NCBI GenBank assembly: GCA_040219235.1
Contig: JAVJSV010000005.1
Coordinates: 1 to 64,000, forward strand
DNA: 64,000 bases
Origin: Rhodospirillaceae bacterium
Lineage (GTDB): Bacteria; Pseudomonadota; Alphaproteobacteria; Rhodospirillales; Rhodospirillaceae
Direction: 5' to 3'
The notes under the pieces are model-generated. The model was given only the letters and a program-made list of their open reading frames with translations, was not told the DNA's origin and did no database searches. Below, one piece after another: positions 1 to 64,000 of the stretch. Positions within the stretch are counted from its first letter, which is position 1. Each line of letters begins with the position of its first letter. Position numbers and translations under genes: made by a program.

Positions 1-1094
1 CTGTCCTTCCCGAAAACCTCATCCGCTTGAAATAGGTTCGGATCATCTGTAACCAGCTTGAGATGATCCAATTCGTGACGTTTTTCTTGCTGGCAATCTT
101 GGCTCTGGGTAAGACTCAAAAACGTCTTGCAGCAGAGAATATCGCACTGAGGCATCAGGTCTCAGTTTTGAGACGTAAAAATCCTGGGCGCGTCCGGGTA
201 TCCAGGCTAGATCGGATATTGCTGAGTTGGCTATCCATGTTGTATCCGTCAGTTATTGAGGCAATTGTCATCGTCAAACCAGAGACGGTGTTGAGATGGC
301 ATCGGCACGGTTTCAGAGCGCTTTGGCGCTGGAAGTCCCGCAATCTTGGCGGACGGCCTGTCATTGATCGAGAACTCCGGTACCTCATTAAAACAATGGC
401 GCGGGAAAATCCGCTTTGGGGTGCTCCGCGCATCCATGGCGAACTGCTCAAGCTAAGCTTTGACGTGTCGCAATCTACAGTCAGTAAATACTTCTCTAGA
501 ATCTACAGGCCCAGAGGGCAGAGCTGGAAGACATTCATGAGAGGCCACAAGGATGCAATCGCGGCAGTCGACCTTTTCGTGGTGCCGACAGTAGGGTTCA
601 AGCTCCTCTATGGAATCGCGATCCTTCACTTAAACAGGCGAGAGCTTGTTTGGACGAATGCGACCTACAATCCGACTGCGGAATGGATTGCCAATCAGGT
701 CAGCCAAGCGTTCCCCTGGGAGACCGCGCCCCAATATCTCGTGCGTGACCGAGACGCCAGTTACGGCAAAGTATTCAAACGTCGATTAGACTCGATGGGC
801 ATTAGAGACCGACCAACAGCATTTAGATCGCCATGGCAAAACGGATATGTTGAGCGCGTCATCGGTTCAATTCGCCGAGAGTGTCTTGATCACAAAATTC
901 TCTTCGGTGAGGCCACTTGCGGCGAACTCTTAAGAACTATGCCCGATACTACAATCGTACCCGGACGCATCTGTCCTTAGAGAAAGATTCCCCTACTTCA
1001 AGGCCGGTCGAGCGAGAAGGTGACATCGTTGAATGCCCCCATCTTGGTGGATTACATCACGAATATCGGCGGATGATGTAAAAAGAAGGCGCAG
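1..1094 (+). mobile_element. IS element, copy 1 (decayed, DDE integrase type)
   Basis: An insertion sequence of about 1.09 kb whose first base is the first base of the window. The left terminal inverted repeat is at 1-25 (starts CTGTCCTTCC, ends CTCATCCG). The right one is at about 1070-1094 (CGGATGATGTAAAA...GCGCAG) and is more eroded than in the copy at 14531-15625. The two copies share the left end, the transposase and the overall length (1094 and 1095 bp). The transposase here carries a frameshift, so this copy is probably immobile on its own. No target-site duplication can be checked because the left flank lies outside the window. Confidence 0.85.
63..1081 (+). pseudogene. IS transposase (DDE integrase core), frameshifted near the C-terminus
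   Basis: The open frame gives 305 residues (63-980) closely similar to the transposase at 14592-15548: an N-terminal helical segment with LRHQVSVLRRK, a helix-turn-helix-like region, then an integrase core with the acidic residues in AAVDLF, RDRDASYG and NGYVERVIGS. After GEA the frame departs from the other copy. Loss of one base near 913 moves translation out of frame and adds an unrelated tail. Reading on in the other frame from 914 restores HLRRTLKNYARYYN and then the usual family ending GGLHHEYRR, with a stop at 1079-1081. The intact product would catalyse IS transposition; this copy is likely inactive. Confidence 0.85.
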
Positions 1095-1167
1095 GCCGCG
1101 AATGAACAGGCGCGAGGCGAATTGATGAAACGGCCTCTGTTCTAGTGCAGTGCAATTCTAAACTTGA

Positions 1168-2073
1168 CTAAATTTTCGCGGCCGTTTCTCGAATAACGCC
1201 TATCAAAGTCTGTGCTGCTGTCGTTAGCATTCCCTGAGCAGGGTAAGCGATCCCTATTGAAGATTTGATAGAAAAGCTTTTTTGCTCAATTCTTACCATT
1301 CTACCGAAATCTAATGCAGGCTGGGCGAACGGATCGGGCATCACGCATAGAAAGCTGGACCCGCAAGCCAATTCACGAATTAGATCAAAAGAATTAGTGA
1401 CCATTGAAACCTGAGGGTGCTTGATTTTCTGTTTATCAAATGCCGCGAACAACCACGTAGGCGTTGTAAAGATACTCAGTAGCCAATCGAATTCGGCACA
1501 TTCATTGAGAGAAACATCAGAGCACCCTGCCAATGGATGGTCACTCGCTACATAGATGCTGGATGAAAACTCTAGAACTGGTTCAATTTTTAAATTGGAG
1601 AATGAATTCAACTCTGAATTCAGTAGAACCAGTCCGAAATCCCACAAAGCGCCGTCAATCGCCTGATTTATTTCTTCAACGTTATGGGTTGATACCCTGA
1701 TATCCACCTTTACGCCGGGGTGTCGACGATGAAACTCAATGAGAGCTTTGTTGCCTAGAAAGGTCGATAAAACGGCACTCATGCCTATGGTGACCGCCCC
1801 CCCGCTTAAGCCTGTTAGATGGCGCGCATCTTCAAACGCTCTTTCTGATTCCCTCAAGGTTGAGCGAATTCTCCGTGCGAATACTTGGCCAGCAGCGGTT
1901 ACGTTTACACCTTTTGGGCCTCGTTCTAGTAAAGCAGTACCTACTTCTTCCTCCAAGGTTTTAACCGCCATGGATACTGAGGGCTGAGAGACATTTAGGG
2001 CGCGTGCCGCTGAGCTAAACCCGCCATGTTCCGTAACTGCTAAGAAGTATTTGAAGTGTCGTAAATCAGTCAT
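1168..2073 (-). CDS. LysR-family transcriptional regulator
   Basis: A 301-residue protein with the LysR layout: an N-terminal winged helix-turn-helix (about residues 1-62: FLAVTEHGGFSSAARALN, then SQPSVSMAVKTLEEEVG) and a C-terminal effector-binding domain (about 90-295). The frame stays open upstream to a TTG at 2103, but family proteins begin a few residues before the first helix, so the ATG at 2071-2073 (MTDLRHF) is preferred; an ATG at 2083-2085 is also possible. It is divergent from the PhyH-like dioxygenase at 2203, with a T-N11-A dyad between them, so it probably controls that gene and itself. The inducer cannot be told. Confidence 0.93.
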   Translation of the reverse strand: MTDLRHFKYFLAVTEHGGFSSAARALNVSQPSVSMAVKTLEEEVGTALLERGPKGVNVTAAGQVFARRIRSTLRESERAFEDARHLTGLSGGAVTIGMSAVLSTFLGNKALIEFHRRHPGVKVDIRVSTHNVEEINQAIDGALWDFGLVLLNSELNSFSNLKIEPVLEFSSSIYVASDHPLAGCSDVSLNECAEFDWLLSIFTTPTWLFAAFDKQKIKHPQVSMVTNSFDLIRELACGSSFLCVMPDPFAQPALDFGRMVRIEQKSFSIKSSIGIAYPAQGMLTTAAQTLIGVIRETAAKI

Positions 2074-2132
2074 TTTGGATCTCATTCTACCTATCAATAA
2101 CAACTATAACATATTCACTCATTATATTTGAC

Positions 2133-2151
2133 GCCTTTAGGTGTTTAAGGC
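2133..2151. promoter_or_regulatory. Putative LysR box (T-N11-A dyad)
   Basis: The dyad GCCTT-N9-AAGGC contains a T (2136) and an A (2148) separated by 11 bases, which is the classical LysR-type binding geometry. It sits between the divergent LysR gene (start 2073) and the dioxygenase (start 2203), where an autoregulating LysR protein normally binds. Binding is inferred. Confidence 0.5.
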
Positions 2152-2202
2152 TTCTTAGAGGTCGTAAATACCCATATGCATTGCTACGTGAGAGATAAAA
2201 CA

Positions 2203-3123
2203 ATGAATAAGCAACCGCTTCAGCCAGTCACTCAGGACCATATCGATACGTACGAGCGTGACGGGGTCGTGCTTCTGCAGGGGATGATTGACCAGGAGTG
2301 GGTCGAGCGTCTGACTTCTGCGTGGTTCAGAATGCGCACGGAAATCATCGAAGGTAAGCCCACCAATCACTTGCCCCAATGGATGCTCGAACAGGACCCT
2401 CTTTTGGCTGCAGAAGTCGAGGTCATGAATTCGAATGAAACGATGAGAAAGCGGATTGAGAGTAAGGTGCTCGGTGGTAAATATATGCACTTCTGGGATA
2501 GAGACTTCTTGGCCTATGCTATGGAGTCCCCAGCAGCAGAGATTGTTGGTCGCGTCATGAATTCGGACATGGTTCGTTTTTATTGGGATCAATTATTCGT
2601 CAAGGGCGCTAGCAATGATGCGATAACGTATTGGCATACAGACTACGCTGCGTGGCCCTGCAGTGGGCAAATGCTACCATCGTTTTGGTTGGCGCTTACT
2701 CCTATTGAGAAAGGCGTTAGCAGTCTAGAGTTCATAGCCGGTAGCCATAAAGATGAAACACTGCAGTGGCCGCGCACACTAAACGCGAGTCATTTGGAGC
2801 GCCCTGCTGATCGTCCAGATTTTATTGATTACGAAAGTTATCGTAACGATCCCGATGTAAAATTCCTATCTTTTGATATGAATCCTGGAGATGCCGTTCT
2901 CATTCATCCGCGTACTTATCATGGGGCTGGGGCAAATCCACACCCGACACGAGACCGTATTGCTCTGACAACACGCTGGCTTGGCGACGATATAACTTGG
3001 GACCCTCGACCCGAGTGCGTCAATACGCCCGGCCTACCCCTCAGTAAGATGGCCAAGGGAACGCCACCGAACGACGACGACTTGTTTCCCATTGCATGGC
3101 GTCGTTCGTCTTTGACCGCTTGA
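2203..3123 (+). CDS. Phytanoyl-CoA dioxygenase (PhyH) family protein
   Basis: A 306-residue cytoplasmic Fe(II)/2-oxoglutarate oxygenase. The metal-binding triad is visible: WHTDY gives His145 and Asp147, and HPRTYHG gives the distal His240, followed by Arg252 in DRIALTTRW, which should bind the 2-oxoglutarate carboxylate. The ATG at 2203 is preferred over an in-frame ATG at 2176 because GAGAG lies 8 bases upstream, while the upper start has its purine-rich stretch too far away. Family members hydroxylate varied substrates, not only phytanoyl-CoA, so the substrate stays open. It is divergent from a LysR gene and lies in a catabolic cluster between two IS copies. Confidence 0.9.
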   Translation: MNKQPLQPVTQDHIDTYERDGVVLLQGMIDQEWVERLTSAWFRMRTEIIEGKPTNHLPQWMLEQDPLLAAEVEVMNSNETMRKRIESKVLGGKYMHFWDRDFLAYAMESPAAEIVGRVMNSDMVRFYWDQLFVKGASNDAITYWHTDYAAWPCSGQMLPSFWLALTPIEKGVSSLEFIAGSHKDETLQWPRTLNASHLERPADRPDFIDYESYRNDPDVKFLSFDMNPGDAVLIHPRTYHGAGANPHPTRDRIALTTRWLGDDITWDPRPECVNTPGLPLSKMAKGTPPNDDDLFPIAWRRSSLTA

Positions 3124-3146
3124 ACACCAAGGAGTTATTGCAAGGA

Positions 3147-3163
3147 GCCTTTGTCTTAAAGGC
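3147..3163. terminator. Weak hairpin between convergent genes
   Basis: GCCTTT-GTCTT-AAAGGC forms a 6-bp stem, followed on the + strand by ACTGTTT. It lies between the end of the PhyH-like gene and the end of the IclR gene. The stem is short and the T-run poor, so a terminator role is only possible. Confidence 0.3.
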
Positions 3164-3208
3164 ACTGTTTAACTCAGCACGTTGAGCATGGCTGTGTCTA
3201 AAACGTAT

Positions 3209-4042
3209 TCAAGACTCCAGGGCATCAAATTCCAGGCCTATTGAACGTGCGGCTTCTTTCAAAGTCGGTAAGTATCGGTCAACCCCCTGCTTAAAGGACA
3301 TGGCTGATGAAAAGTACCGGAGTGCTAAAACTGCAAAGACGCGGGACTTCGAAAACACTGGAACAGCCAGGGCAGTAATCCGGTGTCCTCCGTCATGAAT
3401 AGCGTAACCTTCTTTGCGGATGTGAGCCATTTGGTTCTTAAGCATGGCACCGCTAGGAAGGGACGTTTCCTGGTTATCTCGCATAGATTTCCTAGCGAGT
3501 TCTATCAGAAAATCACGGTCTTTTTCCTCGCAGAATGCCAGATAAACAAGTCCGCCAGCGGTCGTAAGCATTGGCATGCGGGCGCCGATTGTCATGTAGT
3601 GGAGGGAGGTTGGACTTTGAGCATCTGTTGTGGCTCTGACGATCATTGTAGCACCGTGTGGAGTAACAAGTGATAGTGGCCACGTTTCGGTGTTATCTAA
3701 ATTTTCCATAATGGGCACCGCGGTTTTCCAAACCCACTTCTCCTGTGACATCCCTTCGCTCAGGCCTAAGACGGTTGGCTCCAGCCAATAGATTCCGCTG
3801 CTTTCGTCTCGACCGACGTACCCTCCTTCACGCAAAGTTTCTAGCAGTCGATAGGTTGTGCCTCTGGTGGCACCGATCAACTTTGCGACGGCATTGGTGT
3901 TCAGGCATTGGTAAGTGTTGAGGACTTCAATGACCCGCAGGCCCTTGAGCAGCGAGTTTACCCTATTTTTATTGGCTTTCGCCGCCTCGCTGCTTTCAAG
4001 AGGGTTCCAGCTTGGGTGGGGGTCGAGAGGCTTCTTCGCCAT
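3209..4042 (-). CDS. IclR-family transcriptional regulator
   Basis: 277 residues. An N-terminal winged helix-turn-helix lies at about residues 28-90 (NAVAKLIGATRGTTYRLLET, then GGYVGRDE), followed by the IclR effector-binding domain (about 105-270; RKEGYAIHDGG and ITALAVPVF are typical). IclR proteins usually control catabolic genes for aromatic or other small carboxylic substrates. It lies 83 bases downstream of the alpha/beta hydrolase on the same strand and may be co-transcribed with it. The likely targets are the hydrolase and the divergent run from 5342. Confidence 0.93.
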   Translation of the reverse strand: MAKKPLDPHPSWNPLESSEAAKANKNRVNSLLKGLRVIEVLNTYQCLNTNAVAKLIGATRGTTYRLLETLREGGYVGRDESSGIYWLEPTVLGLSEGMSQEKWVWKTAVPIMENLDNTETWPLSLVTPHGATMIVRATTDAQSPTSLHYMTIGARMPMLTTAGGLVYLAFCEEKDRDFLIELARKSMRDNQETSLPSGAMLKNQMAHIRKEGYAIHDGGHRITALAVPVFSKSRVFAVLALRYFSSAMSFKQGVDRYLPTLKEAARSIGLEFDALES

Positions 4043-4125
4043 GGTTAGGCCTGACTTCTCTTTTTTCTACACGGCACTATAGCCCAAACGCTCAAAGTCT
4101 TGGACTCGCTATGGTGTCGCGCGGA

Positions 4126-5118
4126 TTACTGAAAGCCATTGTCGCTGCTTGCACCTGTTGTCGTTTCCCCAAGCTGTGAAGACATGAGAAAGTCTTTTGC
4201 CATAGCGCCGGTTTCTTGTCCTTTTTCGATGGGAAGGAAGTGACCACCATCTTGTATCAAGTGAAATGTTGGAACGGTCGACGAAAACATATCTTCCATT
4301 GCCCGCTGGTCTTCGAGAGCCAAGGCACTGTTTGTTTGCGATGCAATAATGAGTGTCGGCGCGGAAATGGATCCTATAAGTCTGCTGATTTCCTCTACGT
4401 CGCGCTTTGCACCGGCACTGACAATTCGGGAACGTTCGGCCTTACCCTCACGATTGTTGAACGCCGCGTATTCTGCAATCAGTTCATCCGTGACTCGCGA
4501 AGGATCAAAAAAGATGATTTCCTCAAGCCAAACTCTGAAATAGAGCTCGGGCTGATATCCGCCTAGCAGGCCACCAACCCAAAATAAGGCTCTTAAGCGG
4601 GTCGATAGTTCGGGCGAGTCCTGCGGGAGCACTGGCGTATTGACCAGCAGCAGGTGGGTCACGCGTTCAGGATGTTTGGCGGCGTAGCGATAGGCAACGA
4701 CTGCGCCGCGAGAGGTGCCGCCGAGGGCAAATTCTTCAAGTCCAAGCTCATCGGCCAACATAGCTATCAATTCACCACTTCGGTCATGGCCGTGTTGTCC
4801 AGACGGGTCTGGGCCTGACAAACCCTCGGGAGGGTTGTCTATACGGATCACCCGGTAGTCAGCTTTGAGGGCCTCTGTCCAAGCATTCCACATATTGAGG
4901 TTGCCAAAGGCCCCGTGGATTAGAATGACCGGCGGCCCGGACCCTTCATCTTTATAACGAAGCGGAACCCCATCAATAGTGATGAATTGAGAACCATCAT
5001 TGGCATACCGTTCCCGAAGCACCTCGTCGGAATGGAAGAAAAACCCGAGCCTGGCTGCCACGATAACAACCGCGACTAAAAAACCTAAGGCGGCGAGCAA
5101 AAGGGCGAGAGTTTTCAT
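4126..5118 (-). CDS. Alpha/beta hydrolase with N-terminal membrane anchor
   Basis: 330 residues. One hydrophobic helix (about 3-26) probably anchors it in the inner membrane, followed by an alpha/beta hydrolase domain: oxyanion-strand motif LIHGAFGN (about 66-73), nucleophile elbow GGTSRG with Ser136, and late histidine His293 in DGGHFLP. The usual acidic residue after strand 7 is not obvious: SQTNSALALED has Asn where Asp is commonly found, and Asp270 could serve instead. It may be an esterase or C-C bond hydrolase acting on an intermediate of the neighbouring pathway. It is divergent from the run that starts at 5342. Confidence 0.85.
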   Translation of the reverse strand: MKTLALLLAALGFLVAVVIVAARLGFFFHSDEVLRERYANDGSQFITIDGVPLRYKDEGSGPPVILIHGAFGNLNMWNAWTEALKADYRVIRIDNPPEGLSGPDPSGQHGHDRSGELIAMLADELGLEEFALGGTSRGAVVAYRYAAKHPERVTHLLLVNTPVLPQDSPELSTRLRALFWVGGLLGGYQPELYFRVWLEEIIFFDPSRVTDELIAEYAAFNNREGKAERSRIVSAGAKRDVEEISRLIGSISAPTLIIASQTNSALALEDQRAMEDMFSSTVPTFHLIQDGGHFLPIEKGQETGAMAKDFLMSSQLGETTTGASSDNGFQ

Positions 5119-5341
5119 GTGAACAACCTTTTACAACTGGCAAACTGGATTTGCGACGTGCGTATTGGAAGTTGTTCTACAGTAACCAAGAACAGCTTTG
5201 GCGATTGCATACAATGGCGCCTGCGCTCGGATACCGGGCTTGGTCGCTCCCTGTGAGTGACTTATTATCTCTGCTTTGCATAACTGAATGACAATGAGGC
5301 CAAAATGAAACGGGCCGATAAAATAGAAAAAGGTTTTAAGT

Positions 5342-6277
5342 ATGACCGTAATCGCACTCCATTTGCCTGACATGATACCGCAGTGGTGGCTCGATACTTT
5401 GGCAGAGGGCTTGCCCGAGTGCATTCTCAAAAGATGGCCTAAAGAAATAGGCGACAAGTCTGAAGTCGACTATGTGATTACTCTCAAACCTGAGCCAAAT
5501 TCGCTCAGTGATTATCCAAGCCTAAAAGCAATTTTCGCAACTTCTGCTGGGGTTGATCATTTTATCGAAGATAATACGTTGCCAGCGAGCATCCCGCTTT
5601 GCCGGCTTACCAATCCTGAATTATCGGCGCGGATGTCCGAGTATGTCCTGCTGCATGTTCTCAGGTTTCACCGTCACCTAGCTGAATACCAAAACTTACA
5701 GTCAGAGAAAAAGTGGTCTCCAATTCAGCAGAAGGCGGCGTCTGATTCTACGGTTGGTATTATGGGTCTGGGCGCGTTGGGTCTTGATGCTGCTCAAAAA
5801 CTCAGAACGGTCGGGTTTAAAGTGCATAGCTGGAGCCAGTCGCAAAAACACGAAGAGGGTATCAAGAGTTATTTCGGGGATGATCAACTCTCCGGCTTTC
5901 TCAATACGTCCGACTATCTTGTGTGTTTTCTTCCCCTGACAGATAAAACACGCGGTATCCTTAATCGCAAAACCCTCGCCGAGTTACCCGATGGAGCCAT
6001 TGTTATCAACGTAGGCCGCGGTGCTTGTCTGGTAGAAACTGACATTATAACTGCTTTGGATGATGGCAAGCTAGCGGGCGCAGTACTCGATGTTTTTGGA
6101 ACCGAACCGCTTCCGGCTGAGCATCCTTTTTGGAAGCATCCCAAAGTTACAGTAACGCCTCATGTATCAACGGTTACGCATCCGCGGATGCTAGGGCCGT
6201 ACATTCGCGAGAATATTGCCCGTATCGAAGGCGGTCAGATACCGCTCAACGTTATTGATCGCTTGAACGGATATTGA
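5342..6277 (+). CDS. GhrA-like glyoxylate/hydroxypyruvate reductase (D-2-hydroxyacid dehydrogenase)
   Basis: 311 residues, the length of E. coli GhrA and resembling it along its length: the QWW start region, the quasi-conserved EY.L..VLR segment, and the DR.NGY end. The Rossmann motif GLGALG is at 142-147. The catalytic set is Arg226 (NVGRGA), Glu255 (GTEPLP) and His274 (TPHVS). Family enzymes reduce glyoxylate or hydroxypyruvate with NAD(P)H in the cytoplasm. It opens a same-strand run with the FAD oxidoreductase (14-base gap) and the TfdA-like dioxygenase, which suggests that it handles a 2-oxoacid product of that pathway. The exact substrate is inferred. Confidence 0.9.
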   Translation: MTVIALHLPDMIPQWWLDTLAEGLPECILKRWPKEIGDKSEVDYVITLKPEPNSLSDYPSLKAIFATSAGVDHFIEDNTLPASIPLCRLTNPELSARMSEYVLLHVLRFHRHLAEYQNLQSEKKWSPIQQKAASDSTVGIMGLGALGLDAAQKLRTVGFKVHSWSQSQKHEEGIKSYFGDDQLSGFLNTSDYLVCFLPLTDKTRGILNRKTLAELPDGAIVINVGRGACLVETDIITALDDGKLAGAVLDVFGTEPLPAEHPFWKHPKVTVTPHVSTVTHPRMLGPYIRENIARIEGGQIPLNVIDRLNGY

Positions 6278-6290
6278 GGTATCGCAATTA

Positions 6291-7700
6291 ATGACGATTT
6301 TGGCACCTAAGGAAGCCGCGTTTGTTGGGGACGTAAACGTCCTCATTATCGGGGGTGGTGGCTGTGGCTTATGCGCGGCGCTTGCAGTCCGCGATGCTGG
6401 AGGAGACGCTTTGGTGCTAGAACGTGATGCTACAGCTCTAGGCAGCACGGCAATGTCTACCGGGCTTATTCCAGCTGCTGGGACAAGATTCCAAGCTGAG
6501 AAGGGTATTGCCGATTCACCTGAGAAGTTTGTCGGGGATATTCTAAAGAAAACGCACGGCCAAACTGATACAAGCATGGCTAGGCACTTGGCAGAGGAAT
6601 CAGTTCCGACATTGGATTGGCTAGTGGATCACCACGCTGTCCCTCTGTCGCTCGTGGAGTCCTTTGATTTTCCTGGTCATTCGATGCGCAGAATGCATGG
6701 AACGCCCAATAGAACCGGCGCTGAACTGATGGGCGCGCTTCACAATGCAGTATCAGGTAGCGGCGCTGATGTGATCACCCAGGCACCAGCAACAGCGTTG
6801 TTTGCCGAAGATGACGGAACCATAAAAGGGGTTCGTGTGGAACGTGCCGATGGAACCACTGAAGATATCGGTTGTGGCGCCTTAGTGCTGGCCTGTAGTG
6901 GTTTTGCCGGAAACTCGAAATTGGTGGAGCAACACATCCCTGCAATTCAAGATGCCCTGTTCTTTGGGCATCCGGGAAATAAAGGTGATGCGCTTAATTG
7001 GGGGCTCAAGCTCGGTGCCGAAGTGGCAGACGTGAGTTCTTATCAGGGTCATGGCTCTGTTGCTGGAGATCATGGCGTATCGATTATGTGGGCTCATATT
7101 ACGCTTGGCGGCATTCAAGTGAATGCCAGCGGCAGACGTTTTTCCAATGAAGCCCTAGGATATTCTGAACAAGCAGCTCATGTTACTGCCCAGCACGGTG
7201 GGTTCGTCTGGAGCATTTACGACGAAGAGATTCACGAGCGGCTCAAGGAGTACGAAGACTATCGTGACGCGCTGGCCACGGGATGCGTGCTTTCAGCGGA
7301 TACCGTTGAAAGCCTGTGCCGCCAAACGAACCTGCCAGAGTCTTTGAGAAATACTTTAGAAACGGTTGAACAGCTGCGTGTCGGAATAGGCTCCGATGAA
7401 TGGGGTCGTGATTTTTCAAATTGCAAGCCTTTAAAACCACCGTTTAAAGCGGTGAAAGTGAATGGCGCACTATTTCACACCCAAGGCGGGCTCTGTGTTG
7501 ACAATAGTGGGCAGGTAAAGAGGCAAGACGGCAGTCTATTCCCTAACCTTTTTGCTGGCGGAGGGGCTGCGCGGAGTATCTCCGGGCCTTCGGCGGACGG
7601 TTACCTGTCGGGCAACGGTCTTTTGACGGCAACAACTTATGGCCGTTTGGCAGGTTTTGCTGCAGCGGATCTTGTGAATGGGACTCAAAATGAGATTTGA
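6291..7700 (+). CDS. FAD-dependent oxidoreductase (fumarate reductase / ketosteroid dehydrogenase-like flavoprotein)
   Basis: 469 residues. A dinucleotide-binding fold opens the protein (VLIIGGGGCGLCAA, about 18-30) with LVLERD ending the first beta-alpha-beta unit and GSTAMSTG as the second FAD contact. Near the end, NLFAGGGAARSISG and GYLSGNGLL are typical of the fumarate reductase/KstD superfamily, which moves hydrogens across C-C bonds using FAD. The start follows the GhrA-like gene closely, and the TfdA-like gene begins 21 bases downstream. Substrate unknown; a dehydrogenation or reduction step in the cluster's pathway is inferred. Confidence 0.88.
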   Translation: MTILAPKEAAFVGDVNVLIIGGGGCGLCAALAVRDAGGDALVLERDATALGSTAMSTGLIPAAGTRFQAEKGIADSPEKFVGDILKKTHGQTDTSMARHLAEESVPTLDWLVDHHAVPLSLVESFDFPGHSMRRMHGTPNRTGAELMGALHNAVSGSGADVITQAPATALFAEDDGTIKGVRVERADGTTEDIGCGALVLACSGFAGNSKLVEQHIPAIQDALFFGHPGNKGDALNWGLKLGAEVADVSSYQGHGSVAGDHGVSIMWAHITLGGIQVNASGRRFSNEALGYSEQAAHVTAQHGGFVWSIYDEEIHERLKEYEDYRDALATGCVLSADTVESLCRQTNLPESLRNTLETVEQLRVGIGSDEWGRDFSNCKPLKPPFKAVKVNGALFHTQGGLCVDNSGQVKRQDGSLFPNLFAGGGAARSISGPSADGYLSGNGLLTATTYGRLAGFAAADLVNGTQNEI

Positions 7701-7721
7701 TTTATCTATTGGGAGGTTCGT

Positions 7722-8615
7722 ATGACACTAACGGTGCGTCGACTTGGAAAATCCTTCGCGGCTGAGGTTCGCGGCCTGGATTTGCGCCAGTCTATTGATA
7801 AAGAAACTTTTTCGGAACTATACGACCTGTTTCTTTCATATGGTGTTTTGGTTTTACCTGGTCAAGCAGTCTCTGTTGATCAACACCTCGCCTTCGCAAG
7901 CCATTTCGGCGAAATATGGACTCTACCAGTCGATGATCCTTCAAAACTGAGAGTAAAGAATGCGGCTATCGACGACGTGTCTAATTTAGACACCAAAGGT
8001 GAGATTGCCGGCACAAATTCAGAAAAATATATGTTTGCCCTAGGCAATCAGCTTTGGCACTCGGATCTTTCGTTCAGAGATGTGCCCGCGCAGGCATCTT
8101 TGCTTCACGCCGAGGAGATCGCGTTAGTTGGAGGAGAAACTGAATTTGCTGATTTGATAGCGGCATACGATGCGCTGTCCGAAGATATGCGGACTAAAAT
8201 TGATGGCCTCATCGCCAAACATAGTCTTCTGCACTCACGCCAGCGTATGGGCTACAATAAAATAACAGACGAACAGCGAGCAAAATTTCCCCCAGCGTTT
8301 CAGCCACTGGCACGTGTCCATCCTGATACGGGTAAGAAAAATCTTTATATCGGTGCTCATGCCTTCGCAGTCGAGGGACTGCCTGATGAGGAAGGTCAGG
8401 CGTTACTTGACCAATTGTTGAAATTCGCGACTGAAGATCGGTTTGTATATCGCCATCGCTGGGCCGTTTATGATCTTGTGATCTGGGATAACCGGCGGGC
8501 ATTACATCGTGGGCGGCCATACGATGCGGACCGTGAGCGCCGCGTGATGCATCGTGTAACTATTCAAGGTAAAGGCAAGACGGTTCAGAATGGTCAAATT
8601 ATTGCCGGGATGTGA
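7722..8615 (+). CDS. TauD/TfdA-family 2-oxoglutarate-dependent dioxygenase, TfdA-like
   Basis: 297 residues, matching the 2,4-dichlorophenoxyacetate dioxygenase (TfdA) branch in length and in many blocks: NQLWHSDLSF, GGETEF, AAYDAL, IGAHA, VEGLP, FVYRHRW, DLVIWDNR and LHRGRPYD. The Fe(II) ligands are His113, Asp115 and His262; Arg273, 11 residues after the distal His, should bind 2-oxoglutarate, as in TfdA. TfdA itself cleaves an aryl ether and releases glyoxylate from the side chain. A related O-dealkylation here is inferred; other family members act on sulfonates or other acids. A good Shine-Dalgarno (GGGAGG) precedes the ATG. Confidence 0.9.
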   Translation: MTLTVRRLGKSFAAEVRGLDLRQSIDKETFSELYDLFLSYGVLVLPGQAVSVDQHLAFASHFGEIWTLPVDDPSKLRVKNAAIDDVSNLDTKGEIAGTNSEKYMFALGNQLWHSDLSFRDVPAQASLLHAEEIALVGGETEFADLIAAYDALSEDMRTKIDGLIAKHSLLHSRQRMGYNKITDEQRAKFPPAFQPLARVHPDTGKKNLYIGAHAFAVEGLPDEEGQALLDQLLKFATEDRFVYRHRWAVYDLVIWDNRRALHRGRPYDADRERRVMHRVTIQGKGKTVQNGQIIAGM

Positions 8616-8680
8616 CGCGTGCAGACTCTGATTTTATCAGTCATTGGTATAGGCCTGTCAGTCATCAAGGGGGCATGGTA

Positions 8681-10213
8681 ATGGCAAACTACTTACGACG
8701 CTTAGCGGTTCGGTATGCCGCAGTTGTTCATTGCGTTTTAGCACTCTGCATTGCGAGCGCTGGAGCCTCTGCGGAGACACTGCGGGTTGCCAGAGCGGCC
8801 GGTCCAGCAGGTTTAGGTAATCCCTTCACCAGCGTTGCACAACCGTCCTCCGGTGTGTGGAGTCTGGTGTTTGACTCTCTGACGATGTTTGATGAGTCTC
8901 GCACTTTACAGCCGGGTCTTGCAGTGTCATGGCGAGCTACATCGGAAACGACTTGGGAATTCGACATAAGGCCCGAGGTCCAATTCCATAACGGTCGCAC
9001 ATTAGATGCAACGGCGGCGGCAGAAGCCATCGGACTGTTACTAAAGGAAGAAGCGCGCACATATTATGTTTACCCTAATGTTCAGACGTTATCCGCTGTA
9101 CGTGCACTTAATGACCTGACAATTGAGATTGAAACGGATGGGCCTGATCCCATTTTACCTCAGCGCCTTTCGCAGTTGATGATTGTGGAGCCTAGGGTTT
9201 GGAGTGATTTGGGTCCGGTTGGTTTCTCGCAATCACCCGTCGGAACAGGTCCATATCAGCTAAAAGGCTGGGGGCGTGGCAACACCAAAATCGAGCTTGT
9301 TACATTTGAACAGTCTTGGCGGCGCGCGGAGGACATAACGCAGATCGAAATGGTCATTATGCCTGACACTGTTTCGAGATCTCAGGCGCTTCTATCCGGT
9401 GTTGTCGATGTCGCAGAGACTGCGAGCCGATCATTCGCAGCAGAAGCGCGCTCGGACATAAAATCATTTTTATATCCGACATTTCAGGTTTCCATGCTGA
9501 CCTATCGCCTTGTCGGCAATGAGGAGAGCCCACTCATGGACCCCCGGGTTCGTGAGGCACTAACCTACACGGTTAATCGGCAAGCCATAACCGATGTTAT
9601 TTATGAAGGGGATGTTCACCCAGCTAATCAACCCGTTACGCCAGAAATCATAGGTTTTAACGAAGAATTACCGGCGATTCCCTATGATCTTGAACGGGCG
9701 AGGTCTCTTTTAGCGGAGGCCGGGTATCCCGGCGGATTTGCTCTCGAAGCTGAATTTGTAAATGGCTCGACGGACGAAGCATTGCAAATGCTGCAGTTGA
9801 TAGCTCAGGACATGGCCAGTATAGGCGTTAAACTCAGCCTAAACCCAACAACAATTCAGAATTTCTTTTACCAGTGGCAGAGTGGAGACTGGGGGGATAC
9901 CGATCTATTCTTGGCGTTGTCGGACGGCAGTGTTTTCTTTGATGCCGTTCGGCCTCTTCGCATACTCTCGTGCGAGAAGCCTAATCCTTTTGTCTGCAAT
10001 GAAAAGCTAACTCAAAGGCTTGGCGAAATAGAAGGGGACATGGATCTCCACAGGCGAACCGAAAACCTCAAAGCACTGGTTGCTGACGTCGTCGCTGATT
10101 ACCCTGCTATTTGGTTGACGACGACTTCAACTCGTGTGCTTGCCACGGATCGTGTGGATGAGATGCCGATTCGACCCCAAGGAATCGCGATCGAAAGAAT
10201 CAAACTGCACTAA
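8681..10213 (+). CDS. ABC transporter solute-binding protein, family 5 (peptide/nickel/opine type)
   Basis: 510 residues with a signal peptide (MANYLRRLAVRYAAVVHCVLA, cut near ASA) and a family 5 binding domain: SLVFDSLTMFD, W.FDIR..V.FHNG, PVGTGPY, DPRVREALTYTVNR and ARSLLAEAGYPGG. The ATG at 8681 is chosen because AAGGGGG lies 7 bases upstream and it places the signal peptide at the N-terminus; the frame is open back to a GTG at 8612 overlapping the previous stop. It should bind an oligopeptide or other small molecule in the periplasm. No permease or ATPase genes lie nearby, so it must use distant ones or act alone. Confidence 0.9.
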   Translation: MANYLRRLAVRYAAVVHCVLALCIASAGASAETLRVARAAGPAGLGNPFTSVAQPSSGVWSLVFDSLTMFDESRTLQPGLAVSWRATSETTWEFDIRPEVQFHNGRTLDATAAAEAIGLLLKEEARTYYVYPNVQTLSAVRALNDLTIEIETDGPDPILPQRLSQLMIVEPRVWSDLGPVGFSQSPVGTGPYQLKGWGRGNTKIELVTFEQSWRRAEDITQIEMVIMPDTVSRSQALLSGVVDVAETASRSFAAEARSDIKSFLYPTFQVSMLTYRLVGNEESPLMDPRVREALTYTVNRQAITDVIYEGDVHPANQPVTPEIIGFNEELPAIPYDLERARSLLAEAGYPGGFALEAEFVNGSTDEALQMLQLIAQDMASIGVKLSLNPTTIQNFFYQWQSGDWGDTDLFLALSDGSVFFDAVRPLRILSCEKPNPFVCNEKLTQRLGEIEGDMDLHRRTENLKALVADVVADYPAIWLTTTSTRVLATDRVDEMPIRPQGIAIERIKLH

Positions 10214-10445
10214 GTCAGTCGCAGATTAGGGCAGTGAACGTTACCTATGGCGACTCTAGAGCTAAATTCAATGCGTCGCATCCCTCATAAGATAACGAAT
10301 AACACCTAATAGGCCGCGGCCAACGGACAGGGCTGGATCGGACTCCGGGCTAGTCTTCGATTCCGCTCGTCGCTATGTAACCAAACAGACATCATTTCCT
10401 CACAGACACTTTTCTAATTTCACGAGTCTCGAGAAGGGGAAAGAG

Positions 10446-12788
10446 ATGACTAAGCGCAAAATTGCAACGGCCCTCATCGCGGGCATTACTGTCAGCACTT
10501 CAGCTGGTATTGTGCAGGCACAATCAACTGATTCACGACCAGCAGTAGCGCTCGAAGAAATCGTGGTATCGGCCCGTAAACGAGAAGAATCAGTTCTCGA
10601 TGTCCCGTTTGCTATTACAGCTCTGACGGCTGCTGACCTTGAGGCTAGCAATCTCAAAGACTTAAAGGACGTTCAAAATTTCACGCCGGGGTTCTTTTTC
10701 TCTGAATTTGGCGCTGGGCGCGGAGACCGCGGAATCCGTAACTTTGTGCTTCGAGGCATCAACGTTTCAGCGTTCGTCAATGCCAATGATGCTGCCATTG
10801 CGTTCGTAGACGGCGCACCGGTTGTCAGCGGAGAAGTCACGTCCTTTACAGAGGTTGAGCGTGTTGAAGTTCTGCGCGGCCCCCAAACCGCCTATTTTGG
10901 CCGCAACACTTTTAGCGGTGCGATTAACATTATCACCAAGACACCAGGTGACGAATGGCGCGGTAAAGTCAGTGCTCAATATGCCTCTCCGGGTTCGACG
11001 GACCTGGCGTTTACGGTTGAGGGCCCGCTTGTTGAGGGGCGCCTCTCAGCGCGGTTAACCGCCACGCATCTTGACAAGAAAGGTGATTACACAAACTCGG
11101 CCGATGGTTCTACGCTTGGTGACCGTCAAACTCGCTCGCTTGCTGGCACATTGTACGCAACACCCAATGAGCAGCTATCGATAAAAGTTTTTGGTGAGTA
11201 CGCGCGTTTCGACGATGGCACCGGCGCATCAGGACGATTAGACAGCGTTACCCAATCGAATTGCGATGCAAACGGTGGTGGTGCCAACAACTGGTTTTGT
11301 GGAGTTGTGCCCGATATTGACACGACCACGCTCGGGTCAAACGCCGCTATCGACGACATTTTTATCGAAAACGTTATCGAACCGTTTTCACTGTTCGATA
11401 ATTCGTTCATTAAGAAAGCTGGGCTAGCCAAGAAGAACGTGTCACTTCACGGCATCGTTCAGTATGAATTCGCCGATGGATATGCCTTTGAAGCAATCAC
11501 AGCCTATCATAGTTCGAAATCTATGATTGTGTCCGACGAAAGTACACGCGACACGAAGAATGTTCCTGCCGTTGCAAATCCGTTCCGTGCCTCTAGCCCT
11601 TTCAACTTTCTCATTGAGCGAGATTTCAAAGACTTTTCGCAAGAGCTCAGGTTATCCTCTCCGCAGGATCACTCTCTGCGGTGGACAGCGGGCGCCACGT
11701 ACGTCCATCCTAAAATTATTGCAAGTTCAGTGTCGGGCGAGCTTGATTTGGCTCAACCGTTTCGCCAGTTCAGTACTTTTCCTACGTTTACGTCAGATAC
11801 ATATGGCTTTTTCGGTGGCGTCTACTATGACATCACCGATGACTTCACCATAAGTGCGGAGGCCCGGTATCAGATTGATGATGTCACGGTCGACGTCCCT
11901 GGTTTGGAGGAAACTTTCAAGAGCCTTGCGCCGCGGGTGACTCTTGAGTACCGGCCTAACGAAGACTGGAATTTGTTTGTTAACTGGGCCCGAGGGTACC
12001 GGCCGGGGGCGTTTAACGCGCGGCTCTTGACTTTGGCACCCGATGTCGCAGCTGAAATTGTCCGTCAGACAGGTGCTCAAGTCGGAATCGACGAGGAGTC
12101 GATGGACATGTACGAGGTGGGCGCTAAAGGGTCATTTTGGGACCGTCGAGGCACTCTGAGCGTGGTTGGGTACACAGGTAAAATTTCGAATCAGCAAATC
12201 ACAAGTACGGCATTCGTTGATATCAATAACACTGGATCGATCAGTGGGCTTCAGGTTGTCAATAATGCCGGCAGTACCGACCTGATGGGTGTTGAAGCCG
12301 AAGCCGCGTTGGTGTTCCCGGTAGCAGAGTCTGATGAGTTGCTGCTCAATGGCTCGTTCGCATGGAATGATGTTGAGTTCGAAGAATACTTCTGCTCGAC
12401 ATGCGTTCTCTATTCCAGCACGGGTGACGTTGCAGGTAACAGGTTTCCCAAAGCTCCTGCCTATACGGCAACCCTGACTGGAACCTATTCACATCCATTG
12501 CAATCTGGTTTGGAACTCTATGGGCGCGCCGAATACATCTATACAGGCAGTTTCTTCGCAACAGAGGCTAATCTTGCAAGATCCGGTAGTGCCAATCGTG
12601 TGAACTTAAGGGTTGGTTTAATAGCAGATGATTGGTCCGTCGAAGGGTTCGTTTCGAATCTAACGAACGATGATACAGTTCTGTCGATCGAGCGTCAGGG
12701 CGATCCAAGGAACCCGGGCCGTCAAACAGTCGCGTTTGGCCTACCTGACAAGCGGAACTACGGCATCCGAGTCAAATATGAATTCTAG
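10446..12788 (+). CDS. TonB-dependent outer membrane receptor
   Basis: 780 residues. A signal peptide (cut near VQAQ) is followed by a TonB-box-like LEEIVVSARKREE (about 36-48), then the plug domain (about 50-165: VPFAITALTA, RGI..FVLRGI, EVLRGPQTAYFGRNTFSGAINI), then a 22-strand-type barrel ending in YGIRVKYEF with terminal Phe, the outer membrane insertion signal. It imports a scarce or large substrate with energy from TonB/ExbBD. GGGGAAAG precedes the ATG. Its place after the solute-binding protein suggests that it brings the pathway substrate across the outer membrane. A strong terminator follows. Confidence 0.95.
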   Translation: MTKRKIATALIAGITVSTSAGIVQAQSTDSRPAVALEEIVVSARKREESVLDVPFAITALTAADLEASNLKDLKDVQNFTPGFFFSEFGAGRGDRGIRNFVLRGINVSAFVNANDAAIAFVDGAPVVSGEVTSFTEVERVEVLRGPQTAYFGRNTFSGAINIITKTPGDEWRGKVSAQYASPGSTDLAFTVEGPLVEGRLSARLTATHLDKKGDYTNSADGSTLGDRQTRSLAGTLYATPNEQLSIKVFGEYARFDDGTGASGRLDSVTQSNCDANGGGANNWFCGVVPDIDTTTLGSNAAIDDIFIENVIEPFSLFDNSFIKKAGLAKKNVSLHGIVQYEFADGYAFEAITAYHSSKSMIVSDESTRDTKNVPAVANPFRASSPFNFLIERDFKDFSQELRLSSPQDHSLRWTAGATYVHPKIIASSVSGELDLAQPFRQFSTFPTFTSDTYGFFGGVYYDITDDFTISAEARYQIDDVTVDVPGLEETFKSLAPRVTLEYRPNEDWNLFVNWARGYRPGAFNARLLTLAPDVAAEIVRQTGAQVGIDEESMDMYEVGAKGSFWDRRGTLSVVGYTGKISNQQITSTAFVDINNTGSISGLQVVNNAGSTDLMGVEAEAALVFPVAESDELLLNGSFAWNDVEFEEYFCSTCVLYSSTGDVAGNRFPKAPAYTATLTGTYSHPLQSGLELYGRAEYIYTGSFFATEANLARSGSANRVNLRVGLIADDWSVEGFVSNLTNDDTVLSIERQGDPRNPGRQTVAFGLPDKRNYGIRVKYEF

Positions 12789-12868
12789 CTCGCCGGGGTC
12801 AATCAACTTTTGATCGGGTTGCTATCCGAATATCAAGGTGTTCTCTATCCTCTCCCCAAAAGAGGAGG

Positions 12869-12918
12869 CTGGCTGCAGGTCAACTCTCCAGACCTGCAGC
12901 CAGTAATTTGGTTTTTTT
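12869..12918 (+). terminator. Rho-independent terminator after the TonB receptor
   Basis: A perfect 13-bp stem (CTGGCTGCAGGTC at 12869-12881 with its complement at 12891-12903) and a 9-base loop are followed after 8 bases by a run of seven T (12912-12918). It ends transcription of the run that starts upstream and separates it from the M24 peptidase gene. Confidence 0.8.
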
Positions 12919-13029
12919 ACAGCTTATCAGATATTGCGGCTAGTTGATCGGCGCTGAGCTAGAAGGGACAACCGCTATGCACCAATGAAAAGTTGCTTTG
13001 TACGTGTGCTTGATTGCAGGATTTAAGAA

Positions 13030-14433
13030 ATGAATACGACTGACTCACCTAAGAAAATTAACGACCTGCCTCCATCACGTCAGGATTCCTCTGCTGGTGT
13101 GCGGGTCGGTCATGCGAAGGCCAGTGATTTGAATTTCGACAAATGGCGTAATCCTGAACTTATCAGGCACACCAAGTCAGCAGATAGGCTGGTCAACCTT
13201 GAACGCGCCTATGAGGTGATGGACCGAAATGGGTTGGCTGGAATTGTCGCTTCGACGCCCTTGAACATCTACTATCTATCTAGCCATGGCGGAATCACGC
13301 AATGGATGGGCCGCCCATTCACGTCCTTCGCATTCCTGCCCCGGGACGAAAACGCTTCTCCCGCGCTGATTATGCCGCATTTCAATCTTTATCACCTCGA
13401 CTATCGCCCAACGTGGATGCCGTCAGTGCAGCCTTATTCGATGCCTTTGCTGAGTGAGGATGGGCAACTGGAATGGGATGATGAGGGAAGTCTTCGCGCA
13501 ACACAGAGCGCCAGTATATGGCCAGTACGCGAGGGTTCTCTGAATAAGCGTGATCACACGCTCTTGGCCATCTTTGCGGAATACCAAGGGAAGATGAGTG
13601 CGAATGCGATTTACGCACTCAAGAAAGCGATTGTCGAAGGTGGAGCCAAGGGTGGGGCCGTTGGATTCGATGACCCCCGCCTCGGTCACTGGCTCAAAGA
13701 TGCCGGGTTATCTGAGATGAGCACGGTTGATGCGACGAACATATTTAAAGAAATTCGAATGGTGAAGACGTCGCCAGAGGTTGAGCTCCTAAGAGCAGCT
13801 GCCGTAAAGAATGAAGAGGCCCTTGATTACGCTATCGAGCAGATTGCTCCGGGCGTTCCGTTGTCTGAAGTCGAAAGAGCGCATGCCCAAAAGTGGGGAG
13901 AACTGGACGGCCGCGGAAAGTGGCTGATCGCCAATATCAATGGATTGAATTCCGGTGAAGTTGAAGTAGGCGACTTTATGAAGCTCGACAGTGTTGGCGT
14001 TTATCGCGGCTATCATGGCGATGTCGGGCGCACGGTTATGGTGGGATATCCACCTGACGAACTTGTTAGGCGCATTGAGGCCGACACCAAGTGTGCAAAA
14101 GTCGTTTATGACTCCATCCGCCCAGGAATGCTGTTCTCCGAAGCGACGTCGATCTTTATATCTCTGATGAAAGATGAAGGCTTTGCCGCGATGGCTGCTC
14201 CTCATAATGTTGGGCTCGAACACACAGACCAGCCGTTTACTGCCCTTGGCCATATTCCGGAATCCGTCGGCAATGATTTTACGTTCGAGAACGGCACAGT
14301 GTTCACGCTCGATATGCCCCACAATGAGATTGGCTGGGGAACGACTCACGTAGAGGATATGATGCTCGTTCATGAGAATGGGTGCGAGGCGCTGTCATCA
14401 ATGGATACTAGTCTACGCATTCGCCCAGCCTAG
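13030..14433 (+). CDS. M24-family metallopeptidase homologue (Xaa-Pro peptidase/creatinase fold)
   Basis: 467 residues. An N-terminal creatinase-like domain (about 50-240) is followed by a pita-bread catalytic domain (about 250-460). The metal-ligand pattern is partly standard: Asp320 and Asp331 (spacing 11; DVGRT), His398 (NVGLEHTDQP) and Glu442 (HVEDMM). The fourth position has Asp428 (FTLDMP) where family members usually have Glu. AGGA lies 8 bases before the ATG. The fold includes aminopeptidase P, creatinase, ectoine hydrolase and the DMSP lyase DddP; the sequence does not follow DddP as I remember it. It may hydrolyse a C-N bond in the cluster's substrate. Confidence 0.85.
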   Translation: MNTTDSPKKINDLPPSRQDSSAGVRVGHAKASDLNFDKWRNPELIRHTKSADRLVNLERAYEVMDRNGLAGIVASTPLNIYYLSSHGGITQWMGRPFTSFAFLPRDENASPALIMPHFNLYHLDYRPTWMPSVQPYSMPLLSEDGQLEWDDEGSLRATQSASIWPVREGSLNKRDHTLLAIFAEYQGKMSANAIYALKKAIVEGGAKGGAVGFDDPRLGHWLKDAGLSEMSTVDATNIFKEIRMVKTSPEVELLRAAAVKNEEALDYAIEQIAPGVPLSEVERAHAQKWGELDGRGKWLIANINGLNSGEVEVGDFMKLDSVGVYRGYHGDVGRTVMVGYPPDELVRRIEADTKCAKVVYDSIRPGMLFSEATSIFISLMKDEGFAAMAAPHNVGLEHTDQPFTALGHIPESVGNDFTFENGTVFTLDMPHNEIGWGTTHVEDMMLVHENGCEALSSMDTSLRIRPA

Positions 14434-14530
14434 GGCGCTGTCAGACTAACTTAGGTGGCTCAATAAGAAGCGGTACCCTAGTTTTTCAGGCAGCTAACTC
14501 ACCCCATTCGCATAGAGCGGCTGCACGATC

Positions 14531-15625
14531 CTGTCCTTCCCGAAAACCTCATCCGCTTGAAATATGCGGCGATCATCTATAACCCGGAAAGATGATCGAA
14601 TTTGCGGGCCTCTTACTTCTTAGTCTCACTGCGCTGTTCAAAAGCCCGCAACGGCTGGCCGCAGAGAATGTCGTGCTGAGGCATCAAGTGTCGGTTTTGA
14701 GGCGGAAGCATCCGGGTCGTGTCCGGGTTTCCCGCATTGATCGGTTGTTTCTGAGTTGGCTGACAAAGGTATTCCCTTCAGTTCTTGACGCCATTGTCAT
14801 TGTGAAGCCTGAGACAGTCTTGCGATGGCATCGGCACGGGTTCAGTGTGCTTTGGCGCTGGAAATCCCGCAAGTTTGGTGGTCGGCCCGTCATTGATAGC
14901 GAGATGCGCGATCTCATCAAGATGATAGCCCGCGACAATCCGCTATGGGGTGCTCCACGCATCCATGGAGAGTTGCTGAAACTGGGTTTTGACGTCTCCG
15001 AGTCCACGGTGAGCAAGTACCTCACCAAGTTTTACAGGCCTAGCGGACAAAGCTGGAAAACATTCATTAAGAACCACTCAGATGCGATCGTGGGGGTGGA
15101 TTTATTTGTCGTGCCAACAGTGGGCTTCAAGCTTCTCTATGGAATAGCGATTCTACACTTAAGAAGCCGCAAACTTGTTTGGACCAACGCTACCTATCAT
15201 CCCACAGCGGAGTGGATTGCCAATCAAGTCACCCAAGCCTTTCCCTGGGAGACTGCGCCGCAGTACCTCATTCGCGACCGAGATGCCAGCTATGGCAAGG
15301 TATTCAAGAGACGGTTAGGCTCAATGGGCATAAGGGACCGACCAACCTCATTCAGATCGCCTTGGCAAAACGGTTATGTCGAGCGTGTTATCGGGTCGAT
15401 CCGCCGAGAATGTCTGGATCACAAAATTATCTTCGGCGAGGCTCACTTGCGCCGAACACTGAAGAATTATGCCCGATACTACAATTGGGCTCGGACGCAT
15501 CTATCTCTCGATAAAAACTCCCCGATTCCAAGGCCTGTTGAGGCATGATGGTGCTATCGCCAAGCGTCAGCACCTCGGCGGATTACACCACGAGTACCGG
15601 CGGATGAGGTAAAAACGAGGGACAG
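14531..15625 (+). mobile_element. IS element, copy 2
   Basis: 1095 bp, same orientation as the copy at 1-1094. Left inverted repeat 14531-14555 (CTGTCCTTCC...CCTCATCCG) and right inverted repeat 15601-15625 (CGGATGAGGT...GGGACAG) match at about 18 of 25 positions, with both ends best conserved. The left end is identical to the first 25 bases of the window. Flanks GCACGATC and TGAATGAA show no target-site duplication. It sits 97 bases after the M24 gene and just before the toxin-antitoxin genes. Confidence 0.88.
14592..15548 (+). CDS. IS transposase, DDE integrase type
   Basis: 318 residues. The N-terminal region has LRHQVSVLRRK and GAPRIHGELLKLGF; the integrase core carries a DDE triad at Asp170 (GVDLFVVPT), Asp229 (RDRDASYG) and Glu264 (GYVERVIGS). 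It ends at RPVEA. The copy at 63-1081 continues with a further stretch ending GGLHHEYRRM, and here the same ending appears one frame off (up to TAA at 15610-15612). One extra base near 15543 seems to have cut off about 20 C-terminal residues. The core is complete, so activity is possible but uncertain. Confidence 0.88.
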   Translation: MIEFAGLLLLSLTALFKSPQRLAAENVVLRHQVSVLRRKHPGRVRVSRIDRLFLSWLTKVFPSVLDAIVIVKPETVLRWHRHGFSVLWRWKSRKFGGRPVIDSEMRDLIKMIARDNPLWGAPRIHGELLKLGFDVSESTVSKYLTKFYRPSGQSWKTFIKNHSDAIVGVDLFVVPTVGFKLLYGIAILHLRSRKLVWTNATYHPTAEWIANQVTQAFPWETAPQYLIRDRDASYGKVFKRRLGSMGIRDRPTSFRSPWQNGYVERVIGSIRRECLDHKIIFGEAHLRRTLKNYARYYNWARTHLSLDKNSPIPRPVEA

Positions 15626-15710
15626 TGAATGAAGTTCTGGAAAACGTCACCGTTCAGAGCAAAACGTGTTAAGTTGAGGTGTCGTATAAGTCAAAATTCA
15701 TGGAATAGCT

Positions 15711-16025
15711 ATGCACGCTGATATTGCAGCCAAACGCTCAGATTTGATCGCTCTTTGCCGCCAATTCGGCGTTGCTCGTTTCGAGGTGTTTGGCTCAGCT
15801 GCGCGCGGAAACGACTTCGATACCGAACACAGCGATGCGGATTTTCTCGTCACCTTTGAGCCAGAGACTCGCAATGACCTCGCTGTCTTCATCGACTTCA
15901 AGGACGCGTTGGAAGCGCTGCTGGGTCGTCCTGTAGATCTTGTCGAACGCGAAGCCGTCGAGTCTAGCCGAAATCATATCCGCCGGAACGCCATTCTCGC
16001 TGGAGCCCAAGCCATCCATGGCTAG
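15711..16025 (+). CDS. mntA: MntA-like nucleotidyltransferase antitoxin
   Basis: 104 residues, a minimal nucleotidyltransferase: FGSAARG (27-33) and SDAD (41-44) give the metal-binding acid pair. The gap between GS and DxD is 12 residues, while the family pattern usually shows 10. In characterised MntA/HepT pairs the antitoxin adds AMP to a tyrosine of the HEPN toxin and so silences it. The stop overlaps the start of the HepT-like gene by 8 bases, the normal arrangement for this pair. It begins 85 bases after the right end of the IS. Confidence 0.88.
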   Translation: MHADIAAKRSDLIALCRQFGVARFEVFGSAARGNDFDTEHSDADFLVTFEPETRNDLAVFIDFKDALEALLGRPVDLVEREAVESSRNHIRRNAILAGAQAIHG

Positions 16026-16443
16026 TGAGTCGGGACAGGCTCCGCCCGGTGGCGGTGCGCCTGGCTCCAAACCGCCGGGCGAGCAAAGAAACCCGGATAT
16101 TCAAGATGACCGTGACACTGCCTTGCTACTCGATATGCTACTGGCTGCCCGCGATGCCCGGGCCTTTGTCGCAGGCTTGGATGAAACTGTTTTCCTGACT
16201 AGCCGTCTACATCAGAATGCCGTCATCCGGTCGCTTGAGGTGATTGGTGAGGCTGCCGGGCGCGTCTCGCCCGCCACCGTCGCGGCACATCCCGACATTT
16301 CATGGCGTGAGATAACGGGCATGCGTCACCGCCTTATCCATGGCTACGGCGATGTTCGGCTTGATCTGGTCTGGACCATTGTCCGCGATCATTTGCCGCC
16401 GCTGATCGACGGCCTCACCAGGCTGCTTCCCGAAGGCGGATGA
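16018..16443 (+). CDS. hepT: HepT-like HEPN-domain toxin (DUF86)
   Basis: 141 residues. The DUF86/HEPN domain starts at about residue 30 (DDRDTALLLDMLLAARDA) and carries the RNase motif Rx4HxY as Arg103-His108-Tyr110 (RHRLIHGY). The Tyr is the residue AMPylated by MntA in studied systems. The ATG at 16018 overlaps the antitoxin stop. The first 29 residues are rich in Pro and Gly and are not part of the usual domain; no better start is visible. The stop lies inside a CGGATGAGGTAAA sequence that matches the IS right end. Confidence 0.87.
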   Translation: MASESGQAPPGGGAPGSKPPGEQRNPDIQDDRDTALLLDMLLAARDARAFVAGLDETVFLTSRLHQNAVIRSLEVIGEAAGRVSPATVAAHPDISWREITGMRHRLIHGYGDVRLDLVWTIVRDHLPPLIDGLTRLLPEGG

Positions 16444-16461
16444 GGTAAACAGATGAGACAC
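16437..16461 (+). repeat. IS-right-end-like sequence overlapping the hepT stop
   Basis: CGGATGAGGTAAA (16437-16449) equals the first 13 bases of the IS right inverted repeat at 15601, and the rest of the 25 bases matches in part. Downstream, CGTGTTAAGTT recurs in both places at nearly the same distance (15665 and 16497), so this may be an eroded duplicate of the IS end plus its flank. Confidence 0.5.
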
Positions 16462-16545
16462 GTATATCTTTTCGCTCATGAACTTTCCGGCGATCTCGTG
16501 TTAAGTTACTACCGTAGTAACAGCGATGCAGTGCCCGGAGCCGTT

Positions 16546-16746
16546 ATGAACGCTAATACCCAGTCGTTAATCGATAAGATCAATGCATTACCGTCTGAAC
16601 GCATTGATGAAGTTAAAGACTTCGTGGATTTCATCTCTGTCCGGGCTCAAGGCGGTACGCTCAGGAGAGCATCAGTTGCGGCTAGTGCTCGGGCATTTGA
16701 ACGTGTCTGGGATAATCCTGAAGACGGCGTATACGATGCCCTTTAA
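16546..16746 (+). CDS. DUF2281-like antitoxin, orphan
   Basis: 66 residues (ANTQSLIDKINALPSERIDE, then VKDFVDFI and a tail with AFERVWDNPEDGVYDAL). This tail, ending in W-D-x-P-x-D-x-x-Y-D-x-L, is typical of small antitoxins placed before MazF/PemK- or PIN-type toxins. GGAG 6 bases before the ATG at 16546 supports this start over the upstream frame opening at 16453. The gene that should follow, overlapping its stop, is only a 28-codon remnant. Assignment is by pattern memory. Confidence 0.65.
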   Translation: MNANTQSLIDKINALPSERIDEVKDFVDFISVRAQGGTLRRASVAASARAFERVWDNPEDGVYDAL

Positions 16747-16822
16747 GCTTGGCGGATTAGGCACGTCAGGTTTAGTTATGAATTTGGAAATACGACCCCA
16801 ATCGATCAACAGCCTGTCTTGA
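16736..16822 (+). pseudogene. Toxin remnant (MazF/PemK-like start)
   Basis: A 28-codon frame that starts inside the antitoxin gene, as partner toxins do. It opens with MPFKLGG, resembling the MPFKxGD start of MazF/PemK toxins paired with such antitoxins, then loses similarity and stops at 16820-16822. The rest of the toxin is absent before the next gene at 16844. Probably a deletion scar. Confidence 0.35.
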
Positions 16823-16843
16823 GAAAGTTAGGAATAATAAGCC

Positions 16844-17119
16844 ATGAAATTATCCGGACGTATCAAACCTCTCAGTTACCTCAAAGCACACGCGCTTGAT
16901 GTGTTTCGCTCATTGTCAGAGAGCGGCGAGCCCTTGGTCGTAACACATAACGGGGAGGCCAAAATGGTACTCCAGGACATCAAAAGTTTTGAGCGAGGTC
17001 AGGAAACGATGGCCCTTCTGAAAGTACTTGCACTTGGCAATCGCGACATTGAAGCAGGGCGGATCGAGCCAGCCAGTGATGTTCTGAAACGCCTGCGTAC
17101 GAAAAACGTCAGAGCATGA
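16844..17119 (+). CDS. Phd/YefM-family antitoxin
   Basis: 91 residues: SYLKAHALDVFRSLSESGEPLVVTHNGEAKMVL is the Phd/YefM DNA-binding fold, followed by a toxin-binding tail (about 55-91). It should bind its own promoter and neutralise the ParE-like toxin, whose start overlaps its stop by 4 bases (ATGA). The upstream gap holds only the remnant toxin, so it probably has its own promoter in 16750-16840. Confidence 0.9.
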   Translation: MKLSGRIKPLSYLKAHALDVFRSLSESGEPLVVTHNGEAKMVLQDIKSFERGQETMALLKVLALGNRDIEAGRIEPASDVLKRLRTKNVRA

Positions 17120-17442
17120 GTTTGAAGGTGCATTTGACCGCCGGTGCGGTCCGTGACCTAGAAAATATCCATGAACATACAACTGATTACCGATCACCCC
17201 GCGAAGCAGATCAGGTTCTTGATAAATTTGAGAAAATTTTTCAGACTCTAAAGGCGCAGCCCGAACGGGGCCGCCATCCTCCGGAATTGCTTGATCTCGG
17301 CATTTTGGAATACCGCGAGCTCATCTCGGCACCCTATCGTCTGGTCTACCGTGCAGAGGGTAATGACGTATATGTCATAGTGATCGCCGATGGTCGGCGC
17401 GATATGCAGAGCTTGCTTTCCCGTCGCCTGCTGGAACCCTAG
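17116..17442 (+). CDS. RelE/ParE-family toxin
   Basis: 108 residues of the RelE/ParE fold: LTAGAVRDLENIHEH at the start, GRHPPELLDLGILEYRELI and PYRLVYRAEGNDVYVIVIADGRRD at the end. ParE members block gyrase, while RelE members cut mRNA on the ribosome. The absence of a basic C-terminal catalytic cluster and the DLENI-type start favour ParE. It forms a pair with the Phd-like antitoxin through a 4-base overlap. Confidence 0.9.
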   Translation: MSLKVHLTAGAVRDLENIHEHTTDYRSPREADQVLDKFEKIFQTLKAQPERGRHPPELLDLGILEYRELISAPYRLVYRAEGNDVYVIVIADGRRDMQSLLSRRLLEP

Positions 17443-17470
17443 AGCACGGGTGATCTTCGTACATTTCTAA

Positions 17471-17495
17471 TGGGTGAGGTTTTCTAAAAAGGCAG
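17471..17495 (+). repeat. Degenerate IS-end-like sequence
   Basis: TGGGTGAGGTTTTC...GGCAG matches the reverse complement of the IS left end (CGGATGAGGTTTTC...GGACAG) at about 18 of 25 positions. It lies 21 bases before a better IS end copy. Confidence 0.4.
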
Positions 17496-17515
17496 GGTTG
17501 CACCAAGAATATCAG

Positions 17516-17540
17516 AGGATGAGGTAAAAAGAAGGGACAA
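17516..17540 (+). repeat. Solo IS right-end inverted repeat
   Basis: AGGATGAGGTAAAAAGAAGG followed by GACAA matches the right inverted repeat of the IS copies over nearly its full 25 bases, but no IS body is attached. It marks the end of the toxin-antitoxin island, about 140 bases from tRNA-Gln, and is probably left from an excised or deleted IS copy. Confidence 0.7.
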
Positions 17541-17682
17541 GAGAAACCGGATATGTGGGCCAGTATTGGCCTCTCCATGTGCCGATATGGCGCTTCAATC
17601 GCGGGCAGCTGGCCCGTAACCGTTTGAACTCTTTAGACAATGTCGGAGAGGGGAGAGACGTCTCTCTAACCCAGAGACTGGT

Positions 17683-17757
17683 TGGCTGGGGCGGCAGGAT
17701 TCGAACCTGCGAATGCCGATACCAAAAACCGGTGCCTTACCACTTGGCCACGCCCCA
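17683..17757 (-). tRNA. trnQ: tRNA-Gln (anticodon TTG)
   Basis: 75 bases including an encoded CCA. The acceptor stem TGGGGCG (17757 downward) pairs with CGCCCCA. The anticodon arm is CCGGT-TTTTGGT-ATCGG, whose 7-base loop gives TTG at positions 34-36. The T arm reads GCAGGTTCGAATCCTGC. The 3' end points towards the accessory region and lies 142 bases from a solo IS end, so it is a plausible edge of the island. Confidence 0.96.
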
Positions 17758-17855
17758 CCAGGAATTCCGGGGGACCATAAGGGAAACCGCTTTCCTTCGC
17801 AACGCTTCTGAAGCCTTAAATTTTGGGTGGTATAAGCCTGATTTTCTGGCGGTTT

Positions 17856-19940
17856 TTAAAGGCTTTCAAGAGCCTCAATGAAGGCGCCAGGCGTCAATAC
17901 CTGCGGTTGCACCTTCGCTGTTCCATTTTTGTCATATAGCACATAAAGCGGAACGCCCGAGCGGCCGAAGGATTCTAGTTTTGCGGTGATCGCAGGGTCT
18001 CTATTGGTCCAGTCTGCCTTGAGGTAAGCCACGCCCTCGCCTTCCAGGGCCGCGCGCACGGCTTCTGTAGAAATAACGGCACGCTCATTTACCAGGCAGG
18101 TAATGCACCATGCGGCGGTGAAATTAATAAACACGGGCGTTCCGTTTGCTTGGAGTTCCTCCAAACGTGCGGGTGTAAAGGCTTCCCAATTGGTCTCGGC
18201 GCTTTGTGCCGTAGTGGCCCCTGCGGTCGGCGGCTGAGGAACACTAGCCAGGACAATGGCACCCATAACGGCAACAGCCGCGAAACCCATTCCTATAAGC
18301 CGTCCACGACCCTCTGCCGGTGTCCGGCCAAACAGCCATGCCGTAAAGGCAATGAGAATGAGTCCGGCCATTGTGGCGGCCAGTCCCATTGGGTCTGCTT
18401 GTTGCGCGACAACCCATACCAGCCATGCGGCTGCGGCGTACATGGGAAAAGCCAGTGCTTGCTTGAATGTCTCCATCCAAGCCCCTGGTTTTGGCAATGC
18501 GCGGGCAAAAGCGGGCACGAACCCAATCAACAGAAAGGGCGCGGCCAGCCCTATGGCTAAGCTTTGAAAAACAGCGAACACAACAAGCGGTGGTTGGGTT
18601 AACGCGTATCCAATTGCAGGGGCCATCAATGGCGCTGTGCACGGCGTTGCAACAACGGCGGCCAACACGCCCGTTAGGAACGAGCCCACCGGGCCGTCGC
18701 CTTTTATCCAACCTCCGCCAACGCCCATCAGGCCGCTGCCGATGTTAAACACGCCCGATAAGCTGAGGCCAACGGCCAGCATGATGTAGGCCAGAATCGT
18801 TACAAAACCAGGAGACTGTAATTGGAATCCCCACCCAAGGCGATCACCTCCGGCTTTTAGGGCAAGCAGCACAACAACCAAAACAGCAAAGGAGGCCATC
18901 ACCCCAGCCGTGTAAGCCAGAGTGTCACGTTTGGCGTTGCCATCACCGCCATGTTTCACGATCGCCAAAGCCTTCATGGAAAGCACCGGCAAAACGCAGG
19001 GCATGAGGTTGAGGAGGATGCCGCCTAAGAAGGCAAAGGCGATGGCGACCACAAAGCTCATGTCAGCCGTTGCTGCCATAACCGGTGCTGGAGTGGCTCC
19101 AATTGTCATTGGCGCATTTTCAAACGCGAACGCGCGTAAAGTGTCTCCCGAACCAATCGTAATGAGCCCGCCTAACGTGTCCGGTTGATCAGGGTCAGGC
19201 ACAGTGGCAACACTGAGCTGAAAACCATCAGGGGTTACCGTCACATTTTGCGGTGCTGTGTTGTCCATCAGATAGGTGGCATAAGGGAAGAGGACAATTT
19301 CCCCATCCGGAACACTTGGCCAGTTTGCGGTGATCGTTAGTGCTTTCCCGTCAGACGTGGCGCTGATCGGGCCAGGTACAGGCTCCGGGAGTGTCGATGC
19401 GACAGACATTAAGTGCGCGCCATCTAGGGTGGAGGCTTTTGGCGCTGACGGATCAACTGTAATCGGGATGGAAAACGATCCATCTTCCGGAATACAAATG
19501 TCGGCACACACCAGCCATGTCGCGCGCGCAGACAGCATTGCATCGCCCGTCGGAGCGTCATCGGCGACCGAGAGTCTTGCCAGCAGCGTGACTTCATTGC
19601 TGTAGCCAAAATTCATCAGCGTGCCATAGGGCTGACGCTCTGGCGTTGGCCATTGAATGGGACCAACATCTAATCCGGGAGCCAGGCTCCAATCAATCAT
19701 CGCCGCTAGGCCGGAGTCTCCCGGGTTCACCCAATAGGTGTGCCATCCTTCGGCGATTTTCATTTTGAGGCCCACCCAAAGGCTTTCCCCCGGGGCAACC
19801 GCAGGGCGTTCGGTCATCAGGGTGGCAGTAATGCGCTCTGTTGAAACTGTTGCCTGGGTTATGGGTTGTGCAACACTGACGCTAGAGCCCGCGCTTAGAA
19901 CGAGGCCAAGCCACAAGGTATAAGAGTACAAAATTTTCAT
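17856..19940 (-). CDS. DsbD/ScsB-like thiol:disulfide interchange protein
   Basis: About 694 residues. A signal peptide is followed by a periplasmic N-terminal domain (about 25-270) with the Cys pair in WLVCADICIP. Next is the DsbD membrane domain (about 285-570) with its two redox cysteines in LNLMPCVLPVL and VVATPCTAPL, and a C-terminal thioredoxin domain (about 590-694) with AAWCITC. It carries electrons from cytoplasmic thioredoxin to periplasmic substrates. The layout, with the N-domain Cys pair and WHTYWVNPGDSG, is that of ScsB rather than classical DsbD. The ATG at 19940 (MKILYSY) is preferred to a TTG six codons upstream. Confidence 0.9.
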   Translation of the reverse strand: MKILYSYTLWLGLVLSAGSSVSVAQPITQATVSTERITATLMTERPAVAPGESLWVGLKMKIAEGWHTYWVNPGDSGLAAMIDWSLAPGLDVGPIQWPTPERQPYGTLMNFGYSNEVTLLARLSVADDAPTGDAMLSARATWLVCADICIPEDGSFSIPITVDPSAPKASTLDGAHLMSVASTLPEPVPGPISATSDGKALTITANWPSVPDGEIVLFPYATYLMDNTAPQNVTVTPDGFQLSVATVPDPDQPDTLGGLITIGSGDTLRAFAFENAPMTIGATPAPVMAATADMSFVVAIAFAFLGGILLNLMPCVLPVLSMKALAIVKHGGDGNAKRDTLAYTAGVMASFAVLVVVLLALKAGGDRLGWGFQLQSPGFVTILAYIMLAVGLSLSGVFNIGSGLMGVGGGWIKGDGPVGSFLTGVLAAVVATPCTAPLMAPAIGYALTQPPLVVFAVFQSLAIGLAAPFLLIGFVPAFARALPKPGAWMETFKQALAFPMYAAAAWLVWVVAQQADPMGLAATMAGLILIAFTAWLFGRTPAEGRGRLIGMGFAAVAVMGAIVLASVPQPPTAGATTAQSAETNWEAFTPARLEELQANGTPVFINFTAAWCITCLVNERAVISTEAVRAALEGEGVAYLKADWTNRDPAITAKLESFGRSGVPLYVLYDKNGTAKVQPQVLTPGAFIEALESL

Positions 19941-20002
19941 GGTGGAGAGATTAGCCAACCGGCTGGTGGATTCAAGTCACGACCGCGCGAGGGGCGTGGC
20001 TT

Positions 20003-20899
20003 TCACAAATGTGGCGCTTCCAGGGCTTGGGTTGTTACCCGTAAAGGCGTTGATTTTACCCACCACTCAGTCTGGTGATGGCCCAGTTCACCTGCTGCAG
20101 TTTCAGCCAGGTCTTGGGTTTCAAACAGGCCAAAACAGGTTGGTCCCGAGCCGCTCATCCTGGCTAGGGCACATCCGCTCACCTTCTCTAGAGCCTCAAG
20201 CACAGATTTAATCTGTGGCGCGATTAAACAGGCTGGTGGTGTGAGGCTGTTTTTTTGAGCTAATAGAAAACCAACAAATTCATCAAAACTTCGGCCTTTG
20301 AATGTGCGGTCACATGCTAAATCAAACTCACCATCAAAGGCGGCAAAGACCTCTTTTGTCGACAACGCAATGTTTGGGTTTACCAAAACCAACCAAGCCT
20401 CTGGCCAGTTCAACGCAGGTGTAATGGTTTCACCAATGCCACTGATATGGGCCGCACGACCATAGCGGCAAACTGGAACATCGGCTCCGAGTTCATCAGC
20501 CAGGATCTGATCCGTAATCGGTTTTGAGTCCGGTGTTCCCCAAAGTGCGAGGCAGGCGGTTACGGTCGCCGCTGCATCAGCCGACCCACCGCCCATGCCC
20601 GCTGCGACCGGCGTGTTTTTTTCCAATGTGAAAGCTGCACCTGCGGAGATACCGAGATGCTTCTGAACGAGTTTGGCGGCACGGACAACCAGATTACGAC
20701 CATCGGCCTTAACGGCACTTCCGTTTGGTCCGGTCACCCTGAGGATGATGTCCTCAGACCGTGAAACTGTCAGAAGGTCACAGACGTTGGTGAACCCAAT
20801 GAGCGAGTCTAAATAATGATATCCGTCGCTGCGGCGTCCGGTGATATGCAAAGATAGATTTACTTTTGCTGCAGCAGAGAGCCGCAATATCCTCGTCAT
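20003..20899 (-). CDS. ispE: 4-diphosphocytidyl-2-C-methyl-D-erythritol kinase
   Basis: 298 residues, a GHMP kinase of the MEP isoprenoid pathway that phosphorylates CDP-methylerythritol at the 2-hydroxyl. Signature blocks: AAAKVNLSLHITGRRSDGYH (about 9-28) and the ATP-binding PVAAGMGGGSADAAA (about 95-109); ARMSGSGPTCFG near the C-terminus is the third GHMP motif. It starts 9 bases after the TPR gene stop and is probably in one transcript with it. Confidence 0.96.
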   Translation of the reverse strand: MTRILRLSAAAKVNLSLHITGRRSDGYHYLDSLIGFTNVCDLLTVSRSEDIILRVTGPNGSAVKADGRNLVVRAAKLVQKHLGISAGAAFTLEKNTPVAAGMGGGSADAAATVTACLALWGTPDSKPITDQILADELGADVPVCRYGRAAHISGIGETITPALNWPEAWLVLVNPNIALSTKEVFAAFDGEFDLACDRTFKGRSFDEFVGFLLAQKNSLTPPACLIAPQIKSVLEALEKVSGCALARMSGSGPTCFGLFETQDLAETAAGELGHHQTEWWVKSTPLRVTTQALEAPHL

Positions 20900-20908
20900 G
20901 ATCTGGAG

Positions 20909-22624
20909 TCAGTTGCGTGCAATGCCACGTTGCAGCTTGTCGCGCAGTTGTTCGGCTTGCTCGCTGTCTGGCTCAAGAGATAAGGCGCGTCGCCATTGAA
21001 AGCGGGCTTCGTTTTCCCGCCCGACTTGCCAATACGCGTCGCCCAGGTGCTCATTAATTGTTGGGTCTGAGGTGTTGATGGTCACCGCCCGCTCCAATTG
21101 AACAACGGCGTCTTCATATTCGCCCATCAGGTACATCGCCCAACCGAGGCTATCGATGATGAAGCCGTCTTCTGGCCGCAGGCTCACCGCCGTTTCGATC
21201 ATGCGCCGGGCTTCAGCAACATTTATACCCTGATCAAGCCAAGAATAGCCCAGATAATTCAGCACTTGGGCCTGTTCTGGTGACAACTCCAGGGCCCTCT
21301 TAAAATCTGCTTCTGCACGTTTCCAATTCTGCGCCCGTTCTAAGGCCATGCCGCGGGTGTAGTACAAAGCCCAGCTTGTGGGTTCTCCATTTGGATAGCG
21401 GCTAAAGGCCCGGTCATAGGTCGCAACGGCTTCGTCAAAGCGTTCGCGGTTGCGAAGAATATCCCCCAACGTGATCAGCGGTTCTGGCAACGTTGGTCGC
21501 AGTCGCGCTAACTCTTCCAAAAGTGATATGGCGTCTTCGGTCTTGCCTTGGCGCTCAAGGTTCTCAGCCAGTCGCAGTCGGGCAATGAGATATCCAGGGT
21601 CATTCGGCTTAATGGCGTTCAGCATCATATTGGCAGAGTCATACTGCCCACGGATTGACATGGCGTCCGCCACTTCGCGGCGCAAACTATCAAGGTCTGG
21701 GTTCAGGTAGAGCGCCATGTGCGCGTAAACGAGTCCGAGTTGCAGACCGGAGGCCCGCCGGGCACTGGCCATACGTATTCTGGTAATGGCGTAGAGCGCT
21801 TCAGCCATCCCGACCTGTGCTGTGACCGCCGGTGGTGCTTTCTCCGGGTCTTCATATTGCGCCAGATAGCCTGACCATAAAGCTGATTCACCACGTGTCT
21901 CACGGAACTGTGCAACGGCTGCAACAGCCTCATCGCTGTGCCCGAGGCGATGAAAAGCCCCAGAGACCAGACGTAAAACTGAAAGCGGGTGAGACTCAAT
22001 TTGACTGGCCAGTGCCCGATAGTAGACCAATGCCGCGTCGGTCTGGCCGTAGTACTCATTCACAAGGGCCGACATTGTTGCGGCAAGAACACGCCATTCG
22101 GCGCGTCCTTCGTAGGGCGCAAGCGAAGCTAAGGCTTCCGCAGGTGTTTTCAGCGGTGCGCGCGACCATGTGCGGAGGAGAGGCAGGGCGAGGCCAACGT
22201 TACTGCGGCCTGAGATACGTTCAATCAAGTCGTTTGCTTCTTCGAACCGTCCTTTGCTGTAATGATCAATGGCGATCAGCAGGGGAGCAACAGACAAACT
22301 TGGTCGGTCAGCGTAGGCGGCGGCGGCATATGGCAAGGCCCCCTCAATATCTCCAGCTTGCGCCTTCTGAAAATAGGCATTGAAGGTCATGCCGCGATTG
22401 TCAGGGTCTATTTTAAGGGCCTGATCATAAAATGCGGCAGCGGCTGCCGGATCAGCCGACATTTGCGCATGCCGGGCTGAGAGATATAAGCCCGCCAGAC
22501 CTGCCTGCTCTGCGTCAGCGTGGGACGGTACAGCTAAAAACCCCACCGCCAGAATGGCTGCAAGCCATGGCGAGCGTGATGATAAGATATTAGAAGAAAT
22601 AGCAGATGTACTCATTTTACCCAT
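20909..22624 (-). CDS. Tetratricopeptide repeat protein with signal peptide
   Basis: 571 residues. After an N-terminal signal sequence (LAAILAVGFLAVPSHADA, about 18-35) come many TPR units through to the end. The best are near the C-terminus: ALYYTRGMALERAQNWKRAE, then LNYLGYSWLDQGINVAEA, DGFIIDSLGWAMYLMGEYED and INEHLGDAYWQVGRENEA. It is probably periplasmic or lipid-associated and scaffolds other proteins. Such a TPR gene upstream of ispE is common in alphaproteobacteria as I recall. The specific role is unknown. Both M1 and M4 are possible starts. Confidence 0.88.
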   Translation of the reverse strand: MGKMSTSAISSNILSSRSPWLAAILAVGFLAVPSHADAEQAGLAGLYLSARHAQMSADPAAAAAFYDQALKIDPDNRGMTFNAYFQKAQAGDIEGALPYAAAAYADRPSLSVAPLLIAIDHYSKGRFEEANDLIERISGRSNVGLALPLLRTWSRAPLKTPAEALASLAPYEGRAEWRVLAATMSALVNEYYGQTDAALVYYRALASQIESHPLSVLRLVSGAFHRLGHSDEAVAAVAQFRETRGESALWSGYLAQYEDPEKAPPAVTAQVGMAEALYAITRIRMASARRASGLQLGLVYAHMALYLNPDLDSLRREVADAMSIRGQYDSANMMLNAIKPNDPGYLIARLRLAENLERQGKTEDAISLLEELARLRPTLPEPLITLGDILRNRERFDEAVATYDRAFSRYPNGEPTSWALYYTRGMALERAQNWKRAEADFKRALELSPEQAQVLNYLGYSWLDQGINVAEARRMIETAVSLRPEDGFIIDSLGWAMYLMGEYEDAVVQLERAVTINTSDPTINEHLGDAYWQVGRENEARFQWRRALSLEPDSEQAEQLRDKLQRGIARN

Positions 22625-22754
22625 GCGCCTATTCTAACTGGCAATCGTCAGCAGAAAAAAGCCGTAATCGACAAGTGCTTTGTCACTATTTCGTTATGAG
22701 GGCCAGAATGTGGTCAAGCAAGCGTGAGTTTAGCGAGTTCGGTCTGATCACGCT

Positions 22755-24425
22755 CTACATATTTGGGTAATTGGGGCCACCACCACCCTGAGGCACAACC
22801 CAGTTGATATTTTGACTGGGGTCTTTGATGTCGCAAGTTTTGCAATGGACACAGTTTTGGGCGTTGATCTGGAACCGTTTTCCGTCGCCTTGATCCTTAT
22901 CCACCACTTCGTAGACCCCGGCCGGGCAATACCGTTGGGCCGGTTCGTCCCATTGCGGCAGATTTTTTGCAATCGGCACCGAGGGGTCTTTTAGTTTCAG
23001 ATGGACAGGTTGGTTTTCTTCGTGGTTGGTGTTGGAAATAAAGACGGAACTCAACTTATCAAATGAAATGACACCATCCGGTTTCGGATAGGCAATTGGC
23101 TGGGTGTTTGCGGCAGTCATCAATGTGTCAGAATCGCGTTTGCCGTGCTTCATGGTGAACGGTAAGCCGATGCCCAGATTGTTCATCCACATGTCCAGGC
23201 CGCCCAGCATCAACCCGGCAAAGGTGCCGAGCTTGCTCCACAGTGGTTTGACGTTCCGTACGTGCTTCAGGTCTTTGTAAATCCATGAGTTTTTGTAGGC
23301 GGTCGCGTAGGCTGTCAGCTCATCGCCACTGCGTCCGGCTGTTACAGCTTCGAAGGCCGCTTCTGCGGCAAGCATGCCGGACTTCATGGCGTTGTGGCTG
23401 CCTTTGATTCGCGGCAGGTTCACGAACCCGGCCGAGCACCCAATAAGCGCCCCTCCGGCAAATGTCAGCTTCGGCACCGATTGAAATCCACCCTCGGTGA
23501 TGGCGCGCGCGCCGTAAGAGATTCGGCGTCCACCCTCCAACACCGCCTTAATTTTGGGGTGATGCTTAAAGCGTTGAAATTCATCGAACGGCGACAGATG
23601 CGGATTTTTGTAATTCAGATGCACCACAAATCCGATTGACACCTGATGGTCTTCCAGGTGGTACATGAACGACCCGCCGCCCGTATCGCTCGAGAGCGGC
23701 CAGCCCATGGTATGGGTAACCTGTCCCAATACATGATTTTCAGGCTTAACTTCCCAGAGCTCTTTGAGGCCAATACCAAATTTCGGCACGTCGCTGTCAG
23801 CGTCCAGATTAAATTTGGCGATGAGTTCTTTGGCCAACGATCCTCTCACGCCTTCAGCGATCAGGGTGTATTTGCCAATCAGTTCGATGCCGGGTTCGTA
23901 GCTTGCCGTGTGGTCACCGTCGCGGCCAATGCCCATGTCGCCGGTTGCAACACCCCGCACAGACCCATCGTCCGCATACAAAACTTCTGAGCCGGCAAAC
24001 CCAGGGTAAATTTCAACTTCTAAGGCTTCGGCTTGTTCTGCCAACCACCGGCAGACGTTTCCCAGGCTGACGATATAATTGCCATGGTTGTTCATCAGTG
24101 GTGGCATCAGGAAATTCGGAACCCTAAACCCGCCGGACTCTGTCAAAAATAGAAACCGGTCGTCTTTAACCTCAGTCTTCAGAGGTGCGCCTTTTTCTTT
24201 CCAGTCTGGGATCAGCTCATTCAAGGCAATGGGGTCAATCACCGCGCCAGACAGAATATGCGCGCCAATCTCTGATCCTTTCTCAAGGACACAGACTGAC
24301 AGCTCTTGCTCTTTCTCTGCGGCGAGTTGTTTCAGCCTGATGGCCGCCGAAAGCCCCGCCGGGCCTCCACCCACGATCACCACGTCGAATTCCATCGCTT
24401 CTCGTTCAGTCGCCGCGCCGTTCAT
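22755..24425 (-). CDS. Electron transfer flavoprotein-ubiquinone oxidoreductase
   Basis: About 556 residues. The FAD-binding motif VVIVGGGPAGLSAAIRL opens the protein (about 14-30). The C-terminal ferredoxin-like segment has YCPAGVYE and CVHCKTCDIKDP, which supply the cysteines of the single [4Fe-4S] cluster. It passes electrons from reduced ETF to ubiquinone at the inner membrane and thus links acyl-CoA dehydrogenases to respiration; its partners etfAB are at 62-63.7 kb. AAGGA precedes both a GTG (24428) and an ATG (24425); the ATG has the better 8-base spacing. Confidence 0.96.
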   Translation of the reverse strand: MNGAATEREAMEFDVVIVGGGPAGLSAAIRLKQLAAEKEQELSVCVLEKGSEIGAHILSGAVIDPIALNELIPDWKEKGAPLKTEVKDDRFLFLTESGGFRVPNFLMPPLMNNHGNYIVSLGNVCRWLAEQAEALEVEIYPGFAGSEVLYADDGSVRGVATGDMGIGRDGDHTASYEPGIELIGKYTLIAEGVRGSLAKELIAKFNLDADSDVPKFGIGLKELWEVKPENHVLGQVTHTMGWPLSSDTGGGSFMYHLEDHQVSIGFVVHLNYKNPHLSPFDEFQRFKHHPKIKAVLEGGRRISYGARAITEGGFQSVPKLTFAGGALIGCSAGFVNLPRIKGSHNAMKSGMLAAEAAFEAVTAGRSGDELTAYATAYKNSWIYKDLKHVRNVKPLWSKLGTFAGLMLGGLDMWMNNLGIGLPFTMKHGKRDSDTLMTAANTQPIAYPKPDGVISFDKLSSVFISNTNHEENQPVHLKLKDPSVPIAKNLPQWDEPAQRYCPAGVYEVVDKDQGDGKRFQINAQNCVHCKTCDIKDPSQNINWVVPQGGGGPNYPNM

Positions 24426-24504
24426 CACGTCAGTCCTTTTTGGTAAATGTCTTAATTTGAGGCGAACATAGCCGTTTGGGCGGGGTCTGGTCCATGCTAA
24501 GCCT

Positions 24505-25407
24505 ATGGATATGAGCGATAACCTTCAACAAAATCCCTTAACTCCAGAACAGATACTCCGTTTCTATCTGGATGTTGGGGTGGATGAGACGATTGGCAGC
24601 GCGCCGGTTGATCGCTATGCCCTGTCTAAGCTCGCCGCCAAAAGCCAAAAACCCCCGGTTCAAACCCCAGTTCAACCAGCTTTTCAGGCCGCTAACCCGG
24701 CACGTGATGCCGGGCGCGGACAGGCCGCTCGCCCCGCTCAACCAGTAGCTTCTGGAGGCGGTCGCGCGGCCACCATTCCTGTGCGATCCTCTAAAGAAGG
24801 TGTTTCTGCAGCGCAAGCGGCGCAAGCGGCGCACACGCTCGAAGACCTGAGGGCTGCTGTTCAGGCTTTTGAGGGCTGCGCGCTCAAATCGACGGCCAAG
24901 AACACAGTGTTTGCTGACGGCAACCCAGAAGGCCGCCTGATGGTGATCGGCGAAGCGCCCGGCAGTGATGAGGATCGCCAAGGTCTGCCGTTTGTTGGCG
25001 TGTCCGGCAAGTTGCTTGACCTCATGCTCGAGTCCATCGGCTACACCCGTGAGAATGCCTATATCACCAATGTTGTGCCGTGGCGGCCTCCTGGCAACCG
25101 CACACCGACGCCTGAAGAAGTCGGCATGTGCCTGCCGTTTCTGATGCGCCACATCGAACTCATCAAACCCCAGGTGATTTTGACAGTGGGGGGGCTCTCC
25201 GCCAAAACCTTACTCAATCGCACCGAGGGCATTACGCGGCTGCGCGGCCGATGGGATGAGCTCACGCTTCCTGGGTTAGAGGTTCCGGTTCCCATCATCG
25301 CCACCTTCCATCCGGCTTATTTGTTGCGCTCCCCCCAGCAAAAACGATTCGCATGGCGTGATCTTCTTGCTGTGAAGGCCAGACTGGACAGCAATCCTGG
25401 TCCATGA
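24505..25407 (+). CDS. Uracil-DNA glycosylase, family 4/5 type
   Basis: 300 residues. A variable Ala/Pro/Gln-rich N-terminal part (about 1-110) is followed by the glycosylase domain: FEGCALK, the active-site motif [17 protein letters not shown] (about 148-164), [14 protein letters not shown], and [13 protein letters not shown]. It removes uracil from DNA in base excision repair. Family 4 enzymes hold a [4Fe-4S] cluster through four Cys; here the first cluster motif has one Cys where CxxC is usual, so cluster binding may differ. Divergent from the ETF-QO gene. Confidence 0.92.
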
Positions 25408-25464
25408 TTGTTTCCACGGTCTACGCACTGAAATGCTCCACTCACCTCAATAAAGACAGCTCCT

Positions 25465-25995
25465 ATGCCTGGAATTGATGAAACCAAACCTTTTGTTCCC
25501 ATTAACATCGGTGTTCTCACGATCACCGATAGCCGGACGTTAGAAACCGACACTTCGGGCAAAATACTGGCAGATCGTCTGACAGAGGCCGGTCATCATT
25601 TGGCTGACCGTCTCATCGTCAAAGACGAGGTGCCTAATATCGTCGCGCAACTCAAGGCGTGGATTGATGACCCCAATGTGGACGTTGTGATCACCAATGG
25701 CGGCACCGGCCTGACAGGTCGCGACGTGACGCCAGAAGCCTTTACTGAAGTTTGTGAAAAAGAAATTCCGGGCTTTGGTGAATTGTTTCGCTGGGTGAGT
25801 TTGAAATCGATCGGCACATCAACGGTGCAATCCCGCGCGACCGCAGGCGTGGCGCGGGGCACCTATTTGTTCGCGTTGCCGGGGTCAAACGGCGCGGTCA
25901 AAGATGGCTGGGACGAAATTCTGAAATACCAGTTGGATAGTCGTCACACGCCCTGCAACTTTGTCGAACTGATCCCGCGCTTGCGTGAAAAGTAG
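25465..25995 (+). CDS. moaB: Molybdenum cofactor biosynthesis protein B
   Basis: 176 residues of the MoaB/Mog fold: VLTITDSRTLETDTSG near the start, then VVITNGGTGLTGRDVTPEA, the molybdopterin-binding TNGGTG loop, and ALPGSNGAVKDGWDEIL. It adenylylates molybdopterin or acts in a neighbouring step of cofactor synthesis. The 3' end overlaps the convergent DUF2064 gene by 52 bases. Confidence 0.95.
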   Translation: MPGIDETKPFVPINIGVLTITDSRTLETDTSGKILADRLTEAGHHLADRLIVKDEVPNIVAQLKAWIDDPNVDVVITNGGTGLTGRDVTPEAFTEVCEKEIPGFGELFRWVSLKSIGTSTVQSRATAGVARGTYLFALPGSNGAVKDGWDEILKYQLDSRHTPCNFVELIPRLREK

Positions 25996-26579
25996 CGCCA
26001 ACACGCGTAGCTATTGCCGTCATCCACATCGCTCAACGTGCTAATCGTCGCGGCCTTAAGCTGCCGTAAGTTTACCAGCGTATCTTTAAGCGCATCTGGT
26101 GAGGACCACCTCACGTTAGTAAAGGGGTGTCGTATGGGCCGTCGATTGGCAAACCCAACCAGCCAGTAGCCGCCATCGGTTGCAGGTCCGAACACTACAT
26201 CTGCGTGCCCCAGGGCTTTGAACGCGCTGCGAATATGATCGCTGGTCACGTTTGGTATGTCGCTACCAATCAGCACGACCGGCACGCCACGTCCAAAGGC
26301 CGTAAGGCCGCGCTCCATGCGCAGGCCAATATTGCCGCGTCCTTGTTTCAGGATCGCGCTCTTTTTGGGCCATTGGCCCTTGGTGCTCCGCTCCCGGTCT
26401 GGGGTAATCTGTAGAACGGTCCGCCATTCGTTGGGGCTTCTCAGATGCCGAACCGTTGCTGCAAGCGTGGTGCGGTAAAACCGCCAGGCATCCAGAACGC
26501 CGATATCACGGGCCAATCGGGATTTTACGGCCCCCAATCTTGGGGCCCGCGCCATGACAATGAGAACCCCCCTGGTCAT
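25944..26579 (-). CDS. DUF2064 / TIGR04282-type glycosyltransferase
   Basis: 211 residues: MTRGVLIVMARAPRLGAVKSR and later LIGSDIPNVTSDHI and FGPATDGGYWLVG are the nucleotide-sugar-binding motifs of this family, which has a nucleotidyltransferase-like fold. The start at 26579 overlaps the stop of the upstream glycosyltransferase by 4 bases, so the two are translationally coupled; a longer frame to 26666 is rejected. The family name refers to arsenosugar clusters, but no arsenic genes are visible here. The 3' end runs 52 bases into moaB on the other strand. Confidence 0.85.
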   Translation of the reverse strand: MTRGVLIVMARAPRLGAVKSRLARDIGVLDAWRFYRTTLAATVRHLRSPNEWRTVLQITPDRERSTKGQWPKKSAILKQGRGNIGLRMERGLTAFGRGVPVVLIGSDIPNVTSDHIRSAFKALGHADVVFGPATDGGYWLVGFANRRPIRHPFTNVRWSSPDALKDTLVNLRQLKAATISTLSDVDDGNSYACWRYFSRKRGISSTKLQGV

Positions 26580-27268
26580 CCGTAGAGCTTTGCAATCCAG
26601 CGCGGTGGCACACCACACATATAAATAAACAGGCAGAACAAATTCCGCGATGGCCGCGCCCACCACCCGTTCTTGCGATACCGCTCTGCTGAGGTCACAG
26701 CGCGTGCCTCAAACATATGAATACCGCGCCGCCCGATTCGTCGCACGAGGTCAACGTCTTCCATCAGAGGCAGGGGCCGGTATCCGCCAATCTCGTCGTA
26801 AAGGTCTTTGCGGATCAGCAGACCTTGATCCCCGTAAGGTAAACCCAATCTGCGGCAGCGCCACGCGACCATGCGTTCAATGCGCCGTGCAGACGGGGAG
26901 CCGTCATCCAACGCAAATCGAAACGCCGCGGCCTTAGAGGTTTGCGCTGGTTTGGAAATATATGCCTGGACCTCACCCACCCAGTCATCGCTCAAAACGG
27001 TGTCGGCATGGAGAAACAGCACCCATTGGCGTGTTGCTGCCACGCCACCCCGGGCCAGTTGCGCGCCACGGCCTTTCTCGGACGGCAATATCGTCGCGCC
27101 AGCCGCGTGAGCAATCTTCACGGTGTGATCTTCTGATCCGCCATCGACGATAATGAGTTGCAAGGTATCCGACCACGCATGCAGCGCAGACAGACAGGTC
27201 TCTAATGTTGCTGCTGCATTCAATGTGGGAAGAACAACGGAAAGGGTTGGCGTTTCTGAGTTATGCAT
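26576..27268 (-). CDS. Family 2 glycosyltransferase, TIGR04283 type
   Basis: 230 residues of the GT-A fold: LSVVLPTLNAAATLETCL at the start, IIVDGGSEDHT, GRGAQLARG, LFLHADTVL (metal-binding DxD region) and GLPYGDQGLLIRK, PLMEDVDLVRR near the end. The last part has a hydrophobic stretch (LFCLFIYMCGVPP) that may touch the membrane. It is paired by a 4-base overlap with the DUF2064 gene, as usual for this family pair. The acceptor is unknown. Confidence 0.9.
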   Translation of the reverse strand: MHNSETPTLSVVLPTLNAAATLETCLSALHAWSDTLQLIIVDGGSEDHTVKIAHAAGATILPSEKGRGAQLARGGVAATRQWVLFLHADTVLSDDWVGEVQAYISKPAQTSKAAAFRFALDDGSPSARRIERMVAWRCRRLGLPYGDQGLLIRKDLYDEIGGYRPLPLMEDVDLVRRIGRRGIHMFEARAVTSAERYRKNGWWARPSRNLFCLFIYMCGVPPRWIAKLYG

Positions 27269-27344
27269 CTTGATTCAGTTTCACGGCACCATTCATGCTA
27301 CATCATTACTTTGAAGCGTCTTTGGCAGCAACTTAAAGGGCCTC

Positions 27345-28661
27345 ATGCATACTGAACCGGGCATTTTAGGTGTGACGACGGTCATTCTGGCCGCCTTGTT
27401 GCTGGGCTTGGGCATGGTCAGGCTGCGTCAACCGGCTGTGCTTGGCTATATCCTCGCCGGTGTGGTGTTAGGGCCGTCTGGCTTAGGCTTGGTTGAAGAC
27501 CGCGAGGGTGTTGCGCTGCTGGCAGAGCTTGGCGTTTTGATGCTGCTGTTTATTGTTGGCGCCGAGCTTGATCTCCGGCGCTTTATGGACTCCTGGACCG
27601 TTGCCGTCGGGACGTTAGTCATTCAGGTTGGCGCTGGTATTGGCATGGGGCTCGGTCTGATGGCGCTGCTGGGGTGGAGTTTTCCGCTCGCCATACTCGC
27701 CGGTTTTGCCTTTGCGCTTTCGTCCACAGCGGTCGTGATTAAAATGCTCGAGCAATCGGGCGAGCTCACCACGGCAACGGGACGCATTGCCGTCGGCGTG
27801 TTGATCGCCCAAGACATTGCCGTCGTCCCCATGATGTTGGTGCTTGCTGTTCTGTCTGATGGGGTCATGAGCGTCTCAGGGGCCGCAAGTGTTGTGGGCT
27901 CTATTGTCTTTATGGCCGGTCTGTTTTGGATACTGACGCACCGTCAAATCAATATTCCCGTGCCCGAGCGCTTAACCAGTCATGTGGATCTTGGACCGCT
28001 TATCGGACTCGCAGTTTGTTTTGGGGCGGCGACACTCAGTGGTGTGATGGGGTTGTCGCCCGCTTATGGCGCATTCCTTGCGGGTGTTGTGATTGGCTCC
28101 TCAACATTAAGAGAAAACGTCATTCGTCATACTCACCCCGTGCAAGCTGTGTTGTTGATGGTTTTCTTTTTGTCCATCGGCCTCCTGGTGGATTTGACCT
28201 ACCTCTGGAACAACTTGCTGCTTGTTCTTACACTTCTCCTGCTGGTGACGGTCATCAAGGCCATCGTTAATATTGGCGCGCTCCGGCTTATGGGGCAGTC
28301 CTGGCCCCGTTCGGTTCAAGTCGGCGTTGTTCTCGCGCAAATTGGCGAGTTTTCCTTCTTGCTGGCAACTTTAAGTGCGGAGCGCGGCATCCTGGATCAA
28401 GATGGGGCCCGCATGATGATTGCGGTCACGGTGCTCAGCTTGGCCTTCAGCCCGCTTTGGTTGTTGGTGGCACACCGTTTGGATGCCGTGGCACGGCGTC
28501 AGATTCCGACATTGCATGAAACCTTAGATATCGCCTTTGGTCCGGAAATCAGCGCGGCCGTTCAGCTTAAAATGCGCGGCGTCAAAAGGTGGCGTGTCTG
28601 GAATTGGCGGCGGCGTAAAAAGAAGACGGTGGTTCCAAGTCATTCATCACAGGAAGATTAA
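27345..28661 (+). CDS. CPA2-family cation:proton antiporter (Kef/RosB-like)
   Basis: 438 residues with about 11-12 membrane helices covering residues 5-385. Typical motifs are LGYILAGVVLGPSGLGL, LGVLMLLFIVGAELDL, FALSSTAVVIKMLEQ and LIAQDIAVVPMM. It ends with a short basic tail (KRWRVWNWRRRKKK) and lacks the TrkA-N/RCK nucleotide-binding domain of KefB/KefC, so it is not gated in the usual Kef way. It probably exchanges K+ or Na+ for protons. Divergent from the glycosyltransferase pair. Confidence 0.92.
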   Translation: MHTEPGILGVTTVILAALLLGLGMVRLRQPAVLGYILAGVVLGPSGLGLVEDREGVALLAELGVLMLLFIVGAELDLRRFMDSWTVAVGTLVIQVGAGIGMGLGLMALLGWSFPLAILAGFAFALSSTAVVIKMLEQSGELTTATGRIAVGVLIAQDIAVVPMMLVLAVLSDGVMSVSGAASVVGSIVFMAGLFWILTHRQINIPVPERLTSHVDLGPLIGLAVCFGAATLSGVMGLSPAYGAFLAGVVIGSSTLRENVIRHTHPVQAVLLMVFFLSIGLLVDLTYLWNNLLLVLTLLLLVTVIKAIVNIGALRLMGQSWPRSVQVGVVLAQIGEFSFLLATLSAERGILDQDGARMMIAVTVLSLAFSPLWLLVAHRLDAVARRQIPTLHETLDIAFGPEISAAVQLKMRGVKRWRVWNWRRRKKKTVVPSHSSQED

Positions 28662-28678
28662 GAGGAAAGAATAAAGAC

Positions 28679-29209
28679 ATGGTCTTGCAAAATGTTGCGT
28701 CAACGACTCCCTCAAAAACGGGCAGTAAAATGCTGCTTCAAAACCTATGGAGCGTTTGTGTTGTTGCGGTCTTTCTGGCATCCCCAACACGCGTTATGAC
28801 AGCCGAGCAAGATCTGGTTCCGGCCACACCACACGATTTTGTGACACTGTATGCGGCAGCCTCGGCAGCCATGTCGGCAGAAGCGGTGGCAAGCTTTTAC
28901 CATGAGGACGTCACCAGTATTCCTTTTGCTGGCCCTTCGCGTGTCATGCGGGGAAACGCCCAACAGCAAGAAGAACTCCAAGGATTGTTCGACAGCTTGG
29001 CCTCTCGGGGCATTGCCTCTCTGATACTGGCCGATTACTCAATTACCCAATTGTCTGATCACTTTGCGACAACCCGGCTCAGGTGGGAGCTCTCGCAAGC
29101 GGATGGGAAGACAGTAAATGTTATCAATTCCACATACGTTATTCGGCGCGAAGACACTGGCTGGCGCGTTGTCACCATCTTGGAGATGGGTAAGCCTCAT
29201 GGACTTTAG
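28679..29209 (+). CDS. Secreted NTF2/SnoaL-like protein
   Basis: 176 residues. A signal-peptide-like segment is followed from about residue 50 by a cone-shaped NTF2-like domain: DFVTLYAAASAAMSAEAVAS, FYHEDVTSIPF, FATTRLRWEL and a closing strand GWRVVTILEM. An internal Met at codon 18 (28730) would also give a good signal peptide. It starts 18 bases after the antiporter stop, behind GAGGAAAG. No catalytic function can be named; relatives bind or transform small hydrophobic ligands. Confidence 0.75.
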   Translation: MVLQNVASTTPSKTGSKMLLQNLWSVCVVAVFLASPTRVMTAEQDLVPATPHDFVTLYAAASAAMSAEAVASFYHEDVTSIPFAGPSRVMRGNAQQQEELQGLFDSLASRGIASLILADYSITQLSDHFATTRLRWELSQADGKTVNVINSTYVIRREDTGWRVVTILEMGKPHGL

Positions 29210-29262
29210 TGGCGAAGAATCACGTTCACGTGCCTTGATGCGGAAGCAGCAGCTTCTGTCCA

Positions 29263-29874
29263 ATGCCTGACTTCTCTTTAGAATGTGAAGTCCCGGGCAT
29301 CGTTGCTGGCATTGATGAAGCGGGCCGTGGGCCGTGGGCAGGCCCTGTTGTGGCCGGAGCTGCCATCCTCAATCGCGAGACACTTCCAGAGTCTTTGCGG
29401 CATGGATTGGATGATTCAAAAGCCCTCAGCGCCATACGGCGTGAAGTTCTCTATAAAGAGTTATCCCAAAGTTCTGCCGTGATTCTTGGCCTGGGCATGG
29501 CGTCGGTTGAGGAAATTGACAGCCTCAATATCTTGCAGGCCACCTTCCTTGCCATGGCGCGCGCACTCAAAGACCTCAAATGTTCTGTCGACCTCGCGTT
29601 GGTTGATGGCAACAAAGCACCTGCTTTGCCCTGTGCCATTCGCACCATCGTGAAAGGCGATAGCCGGAGCCTGTCGATTGCGGCGGGGTCAATTGTTGCG
29701 AAAGTCACACGGGATCGACTTATGGCAAATCTTGCCCAAGACTTTCCAGGCTACGGCTGGGAGACCAATCAAGGCTATGGCACCGCTGGCCATAAGGCGG
29801 GCTTGGACCGCCTTGGTGTAACCCCCCATCACCGCAAGTCCTTCGCGCCCATCCGCGCCGCGCTGAAGCATTAA
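29263..29874 (+). CDS. rnhB: Ribonuclease HII
   Basis: 203 residues, normal family size. Catalytic acids: Asp18 and Glu19 in GIDEAGRGPWAGPV, then Asp in LVDGNKAP, and the late Asp in VAKVTRDRLM; DDSKAL is the conserved loop. It cleaves the RNA strand of RNA-DNA hybrids and removes single ribonucleotides from DNA. It lies upstream of ccrM with a 292-base gap that holds regulatory sites. Confidence 0.96.
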   Translation: MPDFSLECEVPGIVAGIDEAGRGPWAGPVVAGAAILNRETLPESLRHGLDDSKALSAIRREVLYKELSQSSAVILGLGMASVEEIDSLNILQATFLAMARALKDLKCSVDLALVDGNKAPALPCAIRTIVKGDSRSLSIAAGSIVAKVTRDRLMANLAQDFPGYGWETNQGYGTAGHKAGLDRLGVTPHHRKSFAPIRAALKH

Positions 29875-29960
29875 GTCGCAAGGCGTTAGAAAAACCTGCT
29901 CACATCACCAGAAAAATTTAATCAGGATTTTCTCTAGATCACCCACATCTAGCGGTCATC

Positions 29961-30063
29961 GACTCCGCGACTCCCATATGTGGACAAGGCGTCCCGCAGT
30001 TGCCTAGATCCTGTGGATATCTTGTTAATCATTCCCTAACCCATTGATTCCATTGTTAGAGTC
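29961..30063 (+). promoter_or_regulatory. ccrM control region: CtrA-like box and four GANTC sites
   Basis: Between rnhB and ccrM lie GANTC sites at 29961-29965, 29969-29973, 30046-30050 and 30059-30063, about one per 26 bases, when chance predicts one per 256. A CtrA-type box TTAA-N7-CTAAC is at 30025-30040. In Caulobacter the ccrM promoter is CtrA-activated and methylation-sensitive; the same logic is inferred here from the sites. The rest of 29875-30166 shows no gene. Confidence 0.65.
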
Positions 30064-30067
30064 ATAA

Positions 30068-31315
<1,248 letters not shown>

Positions 31316-31368
31316 CAGATCAGATCTTTTTTAAAGACGACCGATAAAACCAAGAAAAATAAAAGTCC

Positions 31369-31402
31369 TACCCCGTCCTGGAAAAACCCAGGGCGGGGTT
31401 TT
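31369..31402 (+). terminator. Rho-independent terminator after ccrM
   Basis: CCCCGTCCTGG (31369-31379) pairs with CCAGGGCGGGG (31386-31396) with one G-T pair; the loop is 6 bases and the stem is followed by TTTTCTT. It lies 53 bases after the ccrM stop. Confidence 0.85.
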
Positions 31403-31468
31403 CTTATGTCTCTACCAAGGAATAACGTCACCGTTATAGCGTCTGAATTGACCCGTATCTCCTAAAGC

Positions 31469-32329
31469 TCAGGCATGATCAACGGTGGCGATAGAAACAG
31501 CATCAGGCTCGGTGACCGCTGAGAATAAGATTTTCTTGGTCACGGCTTGCTGAATGTTCAACGCCTCATCCTTTGGGCAGAGCAAGCTAAACAACAACGC
31601 AGGTTTGCCCAAGTCACTGGTGATCAATTTAACCGAGGCGCCGTCGCCCTCGATATCAACATCAATACGTTTCCTCAGTTTCATAAGTTCTGATTTAATT
31701 TGCTCAGCAAAAGGGAGGCACGCCTCTGTTAAAGCGGCTTCAGCAACGCCAATGCGTGCGCTCAGGGCGATGTTGTTCTCAAGCGTGACTTTAAAGTCGT
31801 GGGTGATAAAACTGCCTTTTGGAATATGGAAAACTTTACTGGTTAAAAAAACGCTGTTGGGCAGTGTCAGTTTGCGGCCCGTGTAGGCGTAGGTTCCCCC
31901 ATGAAGATCGACCACCAGGAGGGTGGTTGTAAGGAGTGCGTTTTGCGCGACCTCTGCGCCAACTCCGTCAATTTCTATCCAATCGCCAACGTCAACGTTA
32001 TCCAGGCTTGTGCGGATTACCGCACCGGATAAACAAAGAATGAGTTCTTTTGTTGCGATGACGATGGCCACCGCAAACGCGGTTAATGATAACGCGAAGG
32101 TTGAAAGGGCGTTGGACCAGATCACAATCAAGCCAAAACCGATCAGCAAAAAAGTGGTGGTTTTTACCGCTGATAGCCAGCGCCGCCGTTCTGCGCTGCT
32201 GGCGCGTGTGTTGCGCTTGATCAGGCCATTCACCAAAAACCGAATCACCAATAACGCGAAGATCAGCAGTGCTGACGCGGCCAGATCAATCATGTTGTCG
32301 CGGTTTATGAAGGTCGCGAGATGGTCCAT
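31469..32329 (-). CDS. MscS-domain small membrane channel protein
   Basis: 286 residues. Three hydrophobic helices (about 13-34, 54-71, 74-100) lead into an MscS-type beta domain: [30 protein letters not shown] and [10 protein letters not shown]. This is the shortest MscS architecture, a pore helix plus cytoplasmic vestibule. It probably opens under membrane tension. It is divergent from a second MscS gene at 32565; the gap contains a 23-bp-period repeat. Confidence 0.88.
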
Positions 32330-32404
32330 GTGTGTGCGTGCCTCAGGTTGTTTATGTCTTTGGGCGTACTTACAACACCTCGGCCTTAGTATGAACGCCT
32401 GATT

Positions 32405-32470
32405 CTGTGCAACCGAGGATTTTACATCTGTGCGGCAGATGAAATTACGTCTGTGCAGCAGATGAAATTA
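32405..32470. repeat. 23-bp-period direct repeat between divergent mscS genes
   Basis: Two 20-base units (CTGTGCGGCAGATGAAATTA at 32428-32447 and one differing by a single base at 32451-32470) follow a degenerate unit at 32405 with the same 23-base period. Each good unit holds a short dyad TCTG-N5-CAGA. The period of about two helical turns would place bound proteins on one face of the DNA. Probable operator for one or both mscS genes. Confidence 0.75.
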
Positions 32471-32564
32471 AAGTTTATCAGGCTTGCTCCCAAACCCCAA
32501 ACAGACCTAGGCTCTTTTAAGGTTGTGATGTTCTGACCTTATGTAAAATTAATGGGATGACACG

Positions 32565-33875
32565 GTGGAAGATTTAAACGTCCGGCTGCAACAAACTTGG
32601 GATATCGTTGTTGGCTGGATCTTCAGTGTGACTTTCTATGCACAGGTCAGCTTCGCCCTCGCTGCAATTGCGTTGGCCTATCTTGTTGCGACAGGCATTC
32701 GGGCGCGGGTTCGTATGTTTAGGGACACGCCTGCGCAAGGTCCGATTTACGATATTCGTCTCGCTTTGTACAAGGCGGGAGAGTTGGTTTTCCCAGTTTT
32801 TAATATCGTTTTTCTTGGCGTGGCCATTCAGATTAGCGAAGATATGGTTCAGCACGGGTGGGTGCCCCGCATCATTCAAGGGTGGGCTGTTGTTTTTCTG
32901 CTCTATCAAATCGTTTCCACGTTTGTCACCAGCGCGGCCATTAACCTGATTGTCACCTGGATTGGCGTGCCCCTTGCCGTTCTGTACGTCATTGGATGGT
33001 TGGATGATGTCACCCTCTATTTGGATGGGGTTGCGTTTCATGCTGGCGATATTCGTATCTCTGCTTTGGCCCTGGGGCGTACAATACTGTTTGGATTTAT
33101 CCTGTTTTGGTTGGGCCGGGTCTCCAATGACACCGGCAAGCGTGTCATTCGTAACAACGAGAAAATGGACATTGGCACCCGCGAAGTGTTGGCCAAGCTG
33201 TTCGAGATCTCGCTGTTCGCAATCATTTTCCTGTTGCTGCTTCAGGTTGTCGGAATCAATCTCACGGCTTTGGCTGTGTTTGGTGGCGCGCTGGGTGTTG
33301 GCCTCGGCTTCGGTCTGCAGCAAATCGCGGCAAACTTTGTGTCGGGCATTATCATTCTGCTGGATCGCTCCATTACCATTGGTGATTACATTCAGCTGGA
33401 AGACGGCCGGGGCGGTACCATTCGCGAACTCAGCATGCGGTCTGCGATTCTTGAGACCTACGATGGCAAAGATATCATGGTGCCCAATGAGACTTTTATC
33501 ACCACGTCTTTCACCAACTGGACTCACTTCAATCAGAAGCAGCGCTATCCCATTGAATTTAGTGTCGCGTATAAAACCGACCTGCCCAAAATGTTTGAAA
33601 TTTTACGGGAAGTGGTGGCCAGCCATCCGCGGGTTTTAAGCGGTGATGATGTTCCGATTGAGGAACGACCGGACGCTGAAATTGCCAGCTTTGGAGACTC
33701 CGGCATTAACATCCTGGTGGAGTTCTGGATGGAAGGCGTTGATGACGGGGCCAATCGTGTTGGCGCCGACCTGCTGCTGATGATCTGGATGGCGTTGAAG
33801 GAAAACGGCATCGAAATTCCGTTCCCGCAGCGCGAGATCAAAGTCTTGTCCGACGACAAAAAACAGCTCGATTAA
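32565..33875 (+). CDS. MscS-family mechanosensitive channel, long form
   Basis: 436 residues with about five N-terminal membrane helices, then the pore helix and beta domain: GGALGVGLGFGLQQIAANFVSGI (Gly/Ala-rich TM3), LLDRSITIGDYIQLEDGRGG and MVPNETFITTSFTNW, then a cytoplasmic alpha/beta domain ending near PFPQREIKV. The start is a GTG at 32565: the two nearby ATG triplets run into stops at once, and GGGA lies 7 bases upstream. It probably protects against osmotic downshock. Confidence 0.93.
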   Translation: MEDLNVRLQQTWDIVVGWIFSVTFYAQVSFALAAIALAYLVATGIRARVRMFRDTPAQGPIYDIRLALYKAGELVFPVFNIVFLGVAIQISEDMVQHGWVPRIIQGWAVVFLLYQIVSTFVTSAAINLIVTWIGVPLAVLYVIGWLDDVTLYLDGVAFHAGDIRISALALGRTILFGFILFWLGRVSNDTGKRVIRNNEKMDIGTREVLAKLFEISLFAIIFLLLLQVVGINLTALAVFGGALGVGLGFGLQQIAANFVSGIIILLDRSITIGDYIQLEDGRGGTIRELSMRSAILETYDGKDIMVPNETFITTSFTNWTHFNQKQRYPIEFSVAYKTDLPKMFEILREVVASHPRVLSGDDVPIEERPDAEIASFGDSGINILVEFWMEGVDDGANRVGADLLLMIWMALKENGIEIPFPQREIKVLSDDKKQLD

Positions 33876-33971
33876 CCCTCCAGCTTTTTCCCGCCATCCC
33901 AGCGCTGGCCCATTCCCGCAGGATATGGTGAACTGCTTCAGTCACTTTATACCGGTGCGGGGGGAAGCCAC

Positions 33972-35225
33972 ATGAAACGGGTTGCAGGCGCGAGTTTTAT
34001 CGGAACAGCTTTGGAAGGCTACGACTTCCTTCTTTATGCCAGTGCGGCGGCCTTGGTCTTTGGGCAGTTGTTCTTTCCGGTCACGGAAGATCCGATCATC
34101 GGCACACTGCTGGCCTATTCCACCTTTACCGTGGGGTTCATCGCGCGGCCTATTGGGGGCATCATTGCCGGCCATTATGGTGATAAAATCGGGCGCAAAC
34201 CCATGCTGGTGCTGACCCTTATGGTCATGGGCGTGGCCACCATGCTGATCGGATTTTTGCCGACCTATGCCCAGATTGGGGTTTGGGCGCCCATTCTCCT
34301 GACACTGCTGCGGTTTATCCAGGGTTTGGCCTATGGCGGTGAATGGGGCGGCGCGATCTTAATGGTGGTGGAATATGCGCCTGAAAACCGTCGCGGGTTC
34401 TGGGGCAGTCTGCCGCAAGCTGCCGTACCGTTTGGGTTCCTGATCGCCACCGCCGTCCTTAGCCTCTGCATTGCCCTCAGCGGCGATCAGTTCCTGATCT
34501 GGGGCTGGCGTATCCCGTTCATCCTCAGCATCCTGCCGGTGCTGGTGGGCCTCTACATTCGCATGAAGATCGACGAAACGCCTGAGTTCCAGAAAATCCG
34601 CGAACAAAGCGCGGTCGAGAAAGCCCCGGTCATCCGCGCCGTGAGTCAGTATTGGAAGCAAATCCTGTTGGCCACCGGCGTGTTTGTTCTGGTCAGCGGG
34701 CCGTATTACATCATCATCTCGTTCATGTTGTCCTACGGCACGGGCACCTTGGGCGTGCCGCGTGAAGTGATGCTCACCGGCGTGCTGATCGCCTCTGGCG
34801 TGCAGATTTTCGCCTGCGTTGGTTTCGCCGCGCTGTCCGATGTGGTTGGACGACGCCCGGTCTTATTCGGCGGTGGTATTTTCATGCTGCTCTATGCGTT
34901 TCCGCTGTTCTGGATGGTTAACACCGGCGAGCCCCTCATCATCTGGGGGGCCCTCAGCCTCGGCCTGTTTGCCTTCGGGGCCTTGTACGGCCCCATCGCC
35001 GCCTTTTTTGCCGAGCTGTTTGTCTCCAACGTGCGCTACACGGCGGCCTCTTTGGGCTATCAGGTGGGACAGGTGTTTGGCGGCGGCATTGCGCCCTTTG
35101 TCTCGACCGCATTATTGGCGATGACAGGGGGTGCATACTGGCCCGTGGCTGTCTATATGATGGTGCTGACGGTCATTGGCTTAACCAGCATTTGGGCACT
35201 GGCGGAAACCCGCCCCCAATCCTAA
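33972..35225 (+). CDS. MFS transporter, metabolite:H+ symporter (MHS) type
   Basis: 417 residues, 12 predicted membrane helices. MHS signatures: the start SFIGTALEGYDFLLYA with its buried Glu and Asp, the loop GHYGDKIGRKPML between helices 2 and 3, LRFIQGLAYGGEWGGA, and LSDVVGRRPVL between helices 8 and 9. MHS members import organic acids or osmolytes with protons (ShiA, ProP, KgtP). The substrate is not evident. A GGGGGGAAG Shine-Dalgarno is 4 bases before the ATG. Confidence 0.92.
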   Translation: MKRVAGASFIGTALEGYDFLLYASAAALVFGQLFFPVTEDPIIGTLLAYSTFTVGFIARPIGGIIAGHYGDKIGRKPMLVLTLMVMGVATMLIGFLPTYAQIGVWAPILLTLLRFIQGLAYGGEWGGAILMVVEYAPENRRGFWGSLPQAAVPFGFLIATAVLSLCIALSGDQFLIWGWRIPFILSILPVLVGLYIRMKIDETPEFQKIREQSAVEKAPVIRAVSQYWKQILLATGVFVLVSGPYYIIISFMLSYGTGTLGVPREVMLTGVLIASGVQIFACVGFAALSDVVGRRPVLFGGGIFMLLYAFPLFWMVNTGEPLIIWGALSLGLFAFGALYGPIAAFFAELFVSNVRYTAASLGYQVGQVFGGGIAPFVSTALLAMTGGAYWPVAVYMMVLTVIGLTSIWALAETRPQS

Positions 35226-35344
35226 ACCCGCTAAAGGCGACCCCTGATGATAAAACGAGAACGGCTGGTCACAACCTTTGGGCTGCTGCGAGCGTGCGCG
35301 ACTTTTTTACGGTATAGCTTGGGTCTGAGAGAGAAAACGCCGCC

Positions 35345-36337
35345 ATGATGACCTTGTATAAAAAACACGATGACCGCCTTGTCGTTTCTGGCAGCGAATA
35401 CAATGTGGTTTCTGAAAACAGCCCGTCTCAAAACGCTCTGACGGACGCCCTGTGGATTGATCTCTTCAACCCCACAGCCGAGGAAAAAGCCCGGGTCGAG
35501 GGGCTGCTGGGACTCTCTTTGCCTTCCAGCGAAGACACCCAGCTTCTCGCCCCGGCGGATCGCTCCTATCAAGATGGCGAGTGCCTGGTTTTAACCGCCG
35601 CTGTACTCGCGCGGGATGAAGAACTCTATCCCTACATCAGTGATCTCACCTTCCTTGTTTCTAAAACGCGCCTGGTAACCCTGCGGGCATCCGAGCCCTT
35701 ACCCATTTCCCGCTATGCGACGGCCTGTGCGGAACGTCCCCACAACCTCAGTGACGGGCACCATGTGTTCCTTGGTCTTCTGTCAGCTTTTATCAACCGG
35801 CTGTCCGAGTATGTGCAGGCCAACGGTGCCTCCATGTATGAAGGCTCCAAGCGGGTGTTTTCTGATCGCAGCAAAAACCCCATCTCCTCGGCTGAGTTTC
35901 AGCAGACCGTTGCCCAAATTGGCCGCAACAGTGACGTCAACGCCAAAGCGCGCGAGAGCTTGCTGAACATGGGGCTGTTGATTGATCACGTGCGCAATGC
36001 CTGGTTTGGGGAAGAGGACATCCAGCGCCTTCTCACAGACCTGCGCCGCGATGTGAACGATATCTCAGCGTATGCTGATTTTGTCGCGGCGCAACGCGCC
36101 TTCCTGCTCAGCGCAGTGCTTGGGCTACTGACGTTAGAGCAAAGCCGGGTGACTAAAATTCTGTCGATTGCGGCGACCGTGTTCTTACCGCCGACTCTGA
36201 TCGCCAGCATTTACGGCATGAACTTCAAAATAATGCCGGAACTCAGTTCGCCCTGGGGTTATCCGGCGGCGCTGGCGTTGATGCTATTGTCAGCGGTGGT
36301 GCCGTATCTCTTCTTCCGCTGGAAGAAGTGGCTTTAG
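35345..36337 (+). CDS. corA: CorA-family divalent metal transporter
   Basis: 330 residues. A cytoplasmic N-terminal domain (about 1-260; LWIDLFNPTAEEKARVE at the start) is followed by a long stalk helix and two C-terminal membrane helices with the selectivity motif YGMNF (GMN) between them. The protein ends on the basic RWKKWL. CorA channels carry Mg2+, and some carry Co2+, Ni2+ or Zn2+. M1 and M2 are adjacent ATGs and either may be used. Convergent with the small HTH gene. Confidence 0.94.
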   Translation: MMTLYKKHDDRLVVSGSEYNVVSENSPSQNALTDALWIDLFNPTAEEKARVEGLLGLSLPSSEDTQLLAPADRSYQDGECLVLTAAVLARDEELYPYISDLTFLVSKTRLVTLRASEPLPISRYATACAERPHNLSDGHHVFLGLLSAFINRLSEYVQANGASMYEGSKRVFSDRSKNPISSAEFQQTVAQIGRNSDVNAKARESLLNMGLLIDHVRNAWFGEEDIQRLLTDLRRDVNDISAYADFVAAQRAFLLSAVLGLLTLEQSRVTKILSIAATVFLPPTLIASIYGMNFKIMPELSSPWGYPAALALMLLSAVVPYLFFRWKKWL

Positions 36338-36361
36338 GAAAATCTAACTTGAGTTGACCGT

Positions 36362-36583
36362 CTACTCCGTTAAACCCTCTGTCACAAAGTCGATGGTTGT
36401 GCCGAGAGAGTGAGTAATGTCGAAGAGCCGTCCCAAAGTTAGGCAGTGACCTTGATTTTCCACACGGGTGTACTGGGCCATGTCCAGATTGCACGCCTGG
36501 GCCAGATCGCTCACGCTGACGCCAGCAGCCTGCCGTAAACTTTTTAGCCGGGAGGCAAGCGCGGCCTGAAATGTGTTATCCAT
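36362..36583 (-). CDS. Small XRE-family helix-turn-helix protein
   Basis: 73 residues that are almost only an HTH_3 domain: LASRLKSLRQAAGVSVSDLA, then QYTRVENQGHCLTLGRLFDI. A short C-terminal tail follows. Such proteins act as antitoxins, phage-type repressors or small regulators. No toxin lies beside it. An imperfect palindrome at 36770-36789 lies upstream and could be its site. Confidence 0.85.
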   Translation of the reverse strand: MDNTFQAALASRLKSLRQAAGVSVSDLAQACNLDMAQYTRVENQGHCLTLGRLFDITHSLGTTIDFVTEGLTE

Positions 36584-36769
36584 AGCGTATTACTCTTCTG
36601 CGGTGCGTTTTGGTCGTTGTATCTTACTCAACGCGGATGAAACTGCCTCATCGAGGATTAAAGCTTAACGGCTGAGTCCCCGGTTCTCACGTCCAGAAGT
36701 GTAAAGTTTTGTGAAGCCAACTCTGTTTTACCATAAGTCTCTTTTACCACCGGTCGCTTGTATCGAAGG

Positions 36770-36789
36770 TTTGTTTGCTGCAAATCAAA
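36770..36789. promoter_or_regulatory. Imperfect palindrome in a gene-free gap
   Basis: TTTGTTTGCTGCAAATCAAA reads nearly the same on both strands. It lies in the 321-base gap (36584-36904) between the divergent HTH gene and the TraR/DksA-like gene. Apart from this and AT-rich promoter-like stretches I see nothing in the gap. Confidence 0.35.
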
Positions 36790-36904
36790 TACCGCCAGCT
36801 TGACAGGCCATATCCTTTAACCAGAGGTTAGCGCCTCTTTTCCTGCGTATAATCCTGTGCGAATCTGCGCTATCCTCATGCCATATTAGAAATTGGAGAG
36901 TTCA

Positions 36905-37225
36905 ATGCCTGAAATTCAAAAAATAAAAGCCCAGTTAGAAGCAAAGCTTGCCGAGTTGTATGAACGCGCCGAGGACATCGACGCCGATCTCAGCGAGCCG
37001 CCCGACGCCAATTGGTCCGAAAACGCCGTTGAATCGGAAAATGACGAAGTGCTCGAAGGCGTTGGCGCCTTAACCATGGCCGAAATTCAACAAATCAAGC
37101 AGGCGCTCGCCAAAATTGAAAACGGCACCTACGGCATATGCGTGAAGTGCGACGAAAAAATCGCCATCAAGCGGCTGGAAGCTCTGCCCTACGCCACAAC
37201 CTGTATCAAATGCGCGGCGGCCTGA
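36905..37225 (+). CDS. TraR/DksA-type zinc finger protein
   Basis: 106 residues: an N-terminal coiled-coil helix pair (about 1-70; acidic ERAEDIDADL and SENAVESENDEVLEG), then the zinc finger CVKCDEKIAIKRLEALPYAT with the second Cys pair in TCIKCA. Small DksA/TraR proteins enter the RNA polymerase secondary channel and change promoter choice. GGAGAG is 4 bases before the ATG at 36905; an upstream TTG overlaps that site and is rejected. The next gene begins 10 bases after the stop. Confidence 0.92.
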   Translation: MPEIQKIKAQLEAKLAELYERAEDIDADLSEPPDANWSENAVESENDEVLEGVGALTMAEIQQIKQALAKIENGTYGICVKCDEKIAIKRLEALPYATTCIKCAAA

Positions 37226-37235
37226 GTCCCCCTGT

Positions 37236-37925
37236 ATGACACCCAAGTTTCATGTGCGCGTGCTCAGTTTCTCTAACCTGCTGGAGATAGAAGGCGCGCG
37301 CACCCCCGCGCACTATGCCGCGTTGCTCGATGCCATGGAGTTTGGTGACCGTGCGGGCCTCAGCGATGACGACCTGCGCGAGATGTGTCTGATGTCCATG
37401 CAAGACCTCACGCCCGAAGACGCCGCTTATCTGGTGCTCAAGCACGATATGGGCGACGTCTTGCGTGATGGTCAATGCCGTAATCTGTCCAATGAAATGC
37501 AGGATGAAAAGCTGTGGGAAGAATACGCGGACTCCGCCCTGCATGAACGCATGTTCAACGCGGGCAGTTTGCTCTATGCCGCTTTTCCCCGCGCGTTTCC
37601 CAAGCCCGATGCCGTGCGCGTTGAGTTAGAGGTTACTGCCGCCAATGCGGCCGCGCGGGAGCTTCTCGTGCCACCCCCCAATGAGTCGTTTTTGGTACGG
37701 CTGTTGGCCGATGGCATGGATGACCACGCGGTGCTTCATCGCCTGTACGGCGATGAACTCAAAGGCACCTCGTTTCCCAACGCCTCTGAAATCGTCTGGA
37801 TTGTCCGCACGGACAAAGTCAGTGACGACGCTATGAAGTTTGAAGTGATTGGTTCCGAGTGCTGGTTGAATGCCTTGGAAGACACTCAAGCCTACGACTC
37901 AGCCGCTTACGCGGACGAGGCTTAA
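37236..37925 (+). CDS. Hypothetical protein, in operon with the TraR/DksA-like gene
   Basis: 229 residues, acidic and without signal peptide or membrane helix. I do not recognise the family. Visible blocks are FHVRVLSFSNLLEIEG at the start, LTPEDAAYLVLKHDMGD, GQCRNLSNEMQDEKLWEEYA and, in the C-terminal half, VELEVTAANAAARELLVPPP and FEVIGSECWLNALE. The 10-base gap after the TraR-like gene implies co-transcription, so a role in stress or metal response is possible but unproven. Coding bias fits its neighbours. Confidence 0.7.
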   Translation: MTPKFHVRVLSFSNLLEIEGARTPAHYAALLDAMEFGDRAGLSDDDLREMCLMSMQDLTPEDAAYLVLKHDMGDVLRDGQCRNLSNEMQDEKLWEEYADSALHERMFNAGSLLYAAFPRAFPKPDAVRVELEVTAANAAARELLVPPPNESFLVRLLADGMDDHAVLHRLYGDELKGTSFPNASEIVWIVRTDKVSDDAMKFEVIGSECWLNALEDTQAYDSAAYADEA

Positions 37926-37975
37926 TTAACGCGCCTTCTGGCACGCCAATTTTCTGACGCGCTCTATTATTCTGC

Positions 37976-37981
37976 GGAGGA
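37976..37981 (+). promoter_or_regulatory. Strong ribosome binding site before an ATA codon
   Basis: GGAGGA, a near-ideal Shine-Dalgarno, is followed after 7 bases by ATA at 37989-37991. No ATG, GTG or TTG lies at the right distance. The site therefore marks ATA as the start of the small membrane protein gene, or shows a recent ATG-to-ATA change. Confidence 0.6.
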
Positions 37982-37988
37982 CCAGACC

Positions 37989-38267
37989 ATATCCCGACGC
38001 ACGCTGGCTTTGAAATTTCTGTTTGGCCTCTTGGCACCGTTTATCGGGCTGTTTGTCGGCCTGCAGATTTCACCTCTGTTGGCCAATGTTCTGATGTTCC
38101 CGTTTATCATCGTCAGTGCGCTGACAGGTACCCCCACCGGCACACCCATCGGCGAGATGTCTGGGCTGCTGTTTACCAGTCTGGTGTTGATCTCGGGTGT
38201 GGCCTGGGCCGTGCTGTTGTCTATACCCCCCTACATAAGAGCAGTGTGGGCAAGCCGGGCTAGGTGA
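37989..38267 (+). CDS. Small hydrophobic membrane protein, probable ATA start
   Basis: 92 residues if it starts at ATA (SRRTLALKFLFGLLAPFIGL follows), or 85 from a TTG at 38010 that has no ribosome binding site. Three hydrophobic stretches are visible: about 7-24, 27-45 and 57-78, so it is an inner membrane protein with a basic N-terminal flank (RR). PTGTPTGTPIG-like turns join the helices. No family recognised. Upstream the frame is open only to 37926 and contains no ordinary start codon. Confidence 0.6.
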   Translation: MSRRTLALKFLFGLLAPFIGLFVGLQISPLLANVLMFPFIIVSALTGTPTGTPIGEMSGLLFTSLVLISGVAWAVLLSIPPYIRAVWASRAR

Positions 38268-38381
38268 GGAAAGCGCGTACGCGGGGAATCGCGTGCTTGC
38301 TAAACAAGTGGCGCGGCCTAACCTCCTGATCCTCAAGAAACGAGATCAGTTAAGGTCAGGTTCATCACAGCGGTTTCTGCG

Positions 38382-38516
38382 CTATTTGTCTTTTTTATCC
38401 TTGGGCGCAAAGGTCTTCTGCACCGCGCTGGCAGAGACGACAGGCGTCGCCTTTGGCTTTTCTTTTTTCGGCTTTTTGACTTCTTTGTTGCTGCGCCTGT
38501 TATCGCCTTTGCCCAT
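38382..38516 (-). CDS. Small basic protein, 44 residues
   Basis: Read from the sequence: MGKGDNRRSNKEVKKPKK at the start and TFAPKDKKDK at the end, about one third Lys/Arg. AGGAG lies 6 bases before the ATG, and codon use fits the genome. Short Lys-rich proteins opening MGKGD..R.NKE.KKPK recur in proteobacteria in my memory, but no function is known to me. The opposite-strand frame over this stretch is a shadow. A long hairpin (38540-38570) precedes it. Confidence 0.8.
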   Translation of the reverse strand: MGKGDNRRSNKEVKKPKKEKPKATPVVSASAVQKTFAPKDKKDK

Positions 38517-38539
38517 GGGGAGCTCCTTTAAAAGTGCAT

Positions 38540-38570
38540 CCCGTTAGCGCTAAGAATTAGCGCTCACGGG
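38540..38570. repeat. Long hairpin upstream of the 44-residue gene
   Basis: CCCGTTAGCGCTAA (38540-38553) and its complement (38557-38570) form a 14-bp stem with one mismatch and a 3-base loop. On the minus strand it falls after the TetR gene and 24 bases before the small basic gene. A TTTT follows only after 8 bases, so terminator or leader structure are both possible. Confidence 0.65.
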
Positions 38571-38694
38571 GTGCCATCACGTGACGTGTCACGCCAACGG
38601 TCTAGGTTAAATTCCACCTTAATCAGTACGCCTGATCGGGTGTGGAGGCAAGGGAAGGCAGTGGGCAGGTGAGAGAAGCAAGGGCGTGGAGCTG

Positions 38695-39267
38695 TCACTG
38701 CCGTACAAGGATGCGCGCGGCCATGCGTTGTGTGGTTTCAATATAGCGTTTCTGCGACCACCCACAGTCGCGAGTCAGTTGCACCCAGTTCGGCACCGAG
38801 AGCATTGTCCATAGAACATCCGTCGCCTGTTTCGGCGCATAGTCTGATGATAACGTGCCGTCTTTCTTCAACGCCTGAACGGCCGCCTCGCAGCCATGTC
38901 GCACCGCTTGCATACGGTCGTCCCAGGCTGCCGCAGCTTCGGCGTCCGTGTCTTTCATCGCCAACAGCGCTTTTGCGACACCATAGATTTCGGGAATGTG
39001 ATTGCCCCAGGCTTCTATGAATTTGCTCAGGCGATCGACGCCCGTTGTTGCGGCACGGCTTGCAGCCAATCGCCCATCGACGTCTTTAACCTCGTCCAAA
39101 TAGCGCGTCGTCGAAATTAATAAGTCCGCGCGGGTCGGAAAGTGCAGATACACCGCTTGCCGGCTGATGTTGGCGTCCTTGGCAATGTCGCTCATCCGTA
39201 CCGAGCTGCCTTGGCCAGCTTCCAGCAGCGTCCAAGCCGACCTCAAAATGCGTTCGCGGGTTTCCAT
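38695..39267 (-). CDS. TetR-family transcriptional regulator
   Basis: 190 residues: the N-terminal HTH (ILRSAWTLLEAGQGSSVRMS, then DIAKDANISRQAVYLHFPTRADLL, about 5-55) and a C-terminal ligand domain of helices. It is divergent from the NAD(P)H oxidoreductase gene, and two copies of a 17-bp palindrome lie between them, so it very likely represses both genes until a ligand, perhaps a quinone or electrophile, binds. Confidence 0.93.
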   Translation of the reverse strand: METRERILRSAWTLLEAGQGSSVRMSDIAKDANISRQAVYLHFPTRADLLISTTRYLDEVKDVDGRLAASRAATTGVDRLSKFIEAWGNHIPEIYGVAKALLAMKDTDAEAAAAWDDRMQAVRHGCEAAVQALKKDGTLSSDYAPKQATDVLWTMLSVPNWVQLTRDCGWSQKRYIETTQRMAARILVRQ

Positions 39268-39297
39268 AAAATTTCTGGTCCTGATCCAACATACGTT

Positions 39298-39314
39298 CTT
39301 GACACAATGTAAAG
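39298..39314. promoter_or_regulatory. TetR operator, imperfect copy
   Basis: CTTGACACAATGTAAAG differs from the perfect palindrome at 39340-39356 at two positions. It contains a -35-like TTGACA (39299-39304). It lies 31 bases upstream of the TetR start. Confidence 0.65.
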
Positions 39315-39339
39315 TTCCATATACTTGTCATCGCGTCAA

Positions 39340-39356
39340 CTTTACACAGTGTAAAG
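39340..39356. promoter_or_regulatory. TetR operator, perfect palindrome
   Basis: CTTTACACAGTGTAAAG is a perfect 17-base dyad centred on A, the typical form of a TetR-family operator. It lies 29 bases before the oxidoreductase ATG and 42 bases from the second copy. Confidence 0.8.
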
Positions 39357-39384
39357 TATACCTGATTAAGAAAAGGATTTCATT

Positions 39385-39966
39385 ATGCCAAAGAAGATTT
39401 TTATTTGGGTCGCGCATCCAAAAGCTGAGTCATTGTGCTCAGGCATCGCCGATGCCTATCAGACCGGAGCAGAGGCTGCCGGGTCAGAGGTGCGCCGCAT
39501 GGACCTGGCCGATATGACCTTTGATCCAACCTTTGAGGGCTATAAGGACATGTTGCCGCTAGAGGCTGATCTCCAGACCTGGCAGACCAACATCACCTGG
39601 GCGGATCATGTGTTTGTGGTGCACCCGTACTGGTGGGGCGCCATGCCCACCAAGGCCAAAGCCGTGCTCGATCGCGCGTTGCTGCCCGGGTTTGCCTACA
39701 AATATCATCAAAAGGGTGTGGCCTGGGACAAACTGCTCATCGGCAAAACCGCAGATGCCATCATCACCGCCGATACGCCAACCATTATTGATACGCTGCT
39801 CTACCTCAAGCCCGCGCGCCGGGTGATTAAAAATCAGGTGTTTGGGTTCTGTGGGCTAAAGCCCAAGAACATTCTGCAATTCGGTTCCGTCAAACTCGCC
39901 AGTAAGAAGAAGATTGTGGGCTGGATCACAAAGGCTGAACACCTGGGGGCCAAAGCCGCTGCTTAG
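39385..39966 (+). CDS. NAD(P)H-dependent flavodoxin-fold oxidoreductase
   Basis: 193 residues of the NQO1/MdaB/YwrO fold: FIWVAHPKAESLCSGIADAY (FMN or FAD phosphate loop at about 4-20), VRRMDLADMTFDP, and VFVVHPYWWGAMPTKAKAVLDRALLPG, followed by TADTPTIIDTL in place of the TTG..... flavin loop. It reduces quinones or other electrophiles by two electrons in the cytoplasm. AAGGA is 7 bases before the ATG. Probably controlled by the divergent TetR protein through the twin palindromes. Confidence 0.92.
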   Translation: MPKKIFIWVAHPKAESLCSGIADAYQTGAEAAGSEVRRMDLADMTFDPTFEGYKDMLPLEADLQTWQTNITWADHVFVVHPYWWGAMPTKAKAVLDRALLPGFAYKYHQKGVAWDKLLIGKTADAIITADTPTIIDTLLYLKPARRVIKNQVFGFCGLKPKNILQFGSVKLASKKKIVGWITKAEHLGAKAAA

Positions 39967-40095
39967 CGGCTCAAGGCCAACAGAGTGACGGGGCGGCGTA
40001 GGTAGTATTCCCATCCCCCCCATCAACGTTCGCGCTGATCGCCGCCGAGCGCACTTAAGCGTACGACCGGCGGCAGCACAGACACGAGGCGCGTT

Positions 40096-40644
40096 TTATT
40101 CGGCCGAGGCGGCAGCGCGACGCACTGGCAACGTGCCGGTTGTCACAAAGGGCGCGGGGTGCGCGTACGATCCCCAGCTGCGGTCGCCTTCCGGCACTTC
40201 CACCCATTTGTTTTCGCCTTCAGCGCATTCCTGAATGGTCAGAAAGTAGATCGTTGCGTTTTCCTTGCGCGGCATCAGGGCCAGAAAATTAAAGCGGTCG
40301 AATTCCAGATCACCAAGGGTTCCACCGCGCCAGATAATTTCATCGACCGACTTTGTATAAGTCACGCCTTCCGATGTAACCGGCGGGTCCATCTCGCGCA
40401 TGTTCGTGCTCAACGCCCAACCGGCTTTCACTTCGGGGCGCACCATGAAAATGTCGTCAGGAATACGAATACGCATGCCGGTGGTTGGGCTGCCCGCGCA
40501 GCCATGGGGAATACCAATTTGCACCAGGTGCCACCCTCCGGCGGGGGCATCTTTATCGACACTCAGGGCGTGGCCCCAGGCCGAGGCCACAAAGGTGAAT
40601 GCGGTGAGAAACACTGTGGCTGCAGCCGTAAACGATTTTTGCAT
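40096..40644 (-). CDS. YcnI-like DUF1775 periplasmic protein
   Basis: 182 residues. A signal peptide is probably cut before His25 (SAWG/HALSV), which leaves the N-terminal His that in YcnI helps bind one Cu(II). The domain shows IGIPHGCAGSPTTGMRIRIP, VKAGWALS and VDEIIWRGG, all typical. Family members are linked to copper handling. It lies 128 bases downstream of the PepSY protein on the same strand, which suggests a joint role in metal homeostasis. Confidence 0.88.
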   Translation of the reverse strand: MQKSFTAAATVFLTAFTFVASAWGHALSVDKDAPAGGWHLVQIGIPHGCAGSPTTGMRIRIPDDIFMVRPEVKAGWALSTNMREMDPPVTSEGVTYTKSVDEIIWRGGTLGDLEFDRFNFLALMPRKENATIYFLTIQECAEGENKWVEVPEGDRSWGSYAHPAPFVTTGTLPVRRAAASAE

Positions 40645-40772
40645 CAGTCGTCTCCTTAGCTGGTTGGATTTTTGGATACGCTCAAAGTGAATTCCTTCAC
40701 GCTACCAAGGTAGACCTCTTCACACCATTAAAATCATATCTGCTGAGGCATTCTGCTTTCTGGGTCTCTGCT

Positions 40773-41990
40773 TTAGTGAGGTCTCGCCTTGGCTTTGCGG
40801 GTCGGCTTGCCGGTGCGGGTTTGCGGCTGCTCGCGCAGATCGGTCAGCACGTCTTTGGTAAACTTACGGCGCAGCCACAGCATCAGGCCGGTGACAAACA
40901 ACATCGGAAACGCCAGTCCGCCCGCAAACACCAGCCAACGACCGGGCAGGCCCAGAATAGAGCCGTTGTGAATGGTGCCCGCGAAATCGCTGGCCAGCGC
41001 GTCCACAATATGTTGCTGCGACGGATTGGCGGTGTCGATGACGTCACCCGAGTATCTGTCCACAAATACGGTGATCGACGCGCTCATGGCCGTTTCCCCC
41101 GCAGGCAGGGTGCGGATCATATAGCTTCCCGTTGGCCCGAAGGCGTTGAGCGCCAGGTTCACCCAATGGCCGGGAGACTGCGCTTGGCCGATCTTCGCCG
41201 CCTGGCCCAGGCTAATGCGGTTGTCAGTATTACTCAGGTCCTCCGGGCGAGTGGAGCTACGCCGATGCTCCACGGCGGGCGGATCGCCGAGCACGGTGCT
41301 CAGCACCACTTTGCTGTCCTCGGGCCAGATCAGGGGCAAAGCCGTCAGCGAACAGACAAACAGCACCACGAAAAAATAGGCACCGGTCACATTGTGCAGA
41401 TCGCGCAGCAGGCGTTTCAGGGTGCCCGAGCTTTTGACACTCAGCGCGCGCTTCCATCGGCCTTTGCCAGATTCCGCCCCGTCTGCTGATTTTGGCCACC
41501 ACAGCACCAGTCCGCCGGTCAGGCTGAACAGCAACACGATGGCCAGCGCGCCCACCAGAATTTCTCCGGTGGGGCCGGCCAGAAACTCGCCATGAAAATC
41601 ATGCACCATGCCCAGCCAGCTGTGTTCGGGGCGGCCGCCCAGAACGGCGCCGGTGTAGGGGTTGAGAAACACCTGCGTACGGTCCGGCATCTGGCGGCTT
41701 TTCCACGCCATCAACGCACTGACCGACGTCTCCGGCTGATCATTATTGCGCAACAGGTATAACAGATTCTTGTTGGGGTGGGCGGCTTGGGCCGCTGCGG
41801 CCAGGTCGTCAAAAGATTTTAGGGGACCGGTGGGGATGACCGTGTGCAGTTCAGGGTACAGGGCTGAGTCGATGCTGTCCTCAAACACTAAAATCGAGCC
41901 GGACAGGCCAATCAGGGCGATGGCCAGGCCGAGCAGAAGCCCGATCCAGCGGTGGCCAAACAACCAAACTTTATGCAATTGCGGTGTCAC
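40773..41990 (-). CDS. PepSY-associated transmembrane protein (iron-uptake reductase type)
   Basis: 405 residues. The first helix follows a short basic start (KVWLFGHRWIGLLLGLAIAL), with further membrane helices near 145-165, 205-225 and 350-372. Conserved blocks HSWLGMVHDFHGEF, TGGLVLWWP and LLRDLHNVTGAYF carry the His residues common to this family, often next to siderophore receptors and thought to reduce metal-siderophore complexes. PepSY-like segments lie in the periplasmic loops. The tail is basic (KPTRKAKARPH). Confidence 0.9.
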   Translation of the reverse strand: MTPQLHKVWLFGHRWIGLLLGLAIALIGLSGSILVFEDSIDSALYPELHTVIPTGPLKSFDDLAAAAQAAHPNKNLLYLLRNNDQPETSVSALMAWKSRQMPDRTQVFLNPYTGAVLGGRPEHSWLGMVHDFHGEFLAGPTGEILVGALAIVLLFSLTGGLVLWWPKSADGAESGKGRWKRALSVKSSGTLKRLLRDLHNVTGAYFFVVLFVCSLTALPLIWPEDSKVVLSTVLGDPPAVEHRRSSTRPEDLSNTDNRISLGQAAKIGQAQSPGHWVNLALNAFGPTGSYMIRTLPAGETAMSASITVFVDRYSGDVIDTANPSQQHIVDALASDFAGTIHNGSILGLPGRWLVFAGGLAFPMLFVTGLMLWLRRKFTKDVLTDLREQPQTRTGKPTRKAKARPH

Positions 41991-42121
41991 TGACGTTGTG
42001 CTCCTTCACCCAGCTTTACGAGCTTATCCCCATCCCTCACGGGGAACCAGAACAACGCATACGATCGTGCAACAAACCAAAAAAACCTATGAAAAACCGC
42101 CGATTCTGGAGTGTTTTATCT

Positions 42122-42336
42122 GGGTTTGAAGGGGGGGACTCGTTCCAAGGTCGTGCGCCGAGGTGGTTCCATGGGCTCGTTCCACCGATCATACGTGCAT
42201 GGGCTCGTTTGGGCGGCACCAGTCGTGCATGGGCTTGTCCCTCGGACAAGCCCCCAACAAGAAAGTCTCGTTCCAAAGGCGAGACCCCAAACAATAATTC
42301 TCGAACCAAGGGGGGGGAGCCCAGAAAAGGGCTCAC
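42122..42336. repeat. Hairpin- and repeat-rich intergenic region
   Basis: The gap between the PepSY gene and the barrel protein (41991-42455) holds this block. CTCGTTCCA occurs at about 42139, 42176 and 42267, and TGCATGGGCT twice (42196, 42227). GGGCTTGTCC-CTC-GGACAAGCCC is a perfect 10-bp hairpin (42231-42253). GTCTCG...CGAGAC and GAGCCC...GGGCTC are further stems, and runs of 7 and 8 G bound the block. Both strands have long open frames here, but these look like by-products. Confidence 0.7.
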
Positions 42337-42455
42337 TGCTTTGTGTCAAATGCATAGCCGCCATGCAGCAGCCGGCTTGGAACTGCCATAACCCTGCCTC
42401 ATTTCAGGGCTGTTCTCGCGCCTGTTTTCGACCTCCTATTCACAAGGACTTCATC

Positions 42456-43202
42456 ATGTCTCTCTTCACTAAAGTTTTTGGCTTACGCCAGCGCGCTGCA
42501 ACGGCCTCTTCAATTGCTGTTGTCACTCTGGCGGCCATGACCTCCCTTGCCGCGGCGCAAGACGCCGGCCCGTATGCCAAGCTCTACGGCGGTCTTCAGT
42601 CTATCGAGGGCATGAGCTTTGCAGACCCCGCCACGGCGGACTTAGATCTCGACGGCGGCCGTGGTCTTACGCTTGGGGGCACTCTCGGCTATGGCTTCGG
42701 CAACGGCTTTCGTACCGCATTTGATGTGAGCTACGGTGAAGCCGATCTGGATGGCACCTTCCAAGAAAACGTCCAGGTGTTTGTGCCCTGCGGTGAACTG
42801 TCAGGCAGTCCCTGTCTCAACGGCACCGTTGACGGCGATTACAGCAGCCTCTCCGGCTTTGCCATGGCCTACTATGATTTCGCTACCGGCTCGGCTCTGA
42901 CCCCCTATATCGGTGTGGGTGTGGGGCTTATGGATGCCAATCTGGAAGCCACCACACTGGGCACGCTCAACGTGGGCACAACCAGTGAGTTCGAGCTTGT
43001 TGATGGGTCTGACAGCGAGTTCGGGACCCGTGTTGCAGCGGGTTTTGCCTATGATGCCGGGGCGTTTGATCTGACCGCTGATTACAGTTGGACTCGCTCT
43101 GGACGCCTGGATTTGGCCGGACAGGGCGCTTATACCACCTTCAACTTTGACAAACGGGTCAACGCCCATACCTTCACCGTGGGAACGCGCTTAAAGTTCT
43201 AA
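42456..43202 (+). CDS. Outer membrane beta-barrel protein (OmpW/opacity-like)
   Basis: 248 residues. A signal peptide (cut near LAAAQ) leads to alternating strands of an eight-strand barrel: GPYAKLYGGLQSIEG, GLTLGGTLGYGFGNGFRTAF, MAYYDFATGSALTPYIGVGVG, FGTRVAAGFAYDAGAFDL and the last strand HTFTVGTRLKF with terminal Phe. AAGGA is 8 bases before the ATG at 42456; the frame is open far upstream across the repeat block, but that stretch lacks a signal peptide. Function unknown. Confidence 0.88.
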   Translation: MSLFTKVFGLRQRAATASSIAVVTLAAMTSLAAAQDAGPYAKLYGGLQSIEGMSFADPATADLDLDGGRGLTLGGTLGYGFGNGFRTAFDVSYGEADLDGTFQENVQVFVPCGELSGSPCLNGTVDGDYSSLSGFAMAYYDFATGSALTPYIGVGVGLMDANLEATTLGTLNVGTTSEFELVDGSDSEFGTRVAAGFAYDAGAFDLTADYSWTRSGRLDLAGQGAYTTFNFDKRVNAHTFTVGTRLKF

Positions 43203-43271
43203 TCGCTCAAGGCTTCTTCCGCTGTCTCAGTCTCCACGCTATCGTGTTGGTCAGATATCAAGGAGGGTGGG

Positions 43272-44084
43272 ATGGCGGAAGCTTTGCACGTTGGGGAGCG
43301 CAGTATTCGGGACCAGGTCTCAGAGGAGGAGTGGGCGCTCCGGGTTGATCTCGCCGCCTGCTATCGGCTCTGTGCCTTGTTCGGCTGGAATGACTACATC
43401 TTCACTCATATTTCGGTGCGACTTCCCGGCGATGAACGCCATTATCTGATCAATCCCTTTGGTCTGTTTTTTGACGAAATCACCGCCTCAAGCTTGGTGA
43501 AGATCACCCAGGACGGCGACATCCTGCTCGATCAAACCGGGCTGGGTTATAACGTCGGCGGCTATGTCATACACGGCGCTGTGCATAACGCCCGGGACGA
43601 CGCTCACTGCGTCATTCATCTGCACACCAACGAGGGCGTGGCCGTCGCCGGCCAGAAAGACGGCCTGCTCCCGCTCAACCAAGATGCCATGAGCACCTTG
43701 GCGGACCTCGCTTACCACGACTTCGAAGGCATTGCCCTGGACACCGACGAGCGCGCGCGTCTTGTTGATCATATCGGCGATAAAAACTGCGTCATCCTGC
43801 GCAATCATGGCCTCATGACCCTGGGGCCGAATGTGGCCTCAGCGTTCTCTAAAATGCATGCCCTGCATAAGGCGTGCACCATTCAAGTGATGACGTTGGC
43901 GGGGGGGGTTGAGCTGGGGTTGCCGTCTCAAGCGGCGCAAGACAAAGTCCGGGCGCAGGTTTCTGGCCGCCGCCGCCCAGGCTCAGTTGCGGGTGGGGCC
44001 ACCAACACCCTGCCGGTGCCTGATCTGGCGTGGCAGGGCTTCCGGCGCAAGCTCGATAGGCTTGACGAGAGTTATAAGCTTTAA
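43272..44084 (+). CDS. Class II aldolase/adducin-family protein
   Basis: 270 residues. The fold of fuculose-phosphate aldolases: LAACYRLCALFGWNDYIFTH at the start, zinc-binding HLHTNEG (His-x-His at about 118-120) and the later NHGLMTLG His. Catalytic Glu of true aldolases is not clearly in place: the segment VHNARDDAHCVIHLHT shows Asp. It may act on a sugar phosphate or have a non-catalytic role, as adducin does. Convergent with the following gene; the stops are 5 bases apart. Confidence 0.9.
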   Translation: MAEALHVGERSIRDQVSEEEWALRVDLAACYRLCALFGWNDYIFTHISVRLPGDERHYLINPFGLFFDEITASSLVKITQDGDILLDQTGLGYNVGGYVIHGAVHNARDDAHCVIHLHTNEGVAVAGQKDGLLPLNQDAMSTLADLAYHDFEGIALDTDERARLVDHIGDKNCVILRNHGLMTLGPNVASAFSKMHALHKACTIQVMTLAGGVELGLPSQAAQDKVRAQVSGRRRPGSVAGGATNTLPVPDLAWQGFRRKLDRLDESYKL

Positions 44085-44089
44085 GCGAA

Positions 44090-44776
44090 TTACGGGCGGG
44101 GGGCCTGTTTGCCGGGCGCTCCAGCACCGGGAGCGGGCCGGCTGCCGACAAACGAAACCGGGTCTGCACCCTCGGGGGCAAGCTCCTGTACCTTCGCATA
44201 GAGTTCGTCTTCCAGGGCCAGGCTTGCTGGAGTGACACCCGCCACTTGATCCCAGGTGCGCTCGTCAAACACCTCTTCCTGTAACGTCAGGGTGGAATGC
44301 TGGCCGTTCAAGAGGATGTTCATATAGACCTCCATGAACGCGGCTTCAGCGGCCTGAAAGTCAGGCCAGCCGGCCTCGCCAGCTTGCGCATAAGCCTCCG
44401 CCGCAGCGACCAGAGCGCCCAATGCCTCGCGGCTTTTCGCTAGGCGCACATCTAAGACCTCCAAGGTCTTGGCATGGTCGTCACCTGCCGTCACATGAGG
44501 CAGCAGAAAATCGTGAATGCGTTGATCCTGCGCATGCAGCCGATCCATGGACTCTTTGATGTAAGCCACGCAGGCTGTGAAAAACTTCGGATCAATGCGC
44601 TTCCCGTCCGCTTTCAGCGTCATGCCGGCATCGAAAGATTTACGCACCTGGGCGAGCCGTCGCCGCTCCCGAGAGGTTTGTACGCGGGCTTCGTAGGTTT
44701 CAGGGACGGTTCCTGGAACGGGGGACATTTGATCTGATCTCCGAGGCTGTGCTGCTTTCTTAGATACAGTCTGCAC
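44090..44776 (-). CDS. Hypothetical helical protein downstream of nrdJ
   Basis: 228 residues, mostly helical, with a basic start and a Pro/Gly/Ala-rich end (PAPGAGAPGKQAPRP). I do not recognise a family. The spread of His and Glu (RLHAQDQRIHDFLLPHV, DDHAKTLEVLD and GQHSTLTLQEE) faintly recalls a hemerythrin four-helix bundle, but the pattern is not clean. The ATG lies only 3 bases after the nrdJ stop, so the two genes are probably co-transcribed and may be linked in function. Confidence 0.7.
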   Translation of the reverse strand: MQTVSKKAAQPRRSDQMSPVPGTVPETYEARVQTSRERRRLAQVRKSFDAGMTLKADGKRIDPKFFTACVAYIKESMDRLHAQDQRIHDFLLPHVTAGDDHAKTLEVLDVRLAKSREALGALVAAAEAYAQAGEAGWPDFQAAEAAFMEVYMNILLNGQHSTLTLQEEVFDERTWDQVAGVTPASLALEDELYAKVQELAPEGADPVSFVGSRPAPGAGAPGKQAPRP

Positions 44777-44779
44777 CCA

Positions 44780-47074
44780 TTAGCTACACTTTGAAAAGCC
44801 GCAGCTGGTGCAGGAATCACAGCCTTCCTGACGCATCAGTGCATACATGCCGCATTTCGGGCAGGCCCGGAAGCGCGGATCACGGGCCGGGCGGTCGAGC
44901 CGCACCACATTATCCGGTTCTTTCTCAGCCAGGTTCAGGTTGGCGTCCGACTCTGTCACCAAAAACCCGATCTCAATCATATGCTGTTCAATCACCCCAC
45001 CAATGGCGGCCAGCAGGCTCGGCACATAGCGGCCATTCATCCATTGGCCGCCGCGCGGATCAAACACGGCTTTGAGTTCTTCCACAACAAATCCAACATC
45101 ACCCCCGCGACGGAACACAGCCGAGATCATGCGGGTCAAAGCCACCGTCCAGGCGTAGTGCTCCATGTTCTTGGAGTTAATAAACACTTCAAACGGGCGG
45201 CGTTGGGATTGTCCGTCTGGCGTTTGCACCAGGATATCGTTGACCGTGATGTAAATGGCGTGATCGCTCTCGGGCCATTTCAGCTTGTAAGTCTGACCCG
45301 GAATGGCATCGGGCCGGTCCAGCGGCTGGGACGTGTCATGGGGTATCATCGGCGCGGCAACGGCTTCAGCCGCGTCAGCCTTTTTGACCTCCAGGACCGC
45401 CCCGCGCACGTCGGATGGTCTGTAGGTTGTGCAGCCTTTGCAGCCGGTTTCGTAGGCCGTCATATACACGTTGGCGAACTGCTCGAACGGAAAGTCTTCC
45501 GGCACATTGATGGTTTTGGAAATCGCGCTGTCCACGTGCCTTTGCACGGCGGCCTGCATGGCCAGATGTGCTGCGGGGTGCAGTGTTTGCGCATCAACAA
45601 AGTACGCGGGCAACGCCGCATCCTCGCCGAATTGATCGCGGAACATGCGATAGGCGTAGTCGCTAACCTCCTGGGATTTCCGGCTGCCGTCCGGCTGCAC
45701 CACGTGACGCGTGTAGGTGAAGCTGAATACAGGCTCAATGCCTGACGAGACGTTATCAGCAAACAGTGAGATCGTGCCCGTTGGCGCAATAGATGTCAGT
45801 AGGGCGTTGCGAATGCCGTATTCGGCGATGCCATCACGGATATCCTGCGGCAGTGCCTGAATGGTCGGGCTGGCCAGATACCCTTCCTTTTCAAACAGCG
45901 GGAACGCACCTTTCTCTTTGGCAAGGTCAATAGAGGCGCGGTAGGCCGCATGAGAAATGATCTCAGCCCAGCGTTCCGCCGCTGCCACGGCCTCTGGCGT
46001 TCCGTAGGTCAGTCCGCAGAGAATGAGGGCATCCGCCAAACCTGTAATGCCAAGGCCAATACGACGCTTGTTCACCGCTTCGTTGCGCTGTTCTGCCACC
46101 GGGTAGCGGGAAGCTTCGACCACATTGTCCATCATACGGGCCGCGGTCGCGGCAACACGGCTGAGCGCATCTTCATCGACGCGGGCGTTCTTGGTAAAAG
46201 GCTCGTTAACAAAACGTGCCAGATTAATCGAGCCCAGAAGACAGGTGCCGTAAGGTGGCAAAGGCTGTTCACCGCAAGGGTTGGTCGCTGCGATCTGCTC
46301 ACAATAGGCCAGATTGTTTCGGGCATTGATGCGGTCAATAAAGATCACACCGGGTTCAGCGTAATCATACGTGGCACGCATCATGCTGTCCCACAATGCC
46401 TTGGCTTTTAGAGTTTTATACTTGTGTCCGCCGAAGGTTAGCGTCCAGTCGCCATCCTCTTTGACCGCGGCCATAAAGTCATCAGTGGCCAGAACGGATA
46501 GATTAAAGTTCGTTAACCGTCCCTGGGTTTGCTTGGCCTTGATGAAGGCTTCGATATCCGGGTGATCACAACGCATCGTTGCCATCATCGCGCCACGGCG
46601 GGAGCCAGCGCTCATGATCGTGCGGCACATGGCATCCCACACGTCCATAAACGATAGCGGTCCAGAGGCATCCGCGCCGACGCCTTTCACCGGTGCCCCT
46701 TTGGGGCGCAGCGTGGAGAAGTCGTACCCAATGCCGCCACCTTGCTGCATCGTCAGGGCGGCTTCTTTCAGGTTTTCAAAAATGGACGCCATGTCATCGC
46801 CAATGGTGCCCATGACAAAGCAATTGTGCAGCGTAACAGTTCGTTTTGTACCTGCACCGGCCAGAATCCGCCCCCCAGGCAGGAACTGGTAACCTGCAAG
46901 CGCTTGATAAAACTGGGGTTCCCAGGCGGCAGGGTCATTTTCGACAGACGCCAGGGCTTCTGCCACTCTCTGCCAGGTGTCCGCGACTGTTTTGTCCACA
47001 ACTTGACCGTCAGATGCCTTAAAACGGTACTTCATGTCCCAAATTTCGCTGGCAATGGCAGATAGTGCGACCAC
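44780..47074 (-). CDS. nrdJ: Adenosylcobalamin-dependent (class II) ribonucleotide reductase
   Basis: 764 residues, class II enzyme that makes deoxynucleotides using coenzyme B12. Visible are GGRILAGAGTKRTVTLHNCFVMG (substrate loop region), LQQGGGIGYDFSTLRPKG-like core, NPCGEQPLPPYGTCLLGSINL with a catalytic Cys, GLGITGLAD and PTGTISLFADNVSSGIEP. The C-terminal end is a Cys-rich tail (CPKCGMYALMRQEGCDSCTSCGFSKCS region) that passes electrons to the active site. The start is GTG at 47074, supported by AAGGAG 8 bases upstream. No class I genes are seen in the window. Confidence 0.95.
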   Translation of the reverse strand: MVALSAIASEIWDMKYRFKASDGQVVDKTVADTWQRVAEALASVENDPAAWEPQFYQALAGYQFLPGGRILAGAGTKRTVTLHNCFVMGTIGDDMASIFENLKEAALTMQQGGGIGYDFSTLRPKGAPVKGVGADASGPLSFMDVWDAMCRTIMSAGSRRGAMMATMRCDHPDIEAFIKAKQTQGRLTNFNLSVLATDDFMAAVKEDGDWTLTFGGHKYKTLKAKALWDSMMRATYDYAEPGVIFIDRINARNNLAYCEQIAATNPCGEQPLPPYGTCLLGSINLARFVNEPFTKNARVDEDALSRVAATAARMMDNVVEASRYPVAEQRNEAVNKRRIGLGITGLADALILCGLTYGTPEAVAAAERWAEIISHAAYRASIDLAKEKGAFPLFEKEGYLASPTIQALPQDIRDGIAEYGIRNALLTSIAPTGTISLFADNVSSGIEPVFSFTYTRHVVQPDGSRKSQEVSDYAYRMFRDQFGEDAALPAYFVDAQTLHPAAHLAMQAAVQRHVDSAISKTINVPEDFPFEQFANVYMTAYETGCKGCTTYRPSDVRGAVLEVKKADAAEAVAAPMIPHDTSQPLDRPDAIPGQTYKLKWPESDHAIYITVNDILVQTPDGQSQRRPFEVFINSKNMEHYAWTVALTRMISAVFRRGGDVGFVVEELKAVFDPRGGQWMNGRYVPSLLAAIGGVIEQHMIEIGFLVTESDANLNLAEKEPDNVVRLDRPARDPRFRACPKCGMYALMRQEGCDSCTSCGFSKCS

Positions 47075-47101
47075 GATTTACGCTCCTTAGGTGCTCCGGC
47101 A

Positions 47102-47336
47102 GACTCTGACGGGGGCGCACTCTAATCCTAGAGTGTTAAAAAGTCCCGTAAAAGTGGGGCTTACAACGTATCGTGCTTCCTATCCCAACGACTCGCCAAC
47201 AAGCCTGGACTTTTACGTAAATGGCTCTGTTGAGGCGAAACGGATTGTCACATAACTGTCTGAAAACACAGTTTAAAATCTGGAACAGCTGAAGCTCTCT
47301 CTCAATCACTTGAGTTTTCCCACAGACTTATCCACA
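47102..47336 (-). promoter_or_regulatory. nrdJ upstream region: DnaA box, GANTC sites, small dyad
   Basis: The 310-base gap 47075-47384 has no gene. It holds an exact DnaA box TTATCCACA at 47328-47336, GANTC sites at 47102-47106 and 47190-47194, and a dyad CACTCTA-ATCC-TAGAGTG at 47118-47135. No cobalamin riboswitch core or NrdR box is visible. Control of nucleotide reduction by the cell cycle is inferred. Confidence 0.55.
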
Positions 47337-47384
47337 TGGACCGGATTTCTTCGTCAGGAGGTCACAATAAACAATGATTGCTAC

Positions 47385-48101
47385 TCAGACAGTGCGATCT
47401 GGGCCGGGCAGTTTTTTACTGGCGGTTTCAATTGCAGTGCGCAAAGCCGTCAAAAACTCAGCGCGCGTTAATCCGGCTGGAATTGCAGGGAGGATTTGAA
47501 AGATGATCGTGCCAGGTAACTTTTTCAGGCGCGTCTTCCCCCAAATTTCCGCTGTGTTCAGAGCCATTGGAATAACAGGGGCATCGCAGTGGGCATAGAG
47601 GGCGGCAATTCCCGGCTTATATTCTTCGTAATACCCTGGTGCCGTCCGCGTGCCTTCAGGAAAGATGAGCAATGACTCACCCCGCGCTAAGGCCTCGTTG
47701 GCACCCCGTAAAATCTGACGCATCGCACTCGCCCCAGCCCCCCGGTTGATGGGGATGAGTCCACCGCGTTTGATGTACCACCCGACTAGCGGGATCCATT
47801 GAAGTGACTGCTTGAGAATAAAGACCGGGTATTTGAACATCAGAAAAAGCATGTAGGTTTCAAATGCGGATTGATGCTGGGCTGCCAAAATGCAGGGACC
47901 GTCCGGCAGGTTTTCACGGCCCCGTATTTCAAACTTTACGCCAACAATCCACTTGGCCATCGCAGCCACACCGTGCGACCAAAAACGGGTGACGGATAGC
48001 GCGCCTAACCGGGTCACGAGGAAGGGGAGCCCAAGCAATGCGACACTCAAGGTCCAGACTAAAAATAAGACAAGGTACAACGTTGATCGCAGAGCTATCA
48101 C
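47385..48101 (-). CDS. plsC: 1-acyl-sn-glycerol-3-phosphate acyltransferase
   Basis: 238 residues. One membrane helix at the N-terminus (RSTLYLVLFLVWTLSVALLG, residues 5-24), then the acyltransferase domain with AAQHQSAFET (H-x4-E in place of the classical H-x4-D, a variant I also recall from related bacteria), the glycerol-binding GGLIPINRG and IFPEGTRT. It makes phosphatidic acid. The start is GTG at 48101, overlapping the previous stop by 4 bases with GGGAG 7 bases upstream; the frame is open further but that part is coding in another frame. Confidence 0.92.
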   Translation of the reverse strand: MIALRSTLYLVLFLVWTLSVALLGLPFLVTRLGALSVTRFWSHGVAAMAKWIVGVKFEIRGRENLPDGPCILAAQHQSAFETYMLFLMFKYPVFILKQSLQWIPLVGWYIKRGGLIPINRGAGASAMRQILRGANEALARGESLLIFPEGTRTAPGYYEEYKPGIAALYAHCDAPVIPMALNTAEIWGKTRLKKLPGTIIFQILPAIPAGLTRAEFLTALRTAIETASKKLPGPDRTV

Positions 48102-48742
48102 TCTGTAACTCCCTTTTCTGGCCCAGGCTCTGAACTCAGGGGTAGGGGAGCCAGACCCAGTTTCACTCTGAGGTAAGCTATAATGTACTTCGTGTATTCT
48201 CGCGCCAGCAGACTTGTGGTGCCTGGATATTTCCACCAATCGGCTTTGACTTGATCCGGGAAAACCGGATGGGCGACCATGTGGACGTTTGGCATGGCAT
48301 ACTGAAACTCAAGCAAGCTCCGAGGCATGTGGTAGGCTGCCGTCACAAGCCGGATAGAATGAATGTTGTTTTGCTCTACCCATTTCGACGTTTCTGAGGC
48401 ATTGCCTGGTGTATCTTCCGCATCTGACCCGATGGCGATGCGATTCGACAGATTATCTTGGCTAATCGGGCTCGTCTCCAAGATATCAGTAATACTCACC
48501 GACCGACCGACCCCAGATACGAAAAGCCGCGGTGACATGCCGCGCTCTAGCAAGGCAATGCCTTCATCGACACGCCCGCTTCCGCCAGTCAGAACAACGA
48601 TGGCGTCTGTTACCGTGGTTGTGTCTTTTATCTCCTCAGGCACGCTTTGCCCATATGCAATCAGGCCGATAAGCCAACTCAGAGCCAATGCGGCCGCTAG
48701 CGTGAGGGCGATACGCTTCAATGAAAAGGTCTTTACGGCCAT
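48098..48742 (-). CDS. YdcF/DUF218-family protein
   Basis: 214 residues. A signal anchor (about 8-30: RIALTLAAALALSWLIGLIA) leads to a DUF218 domain: TDAIVVLTGGSGRVDEGIAL, LFVSGVGR, ETSKWVEQNN, LVTAAYHMPRSL and HPVFP. Relatives (YdcF, SanA, ElyC) act at the envelope and some bind nucleotide; ElyC is tied to peptidoglycan precursor use. Placed between ftsX and plsC with gaps of 2 and -4 bases, so part of the ftsEX operon. Confidence 0.9.
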   Translation of the reverse strand: MAVKTFSLKRIALTLAAALALSWLIGLIAYGQSVPEEIKDTTTVTDAIVVLTGGSGRVDEGIALLERGMSPRLFVSGVGRSVSITDILETSPISQDNLSNRIAIGSDAEDTPGNASETSKWVEQNNIHSIRLVTAAYHMPRSLLEFQYAMPNVHMVAHPVFPDQVKADWWKYPGTTSLLAREYTKYIIAYLRVKLGLAPLPLSSEPGPEKGVTE

Positions 48743-48744
48743 GG

Positions 48745-49635
48745 CTAAATCATGGACCGCAATGTGCTCAGTACGGTCAGGTAAGCCGTGACCATTGCCA
48801 ATCCGGCGGCTATAAGTGCGACCAACGGGGATGTGAGCCAGAACGCTAGTCCCAAGTTAATGTCAGGCAAGAATCCGCTTTCAACATTGCTCGCCAGCAC
48901 ACCGATAATGATCAGCGCAATAAGTCCTGCTGTAAGGCCACCAGCGCATCCTTTGGCCGCAGCAACTAACGTTCTTTTGGCAAATTGACTGGCGACGTAC
49001 ATGTCTTTGGCGCCAATGAAGTGCAGGACAGAGATGACCTCTTTAAACTCGGCCAAGCTGGCGCGTGTGGCGTAAATAATTGTGAGCGCTAGCGCTAATG
49101 TCACGACCATTGCAACGCCGATTGTGAGAGTTCTAAACCCCTCAGTCAGATTGATAAGGTGTTCAAACCACCGTCTATGGTCGTCGATGATGGCGTCTGG
49201 AACAACAGCGGCGACTGCTGCCTTCAAATTCTCTATAGCGTCGGCGGAATCATCTGAAAGTGAAACATCTATAAGATCTGGGAGCGGCAAGTTGCTCGCT
49301 GCAGCGCCCTCGCCAAGCCACGGTGCGAGAAGAGCGTCAATTTCTTCGTCTGTGAGTGCGCGGGCAGACTCTACGTTGGGAAGAACCGTCAATGCGTCAA
49401 GTGCGCGGGCTGTTCGCGCCTCATTGGCATCTTCTTCAGTGCTTGCGGGAAGGGCGGGGATTTGCACCGTTACGGTGCCGGTGACGGAGCGAGACCAGCC
49501 TGAAAGAATAGAGTCAAAAACGGTCACGCCACTGACGGATAAGATACCCAGAAAGACCATGATCGCAACGAGCCATGGAATAAACCTAGAGGCGCTGTCA
49601 CCCCCTAAGGGGAGATCAGTTCTCAGACTCATCAT
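48745..49635 (-). CDS. ftsX: Cell division protein FtsX
   Basis: 296 residues with the FtsX order: one N-terminal membrane helix (about 18-40: IPWLVAIMVFLGILSVSGV), a periplasmic domain (about 55-165; ALPASTEED and LPNVESARALTDEE), and three further helices (about 170-192, 220-245, 265-290). It is the membrane half of FtsEX, which in other bacteria drives peptidoglycan hydrolase activation at the septum. The ATG overlaps the ftsE stop by 4 bases. Confidence 0.93.
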   Translation of the reverse strand: MMSLRTDLPLGGDSASRFIPWLVAIMVFLGILSVSGVTVFDSILSGWSRSVTGTVTVQIPALPASTEEDANEARTARALDALTVLPNVESARALTDEEIDALLAPWLGEGAAASNLPLPDLIDVSLSDDSADAIENLKAAVAAVVPDAIIDDHRRWFEHLINLTEGFRTLTIGVAMVVTLALALTIIYATRASLAEFKEVISVLHFIGAKDMYVASQFAKRTLVAAAKGCAGGLTAGLIALIIIGVLASNVESGFLPDINLGLAFWLTSPLVALIAAGLAMVTAYLTVLSTLRSMI

Positions 49636-50387
49636 GGCGCGGTCCTTTCCGCGACTGGACCCTTGGCATCGGGGTGCGGCGATAAGGGAGGTAGCTCTGT
49701 CAGGTTGCCATTGGCCAAAGTGAGGCGTGGAAAACCAAACCGTTGCACCAGTTGCTCGCTATGGGTTGCGATGACGATTGTGGAGCCCAGTTTGTTGAGT
49801 TCAATAAACAGTTGCATCAAGCGCAGTGCGATCTGATCGTCCACATTGCCTGTTGGCTCATCAGCCAAGATTAAACGAGGGCGGTTGACGACAGCCCGAG
49901 CGATCGCGACGCGTTGCTTCTGCCCCCCTGACAAAATAGGGGGGCTAGCGTCCATGTAATCTTCAAGTCCGACCCAAGATAACAGCTCGGTGACATTACT
50001 CTTGATTTCAGGTTCCGATAGCCCCGCCACGCGCAATGGCAAAGCAACATTGTCAAAAGTCGAAAGATGGTCAAGTAAACGAAACTCTTGAAATACGACT
50101 CCAACTTTGCGGCGAATTGCAGGCAGTTCGCCACGTGCAGCGGCGGTCACATTCGTGCCAAAAAGATGAACAACGCCGTTGGTTGGACGCTGGTCGAGGT
50201 AGAGGAGTTTTAGCAGTGAGGTTTTACCTGCGCCGGAGGGACCGGTTAGAAAATGGAAAGCCCCTTGCCGCAGAGTCAGGTTAAGGCTTGTTAAAACGTC
50301 CGGACCTTCTTCGTACCGAAGGCTGACGTTATTAAGTGTCACGGCTGGAGCCTGACTCATATTCTGATGTGACTCGCTATCTTTCAC
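49632..50387 (-). CDS. ftsE: Cell division ATP-binding protein FtsE
   Basis: 251 residues, an ABC ATPase: Walker [10 protein letters not shown] (about 44-52), Q-loop VFQEFRLL, signature [15 protein letters not shown] and Walker [13 protein letters not shown]. It powers FtsX. A GTG at 50387 gives the longest form and an ATG at 50360 (MSQAP) a shorter one; neither has a strong ribosome site. GANTC triplets at 50354 and 50371 fall at the beginning, which may link expression to methylation. Divergent from the zinc-ribbon gene. Confidence 0.95.
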
Positions 50388-50419
50388 TTGTTAAGTCTGC
50401 CTGTATTTCCCAGCTATCT

Positions 50420-50441
50420 TAACTTAATAAGAATAACTTAA
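50420..50441. promoter_or_regulatory. Direct repeat TAACTTAA between ftsE and the zinc-ribbon gene
   Basis: TAACTTAA occurs at 50420-50427 and 50434-50441, 14 bases apart, in an AT-rich divergent promoter region. It contains the TTAA(C) half-site of CtrA boxes, but not the 7-base spacing. Confidence 0.4.
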
Positions 50442-50540
50442 CTGTATGTTTTAATATCAATGCCCAGGGTCACAGCAGCTGTGTACTGGGTAAAACACTT
50501 TATATGGTATACTCAAGCGGTATCCAACACAGGACCTTGC

Positions 50541-52622
50541 ATGCGTATCACGTGCCCAAATTGTACCGCAGGTTTTGAGATTCCCACTCAGCTGCTTGGC
50601 CGCAAAGGCAGAAGTCTCAAATGCGCCACATGTGGCCATTCGTGGTTTCAAGCGGCTGTGGTTGATGAAATTGATCTTGCAGACGTGTTGGCGGAGACAA
50701 AAAAAGACGCTTCCAAAGATATGGGGGGCGCGGCCAAAAAACCCGATGCAGCTGCAGCAGGGCCAACAGCACAGGCTGCCGCAAAATCCGGGGGCGGCAG
50801 TCGCACGCCTGATACGGCGGCTGTCGCCGCAGCCGCAAACGCTGCCTTAGAGCAAGGCGCTACGGGTGGGCCGGGGAGTGCGCCGCCGGGAAAGGCGACC
50901 TCAATCGCTTCCGGTGACGATGGCGGTCATGGCGGCCCGCAGGCGGCCGCACTCGCAGGTAAATCCATGCGAGACCAAGCTGGGGCAACCGCGACGGGTG
51001 AAGAAGCCGTTTCGTGGATGGAGAAACAGCCAGAGTATCAGGGCCAAGCTGGTGCTATGCCGATGGAACAGTCAAACACCGACCAGCAGGGCTGGAACCA
51101 GCCAGGCATGGAACCGGGAGCGACTGGTGGTCCAGGCGCTGCGCCGCAAAGTGCAGATGCCGGATATGCTGGCGAACAAGGGGCGGTCGGTGGCCCAGGA
51201 GCTGCACCTCAAGCGCAAGAACCGGGATATCCTGCGCCAGGAAAATCCCTAAAAGGTGAAGAAGCGCCTGCCGGACCTGCGGAGAAGCCTATCTCTTGGT
51301 TAGACCGTGACCCCAGCGCGGCTGCAACAGGTATTCCAGGCATGCCTGGGATGCCCGGTGCACTGCCCGCAGCGATGCCGGGAGCCTCGGCTATAGCAGG
51401 TGGAGGCGCTGCTATGGGTGGCGCTCTTGGAGCGGCCCCAGGCGCTATGGGCGGCGCCCCTGGAGCTGCCCCAGGCGCTATGAGTGGTGCGGCAGCGCCA
51501 CCGCCAGTCCCAGGACAAAGTATGATGGGGCGGGATCCGATGTCTGGTCCCGGTGCCGGGGCGGTTTCTCAATTGACGGGTCAGCAGGTGCAAGCTTCTG
51601 GGCAAGGTGCCCGGTCAATGCTCTCGGGTGAAACGGTCGGCGGCCCAGGGGGGGCGGCTCAATCGCAAATGGGTGGTGATATCAATGCGCCTGGGGGCGT
51701 CGCGGTGTCTATGCTGGATGGCAGCGAACATGCAGGTGGAGCCCAGGGTGGTGCGCCAGAGGAAGGCGCGAATGGCGGCCCGGGTCAGTCGATGCTGGGC
51801 GAGGACGAAGAGGGTGGCGCCAGCGGTGGTCCAGGTCAAGCCCCCGCAGGTATTGAGGAAAATGATTCAAACGATGACTCCTTGGATGACGATGATTCTT
51901 TCCATCAGGCTGAGCGTGGTGCTGGCGACGATGATGAGTTGGACCGCGATGATCTAGCCGACGACGAAGATGATGATGCTTTCCATCAGGCGGAGCGCGG
52001 TGAGGGCGAAGAAGGCGATGAAGATGATGCAGACGAATTAGTTGATCCGGACGATGATCGCCCTGACTTCGGGGGAAGTGCCGCTTCAGATGATGAAGAC
52101 GACCCAGAGGATGACGATCTCGCCGAAGATGAGGACGATGAACAAAGCGAGAGCGATAAGCCTAAGAAAAAGAAACCAACCAAAAAAAGTAAACCCTTGG
52201 ACCCTGCGTACGTCACTGCAGTGGTGATGACCGTCGTTGTTGGCCTTATCGGGAGTGTTTTGTTCGCGGCTCGTGATCAATTGAGTGATCTGTGGCCCGG
52301 AATTAATGGTGTTTATGAGGCGCTTGGTCTGGATGATGATTCTGCCGAAGGACTACGGCTGTCGTCACCCGTGCCTGTTCGTATCATGAAGGGCGGTGTA
52401 CAGACTCTTGTTGTGTCTGGGTTCGTTACAAACTTGAGCCCGAACATTCAGCCGGTGCCAAATGTCAAATTGATGCTAATTGATAAAGACAATAATGTCG
52501 TGCAGGAGACATCTGCCGCCCCATCATCACCGACGATTGATCCAAACTCAACGCAGCCATACCGCATAGAGTTACAGCTGCCCGTTGAATCTGCAACGAG
52601 CTTGAAAGTGGATTGGGACTAA
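50541..52622 (+). CDS. MJ0042-type zinc-ribbon membrane protein with long low-complexity linker
   Basis: 693 residues. Zinc ribbon at the N-terminus (CPNCTAGFEIP and KCATCGHSWF, residues 5-39), then about 400 residues of disordered Gly/Ala/Pro/Gln-rich sequence with at least six GGPG and repeated SM/SW-L motifs. An acidic stretch (about 435-545) has FHQAERG twice, then a Lys-rich patch, one membrane helix (about 556-578: VTAVVMTVVVGLIGSVLFAA) and a C-terminal DUF3426-like domain outside. AGGA is 6 bases before the ATG at 50541. Function unknown; the place beside ftsEX is suggestive. Confidence 0.88.
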   Translation: MRITCPNCTAGFEIPTQLLGRKGRSLKCATCGHSWFQAAVVDEIDLADVLAETKKDASKDMGGAAKKPDAAAAGPTAQAAAKSGGGSRTPDTAAVAAAANAALEQGATGGPGSAPPGKATSIASGDDGGHGGPQAAALAGKSMRDQAGATATGEEAVSWMEKQPEYQGQAGAMPMEQSNTDQQGWNQPGMEPGATGGPGAAPQSADAGYAGEQGAVGGPGAAPQAQEPGYPAPGKSLKGEEAPAGPAEKPISWLDRDPSAAATGIPGMPGMPGALPAAMPGASAIAGGGAAMGGALGAAPGAMGGAPGAAPGAMSGAAAPPPVPGQSMMGRDPMSGPGAGAVSQLTGQQVQASGQGARSMLSGETVGGPGGAAQSQMGGDINAPGGVAVSMLDGSEHAGGAQGGAPEEGANGGPGQSMLGEDEEGGASGGPGQAPAGIEENDSNDDSLDDDDSFHQAERGAGDDDELDRDDLADDEDDDAFHQAERGEGEEGDEDDADELVDPDDDRPDFGGSAASDDEDDPEDDDLAEDEDDEQSESDKPKKKKPTKKSKPLDPAYVTAVVMTVVVGLIGSVLFAARDQLSDLWPGINGVYEALGLDDDSAEGLRLSSPVPVRIMKGGVQTLVVSGFVTNLSPNIQPVPNVKLMLIDKDNNVVQETSAAPSSPTIDPNSTQPYRIELQLPVESATSLKVDWD

Positions 52623-55135
52623 AACTGCTCCAGGAGGCGTCGTAAATATTGACGTTCCTCTTGAGGCCGCAACCGCTGACCGGCCCGCCGCCGTATCTCG
52701 TCTAATATTTCACGTGATCTTTGGGAGAGTCCCCGGGTATCTGGCTGCGTGGGGAGTTCTAGATCATCTTCCTGATCGGGGCCAAGATTTTGGCCGAGGG
52801 CTCCAAAGGGCTGACCACCTTGACCAGGGAGCGGAATAAGACCAGCTAACCCCTGTTCAGCTAAGGCTTGCATCATCTGTTGAGCGGCGCCCTGCATGCC
52901 CGACTGAAGGTTGGCCAGAGCCTGGGCCTGGGCATCTGAGGCTTGACGCCAGGATTCTTCGCGCAAAGCGGATTCTGCGCTCCGCATCGAAGAGTCCGCA
53001 TCGCCTAACTCTCCGGGCACTTGGCCCGTCATTTCTGCCATACGCCCCATAAGGTCTCCCAAACGCTGCCGCAGGTTGTCTTGCTCCTTGGCGGCACCTT
53101 CACCTGATTCTGCCCTGCTGGGATCGGATTGAGCCGTTTCACCCTCTTGCCCTTGTTGCTCGGACTGAGGCTGGCTTTGGGTTGTGTCAGATGAGTCTTC
53201 CTGGTTCTGCTGCAAGGCGCGTTGGCGTGCTTGCTCAAAGGATGAATTGAGCATCTCGGATTGCTCTTCAGTGATCTGTTTTAGCTCTTCCATCATCTGA
53301 CGCGCCGCTTCCACGTCGGGATTGGTCATGGGTGACAGGGCAGCATTTCGCAAAGTTTCGAGCATATTGCGCAGATCAGCCAGCATCTCTTTTGCGGCTT
53401 CTTCCGCGCCCAATTGTGAGAGTTCACGCAACTGCTCCATCATTTGCGCTAAGTCTTCCGATCCCATTGTTTGCAATTCACCCTGGTCGCTCAGGGGAAA
53501 ACTGCCCTCTGGCATTTTTTCAGCCAGAGCCTGATAGTACTCGACCAAAGCGCGTTGGAGCCGTTCTATAAGGCGACTTATTTCTTCTGGAGAGGCGCCA
53601 TTCTCAATGGCTTCGCTCAGGGCCTCTTCAGCAGCATCCAGAGCTTGTTCTGCAACCGCCATGGCACCATCTTCCATACGGATGGCGGCTTGCCACATTA
53701 GATCGATGACGCCGTCTAATACGTCTGTTGCATCTTGGAGGTTGAGGCGGTTTTTGGCACTGGCCATTGCCAAGTGGGCAATGACATCTCCCCCATATCC
53801 TTCAGGAACCTCCATCAATCGGCTCAAGGCTCGCGCTGCCATGCGCGCGGTTGAGGGATCGTTGATGAGGTCTTTGCGGTACTGAATAATTGTAGCGGCC
53901 ACCAGGTGTGAGAAAGACCGCTCAGGCAAACGAAATTCAACAGTGTCACTTGCACCGGTTTGTCCTGCTGCATCTTTTGCCGTAAGGGCGAGGTTCACAG
54001 TTTCGCCTGCCCACGGGTGCGCCGTTAGGTCGTGAAAAGAGTGGTGATTCACTTCTGTTGTTGAGAGCGGGGGAACTGAAATCGAGAAATTTTTAGCCCA
54101 ATTTTTTGCGTAAGGGCGTGTCTCAAATGGACGCTCTAACCGAGCAGTGACTGAGGTGATGCCATAATCATCTTTCGCGGTATAGCGAATGCTGAGACGG
54201 GAACGACCGGTTTCCTGAGGTGGTTCTGCGATGGCGATTGTCGGTGGTGCGTCTGCTAATGGTTTCAAATCCCAGGATGCGAGTGTTTTGCCAGATTGCC
54301 TGACGTCTAAGCGTTCGCCGCTAGGTAACGGGCCTTCATACCGCAGGCTGGAGTCATCCATTGAGAGCAACTCGATGACTGTGTCTTCAACGACCAATCG
54401 CGTCGGGCGTTTGGTTCCCGTCACAACGGCCAGGGCAGTGGTTCCGACTGGCACGGTGATGGCCGTGGCTGAAGCTTTTTCCATCGCCGGATCAAGTAGG
54501 ACTGGCGGTCGGTTCGTATATGCGGGAGGAGTCAACCAAACCTTAACATCCACAGGTCCGGTATCTGCGGCAAGTGCTGGATTTAGTGCACGGATAAAAC
54601 GTGGCGCGATATCGTCTCGCGCTGAGATGGCTCCAACAACACATAAGATCACGACAATGCTGCGCAGGGCGTAGTGGTCCCGTAACGCAAAGACCGAACG
54701 TGGGAAAGGTGCTTTTAAACGCTCAATCAAAGGACGCATACGCAACCGGTGCGCCATCCAAAGCCGGTTCTGGCTGCGGTCAGCTTTGTAGCTGAGGTTG
54801 TCTTCCCACGCCGTCAGCGGGCGATGATCAACACCAGACGAGCTTTCAAGAGCGTGACGCGCCTCTAACGTCGTTGGCCAAGAAAATTTTGAAAGTCCAA
54901 TATAGCCTGACCATAAAATTGCGCTGGTGGCGGCCACCAAAACAAGGCCATGAGCGATACTCGGGAGCAGAGGGAGGAGATCAAACAATCCGACGGCGAT
55001 AAATATGCCGATGATGAAGACAGGAACACAGAGGGCCGCGCTGAGGCGCTCTATCAGCAGGCTCATGCGTGCCAATGATAGACGTCGGCTGATCAGCCGC
55101 CGCAGTTGCAGTAATTGTTTCCAATCTTGGGTCAT
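52619..55135 (-). CDS. DUF4175 / TIGR02302-family membrane protein
   Basis: 838 residues. Two N-terminal membrane helices (about 33-58 and 63-85) and a third near 150-170 precede a large domain with Ig-like strands (about 195-390: VKVWLTPPAYTNRPP, then PTIAIAEPPQETGRSRLS). The C-terminal half is helical and rich in Glu, Gln and Met (about 430-780), likely coiled coil. The family is found in alphaproteobacteria next to lysA; no function is established that I know of. It follows lysA by 48 bases and its stop overlaps the convergent zinc-ribbon gene. Confidence 0.9.
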   Translation of the reverse strand: MTQDWKQLLQLRRLISRRLSLARMSLLIERLSAALCVPVFIIGIFIAVGLFDLLPLLPSIAHGLVLVAATSAILWSGYIGLSKFSWPTTLEARHALESSSGVDHRPLTAWEDNLSYKADRSQNRLWMAHRLRMRPLIERLKAPFPRSVFALRDHYALRSIVVILCVVGAISARDDIAPRFIRALNPALAADTGPVDVKVWLTPPAYTNRPPVLLDPAMEKASATAITVPVGTTALAVVTGTKRPTRLVVEDTVIELLSMDDSSLRYEGPLPSGERLDVRQSGKTLASWDLKPLADAPPTIAIAEPPQETGRSRLSIRYTAKDDYGITSVTARLERPFETRPYAKNWAKNFSISVPPLSTTEVNHHSFHDLTAHPWAGETVNLALTAKDAAGQTGASDTVEFRLPERSFSHLVAATIIQYRKDLINDPSTARMAARALSRLMEVPEGYGGDVIAHLAMASAKNRLNLQDATDVLDGVIDLMWQAAIRMEDGAMAVAEQALDAAEEALSEAIENGASPEEISRLIERLQRALVEYYQALAEKMPEGSFPLSDQGELQTMGSEDLAQMMEQLRELSQLGAEEAAKEMLADLRNMLETLRNAALSPMTNPDVEAARQMMEELKQITEEQSEMLNSSFEQARQRALQQNQEDSSDTTQSQPQSEQQGQEGETAQSDPSRAESGEGAAKEQDNLRQRLGDLMGRMAEMTGQVPGELGDADSSMRSAESALREESWRQASDAQAQALANLQSGMQGAAQQMMQALAEQGLAGLIPLPGQGGQPFGALGQNLGPDQEDDLELPTQPDTRGLSQRSREILDEIRRRAGQRLRPQEERQYLRRLLEQF

Positions 55136-55183
55136 GCGCCAGTGTAGGCCCGAGCCGACCGACGGTTCAATTCCCAGTTGGCA

Positions 55184-56467
55184 TTAAACTCTGGAATTCT
55201 CCGTTGCCCAGTCCGGGAGACTCTCCAAAGCCCAGAGGTCTTCGACGGGCGGACGGCGGCGGACCACCGCAAACTCTGCCTCTTTGACCAGCACTTCGGG
55301 AACAAGAGGTCTGGCATTATAAGTCGATGACATGACAGCGCCATATGCGCCAGCAGTCGTGAAGGCGATGAGGTCCCCTTCGTTTGGCAGCGATAAACGA
55401 GTGTCGCGGACGAATCGGTCTCCAGTTTCACAGATTGGCCCTACAATATCCATATTAGTAACAGGGGCTCCCGCCGATGGTTCAGTGACCGGCAGAACAT
55501 CATGATGGGCATCGTACATGGCCGGTCGTATGAGGTCGTTCATGGCGGCGTCAACAATCACAAACTCTTTGGTTTCGCCGTGCTTAAGGTAAATGACTTT
55601 GGTAACCAGAATACCTGCGTTTGCTGCAATCACCCGACCGGGCTCGAATAGAATTTTACACCCCAAATCCCCAACGGTCCGGCGCACCACTTGGCCGTAT
55701 TCTTCCGGGCTGGGGGGGGTGTCGTTGTCTCTCTTGTAAGGAACGCCAAGGCCGCCGCCCAGATCGACAGTGCGGATATCAATGCCCAGGTCCCGTAAAT
55801 CCGTGACCAAGCCTGCGACTTTTGCAAAAGCTGCCTCGAAGGGGGCGAGGTTTGTGATTTGTGAGCCAATGTGGACCGCAACGCCACGGACATCGAGACC
55901 GGGCATAGCGTTGGCTAAGCTATAAAGTTTCGGCGCATCGTCCCAGGCCACGCCAAACTTATCTTCTTTTCGACCGGTTGAAATTTTGTCGTGGGTTTCT
56001 GCGTGAACGTCAGGATTAACCCGCAAGGCGATTGGTGCCCGCTTTCCCAATGCAACCGAGATGGTGTTGAGGTGGTTCAGTTCTGATTCTGATTCCACGT
56101 TAATTTGGCCAACACCATTCTCGACAGCAAAGGCCAACTCTTCTTCTGTTTTGCCAACGCCGGAGAACACAATTTTTTCTGCGGGGATACCGGCGGCGAG
56201 GGCGCGCTTAAATTCACCGCCAGACACCACGTCACAGCCTGCTCCAAGATCACCGAGCAATTTCAAAACAGCGAGATTGCCGTTTGCTTTTGCGGAAAAA
56301 CACACCATGGTATCTAGCCCTGTTAGGGCATCGGTAAAGACACGATAGTGGCGGGTGAGCGTTGCTGATGAGTAACAGTAAAACGGTGTGCCCACCGCAG
56401 CCGCTATTTCAGGTATCGGAACGTCTTCTGCATGAAGAATACCGTCACGATATTGGAAGTGGTTCAT
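55184..56467 (-). CDS. lysA: Diaminopimelate decarboxylase
   Basis: 427 residues, fold III PLP enzyme of lysine synthesis. The PLP lysine is in CFSAKANGN (about residue 60). GGGLGVPY binds the phosphate of the cofactor, EPGRVI is the second contact, and the active-site Cys is in CETGDRF. It decarboxylates meso-diaminopimelate. It starts 17 bases after the lptM stop and is part of the argH-lptM-lysA transcript. Confidence 0.96.
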   Translation of the reverse strand: MNHFQYRDGILHAEDVPIPEIAAAVGTPFYCYSSATLTRHYRVFTDALTGLDTMVCFSAKANGNLAVLKLLGDLGAGCDVVSGGEFKRALAAGIPAEKIVFSGVGKTEEELAFAVENGVGQINVESESELNHLNTISVALGKRAPIALRVNPDVHAETHDKISTGRKEDKFGVAWDDAPKLYSLANAMPGLDVRGVAVHIGSQITNLAPFEAAFAKVAGLVTDLRDLGIDIRTVDLGGGLGVPYKRDNDTPPSPEEYGQVVRRTVGDLGCKILFEPGRVIAANAGILVTKVIYLKHGETKEFVIVDAAMNDLIRPAMYDAHHDVLPVTEPSAGAPVTNMDIVGPICETGDRFVRDTRLSLPNEGDLIAFTTAGAYGAVMSSTYNARPLVPEVLVKEAEFAVVRRRPPVEDLWALESLPDWATENSRV

Positions 56468-56484
56468 GTGTTAAGCCTAGCTTC

Positions 56485-56625
56485 TTACTGGCGCGGATAT
56501 TGTTTTGGATACTCCGATCCAGGTGGCGGAGTCAGCGCGCTTTTCTTGCCGCAAGCTGACAATCCTGTCGTGCAGAGTACGAGCATAAGAACGGTTAGGA
56601 GGGTAGACCCTTTAAGCCGGGTCAT
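56485..56625 (-). CDS. lptM: Small lipoprotein, LptM-like
   Basis: 46 residues read from sequence: a basic start (MTRLKGS), a hydrophobic stretch, lipobox LSAC with the lipidated Cys25, then [15 protein letters not shown]. The C-G-x-K-x-x-L-x-x-P core after the lipobox is that of LptM (YifL), which assists maturation of the LptD/LptE lipopolysaccharide translocon. The ATG overlaps the argH stop (ATGA), and lysA follows after 17 bases, the usual arrangement in proteobacteria. Confidence 0.9.
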
Positions 56626-58016
56626 TTCTCGTCTCCCACCAAGAAACGTGTTCTGGCATTGTCGATTTGAGCTCTCACGTTAACCGGACTCGTACCGCCA
56701 TAACTTGTTCGGCTGTTGACCGATGATTCTACGGATAAAATCCCAAGCGCATCTGCTGTCAGCCGTTCATCAACGGCAGCCAAATCCTCTGCCGTGAGGT
56801 CTTCCAGGTCACATTGTTTCGTCTCAGCGACTTTTACGACTTCGCCAGCAATGTGATGTGAGTCTCTGAAGGCAACGTCTTTCTCTCTGACCAACCAATC
56901 GGCAAGGTCTGTCGCGGTTGTATATCCGGCTCCTGCGGCCAGCCGCATGGCGTCTTCGTTGACGCGTATATCACCGATCATGCCTGTGGTGGCAGCGACA
57001 CAAAGTTCCAAAGTATCGAACGTGTCGAAAACGGGTTCTTTATCTTCCTGCATATCTTTCGAATAGGTCAGCGGCAGCCCTTTGACGACCATCAGCAGGC
57101 CGTTCATGGCGCCAACCACTCGCCCGACTTTGCCGCGCACCAACTCCGCCGCATCCGGATTACGTTTTTGCGGCATCATTGAGCTGCCAGTCGAGAAAGC
57201 ATCCGTAAAGGACACAAATCTAAACTGAGCACTGGCCCAGATGACCAATTCTTCAGCCAGTCGTGAAAGGTGTACAGACAGGATCGACGCTGTTGAAAGA
57301 AATTCGAGGGCGAAGTCTCTGTCTGATACAGCGTCCAGAGAGTTGGCCATGGGGCGTGCGAAATCGAGATCTTTGGCGGTGCGCTCTCTATCAAGCGGAA
57401 AAGAGGTTCCCGCCAGCGCGCCAGCACCAAGCGGACACTCGTTTAGCCGCCTTCTGGCGTCCTGGAAGCGGCCTCTGTCGCGCCCGATCATTTCAACATA
57501 CGCCAGCAAATGATGACCAAAGGTGACGGGCTGAGCGGCCTGCAGATGCGTAAAGCCAGGCATGATCGTTTCGGCATGGGCTTCTGCTTTATCAATCAGA
57601 GCCGTCTGGAGACCTTTGAGTTGATCATCTAAAGTATCGATGGCTGACCGAACCCAAAGCCTGAAATCGGTCGCAACTTGGTCGTTCCTAGAGCGCGCTG
57701 TATGTAGGCGCCCGGCTGGCTCACCTATCAGCTGGCTCAGTCGGGCTTCGATATTCATGTGAATGTCTTCTAAGGAGCGCTTGAACGTGAAGCTTCCGTC
57801 GCTTATGTCTTTTTCAATCTTCAGAAGTCCGTCCATAATGGCGTTGCCATCTTCTTTGGACAGGATGCCTTGGGCAACAAGCATCGCGCAGTGCGCGCGG
57901 GAGCCCCTGATGTCCTGCTTGGCAAGGCGCTGATCGAAGTCGATCGACGCATTAATTGCTTCCATTATGTCAGACGGACCGCCGGAGAACCGACCGCCCC
58001 AAATCTGGCTGGTCAT
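56622..58016 (-). CDS. argH: Argininosuccinate lyase
   Basis: 464 residues, normal size. The superfamily signature [12 protein letters not shown] carries the catalytic Ser loop. [17 protein letters not shown] and [17 protein letters not shown]-like blocks form the rest of the active site, with the catalytic His in the second. It releases fumarate and arginine in the last arginine step. GAGGTG is 4 bases before the ATG; 43 bases separate it from divergent tlpA. Confidence 0.97.
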
Positions 58017-58059
58017 GAGTCACCTCTTGCCATACGTGGCAGTTTAGAAGGACGAGTAA

Positions 58060-58623
58060 ATGCCGAAGGTCTCTAAAGTTTCGGTGCACAGCATCGCCGC
58101 ACTTGCGCTAATGGCGGTGCTTACCATCGTGTCTGCGCCTATGTCCAGAGCCGCGGAGTCGGGAATTGACAAGTTAAAATGGCATGAGGAGCCGCTAGCC
58201 GCCCCTGAGACCGCTTTTCAAGACGGCAATGGCACAGATATTCGTCTCTCAGACTTCGTTGGGAAGGTCTTGGTGGTGAATTTGTGGGCGACATGGTGTG
58301 CGCCGTGTATTCGCGAAATGCCGACTCTTGATACTCTGGAAGCTGACTTAGGTGGTGATGGGTTTCATGTGATTGCCTTATCCCAGGACCGTGAGGGGGC
58401 CCGAGTTGCTCAGCCGTTTATTGAAAAAAACGGTTGGTCAAACCTGGATCTTTATGTGTCTGACGGCAGCACGTTTGCTCGTGAAGCTCAGGTCCGGGGG
58501 TTACCAACGACCCTTATTATTGGATCCGACGGTCGCGAAGTTGCCAGATTAGAGGGAACGGCTGAATGGGATGCTCCTGAGTTCAGAGCTCTTTTTGTTC
58601 AAATGATGAGCCCAAAAGACTAG
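58060..58623 (+). CDS. TlpA-family periplasmic thiol-disulfide reductase
   Basis: 187 residues. An N-terminal membrane segment (about 8-30) that is either a signal peptide or anchor is followed by a thioredoxin-like domain with LWATWCAPCIREMPTL (active site WCAPC at about 85-89) and the cis-Pro loop RGLPTTLII. TlpA proteins reduce periplasmic thiols, often for cytochrome c oxidase assembly. AAGGA is 7 bases before the ATG. The stop overlaps the convergent PAP2 gene by 4 bases. Confidence 0.93.
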   Translation: MPKVSKVSVHSIAALALMAVLTIVSAPMSRAAESGIDKLKWHEEPLAAPETAFQDGNGTDIRLSDFVGKVLVVNLWATWCAPCIREMPTLDTLEADLGGDGFHVIALSQDREGARVAQPFIEKNGWSNLDLYVSDGSTFAREAQVRGLPTTLIIGSDGREVARLEGTAEWDAPEFRALFVQMMSPKD

Positions 58624-59300
58624 TGCTGATTTAACTGGATCGACTGACCATTTCGTTCAAACCAGCGTCGCAGCAACACGGCGACCGCCACGCTAATGAA
58701 TCCACTCATGATCACATCGCTTACGAAATGCACAGCGGTCAAAAAACGGCTCATGCTGACGGTAAGGGCGACTGCTATATAAGCAGGCGTGTAGCGCGGA
58801 GTCAGAAAAGACAATGCGACCATGGCAGACCAGATGGATTGCGCATGGCCCGATGGAAAGCTGGCCATTTTCAGAGCAACCCCAAATGGCTCAAACCCGA
58901 AGATGTTGTCATTGAACAAGTAGCGTGGCCGATACCGACCCGTAATGAGCTTCAGGGCATTAATCACGACTGCGGCAGTTGCCATTGAAATGATCATAAA
59001 GCCCCACGATCTGGCATGTCTCTTGAGTGTTAAAACGGTTTCGGCGTTCTTAGCGCTGCGGGCTAAGACGAGACAGGCCGCTATACCAATGAAGGCGATG
59101 CTAAACCAGATTGCACTGTTGGCGGCTTCAGTGATGTCACCCATAAGAGTATGGATGCTTCTGTCTAATTGTTCTTCAAAGTACCACGCTAAGGGCTTGT
59201 CCCAAAAGAGGATGAAAGGCAGCGACACTGCCGTGACCCACAAAAACCAGAATCCCAAGCGTTTCAGGTCAGGGGATAAAAGTTTAAGTGCTGAACTCAT
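58620..59300 (-). CDS. PAP2-family membrane phosphatase
   Basis: 226 residues, about six membrane helices. The three phosphatase motifs are complete: KLITGRYRPRY (KxxxxxxRP type), SFPSGHAQS (PSGH) and RFLTAVHFVSDVI (SRxxxxxHxxxD type, here with Arg, His and Asp). It should dephosphorylate a lipid in the outer leaflet, such as undecaprenyl pyrophosphate, phosphatidic acid or lipid A. It overlaps the upstream ArnT-like gene by 1 base, which favours a lipid A or undecaprenyl carrier role. Confidence 0.92.
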   Translation of the reverse strand: MSSALKLLSPDLKRLGFWFLWVTAVSLPFILFWDKPLAWYFEEQLDRSIHTLMGDITEAANSAIWFSIAFIGIAACLVLARSAKNAETVLTLKRHARSWGFMIISMATAAVVINALKLITGRYRPRYLFNDNIFGFEPFGVALKMASFPSGHAQSIWSAMVALSFLTPRYTPAYIAVALTVSMSRFLTAVHFVSDVIMSGFISVAVAVLLRRWFERNGQSIQLNQH

Positions 59301-60928
59301 TACGGTACTGCTAAGTCGGTGCTGCGAATAATTAAAAGCGTTTCTGATCTGCCTTTTGAATAGTTGTAGCCAGCTATGCTGTCTAGGGGAACAAGCTCTC
59401 TTTGATTTGCGAATAAAGCTTCGGTCATCAGGTCGCGTTGAGAGCTCGAAATGACGGCTAGGGCGTCTTGCCTATTTGTAAGTTGATCAGCCGCACTGTC
59501 GACGTTCGTGATAATTGTGTTGGTGCCAAGCAAAAATACAGCCGAAGGCTCTTGAAAGTGAGTCAGCACGACAGGATCGCGGCTGCCGTGGCGGTGCTGT
59601 GCAATCACCTTTGCAATGCGCGGACTTAAAGCAAGGTCAGTTAAGTTAGGCAGAATGCCACCAAACAGCAGACCGCTGGTGACAATTGCGGTAACAGGCA
59701 CAAGAAGAAGCTTTTCGGTTTTATGACTCCACAAGGCATATAGAATACTCAGCAGACAGGCTGCAAAGACCACTGTAATGGCGATTGAGCCCGAATAAGT
59801 CGCCGACGCCCATAGGCAGCCGCCAACGAGGAGGACCGTCACAATCGCCCAGAGTGCAGATCCCCAGCGCGCTGTCTTGGTCGTGCTGTTGGACATTGCC
59901 CCAGCGACGGCCAGGGCAAGTGCGGGCACGATGGGCAGGATGTAATGCGGGAGTTTGGTCGGCACCAGTTCAAACATCAGCCAGGTCGCTCCGGCCCAGG
60001 CGAGAGCGAAACGGATAGCCGGCGTATGGCGCTGTCGCCACGCTAAAACCAGTCCTGGAAGAATAATCAAGGATGCGGGCCAAAGCGTTATGGGCGACAA
60101 AAGTAAATGCATACCTGGGAATGCGCCGTGTCCCTCTGAGCCGCCAATGAGCTTCGGGAAGAAGTCTTCGGATAGAGACGTTAGGATAACGTTCCCATCT
60201 CCACTCATTGACGCAGCAATTGTCCAAGGCAGAATGAATGTCGCCGCGAATAAAAAACCAAATAGTGGGTGTGTGTTGCGGAGCCATCTGAAATTTTTAT
60301 CAGCTGCGGACAACGCAAGGGCTGTGGCTAGCACAATCGCTACGATCACTGGGCCTTTAATCAGCAGTCCTGCGCCGATGCCGCCCCATAGCAAAAAGAA
60401 TGCACTTATTCTTGGTCTGCATTCGATTGTCGCCTGATAATACTGCGCTAGCCCCATATGCGCGAGGACAACTGTGAGCAGAAGGGTGGCGTCTGTCTTG
60501 GCGAGATGCGCTTCAACGATCATGAGTAAAGTGCAAGCGGTTAGGCTGGCTGCGATCAGCCCGGCCCGCATTCCATTAGGACCCTTAAAGAGTTTGCATC
60601 CGAGCAAGAATACACAGATCACGGCGAGCCAAGACGAGATGGCAGACGGGACTCTATACATCCACGCTGTATTCTGTTGCGTCTCTGCAAAAATCTTCAC
60701 CGATGCATATTGTAGCCAGTGAATGCCCACTGGTTTTTTAGTGCGAGGCTCCTCCTGGAAACGGATGTTGATCAGATCGCCAGTTTCCAACATCTGCTTT
60801 GTTGCCTGCATAAAGCGGGCTTCGTCTCTGTCTGTCGGAGGCACAGTGGAAATGCCGGGCAGAAACAAGGCCAAGCACAGCGCTGTCAGCAGAATATAAG
60901 GCCGTATGCCTAACGTTAAGTCCTGCAC
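59300..60928 (-). CDS. ArnT-like family 39 glycosyltransferase
   Basis: 542 residues, about 11-12 membrane helices. The first periplasmic loop has the catalytic acid motif PTDRDEARFMQATKQML, followed by EEPRTKKPVGIHWLQYAS, typical for GT39/GT83 proteins that move a sugar from undecaprenyl phosphate to lipid A or protein. The C-terminal part is a soluble periplasmic domain. Start codon followed closely by a short hydrophobic segment. It forms an operon with the PAP2 gene. Confidence 0.9.
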   Translation of the reverse strand: MQDLTLGIRPYILLTALCLALFLPGISTVPPTDRDEARFMQATKQMLETGDLINIRFQEEPRTKKPVGIHWLQYASVKIFAETQQNTAWMYRVPSAISSWLAVICVFLLGCKLFKGPNGMRAGLIAASLTACTLLMIVEAHLAKTDATLLLTVVLAHMGLAQYYQATIECRPRISAFFLLWGGIGAGLLIKGPVIVAIVLATALALSAADKNFRWLRNTHPLFGFLFAATFILPWTIAASMSGDGNVILTSLSEDFFPKLIGGSEGHGAFPGMHLLLSPITLWPASLIILPGLVLAWRQRHTPAIRFALAWAGATWLMFELVPTKLPHYILPIVPALALAVAGAMSNSTTKTARWGSALWAIVTVLLVGGCLWASATYSGSIAITVVFAACLLSILYALWSHKTEKLLLVPVTAIVTSGLLFGGILPNLTDLALSPRIAKVIAQHRHGSRDPVVLTHFQEPSAVFLLGTNTIITNVDSAADQLTNRQDALAVISSSQRDLMTEALFANQRELVPLDSIAGYNYSKGRSETLLIIRSTDLAVP

Positions 60929-60962
60929 AGGTTGCCTGATCCCCTAGCTAAAATATCGGTCT

Positions 60963-61000
60963 AAAAACAAGAACGGCCTCCGTTGGAGCGGAGACCGTTC
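60963..61000 (-). terminator. Rho-independent terminator after the hydroxybutyryl-CoA dehydrogenase gene
   Basis: On the minus strand GAACGGTCTCCG pairs with CGGAGGCCGTTC over 12 positions with one mismatch and a 6-base loop, followed by TTGTTTTT. It ends the etfB-etfA-dehydrogenase transcript. Confidence 0.85.
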
Positions 61001-61037
61001 ATAGTAAGCATGTACGCTTAGATATGCTGCATTTGAA

Positions 61038-61979
61038 TTAGCGGGTTGGCACAGGCTCGTCGCCGGAATAATCGTAGAAGCCTTTGCCCGATTTACGGCC
61101 CAGCCAGCCTGCTTCAACGTATTTGACCAGAAGCGGGCAGGGGCGGTATTTAGAGTCAGCCAGCCCCTCATATAGGACAGACATAATCGACAGGCAGGTG
61201 TCGAGGCCAATAAAGTCAGCCAGTTCCAACGGGCCCATCGGATGGTTGGCCCCGAGCTTCATGGCTGTGTCGATGGCTGATACGGAACCAACACCCTCAT
61301 ACAAGGTGTAAATTCCTTCGTTAATCATAGGGATAAGAATGCGGTTAACGATAAAGGCCGGGAAGTCTTCAGATGAAACAGTCTGCTTGCCCAGTCTCTC
61401 TGCTACTCCGCGCACTGTTGAGAAGGTGTCTTCTGCTGTTGCAATGCCGCGAATAAGTTCGACCAGTTTCATCACTGGAACCGGGTTCATGAAGTGAAGG
61501 CCCATAAACCGTTCTGGACGATCAGTACCTGCGCCCAGTCTTGTGATTGAAATTGAAGACGTGTTCGAGCAGAGGATTGCATCACTTTTCAAAATCGGAC
61601 AGATGTCTTTGAAGATTTTGTGTTTAACGTCTTCTCGCTCTGTTGCGGCTTCGATAACCAAATCAGCATCGGCCATGAATTCCAATGCTGAACCCGTTGT
61701 GATTTTGGCCAGCGCATCTTTTTTGGCTTCTTCAGTGACGCGACCTTTTGCTACTTGACGGGAGATATTATTATCTATGCCTGACAGCGCGTTCTTAAGT
61801 TGGTCTTCGCTGATATCAAAGACTTTAACATTGTACCCAGCCAGTGCGCTGACGTGTGCAATGCCGCTTCCCATTTGGCCAGCACCGATAATGCCAATGG
61901 TTTTGATTTCGTAATCAGATTTGGACACTCTGCTTTCATCCTTTCTGGCCTGCGAAGCACGGCCGCTATCATCGTTCAT
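61038..61979 (-). CDS. 3-hydroxybutyryl-CoA dehydrogenase
   Basis: 313 residues: an NAD-binding domain with GIIGAGQMGSGIAHV (about 29-43), the catalytic SNTSS and HFMNPVPVMKLVE (His with a Glu partner), and the C-terminal dimer domain with NRILIPMINEG and GANHPMGPLELADFIGLD. It oxidises (S)-3-hydroxybutyryl-CoA or works in reverse for polyhydroxybutyrate. AAGGA 7 bases before the ATG at 61979 supports this start, although a GTG at 61928 would give the usual family N-terminus. Same strand as etfA, 26 bases apart. Confidence 0.95.
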   Translation of the reverse strand: MNDDSGRASQARKDESRVSKSDYEIKTIGIIGAGQMGSGIAHVSALAGYNVKVFDISEDQLKNALSGIDNNISRQVAKGRVTEEAKKDALAKITTGSALEFMADADLVIEAATEREDVKHKIFKDICPILKSDAILCSNTSSISITRLGAGTDRPERFMGLHFMNPVPVMKLVELIRGIATAEDTFSTVRGVAERLGKQTVSSEDFPAFIVNRILIPMINEGIYTLYEGVGSVSAIDTAMKLGANHPMGPLELADFIGLDTCLSIMSVLYEGLADSKYRPCPLLVKYVEAGWLGRKSGKGFYDYSGDEPVPTR

Positions 61980-62005
61980 CTTGTTTTCCTTCAGAGGAGC
62001 TTAAA

Positions 62006-62935
62006 TTAGAGAGCGTCAGAGAGTTGGGGAACCACATCGAACAAATCGCCTACCAGTCCATAGTCGGCGATCTGGAAAATGGGCGCTTCCTCGTCTTTGT
62101 TGATTGCGACAATAACTTTACTGTCTTTCATCCCGGCAAGGTGCTGGATCGCGCCAGAAATGCCGATGGCAATGTAGAGGTCAGGTGCGACAATTTTTCC
62201 GGTCTGACCAACCTGATAATCGTTGGGGACATATCCGGCATCTACAGCAGCCCGTGAGGCACCTACAGCAGCGCCAAGTTTGTCTGCAAGTGTTTCGATA
62301 ATTGCGAAGTTCTCTGAACTACCGACGCCGCGGCCGCCGGAAATAACTATTCCTGCTGAGGTCAACTCAGGCCGCTCTGATTTCGATAATTCCTGACCTA
62401 CAAATGTCGAAATTTTTGGGTCTTCTGCCGCTGAAACGCTTTCAATAGCTGCGGAGCCGCCTTCTGCCGCCGCTTTGTCGAAGGTTGAGCCGCGCACAGT
62501 AATCAGGACAGTTTTGTCTTTACTTTGTACGGTGGCCATTGCGTTGCCAGCGTAGATTGGGCGAATAAAGGTATCTGCTGAAACGACGGCTGAGATATCT
62601 GAGACCTGTGCAACGTCCAGCAGCGCAGAAACGCGTGGCATAAAATTTTTACCAAACGTTGTGGCCGGCGCCAGAATATGACTGTAATCGCCAGCCACAC
62701 TTTTTACTAAGGCTGCCACAGGTTCGCCAAGTTGATGCTCGTATTGGGCATCATCAGCCACCTTGATTGCGCTTACGCCTGCAATCTTGGCCGCTTGCTC
62801 TGCAACCGCAGCGCAGTTTGATCCTGCAATCAGAATATGAATATCGCCACCGATCTGATTTGCGGCTGTTATTGTGGTCAGCGTTGAAGGTTTGAGGTCT
62901 TTGTTATCGTGTTCAGCTATGACAAGGCTGGTCAT
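62006..62935 (-). CDS. etfA: Electron transfer flavoprotein, alpha subunit
   Basis: 309 residues. The N-terminal domain (about 1-180) is followed by the FAD-binding domain: [37 protein letters not shown] and [17 protein letters not shown], all standard. With EtfB it carries electrons from acyl-CoA dehydrogenases to ETF-QO (22755-24425). Its start overlaps the etfB stop by 4 bases. Confidence 0.97.
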
Positions 62936-63684
62936 GAGATCACCTTCGCTTCGTTGCGGAGTTTGTCGACAAGCTCTGCGACATCGGCAACTTTAACGCC
63001 GCCAGATCGTTTTGCAGGCTCTTCCACTTTTAACGATATGATGCGTGGGGTTGTATCCACGCCCAGGTCTTCTGGCGTGATTGTATCGATAGGCTTTTTC
63101 TTGGCCTTCATGATGTTCGGAAGTGATGCATAGCGGGGTTCATTGAGGCGCAAGTCGGTCGTCACGACACACGGCATTGTGAGAGCGACGGTTTCCAATC
63201 CACCATCAACCTCTCGGGTGACTGTGGCCGTGCCGTCAGACAGTTCCACTTTTGACGCAAAAGTTCCTTGTGGCCATCCCAATAACGCAGCCAGCATTTG
63301 GCCAGTCTGATTGGCGTCATCGTCGATCGCCTGTTTCCCCACCACGACAAGATCAGGGCTTTCTTTCTCGACCAAAGCCTTGAGCAGTTTTGCGACCGCG
63401 AGCGGCTGCAATTCATCATCGGTGTGAACCAAAATCCCCCGATCTGCCCCCATGGCAAGCGCCGTGCGAATGGTTTCCTGACACTGTTGAACGCCCATAC
63501 TAACGGCAACAATTTCTTCAACCGTTCCGGCTTCCTTGAGGCGAACGGCTTCTTCGACAGCAATCTCGTCAAAAGGGTTCATAGACATTTTGACGTTGGC
63601 GAGTTCAACGCCTGAATTATCCGCTTTAACGCGAACTTTGACGTTGTAATCGACCACTCGTTTGACGGCGACCAGGACCTTCAT
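62932..63684 (-). CDS. etfB: Electron transfer flavoprotein, beta subunit
   Basis: 250 residues: [20 protein letters not shown] at the start, [37 protein letters not shown] (AMP-binding) and [22 protein letters not shown], the loop that recognises partner dehydrogenases. It forms the ETF heterodimer with EtfA. It begins a three-gene transcript with etfA and the hydroxybutyryl-CoA dehydrogenase. Two inverted repeats lie upstream. Confidence 0.97.
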
Positions 63685-63726
63685 ATTTTCGGTTCCGTTT
63701 ATAATGGCGAAAAATTAAGCACCTTA

Positions 63727-63761
63727 GCGGCTAGTGTGGCTTTTTTAGCCACACTAGCCGC
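63727..63761. repeat. Perfect 15-bp inverted repeat upstream of etfB
   Basis: GCGGCTAGTGTGGCT (63727-63741) and its exact complement (63747-63761) surround five T. It lies 43 bases upstream of the etfB start. On either strand it lacks an adjoining T-run, so it is not a simple terminator; attenuator, protein site or mRNA stabiliser are options. Confidence 0.75.
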
Positions 63762-63837
63762 CCAAAAAGGGATAAAGACCTAATCCTTTGGCTGGGGTTA
63801 GTCAACGCCCAATTGTTGCATTGCAGCATGCTTTTAA

Positions 63838-63873
63838 AGGCTTAAAACCTAACAATTATAGAATTTTAAGCCT
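63838..63873. repeat. 10-bp inverted repeat after the adenosyltransferase gene
   Basis: AGGCTTAAAA (63838-63847) and TTTTAAGCCT (63864-63873) are exact complements around a 16-base AT-rich loop. It lies 38 bases after the adenosyltransferase stop on the minus strand, in the etfB upstream gap. Confidence 0.6.
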
Positions 63874-63910
63874 GCTTTATCGCGATATCGGCACCCTTGC
63901 AGGACTCAGT

Positions 63911-64000
63911 TCAACGTTCACCGCCCGGTCGCCAGAGAATGTCTCCACCTTCCGCCAGATTGACGACCCGTGCCATGACGAAAAGGAGGTCAGATAAGCG
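63911..64000 (-). CDS. Cob(I)alamin adenosyltransferase, C-terminal end only
   Basis: The last 29 codons of a gene running off the window: RLSDLLFVMARVVN, then GGDILWRPGGER and TGA at 63913-63911. This ending, with SDxLFVMAR and xxxxLW.PG, is that of PduO-type ATP:cob(I)alamin adenosyltransferase, which makes coenzyme B12. It is on the same strand as etfB, 226 bases upstream. The product would serve the class II ribonucleotide reductase in this window and B12-dependent mutases. Confidence 0.88.
   Translation of the reverse strand, partial: RLSDLLFVMARVVNLAEGGDILWRPGGER

Follow-up and report, generated by a model that had tools for sequence, protein, structure and literature searches.

TfdA, the 2,4-D/2-oxoglutarate dioxygenase, is the oxygenase that degrades the weedkiller 2,4-D. 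TfdA-like dioxygenases are widespread and often multi-copy in alphaproteobacteria and, to our knowledge, the natural substrates of most of them have not been established. An operon in which a deep-branching TfdA relative is accompanied by a 2-oxoacid reductase, a flavoprotein and uptake genes of its own offers a concrete place in which to seek a natural substrate. According to a review, sequence diversity in the tfdA-like family is not correlated with substrate specificity (PMC11357097).

The window described here is a stretch of 64,000 nucleotides from a Rhodospirillaceae bacterium, and an earlier note on it had drawn attention to a TfdA-like dioxygenase gene, a GhrA-like reductase gene and an FAD enzyme gene between them, reading the three as a possible glyoxylate-releasing pathway. 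The observation was correct and the family call useful; the pathway was over-specific. At present the locus has the status of one more catabolic island and not of a demonstrated new pathway.

The operon and the island around it

Three open reading frames lie on the forward strand at 5342-6277 (311 aa), 6291-7700 (469 aa) and 7722-8615 (297 aa), with intergenic gaps of 13 bp and then 21 bp, so that all three genes of the earlier note are present, on the same strand and in one operon. Their products matched the Pfam families 2-Hacid_dh_C (4e-50), FAD_binding_2 (3e-48) and TauD/TfdA (6e-63), respectively, and these resemblances are not chance similarity. The operon is extended by the gene of a peptide-type binding protein of the SBP_bac_5 family (SBP5), whose listed GTG start at 8612 overlaps the dioxygenase gene. 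The signal peptide begins near 8675/8681, and because this leaves about 60 bp after the dioxygenase gene, the SBP5 gene is probably carried on the same transcript.

The operon forms part of an island of ten genes and 13 kb, which also contains LysR, PhyH, IclR, hydrolase, TonB receptor and M24 hydrolase genes and has an IS element on each side. The features, with their evidence in brackets, are as follows.

63-980, + strand: IS481-like transposase, 3' end truncated or frameshifted, left border (open reading frame; 78% DNA identity to the right copy)
1168-2103, - strand: LysR regulator, divergent from the PhyH gene (Pfam HTH_1, LysR_substrate)
2176-3123, + strand: PhyH-family Fe(II)/2OG dioxygenase, start at 2176 or a few codons later (Pfam PhyH 1.8e-21; PDB 9pze, MysH, 9e-26)
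3209-4042, - strand: IclR regulator of the PRK09834/PcaR/PobR kind, below curated cut-offs (profile matches)
4126-5118, - strand: alpha/beta hydrolase, divergent from the 5342 operon (Pfam Abhydrolase_1 1e-18)
5342-6277, + strand: GhrA-like D-2-hydroxyacid dehydrogenase, first gene of the operon (family matches; Arg226, Glu255, His274)
6291-7700, + strand: flavoprotein (FAD_binding_2) whose subfamily has HTQGG and Tyr438 in 39/39 (Pfam, alignment; 60% paralog in the same genome)
7722-8615, + strand: TfdA-like Fe(II)/2-oxoglutarate dioxygenase (His113, Asp115, Thr140, His262, Arg274, Arg278; tree; model)
8675-10213, + strand: secreted peptide/nickel-type solute-binding protein, SBP_bac_5 (Pfam SBP_bac_5 5e-61; start region)
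10446-12788, + strand: TonB-dependent outer-membrane receptor (Pfam Plug, TonB_dep_Rec_b-barrel)
13030-14433, + strand: M24 metallohydrolase of a subfamily whose metal ligands run D, D, H, D, E (Pfam Peptidase_M24, alignment; 64% paralog in the genome)
14592-15548, + strand: IS481-like transposase, right border (open reading frame; comparison with the left copy)

The earlier note had named neither the wider island (1168-14433) nor the two IS elements (63-980 and 14592-15548). The contig begins at window base 1, and the left border of the island is therefore seen in part. A simple composite transposon was considered and ruled out because the two flanking IS481-like transposases are just 76-78% identical to each other, and not near-identical.

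The kind of IclR regulator found here (PRK09834 is presumably MhpR) gives a weak hint, from profile matches, that an aromatic acid might be the inducer. No aromatic-ring or phenol-degrading genes were found in the island, no ABC permease genes adjoin the SBP5 gene, and a scan for consensus promoters and terminators gave no excess over shuffled sequence. Among solved structures, MysH, a PhyH-family enzyme of mycosporine biosynthesis, comes nearest to the island's PhyH protein, but the matched stretches span part of the PhyH protein and the match does not imply function. A mycosporine-related role was set aside, as no other mycosporine genes were recognised in the island and the literature search returned nothing in its support.

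Ancestry, fold and active site of the dioxygenase

The dioxygenase shares with TfdA and AAD-2 its length, its fold, the 2-His-1-Asp metal site, the 2-oxoglutarate Thr and Arg, and a second Arg (278). In an alignment of 61 relatives, His113, Asp115, Thr140 and His262 corresponded to TfdA His114, Asp116, Thr141 and His263, while Arg274 and Arg278 corresponded to the TfdA arginines of the same numbers. The earlier assignment of His113, Asp115 and His262 thus agrees with TfdA, and its co-substrate arginine, given as Arg273, has to be moved by one place. Residues 273 and 274 are both Arg, and it is Arg274 that pairs with the 2-oxoglutarate-binding Arg274 of TfdA, because the dioxygenase has one added residue between the second His and the Arg. 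It differs from TfdA in having no tfd genes beside its own gene, and in Glu94 and Leu116, which occupy the places of TfdA Lys95 and Ser117, two residues that mutagenesis work places near the substrate. These replacements do not preclude ether cleavage, because the same positions vary in 5j92 too.

The best solved relatives of the dioxygenase were AAD-2 (5bke, 3e-66) and 5j92 (3e-59), with TauD and RdpA far behind (about 1e-36). Together with pJP4 TfdA (45% identity, 91% of the query aligned), AAD-2 and 5j92 are the closest by sequence among characterised or solved proteins. The NCBIfam TauD score lay below its cut-off (174.5 versus 313), and PtlD and ScoE were among the NCBIfam matches. The AlphaFold2 model (mean pLDDT 90) had AAD-2 as its top match (TM 0.90/0.97, rmsd 1.3), followed by 5j92 and then by RdpA/AAD-1 and TauD.

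In a maximum-likelihood tree, 41 TfdA-side rows, the dioxygenase included, were separated from the 20 others (the TauD/RdpA side) with a support of 98/96. Within its side, the dioxygenase stood apart from the group of TfdA, AAD-2 and 5j92 on a long branch (0.78); the fork excluding it from this group was supported at 88/79 and it sits at an open fork, so that a branching outside the characterised ether cleavers is taken as indicative only. Based on the tree placement, the sequence matches and the model fold, the enzyme is TfdA-like, as the earlier note had it, and is unlikely to be a taurine enzyme. Two substrate classes were considered and rejected: taurine use on the tree, where E. coli TauD falls on the opposite side, and alkylsulfate use on the alkylsulfatases, which are far weaker matches. 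A grouping with taurine enzymes, which the earlier note had named as a refutation of its idea, did not occur.

Partner enzymes, distribution and paralogous loci

GhrA enzymes are the best solved relatives of the dehydrogenase (3e-71), which has the same fold family and length, an alignment that reaches the C-terminus, and the catalytic Arg, Glu and His of D-2-hydroxyacid dehydrogenases intact (Arg226, Glu255 and His274). It differs in scoring 263.8 bits against the NCBIfam cut-off of 403 for the GhrA equivalog, and in an identity of about 39-45% to plasmid-borne annotated GhrA-type enzymes. The resemblance to GhrA claimed earlier therefore holds for the nearest solved relatives and the catalytic residues and stops short of the equivalog. 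With the cut-off missed, the sequence does not point to any one 2-oxoacid as its substrate. The enzyme type is a common one: of 240 genomes sampled from the class, 86 had homologs at E < 1e-60.

The flavoprotein has the FAD_binding_2 fold and the HT.GG motif in common with flavocytochrome c, urocanate reductase and tricarballylate dehydrogenase, but it has no heme domain and carries its own Tyr438, which, like HTQGG (396-400), is conserved in 39 of 39 subfamily members. It scored 230.1 bits against the cut-off of 285 for the flavocytochrome c/fumarate reductase subfamily. In flavocytochrome c fumarate reductases, carboxylate binding and proton donation are the task of a set of arginines. In an alignment with 1d4c these were replaced in the flavoprotein, which makes a fumarate-type enzyme unlikely; fumarate or tricarballylate chemistry was rejected on the same absence of the fumarate-binding arginines. 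The flavoprotein may instead act beside the carbonyl of a ring or an amide. Of 385 genomes sampled from the class, 41 had members of its subfamily (mostly 45-60% identity), and many of these members share a conserved neighbourhood, the HyuAB/LeuC cluster, with hydantoinase A and B, an isochorismatase-type hydrolase, an isocitrate-lyase/PEP-mutase-type lyase and a LeuC-type dehydratase. The flavoprotein genes of the window's genome, like those of one further family (f60), instead lie beside or near SBP5 genes. No direct study of the HyuAB/LeuC cluster or of marine TfdA-like enzymes was found in the literature search.

A search for the GhrA-FAD-TfdA triplet elsewhere, a check that the earlier note had proposed, gave no recurrence at about 90 homologous loci: tblastn found it at 0 of 36 TfdA-like, 0 of 20 GhrA-like and 0 of 34 FAD-family loci, an absence that is not absolute because some of the fetched contigs were short. 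The window's FAD subfamily had no TfdA neighbour at the loci examined. A distant (24%) flavoprotein adjoined one TfdA-like locus. At three TfdA-like loci a 2-hydroxyacid dehydrogenase of some kind lay no more than about 10 kb away, roughly the frequency to be expected, on an estimate, from how many such genes a genome has. Plasmid records contained no closer relatives, and the operon was absent from the Novosphingobium plasmids that carry PhyH and M24 homologs (L051, L052). Among 73 family genomes there was no FAD homolog above 61%, congeners carrying only types of 44-61% identity, and the closest TfdA-like match in the genus was at about 36%. Since neither gene has a closer counterpart, the island is, as judged from these matches, private to this species in the genomes compared. 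In several of the order's families, TfdA-like genes as such are multi-copy, with many to a genome.

The same genome has three further loci with PhyH, LysR and TonB receptor genes (L108, L222 and L223). SBP5 is also close by at L222 and L223; L108 has the 64% M24 paralog, plus a 40% SBP5 paralog farther away. At another locus (L107), SBP5 adjoins an FAD paralog. These paralogous loci suggest a recurrent uptake-and-oxidation layout. The genome contains 48 SBP5 genes and 46 TonB receptor genes in total, and in a random-placement test the two were close no more often than by chance (7 of 48 versus 6.0 expected). FAD-SBP5 and PhyH-TonB closeness were weakly above chance (p about 0.02), a value that is discounted as one of several tests.

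Possible routes through the island

The most likely explanation is a species-specific catabolic island in which the TfdA relative performs one oxidation. Stated more fully, 1168-14433 would be a regulated catabolic island for uptake and oxidation, flanked by two IS elements that are related without being the same, and we consider the chances of this fuller account to be about even. Counted in its favor were the operon gaps, the gene families, the catalytic residues, the AAD-2 fold, the TfdA-side tree, the uptake genes, the paralogous loci, the IS elements and the absence of an FAD homolog above 61%; counted against it were the lack of a permease by SBP5, the chance-level closeness of SBP5 and TonB receptor genes, and the lack of aromatic-ring or phenol genes.

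In such an island, the TonB receptor and the periplasmic binding protein would import a small organic compound, and the M24 and alpha/beta hydrolases could open its amide or ester bonds. The TfdA-like enzyme, with Fe(II), O2 and 2-oxoglutarate, would then hydroxylate a carbon next to O or N (or another C-H) of an acid-bearing intermediate, which would subsequently fall apart or become oxidisable. The flavoprotein might add or remove hydrogen beside a carbonyl, and the GhrA-like enzyme would interconvert a 2-oxoacid and a D-2-hydroxyacid formed on the way. The oxoacid of the route could be glyoxylate, but it need not be.

The dioxygenase could also be a plain organic-acid hydroxylase or desaturase that cleaves neither ether nor C-N bonds, with the dehydrogenase oxidising a D-2-hydroxyacid intermediate. 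This explanation is possible, if on the doubtful side. The TauD/TfdA superfamily is functionally broad, as the matches to PtlD and ScoE illustrate, the flavoprotein and dehydrogenase both suit the oxidation of hydroxy- and oxo-acids, and the multi-copy state of TfdA-like genes in several of the order's families fits it as well; however, the nearest characterised relatives, by sequence and by fold, are ether cleavers.

The hypothesis that the TfdA-like enzyme releases glyoxylate from an oxyacetic or N-carboxymethyl acid, and that the GhrA-like enzyme reduces it to glycolate, is favored by the tight operon, the TfdA-side ancestry with its AAD-2 fold and the dehydrogenase's kinship with GhrA. We regard it as unlikely. 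What stood of the earlier proposal is a TfdA-like enzyme in one operon with its partners; the release of glyoxylate is not borne out, as the dioxygenase branches outside the ether-cleaver group (a split that is not strongly supported), with Glu94 and Leu116 in place of Lys95 and Ser117, and as specificity is not tracked by tfdA-like diversity (PMC11357097). The dehydrogenase as a glyoxylate-reducing partner fares no better, given the missed GhrA cut-off and a triplet that co-occurs nowhere else searched. In addition, a search of the genome, which is 99.85% complete, gave no malate synthase domain, so that the customary route by which glyoxylate enters central metabolism is not apparent. The reductase would be one outlet for glyoxylate, which is compatible with the earlier idea and does not establish it.

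A more elaborate route, for a natural aryl/alkyl ether or N-carboxymethyl acid, would combine import by the TonB receptor, opening by the M24 or alpha/beta hydrolase, formation of a 2-oxoacid such as glyoxylate by the deep-branching TfdA relative, and a step by a flavoprotein of an uncharacterised subfamily; taken as a whole, we consider this unlikely. It is very improbable that IS-driven shuffling assembled the genes without a common pathway, leaving the operon as a recent mosaic: IS elements do lie at the island borders and the genes have separate histories, the FAD gene keeping company with HyuAB/LeuC/lyase clusters or SBP5 and the GhrA and TfdA homologs occurring in unrelated settings, but the gaps of 13 and 21 bp and the intact frames suggest selection for co-expression, and several of the same components are common to the paralogous loci.

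The M24 subfamily and uptake genes

In the alignment of the M24 metallohydrolase gene (window 13030-14433, +) with its relatives at loci L088-L106, the metal ligands of the subfamily are D, D, H, D and E, the second-last of them being a D that replaces E, and a further motif, D[ML]P..E.G[WF]G, is found in the same set. Multiple copies per genome occur in genome family f60 and likewise in G000, the genome to which the window belongs, where a TonB receptor lies within about 5 kb of the subfamily locus in all four examined. The uptake repertoire of G000 (4 Mb) is large: counted over the whole genome, SBP_bac_5 binding proteins number 48 and TonB-dependent receptors 46.

The gene cluster around the FAD subfamily

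The FAD_binding_2 flavoprotein subfamily of window gene 6291-7700 also occurs in a conserved alphaproteobacterial cluster with LeuC, an isocitrate-lyase-like lyase, HyuB, HyuA and an isochorismatase-like hydrolase, of which no description was found in the literature searched. This cluster appears to encode a pathway that acts on a cyclic imide or a substituted dicarboxylate.

L055 5167-13260: LeuC/lyase/HyuB/HyuA/isochorismatase-like/FAD cluster
L144, L147, L151, L152, L154, L156, L159-L161: same-type LeuC/HyuAB/FAD cluster

TfdA/TauD-type genes and glyoxylate entry

Malate synthase (PF01274) had no match across the whole G000 genome (completeness 99.85%). On a first look, order-level genomes of families f27, f19 and f23 each carry numerous TfdA/TauD-type candidate genes, up to about 95, and tandem arrays of such candidates were seen at loci L009 and L014.

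Genes beyond the right IS element

The IS481-like element at the right border of the island is directly followed by a gene pair, read from sequence alone, that resembles an MNT-HEPN toxin-antitoxin system.

15711-16443: MNT nucleotidyltransferase-like gene, then HEPN/DUF86-like gene
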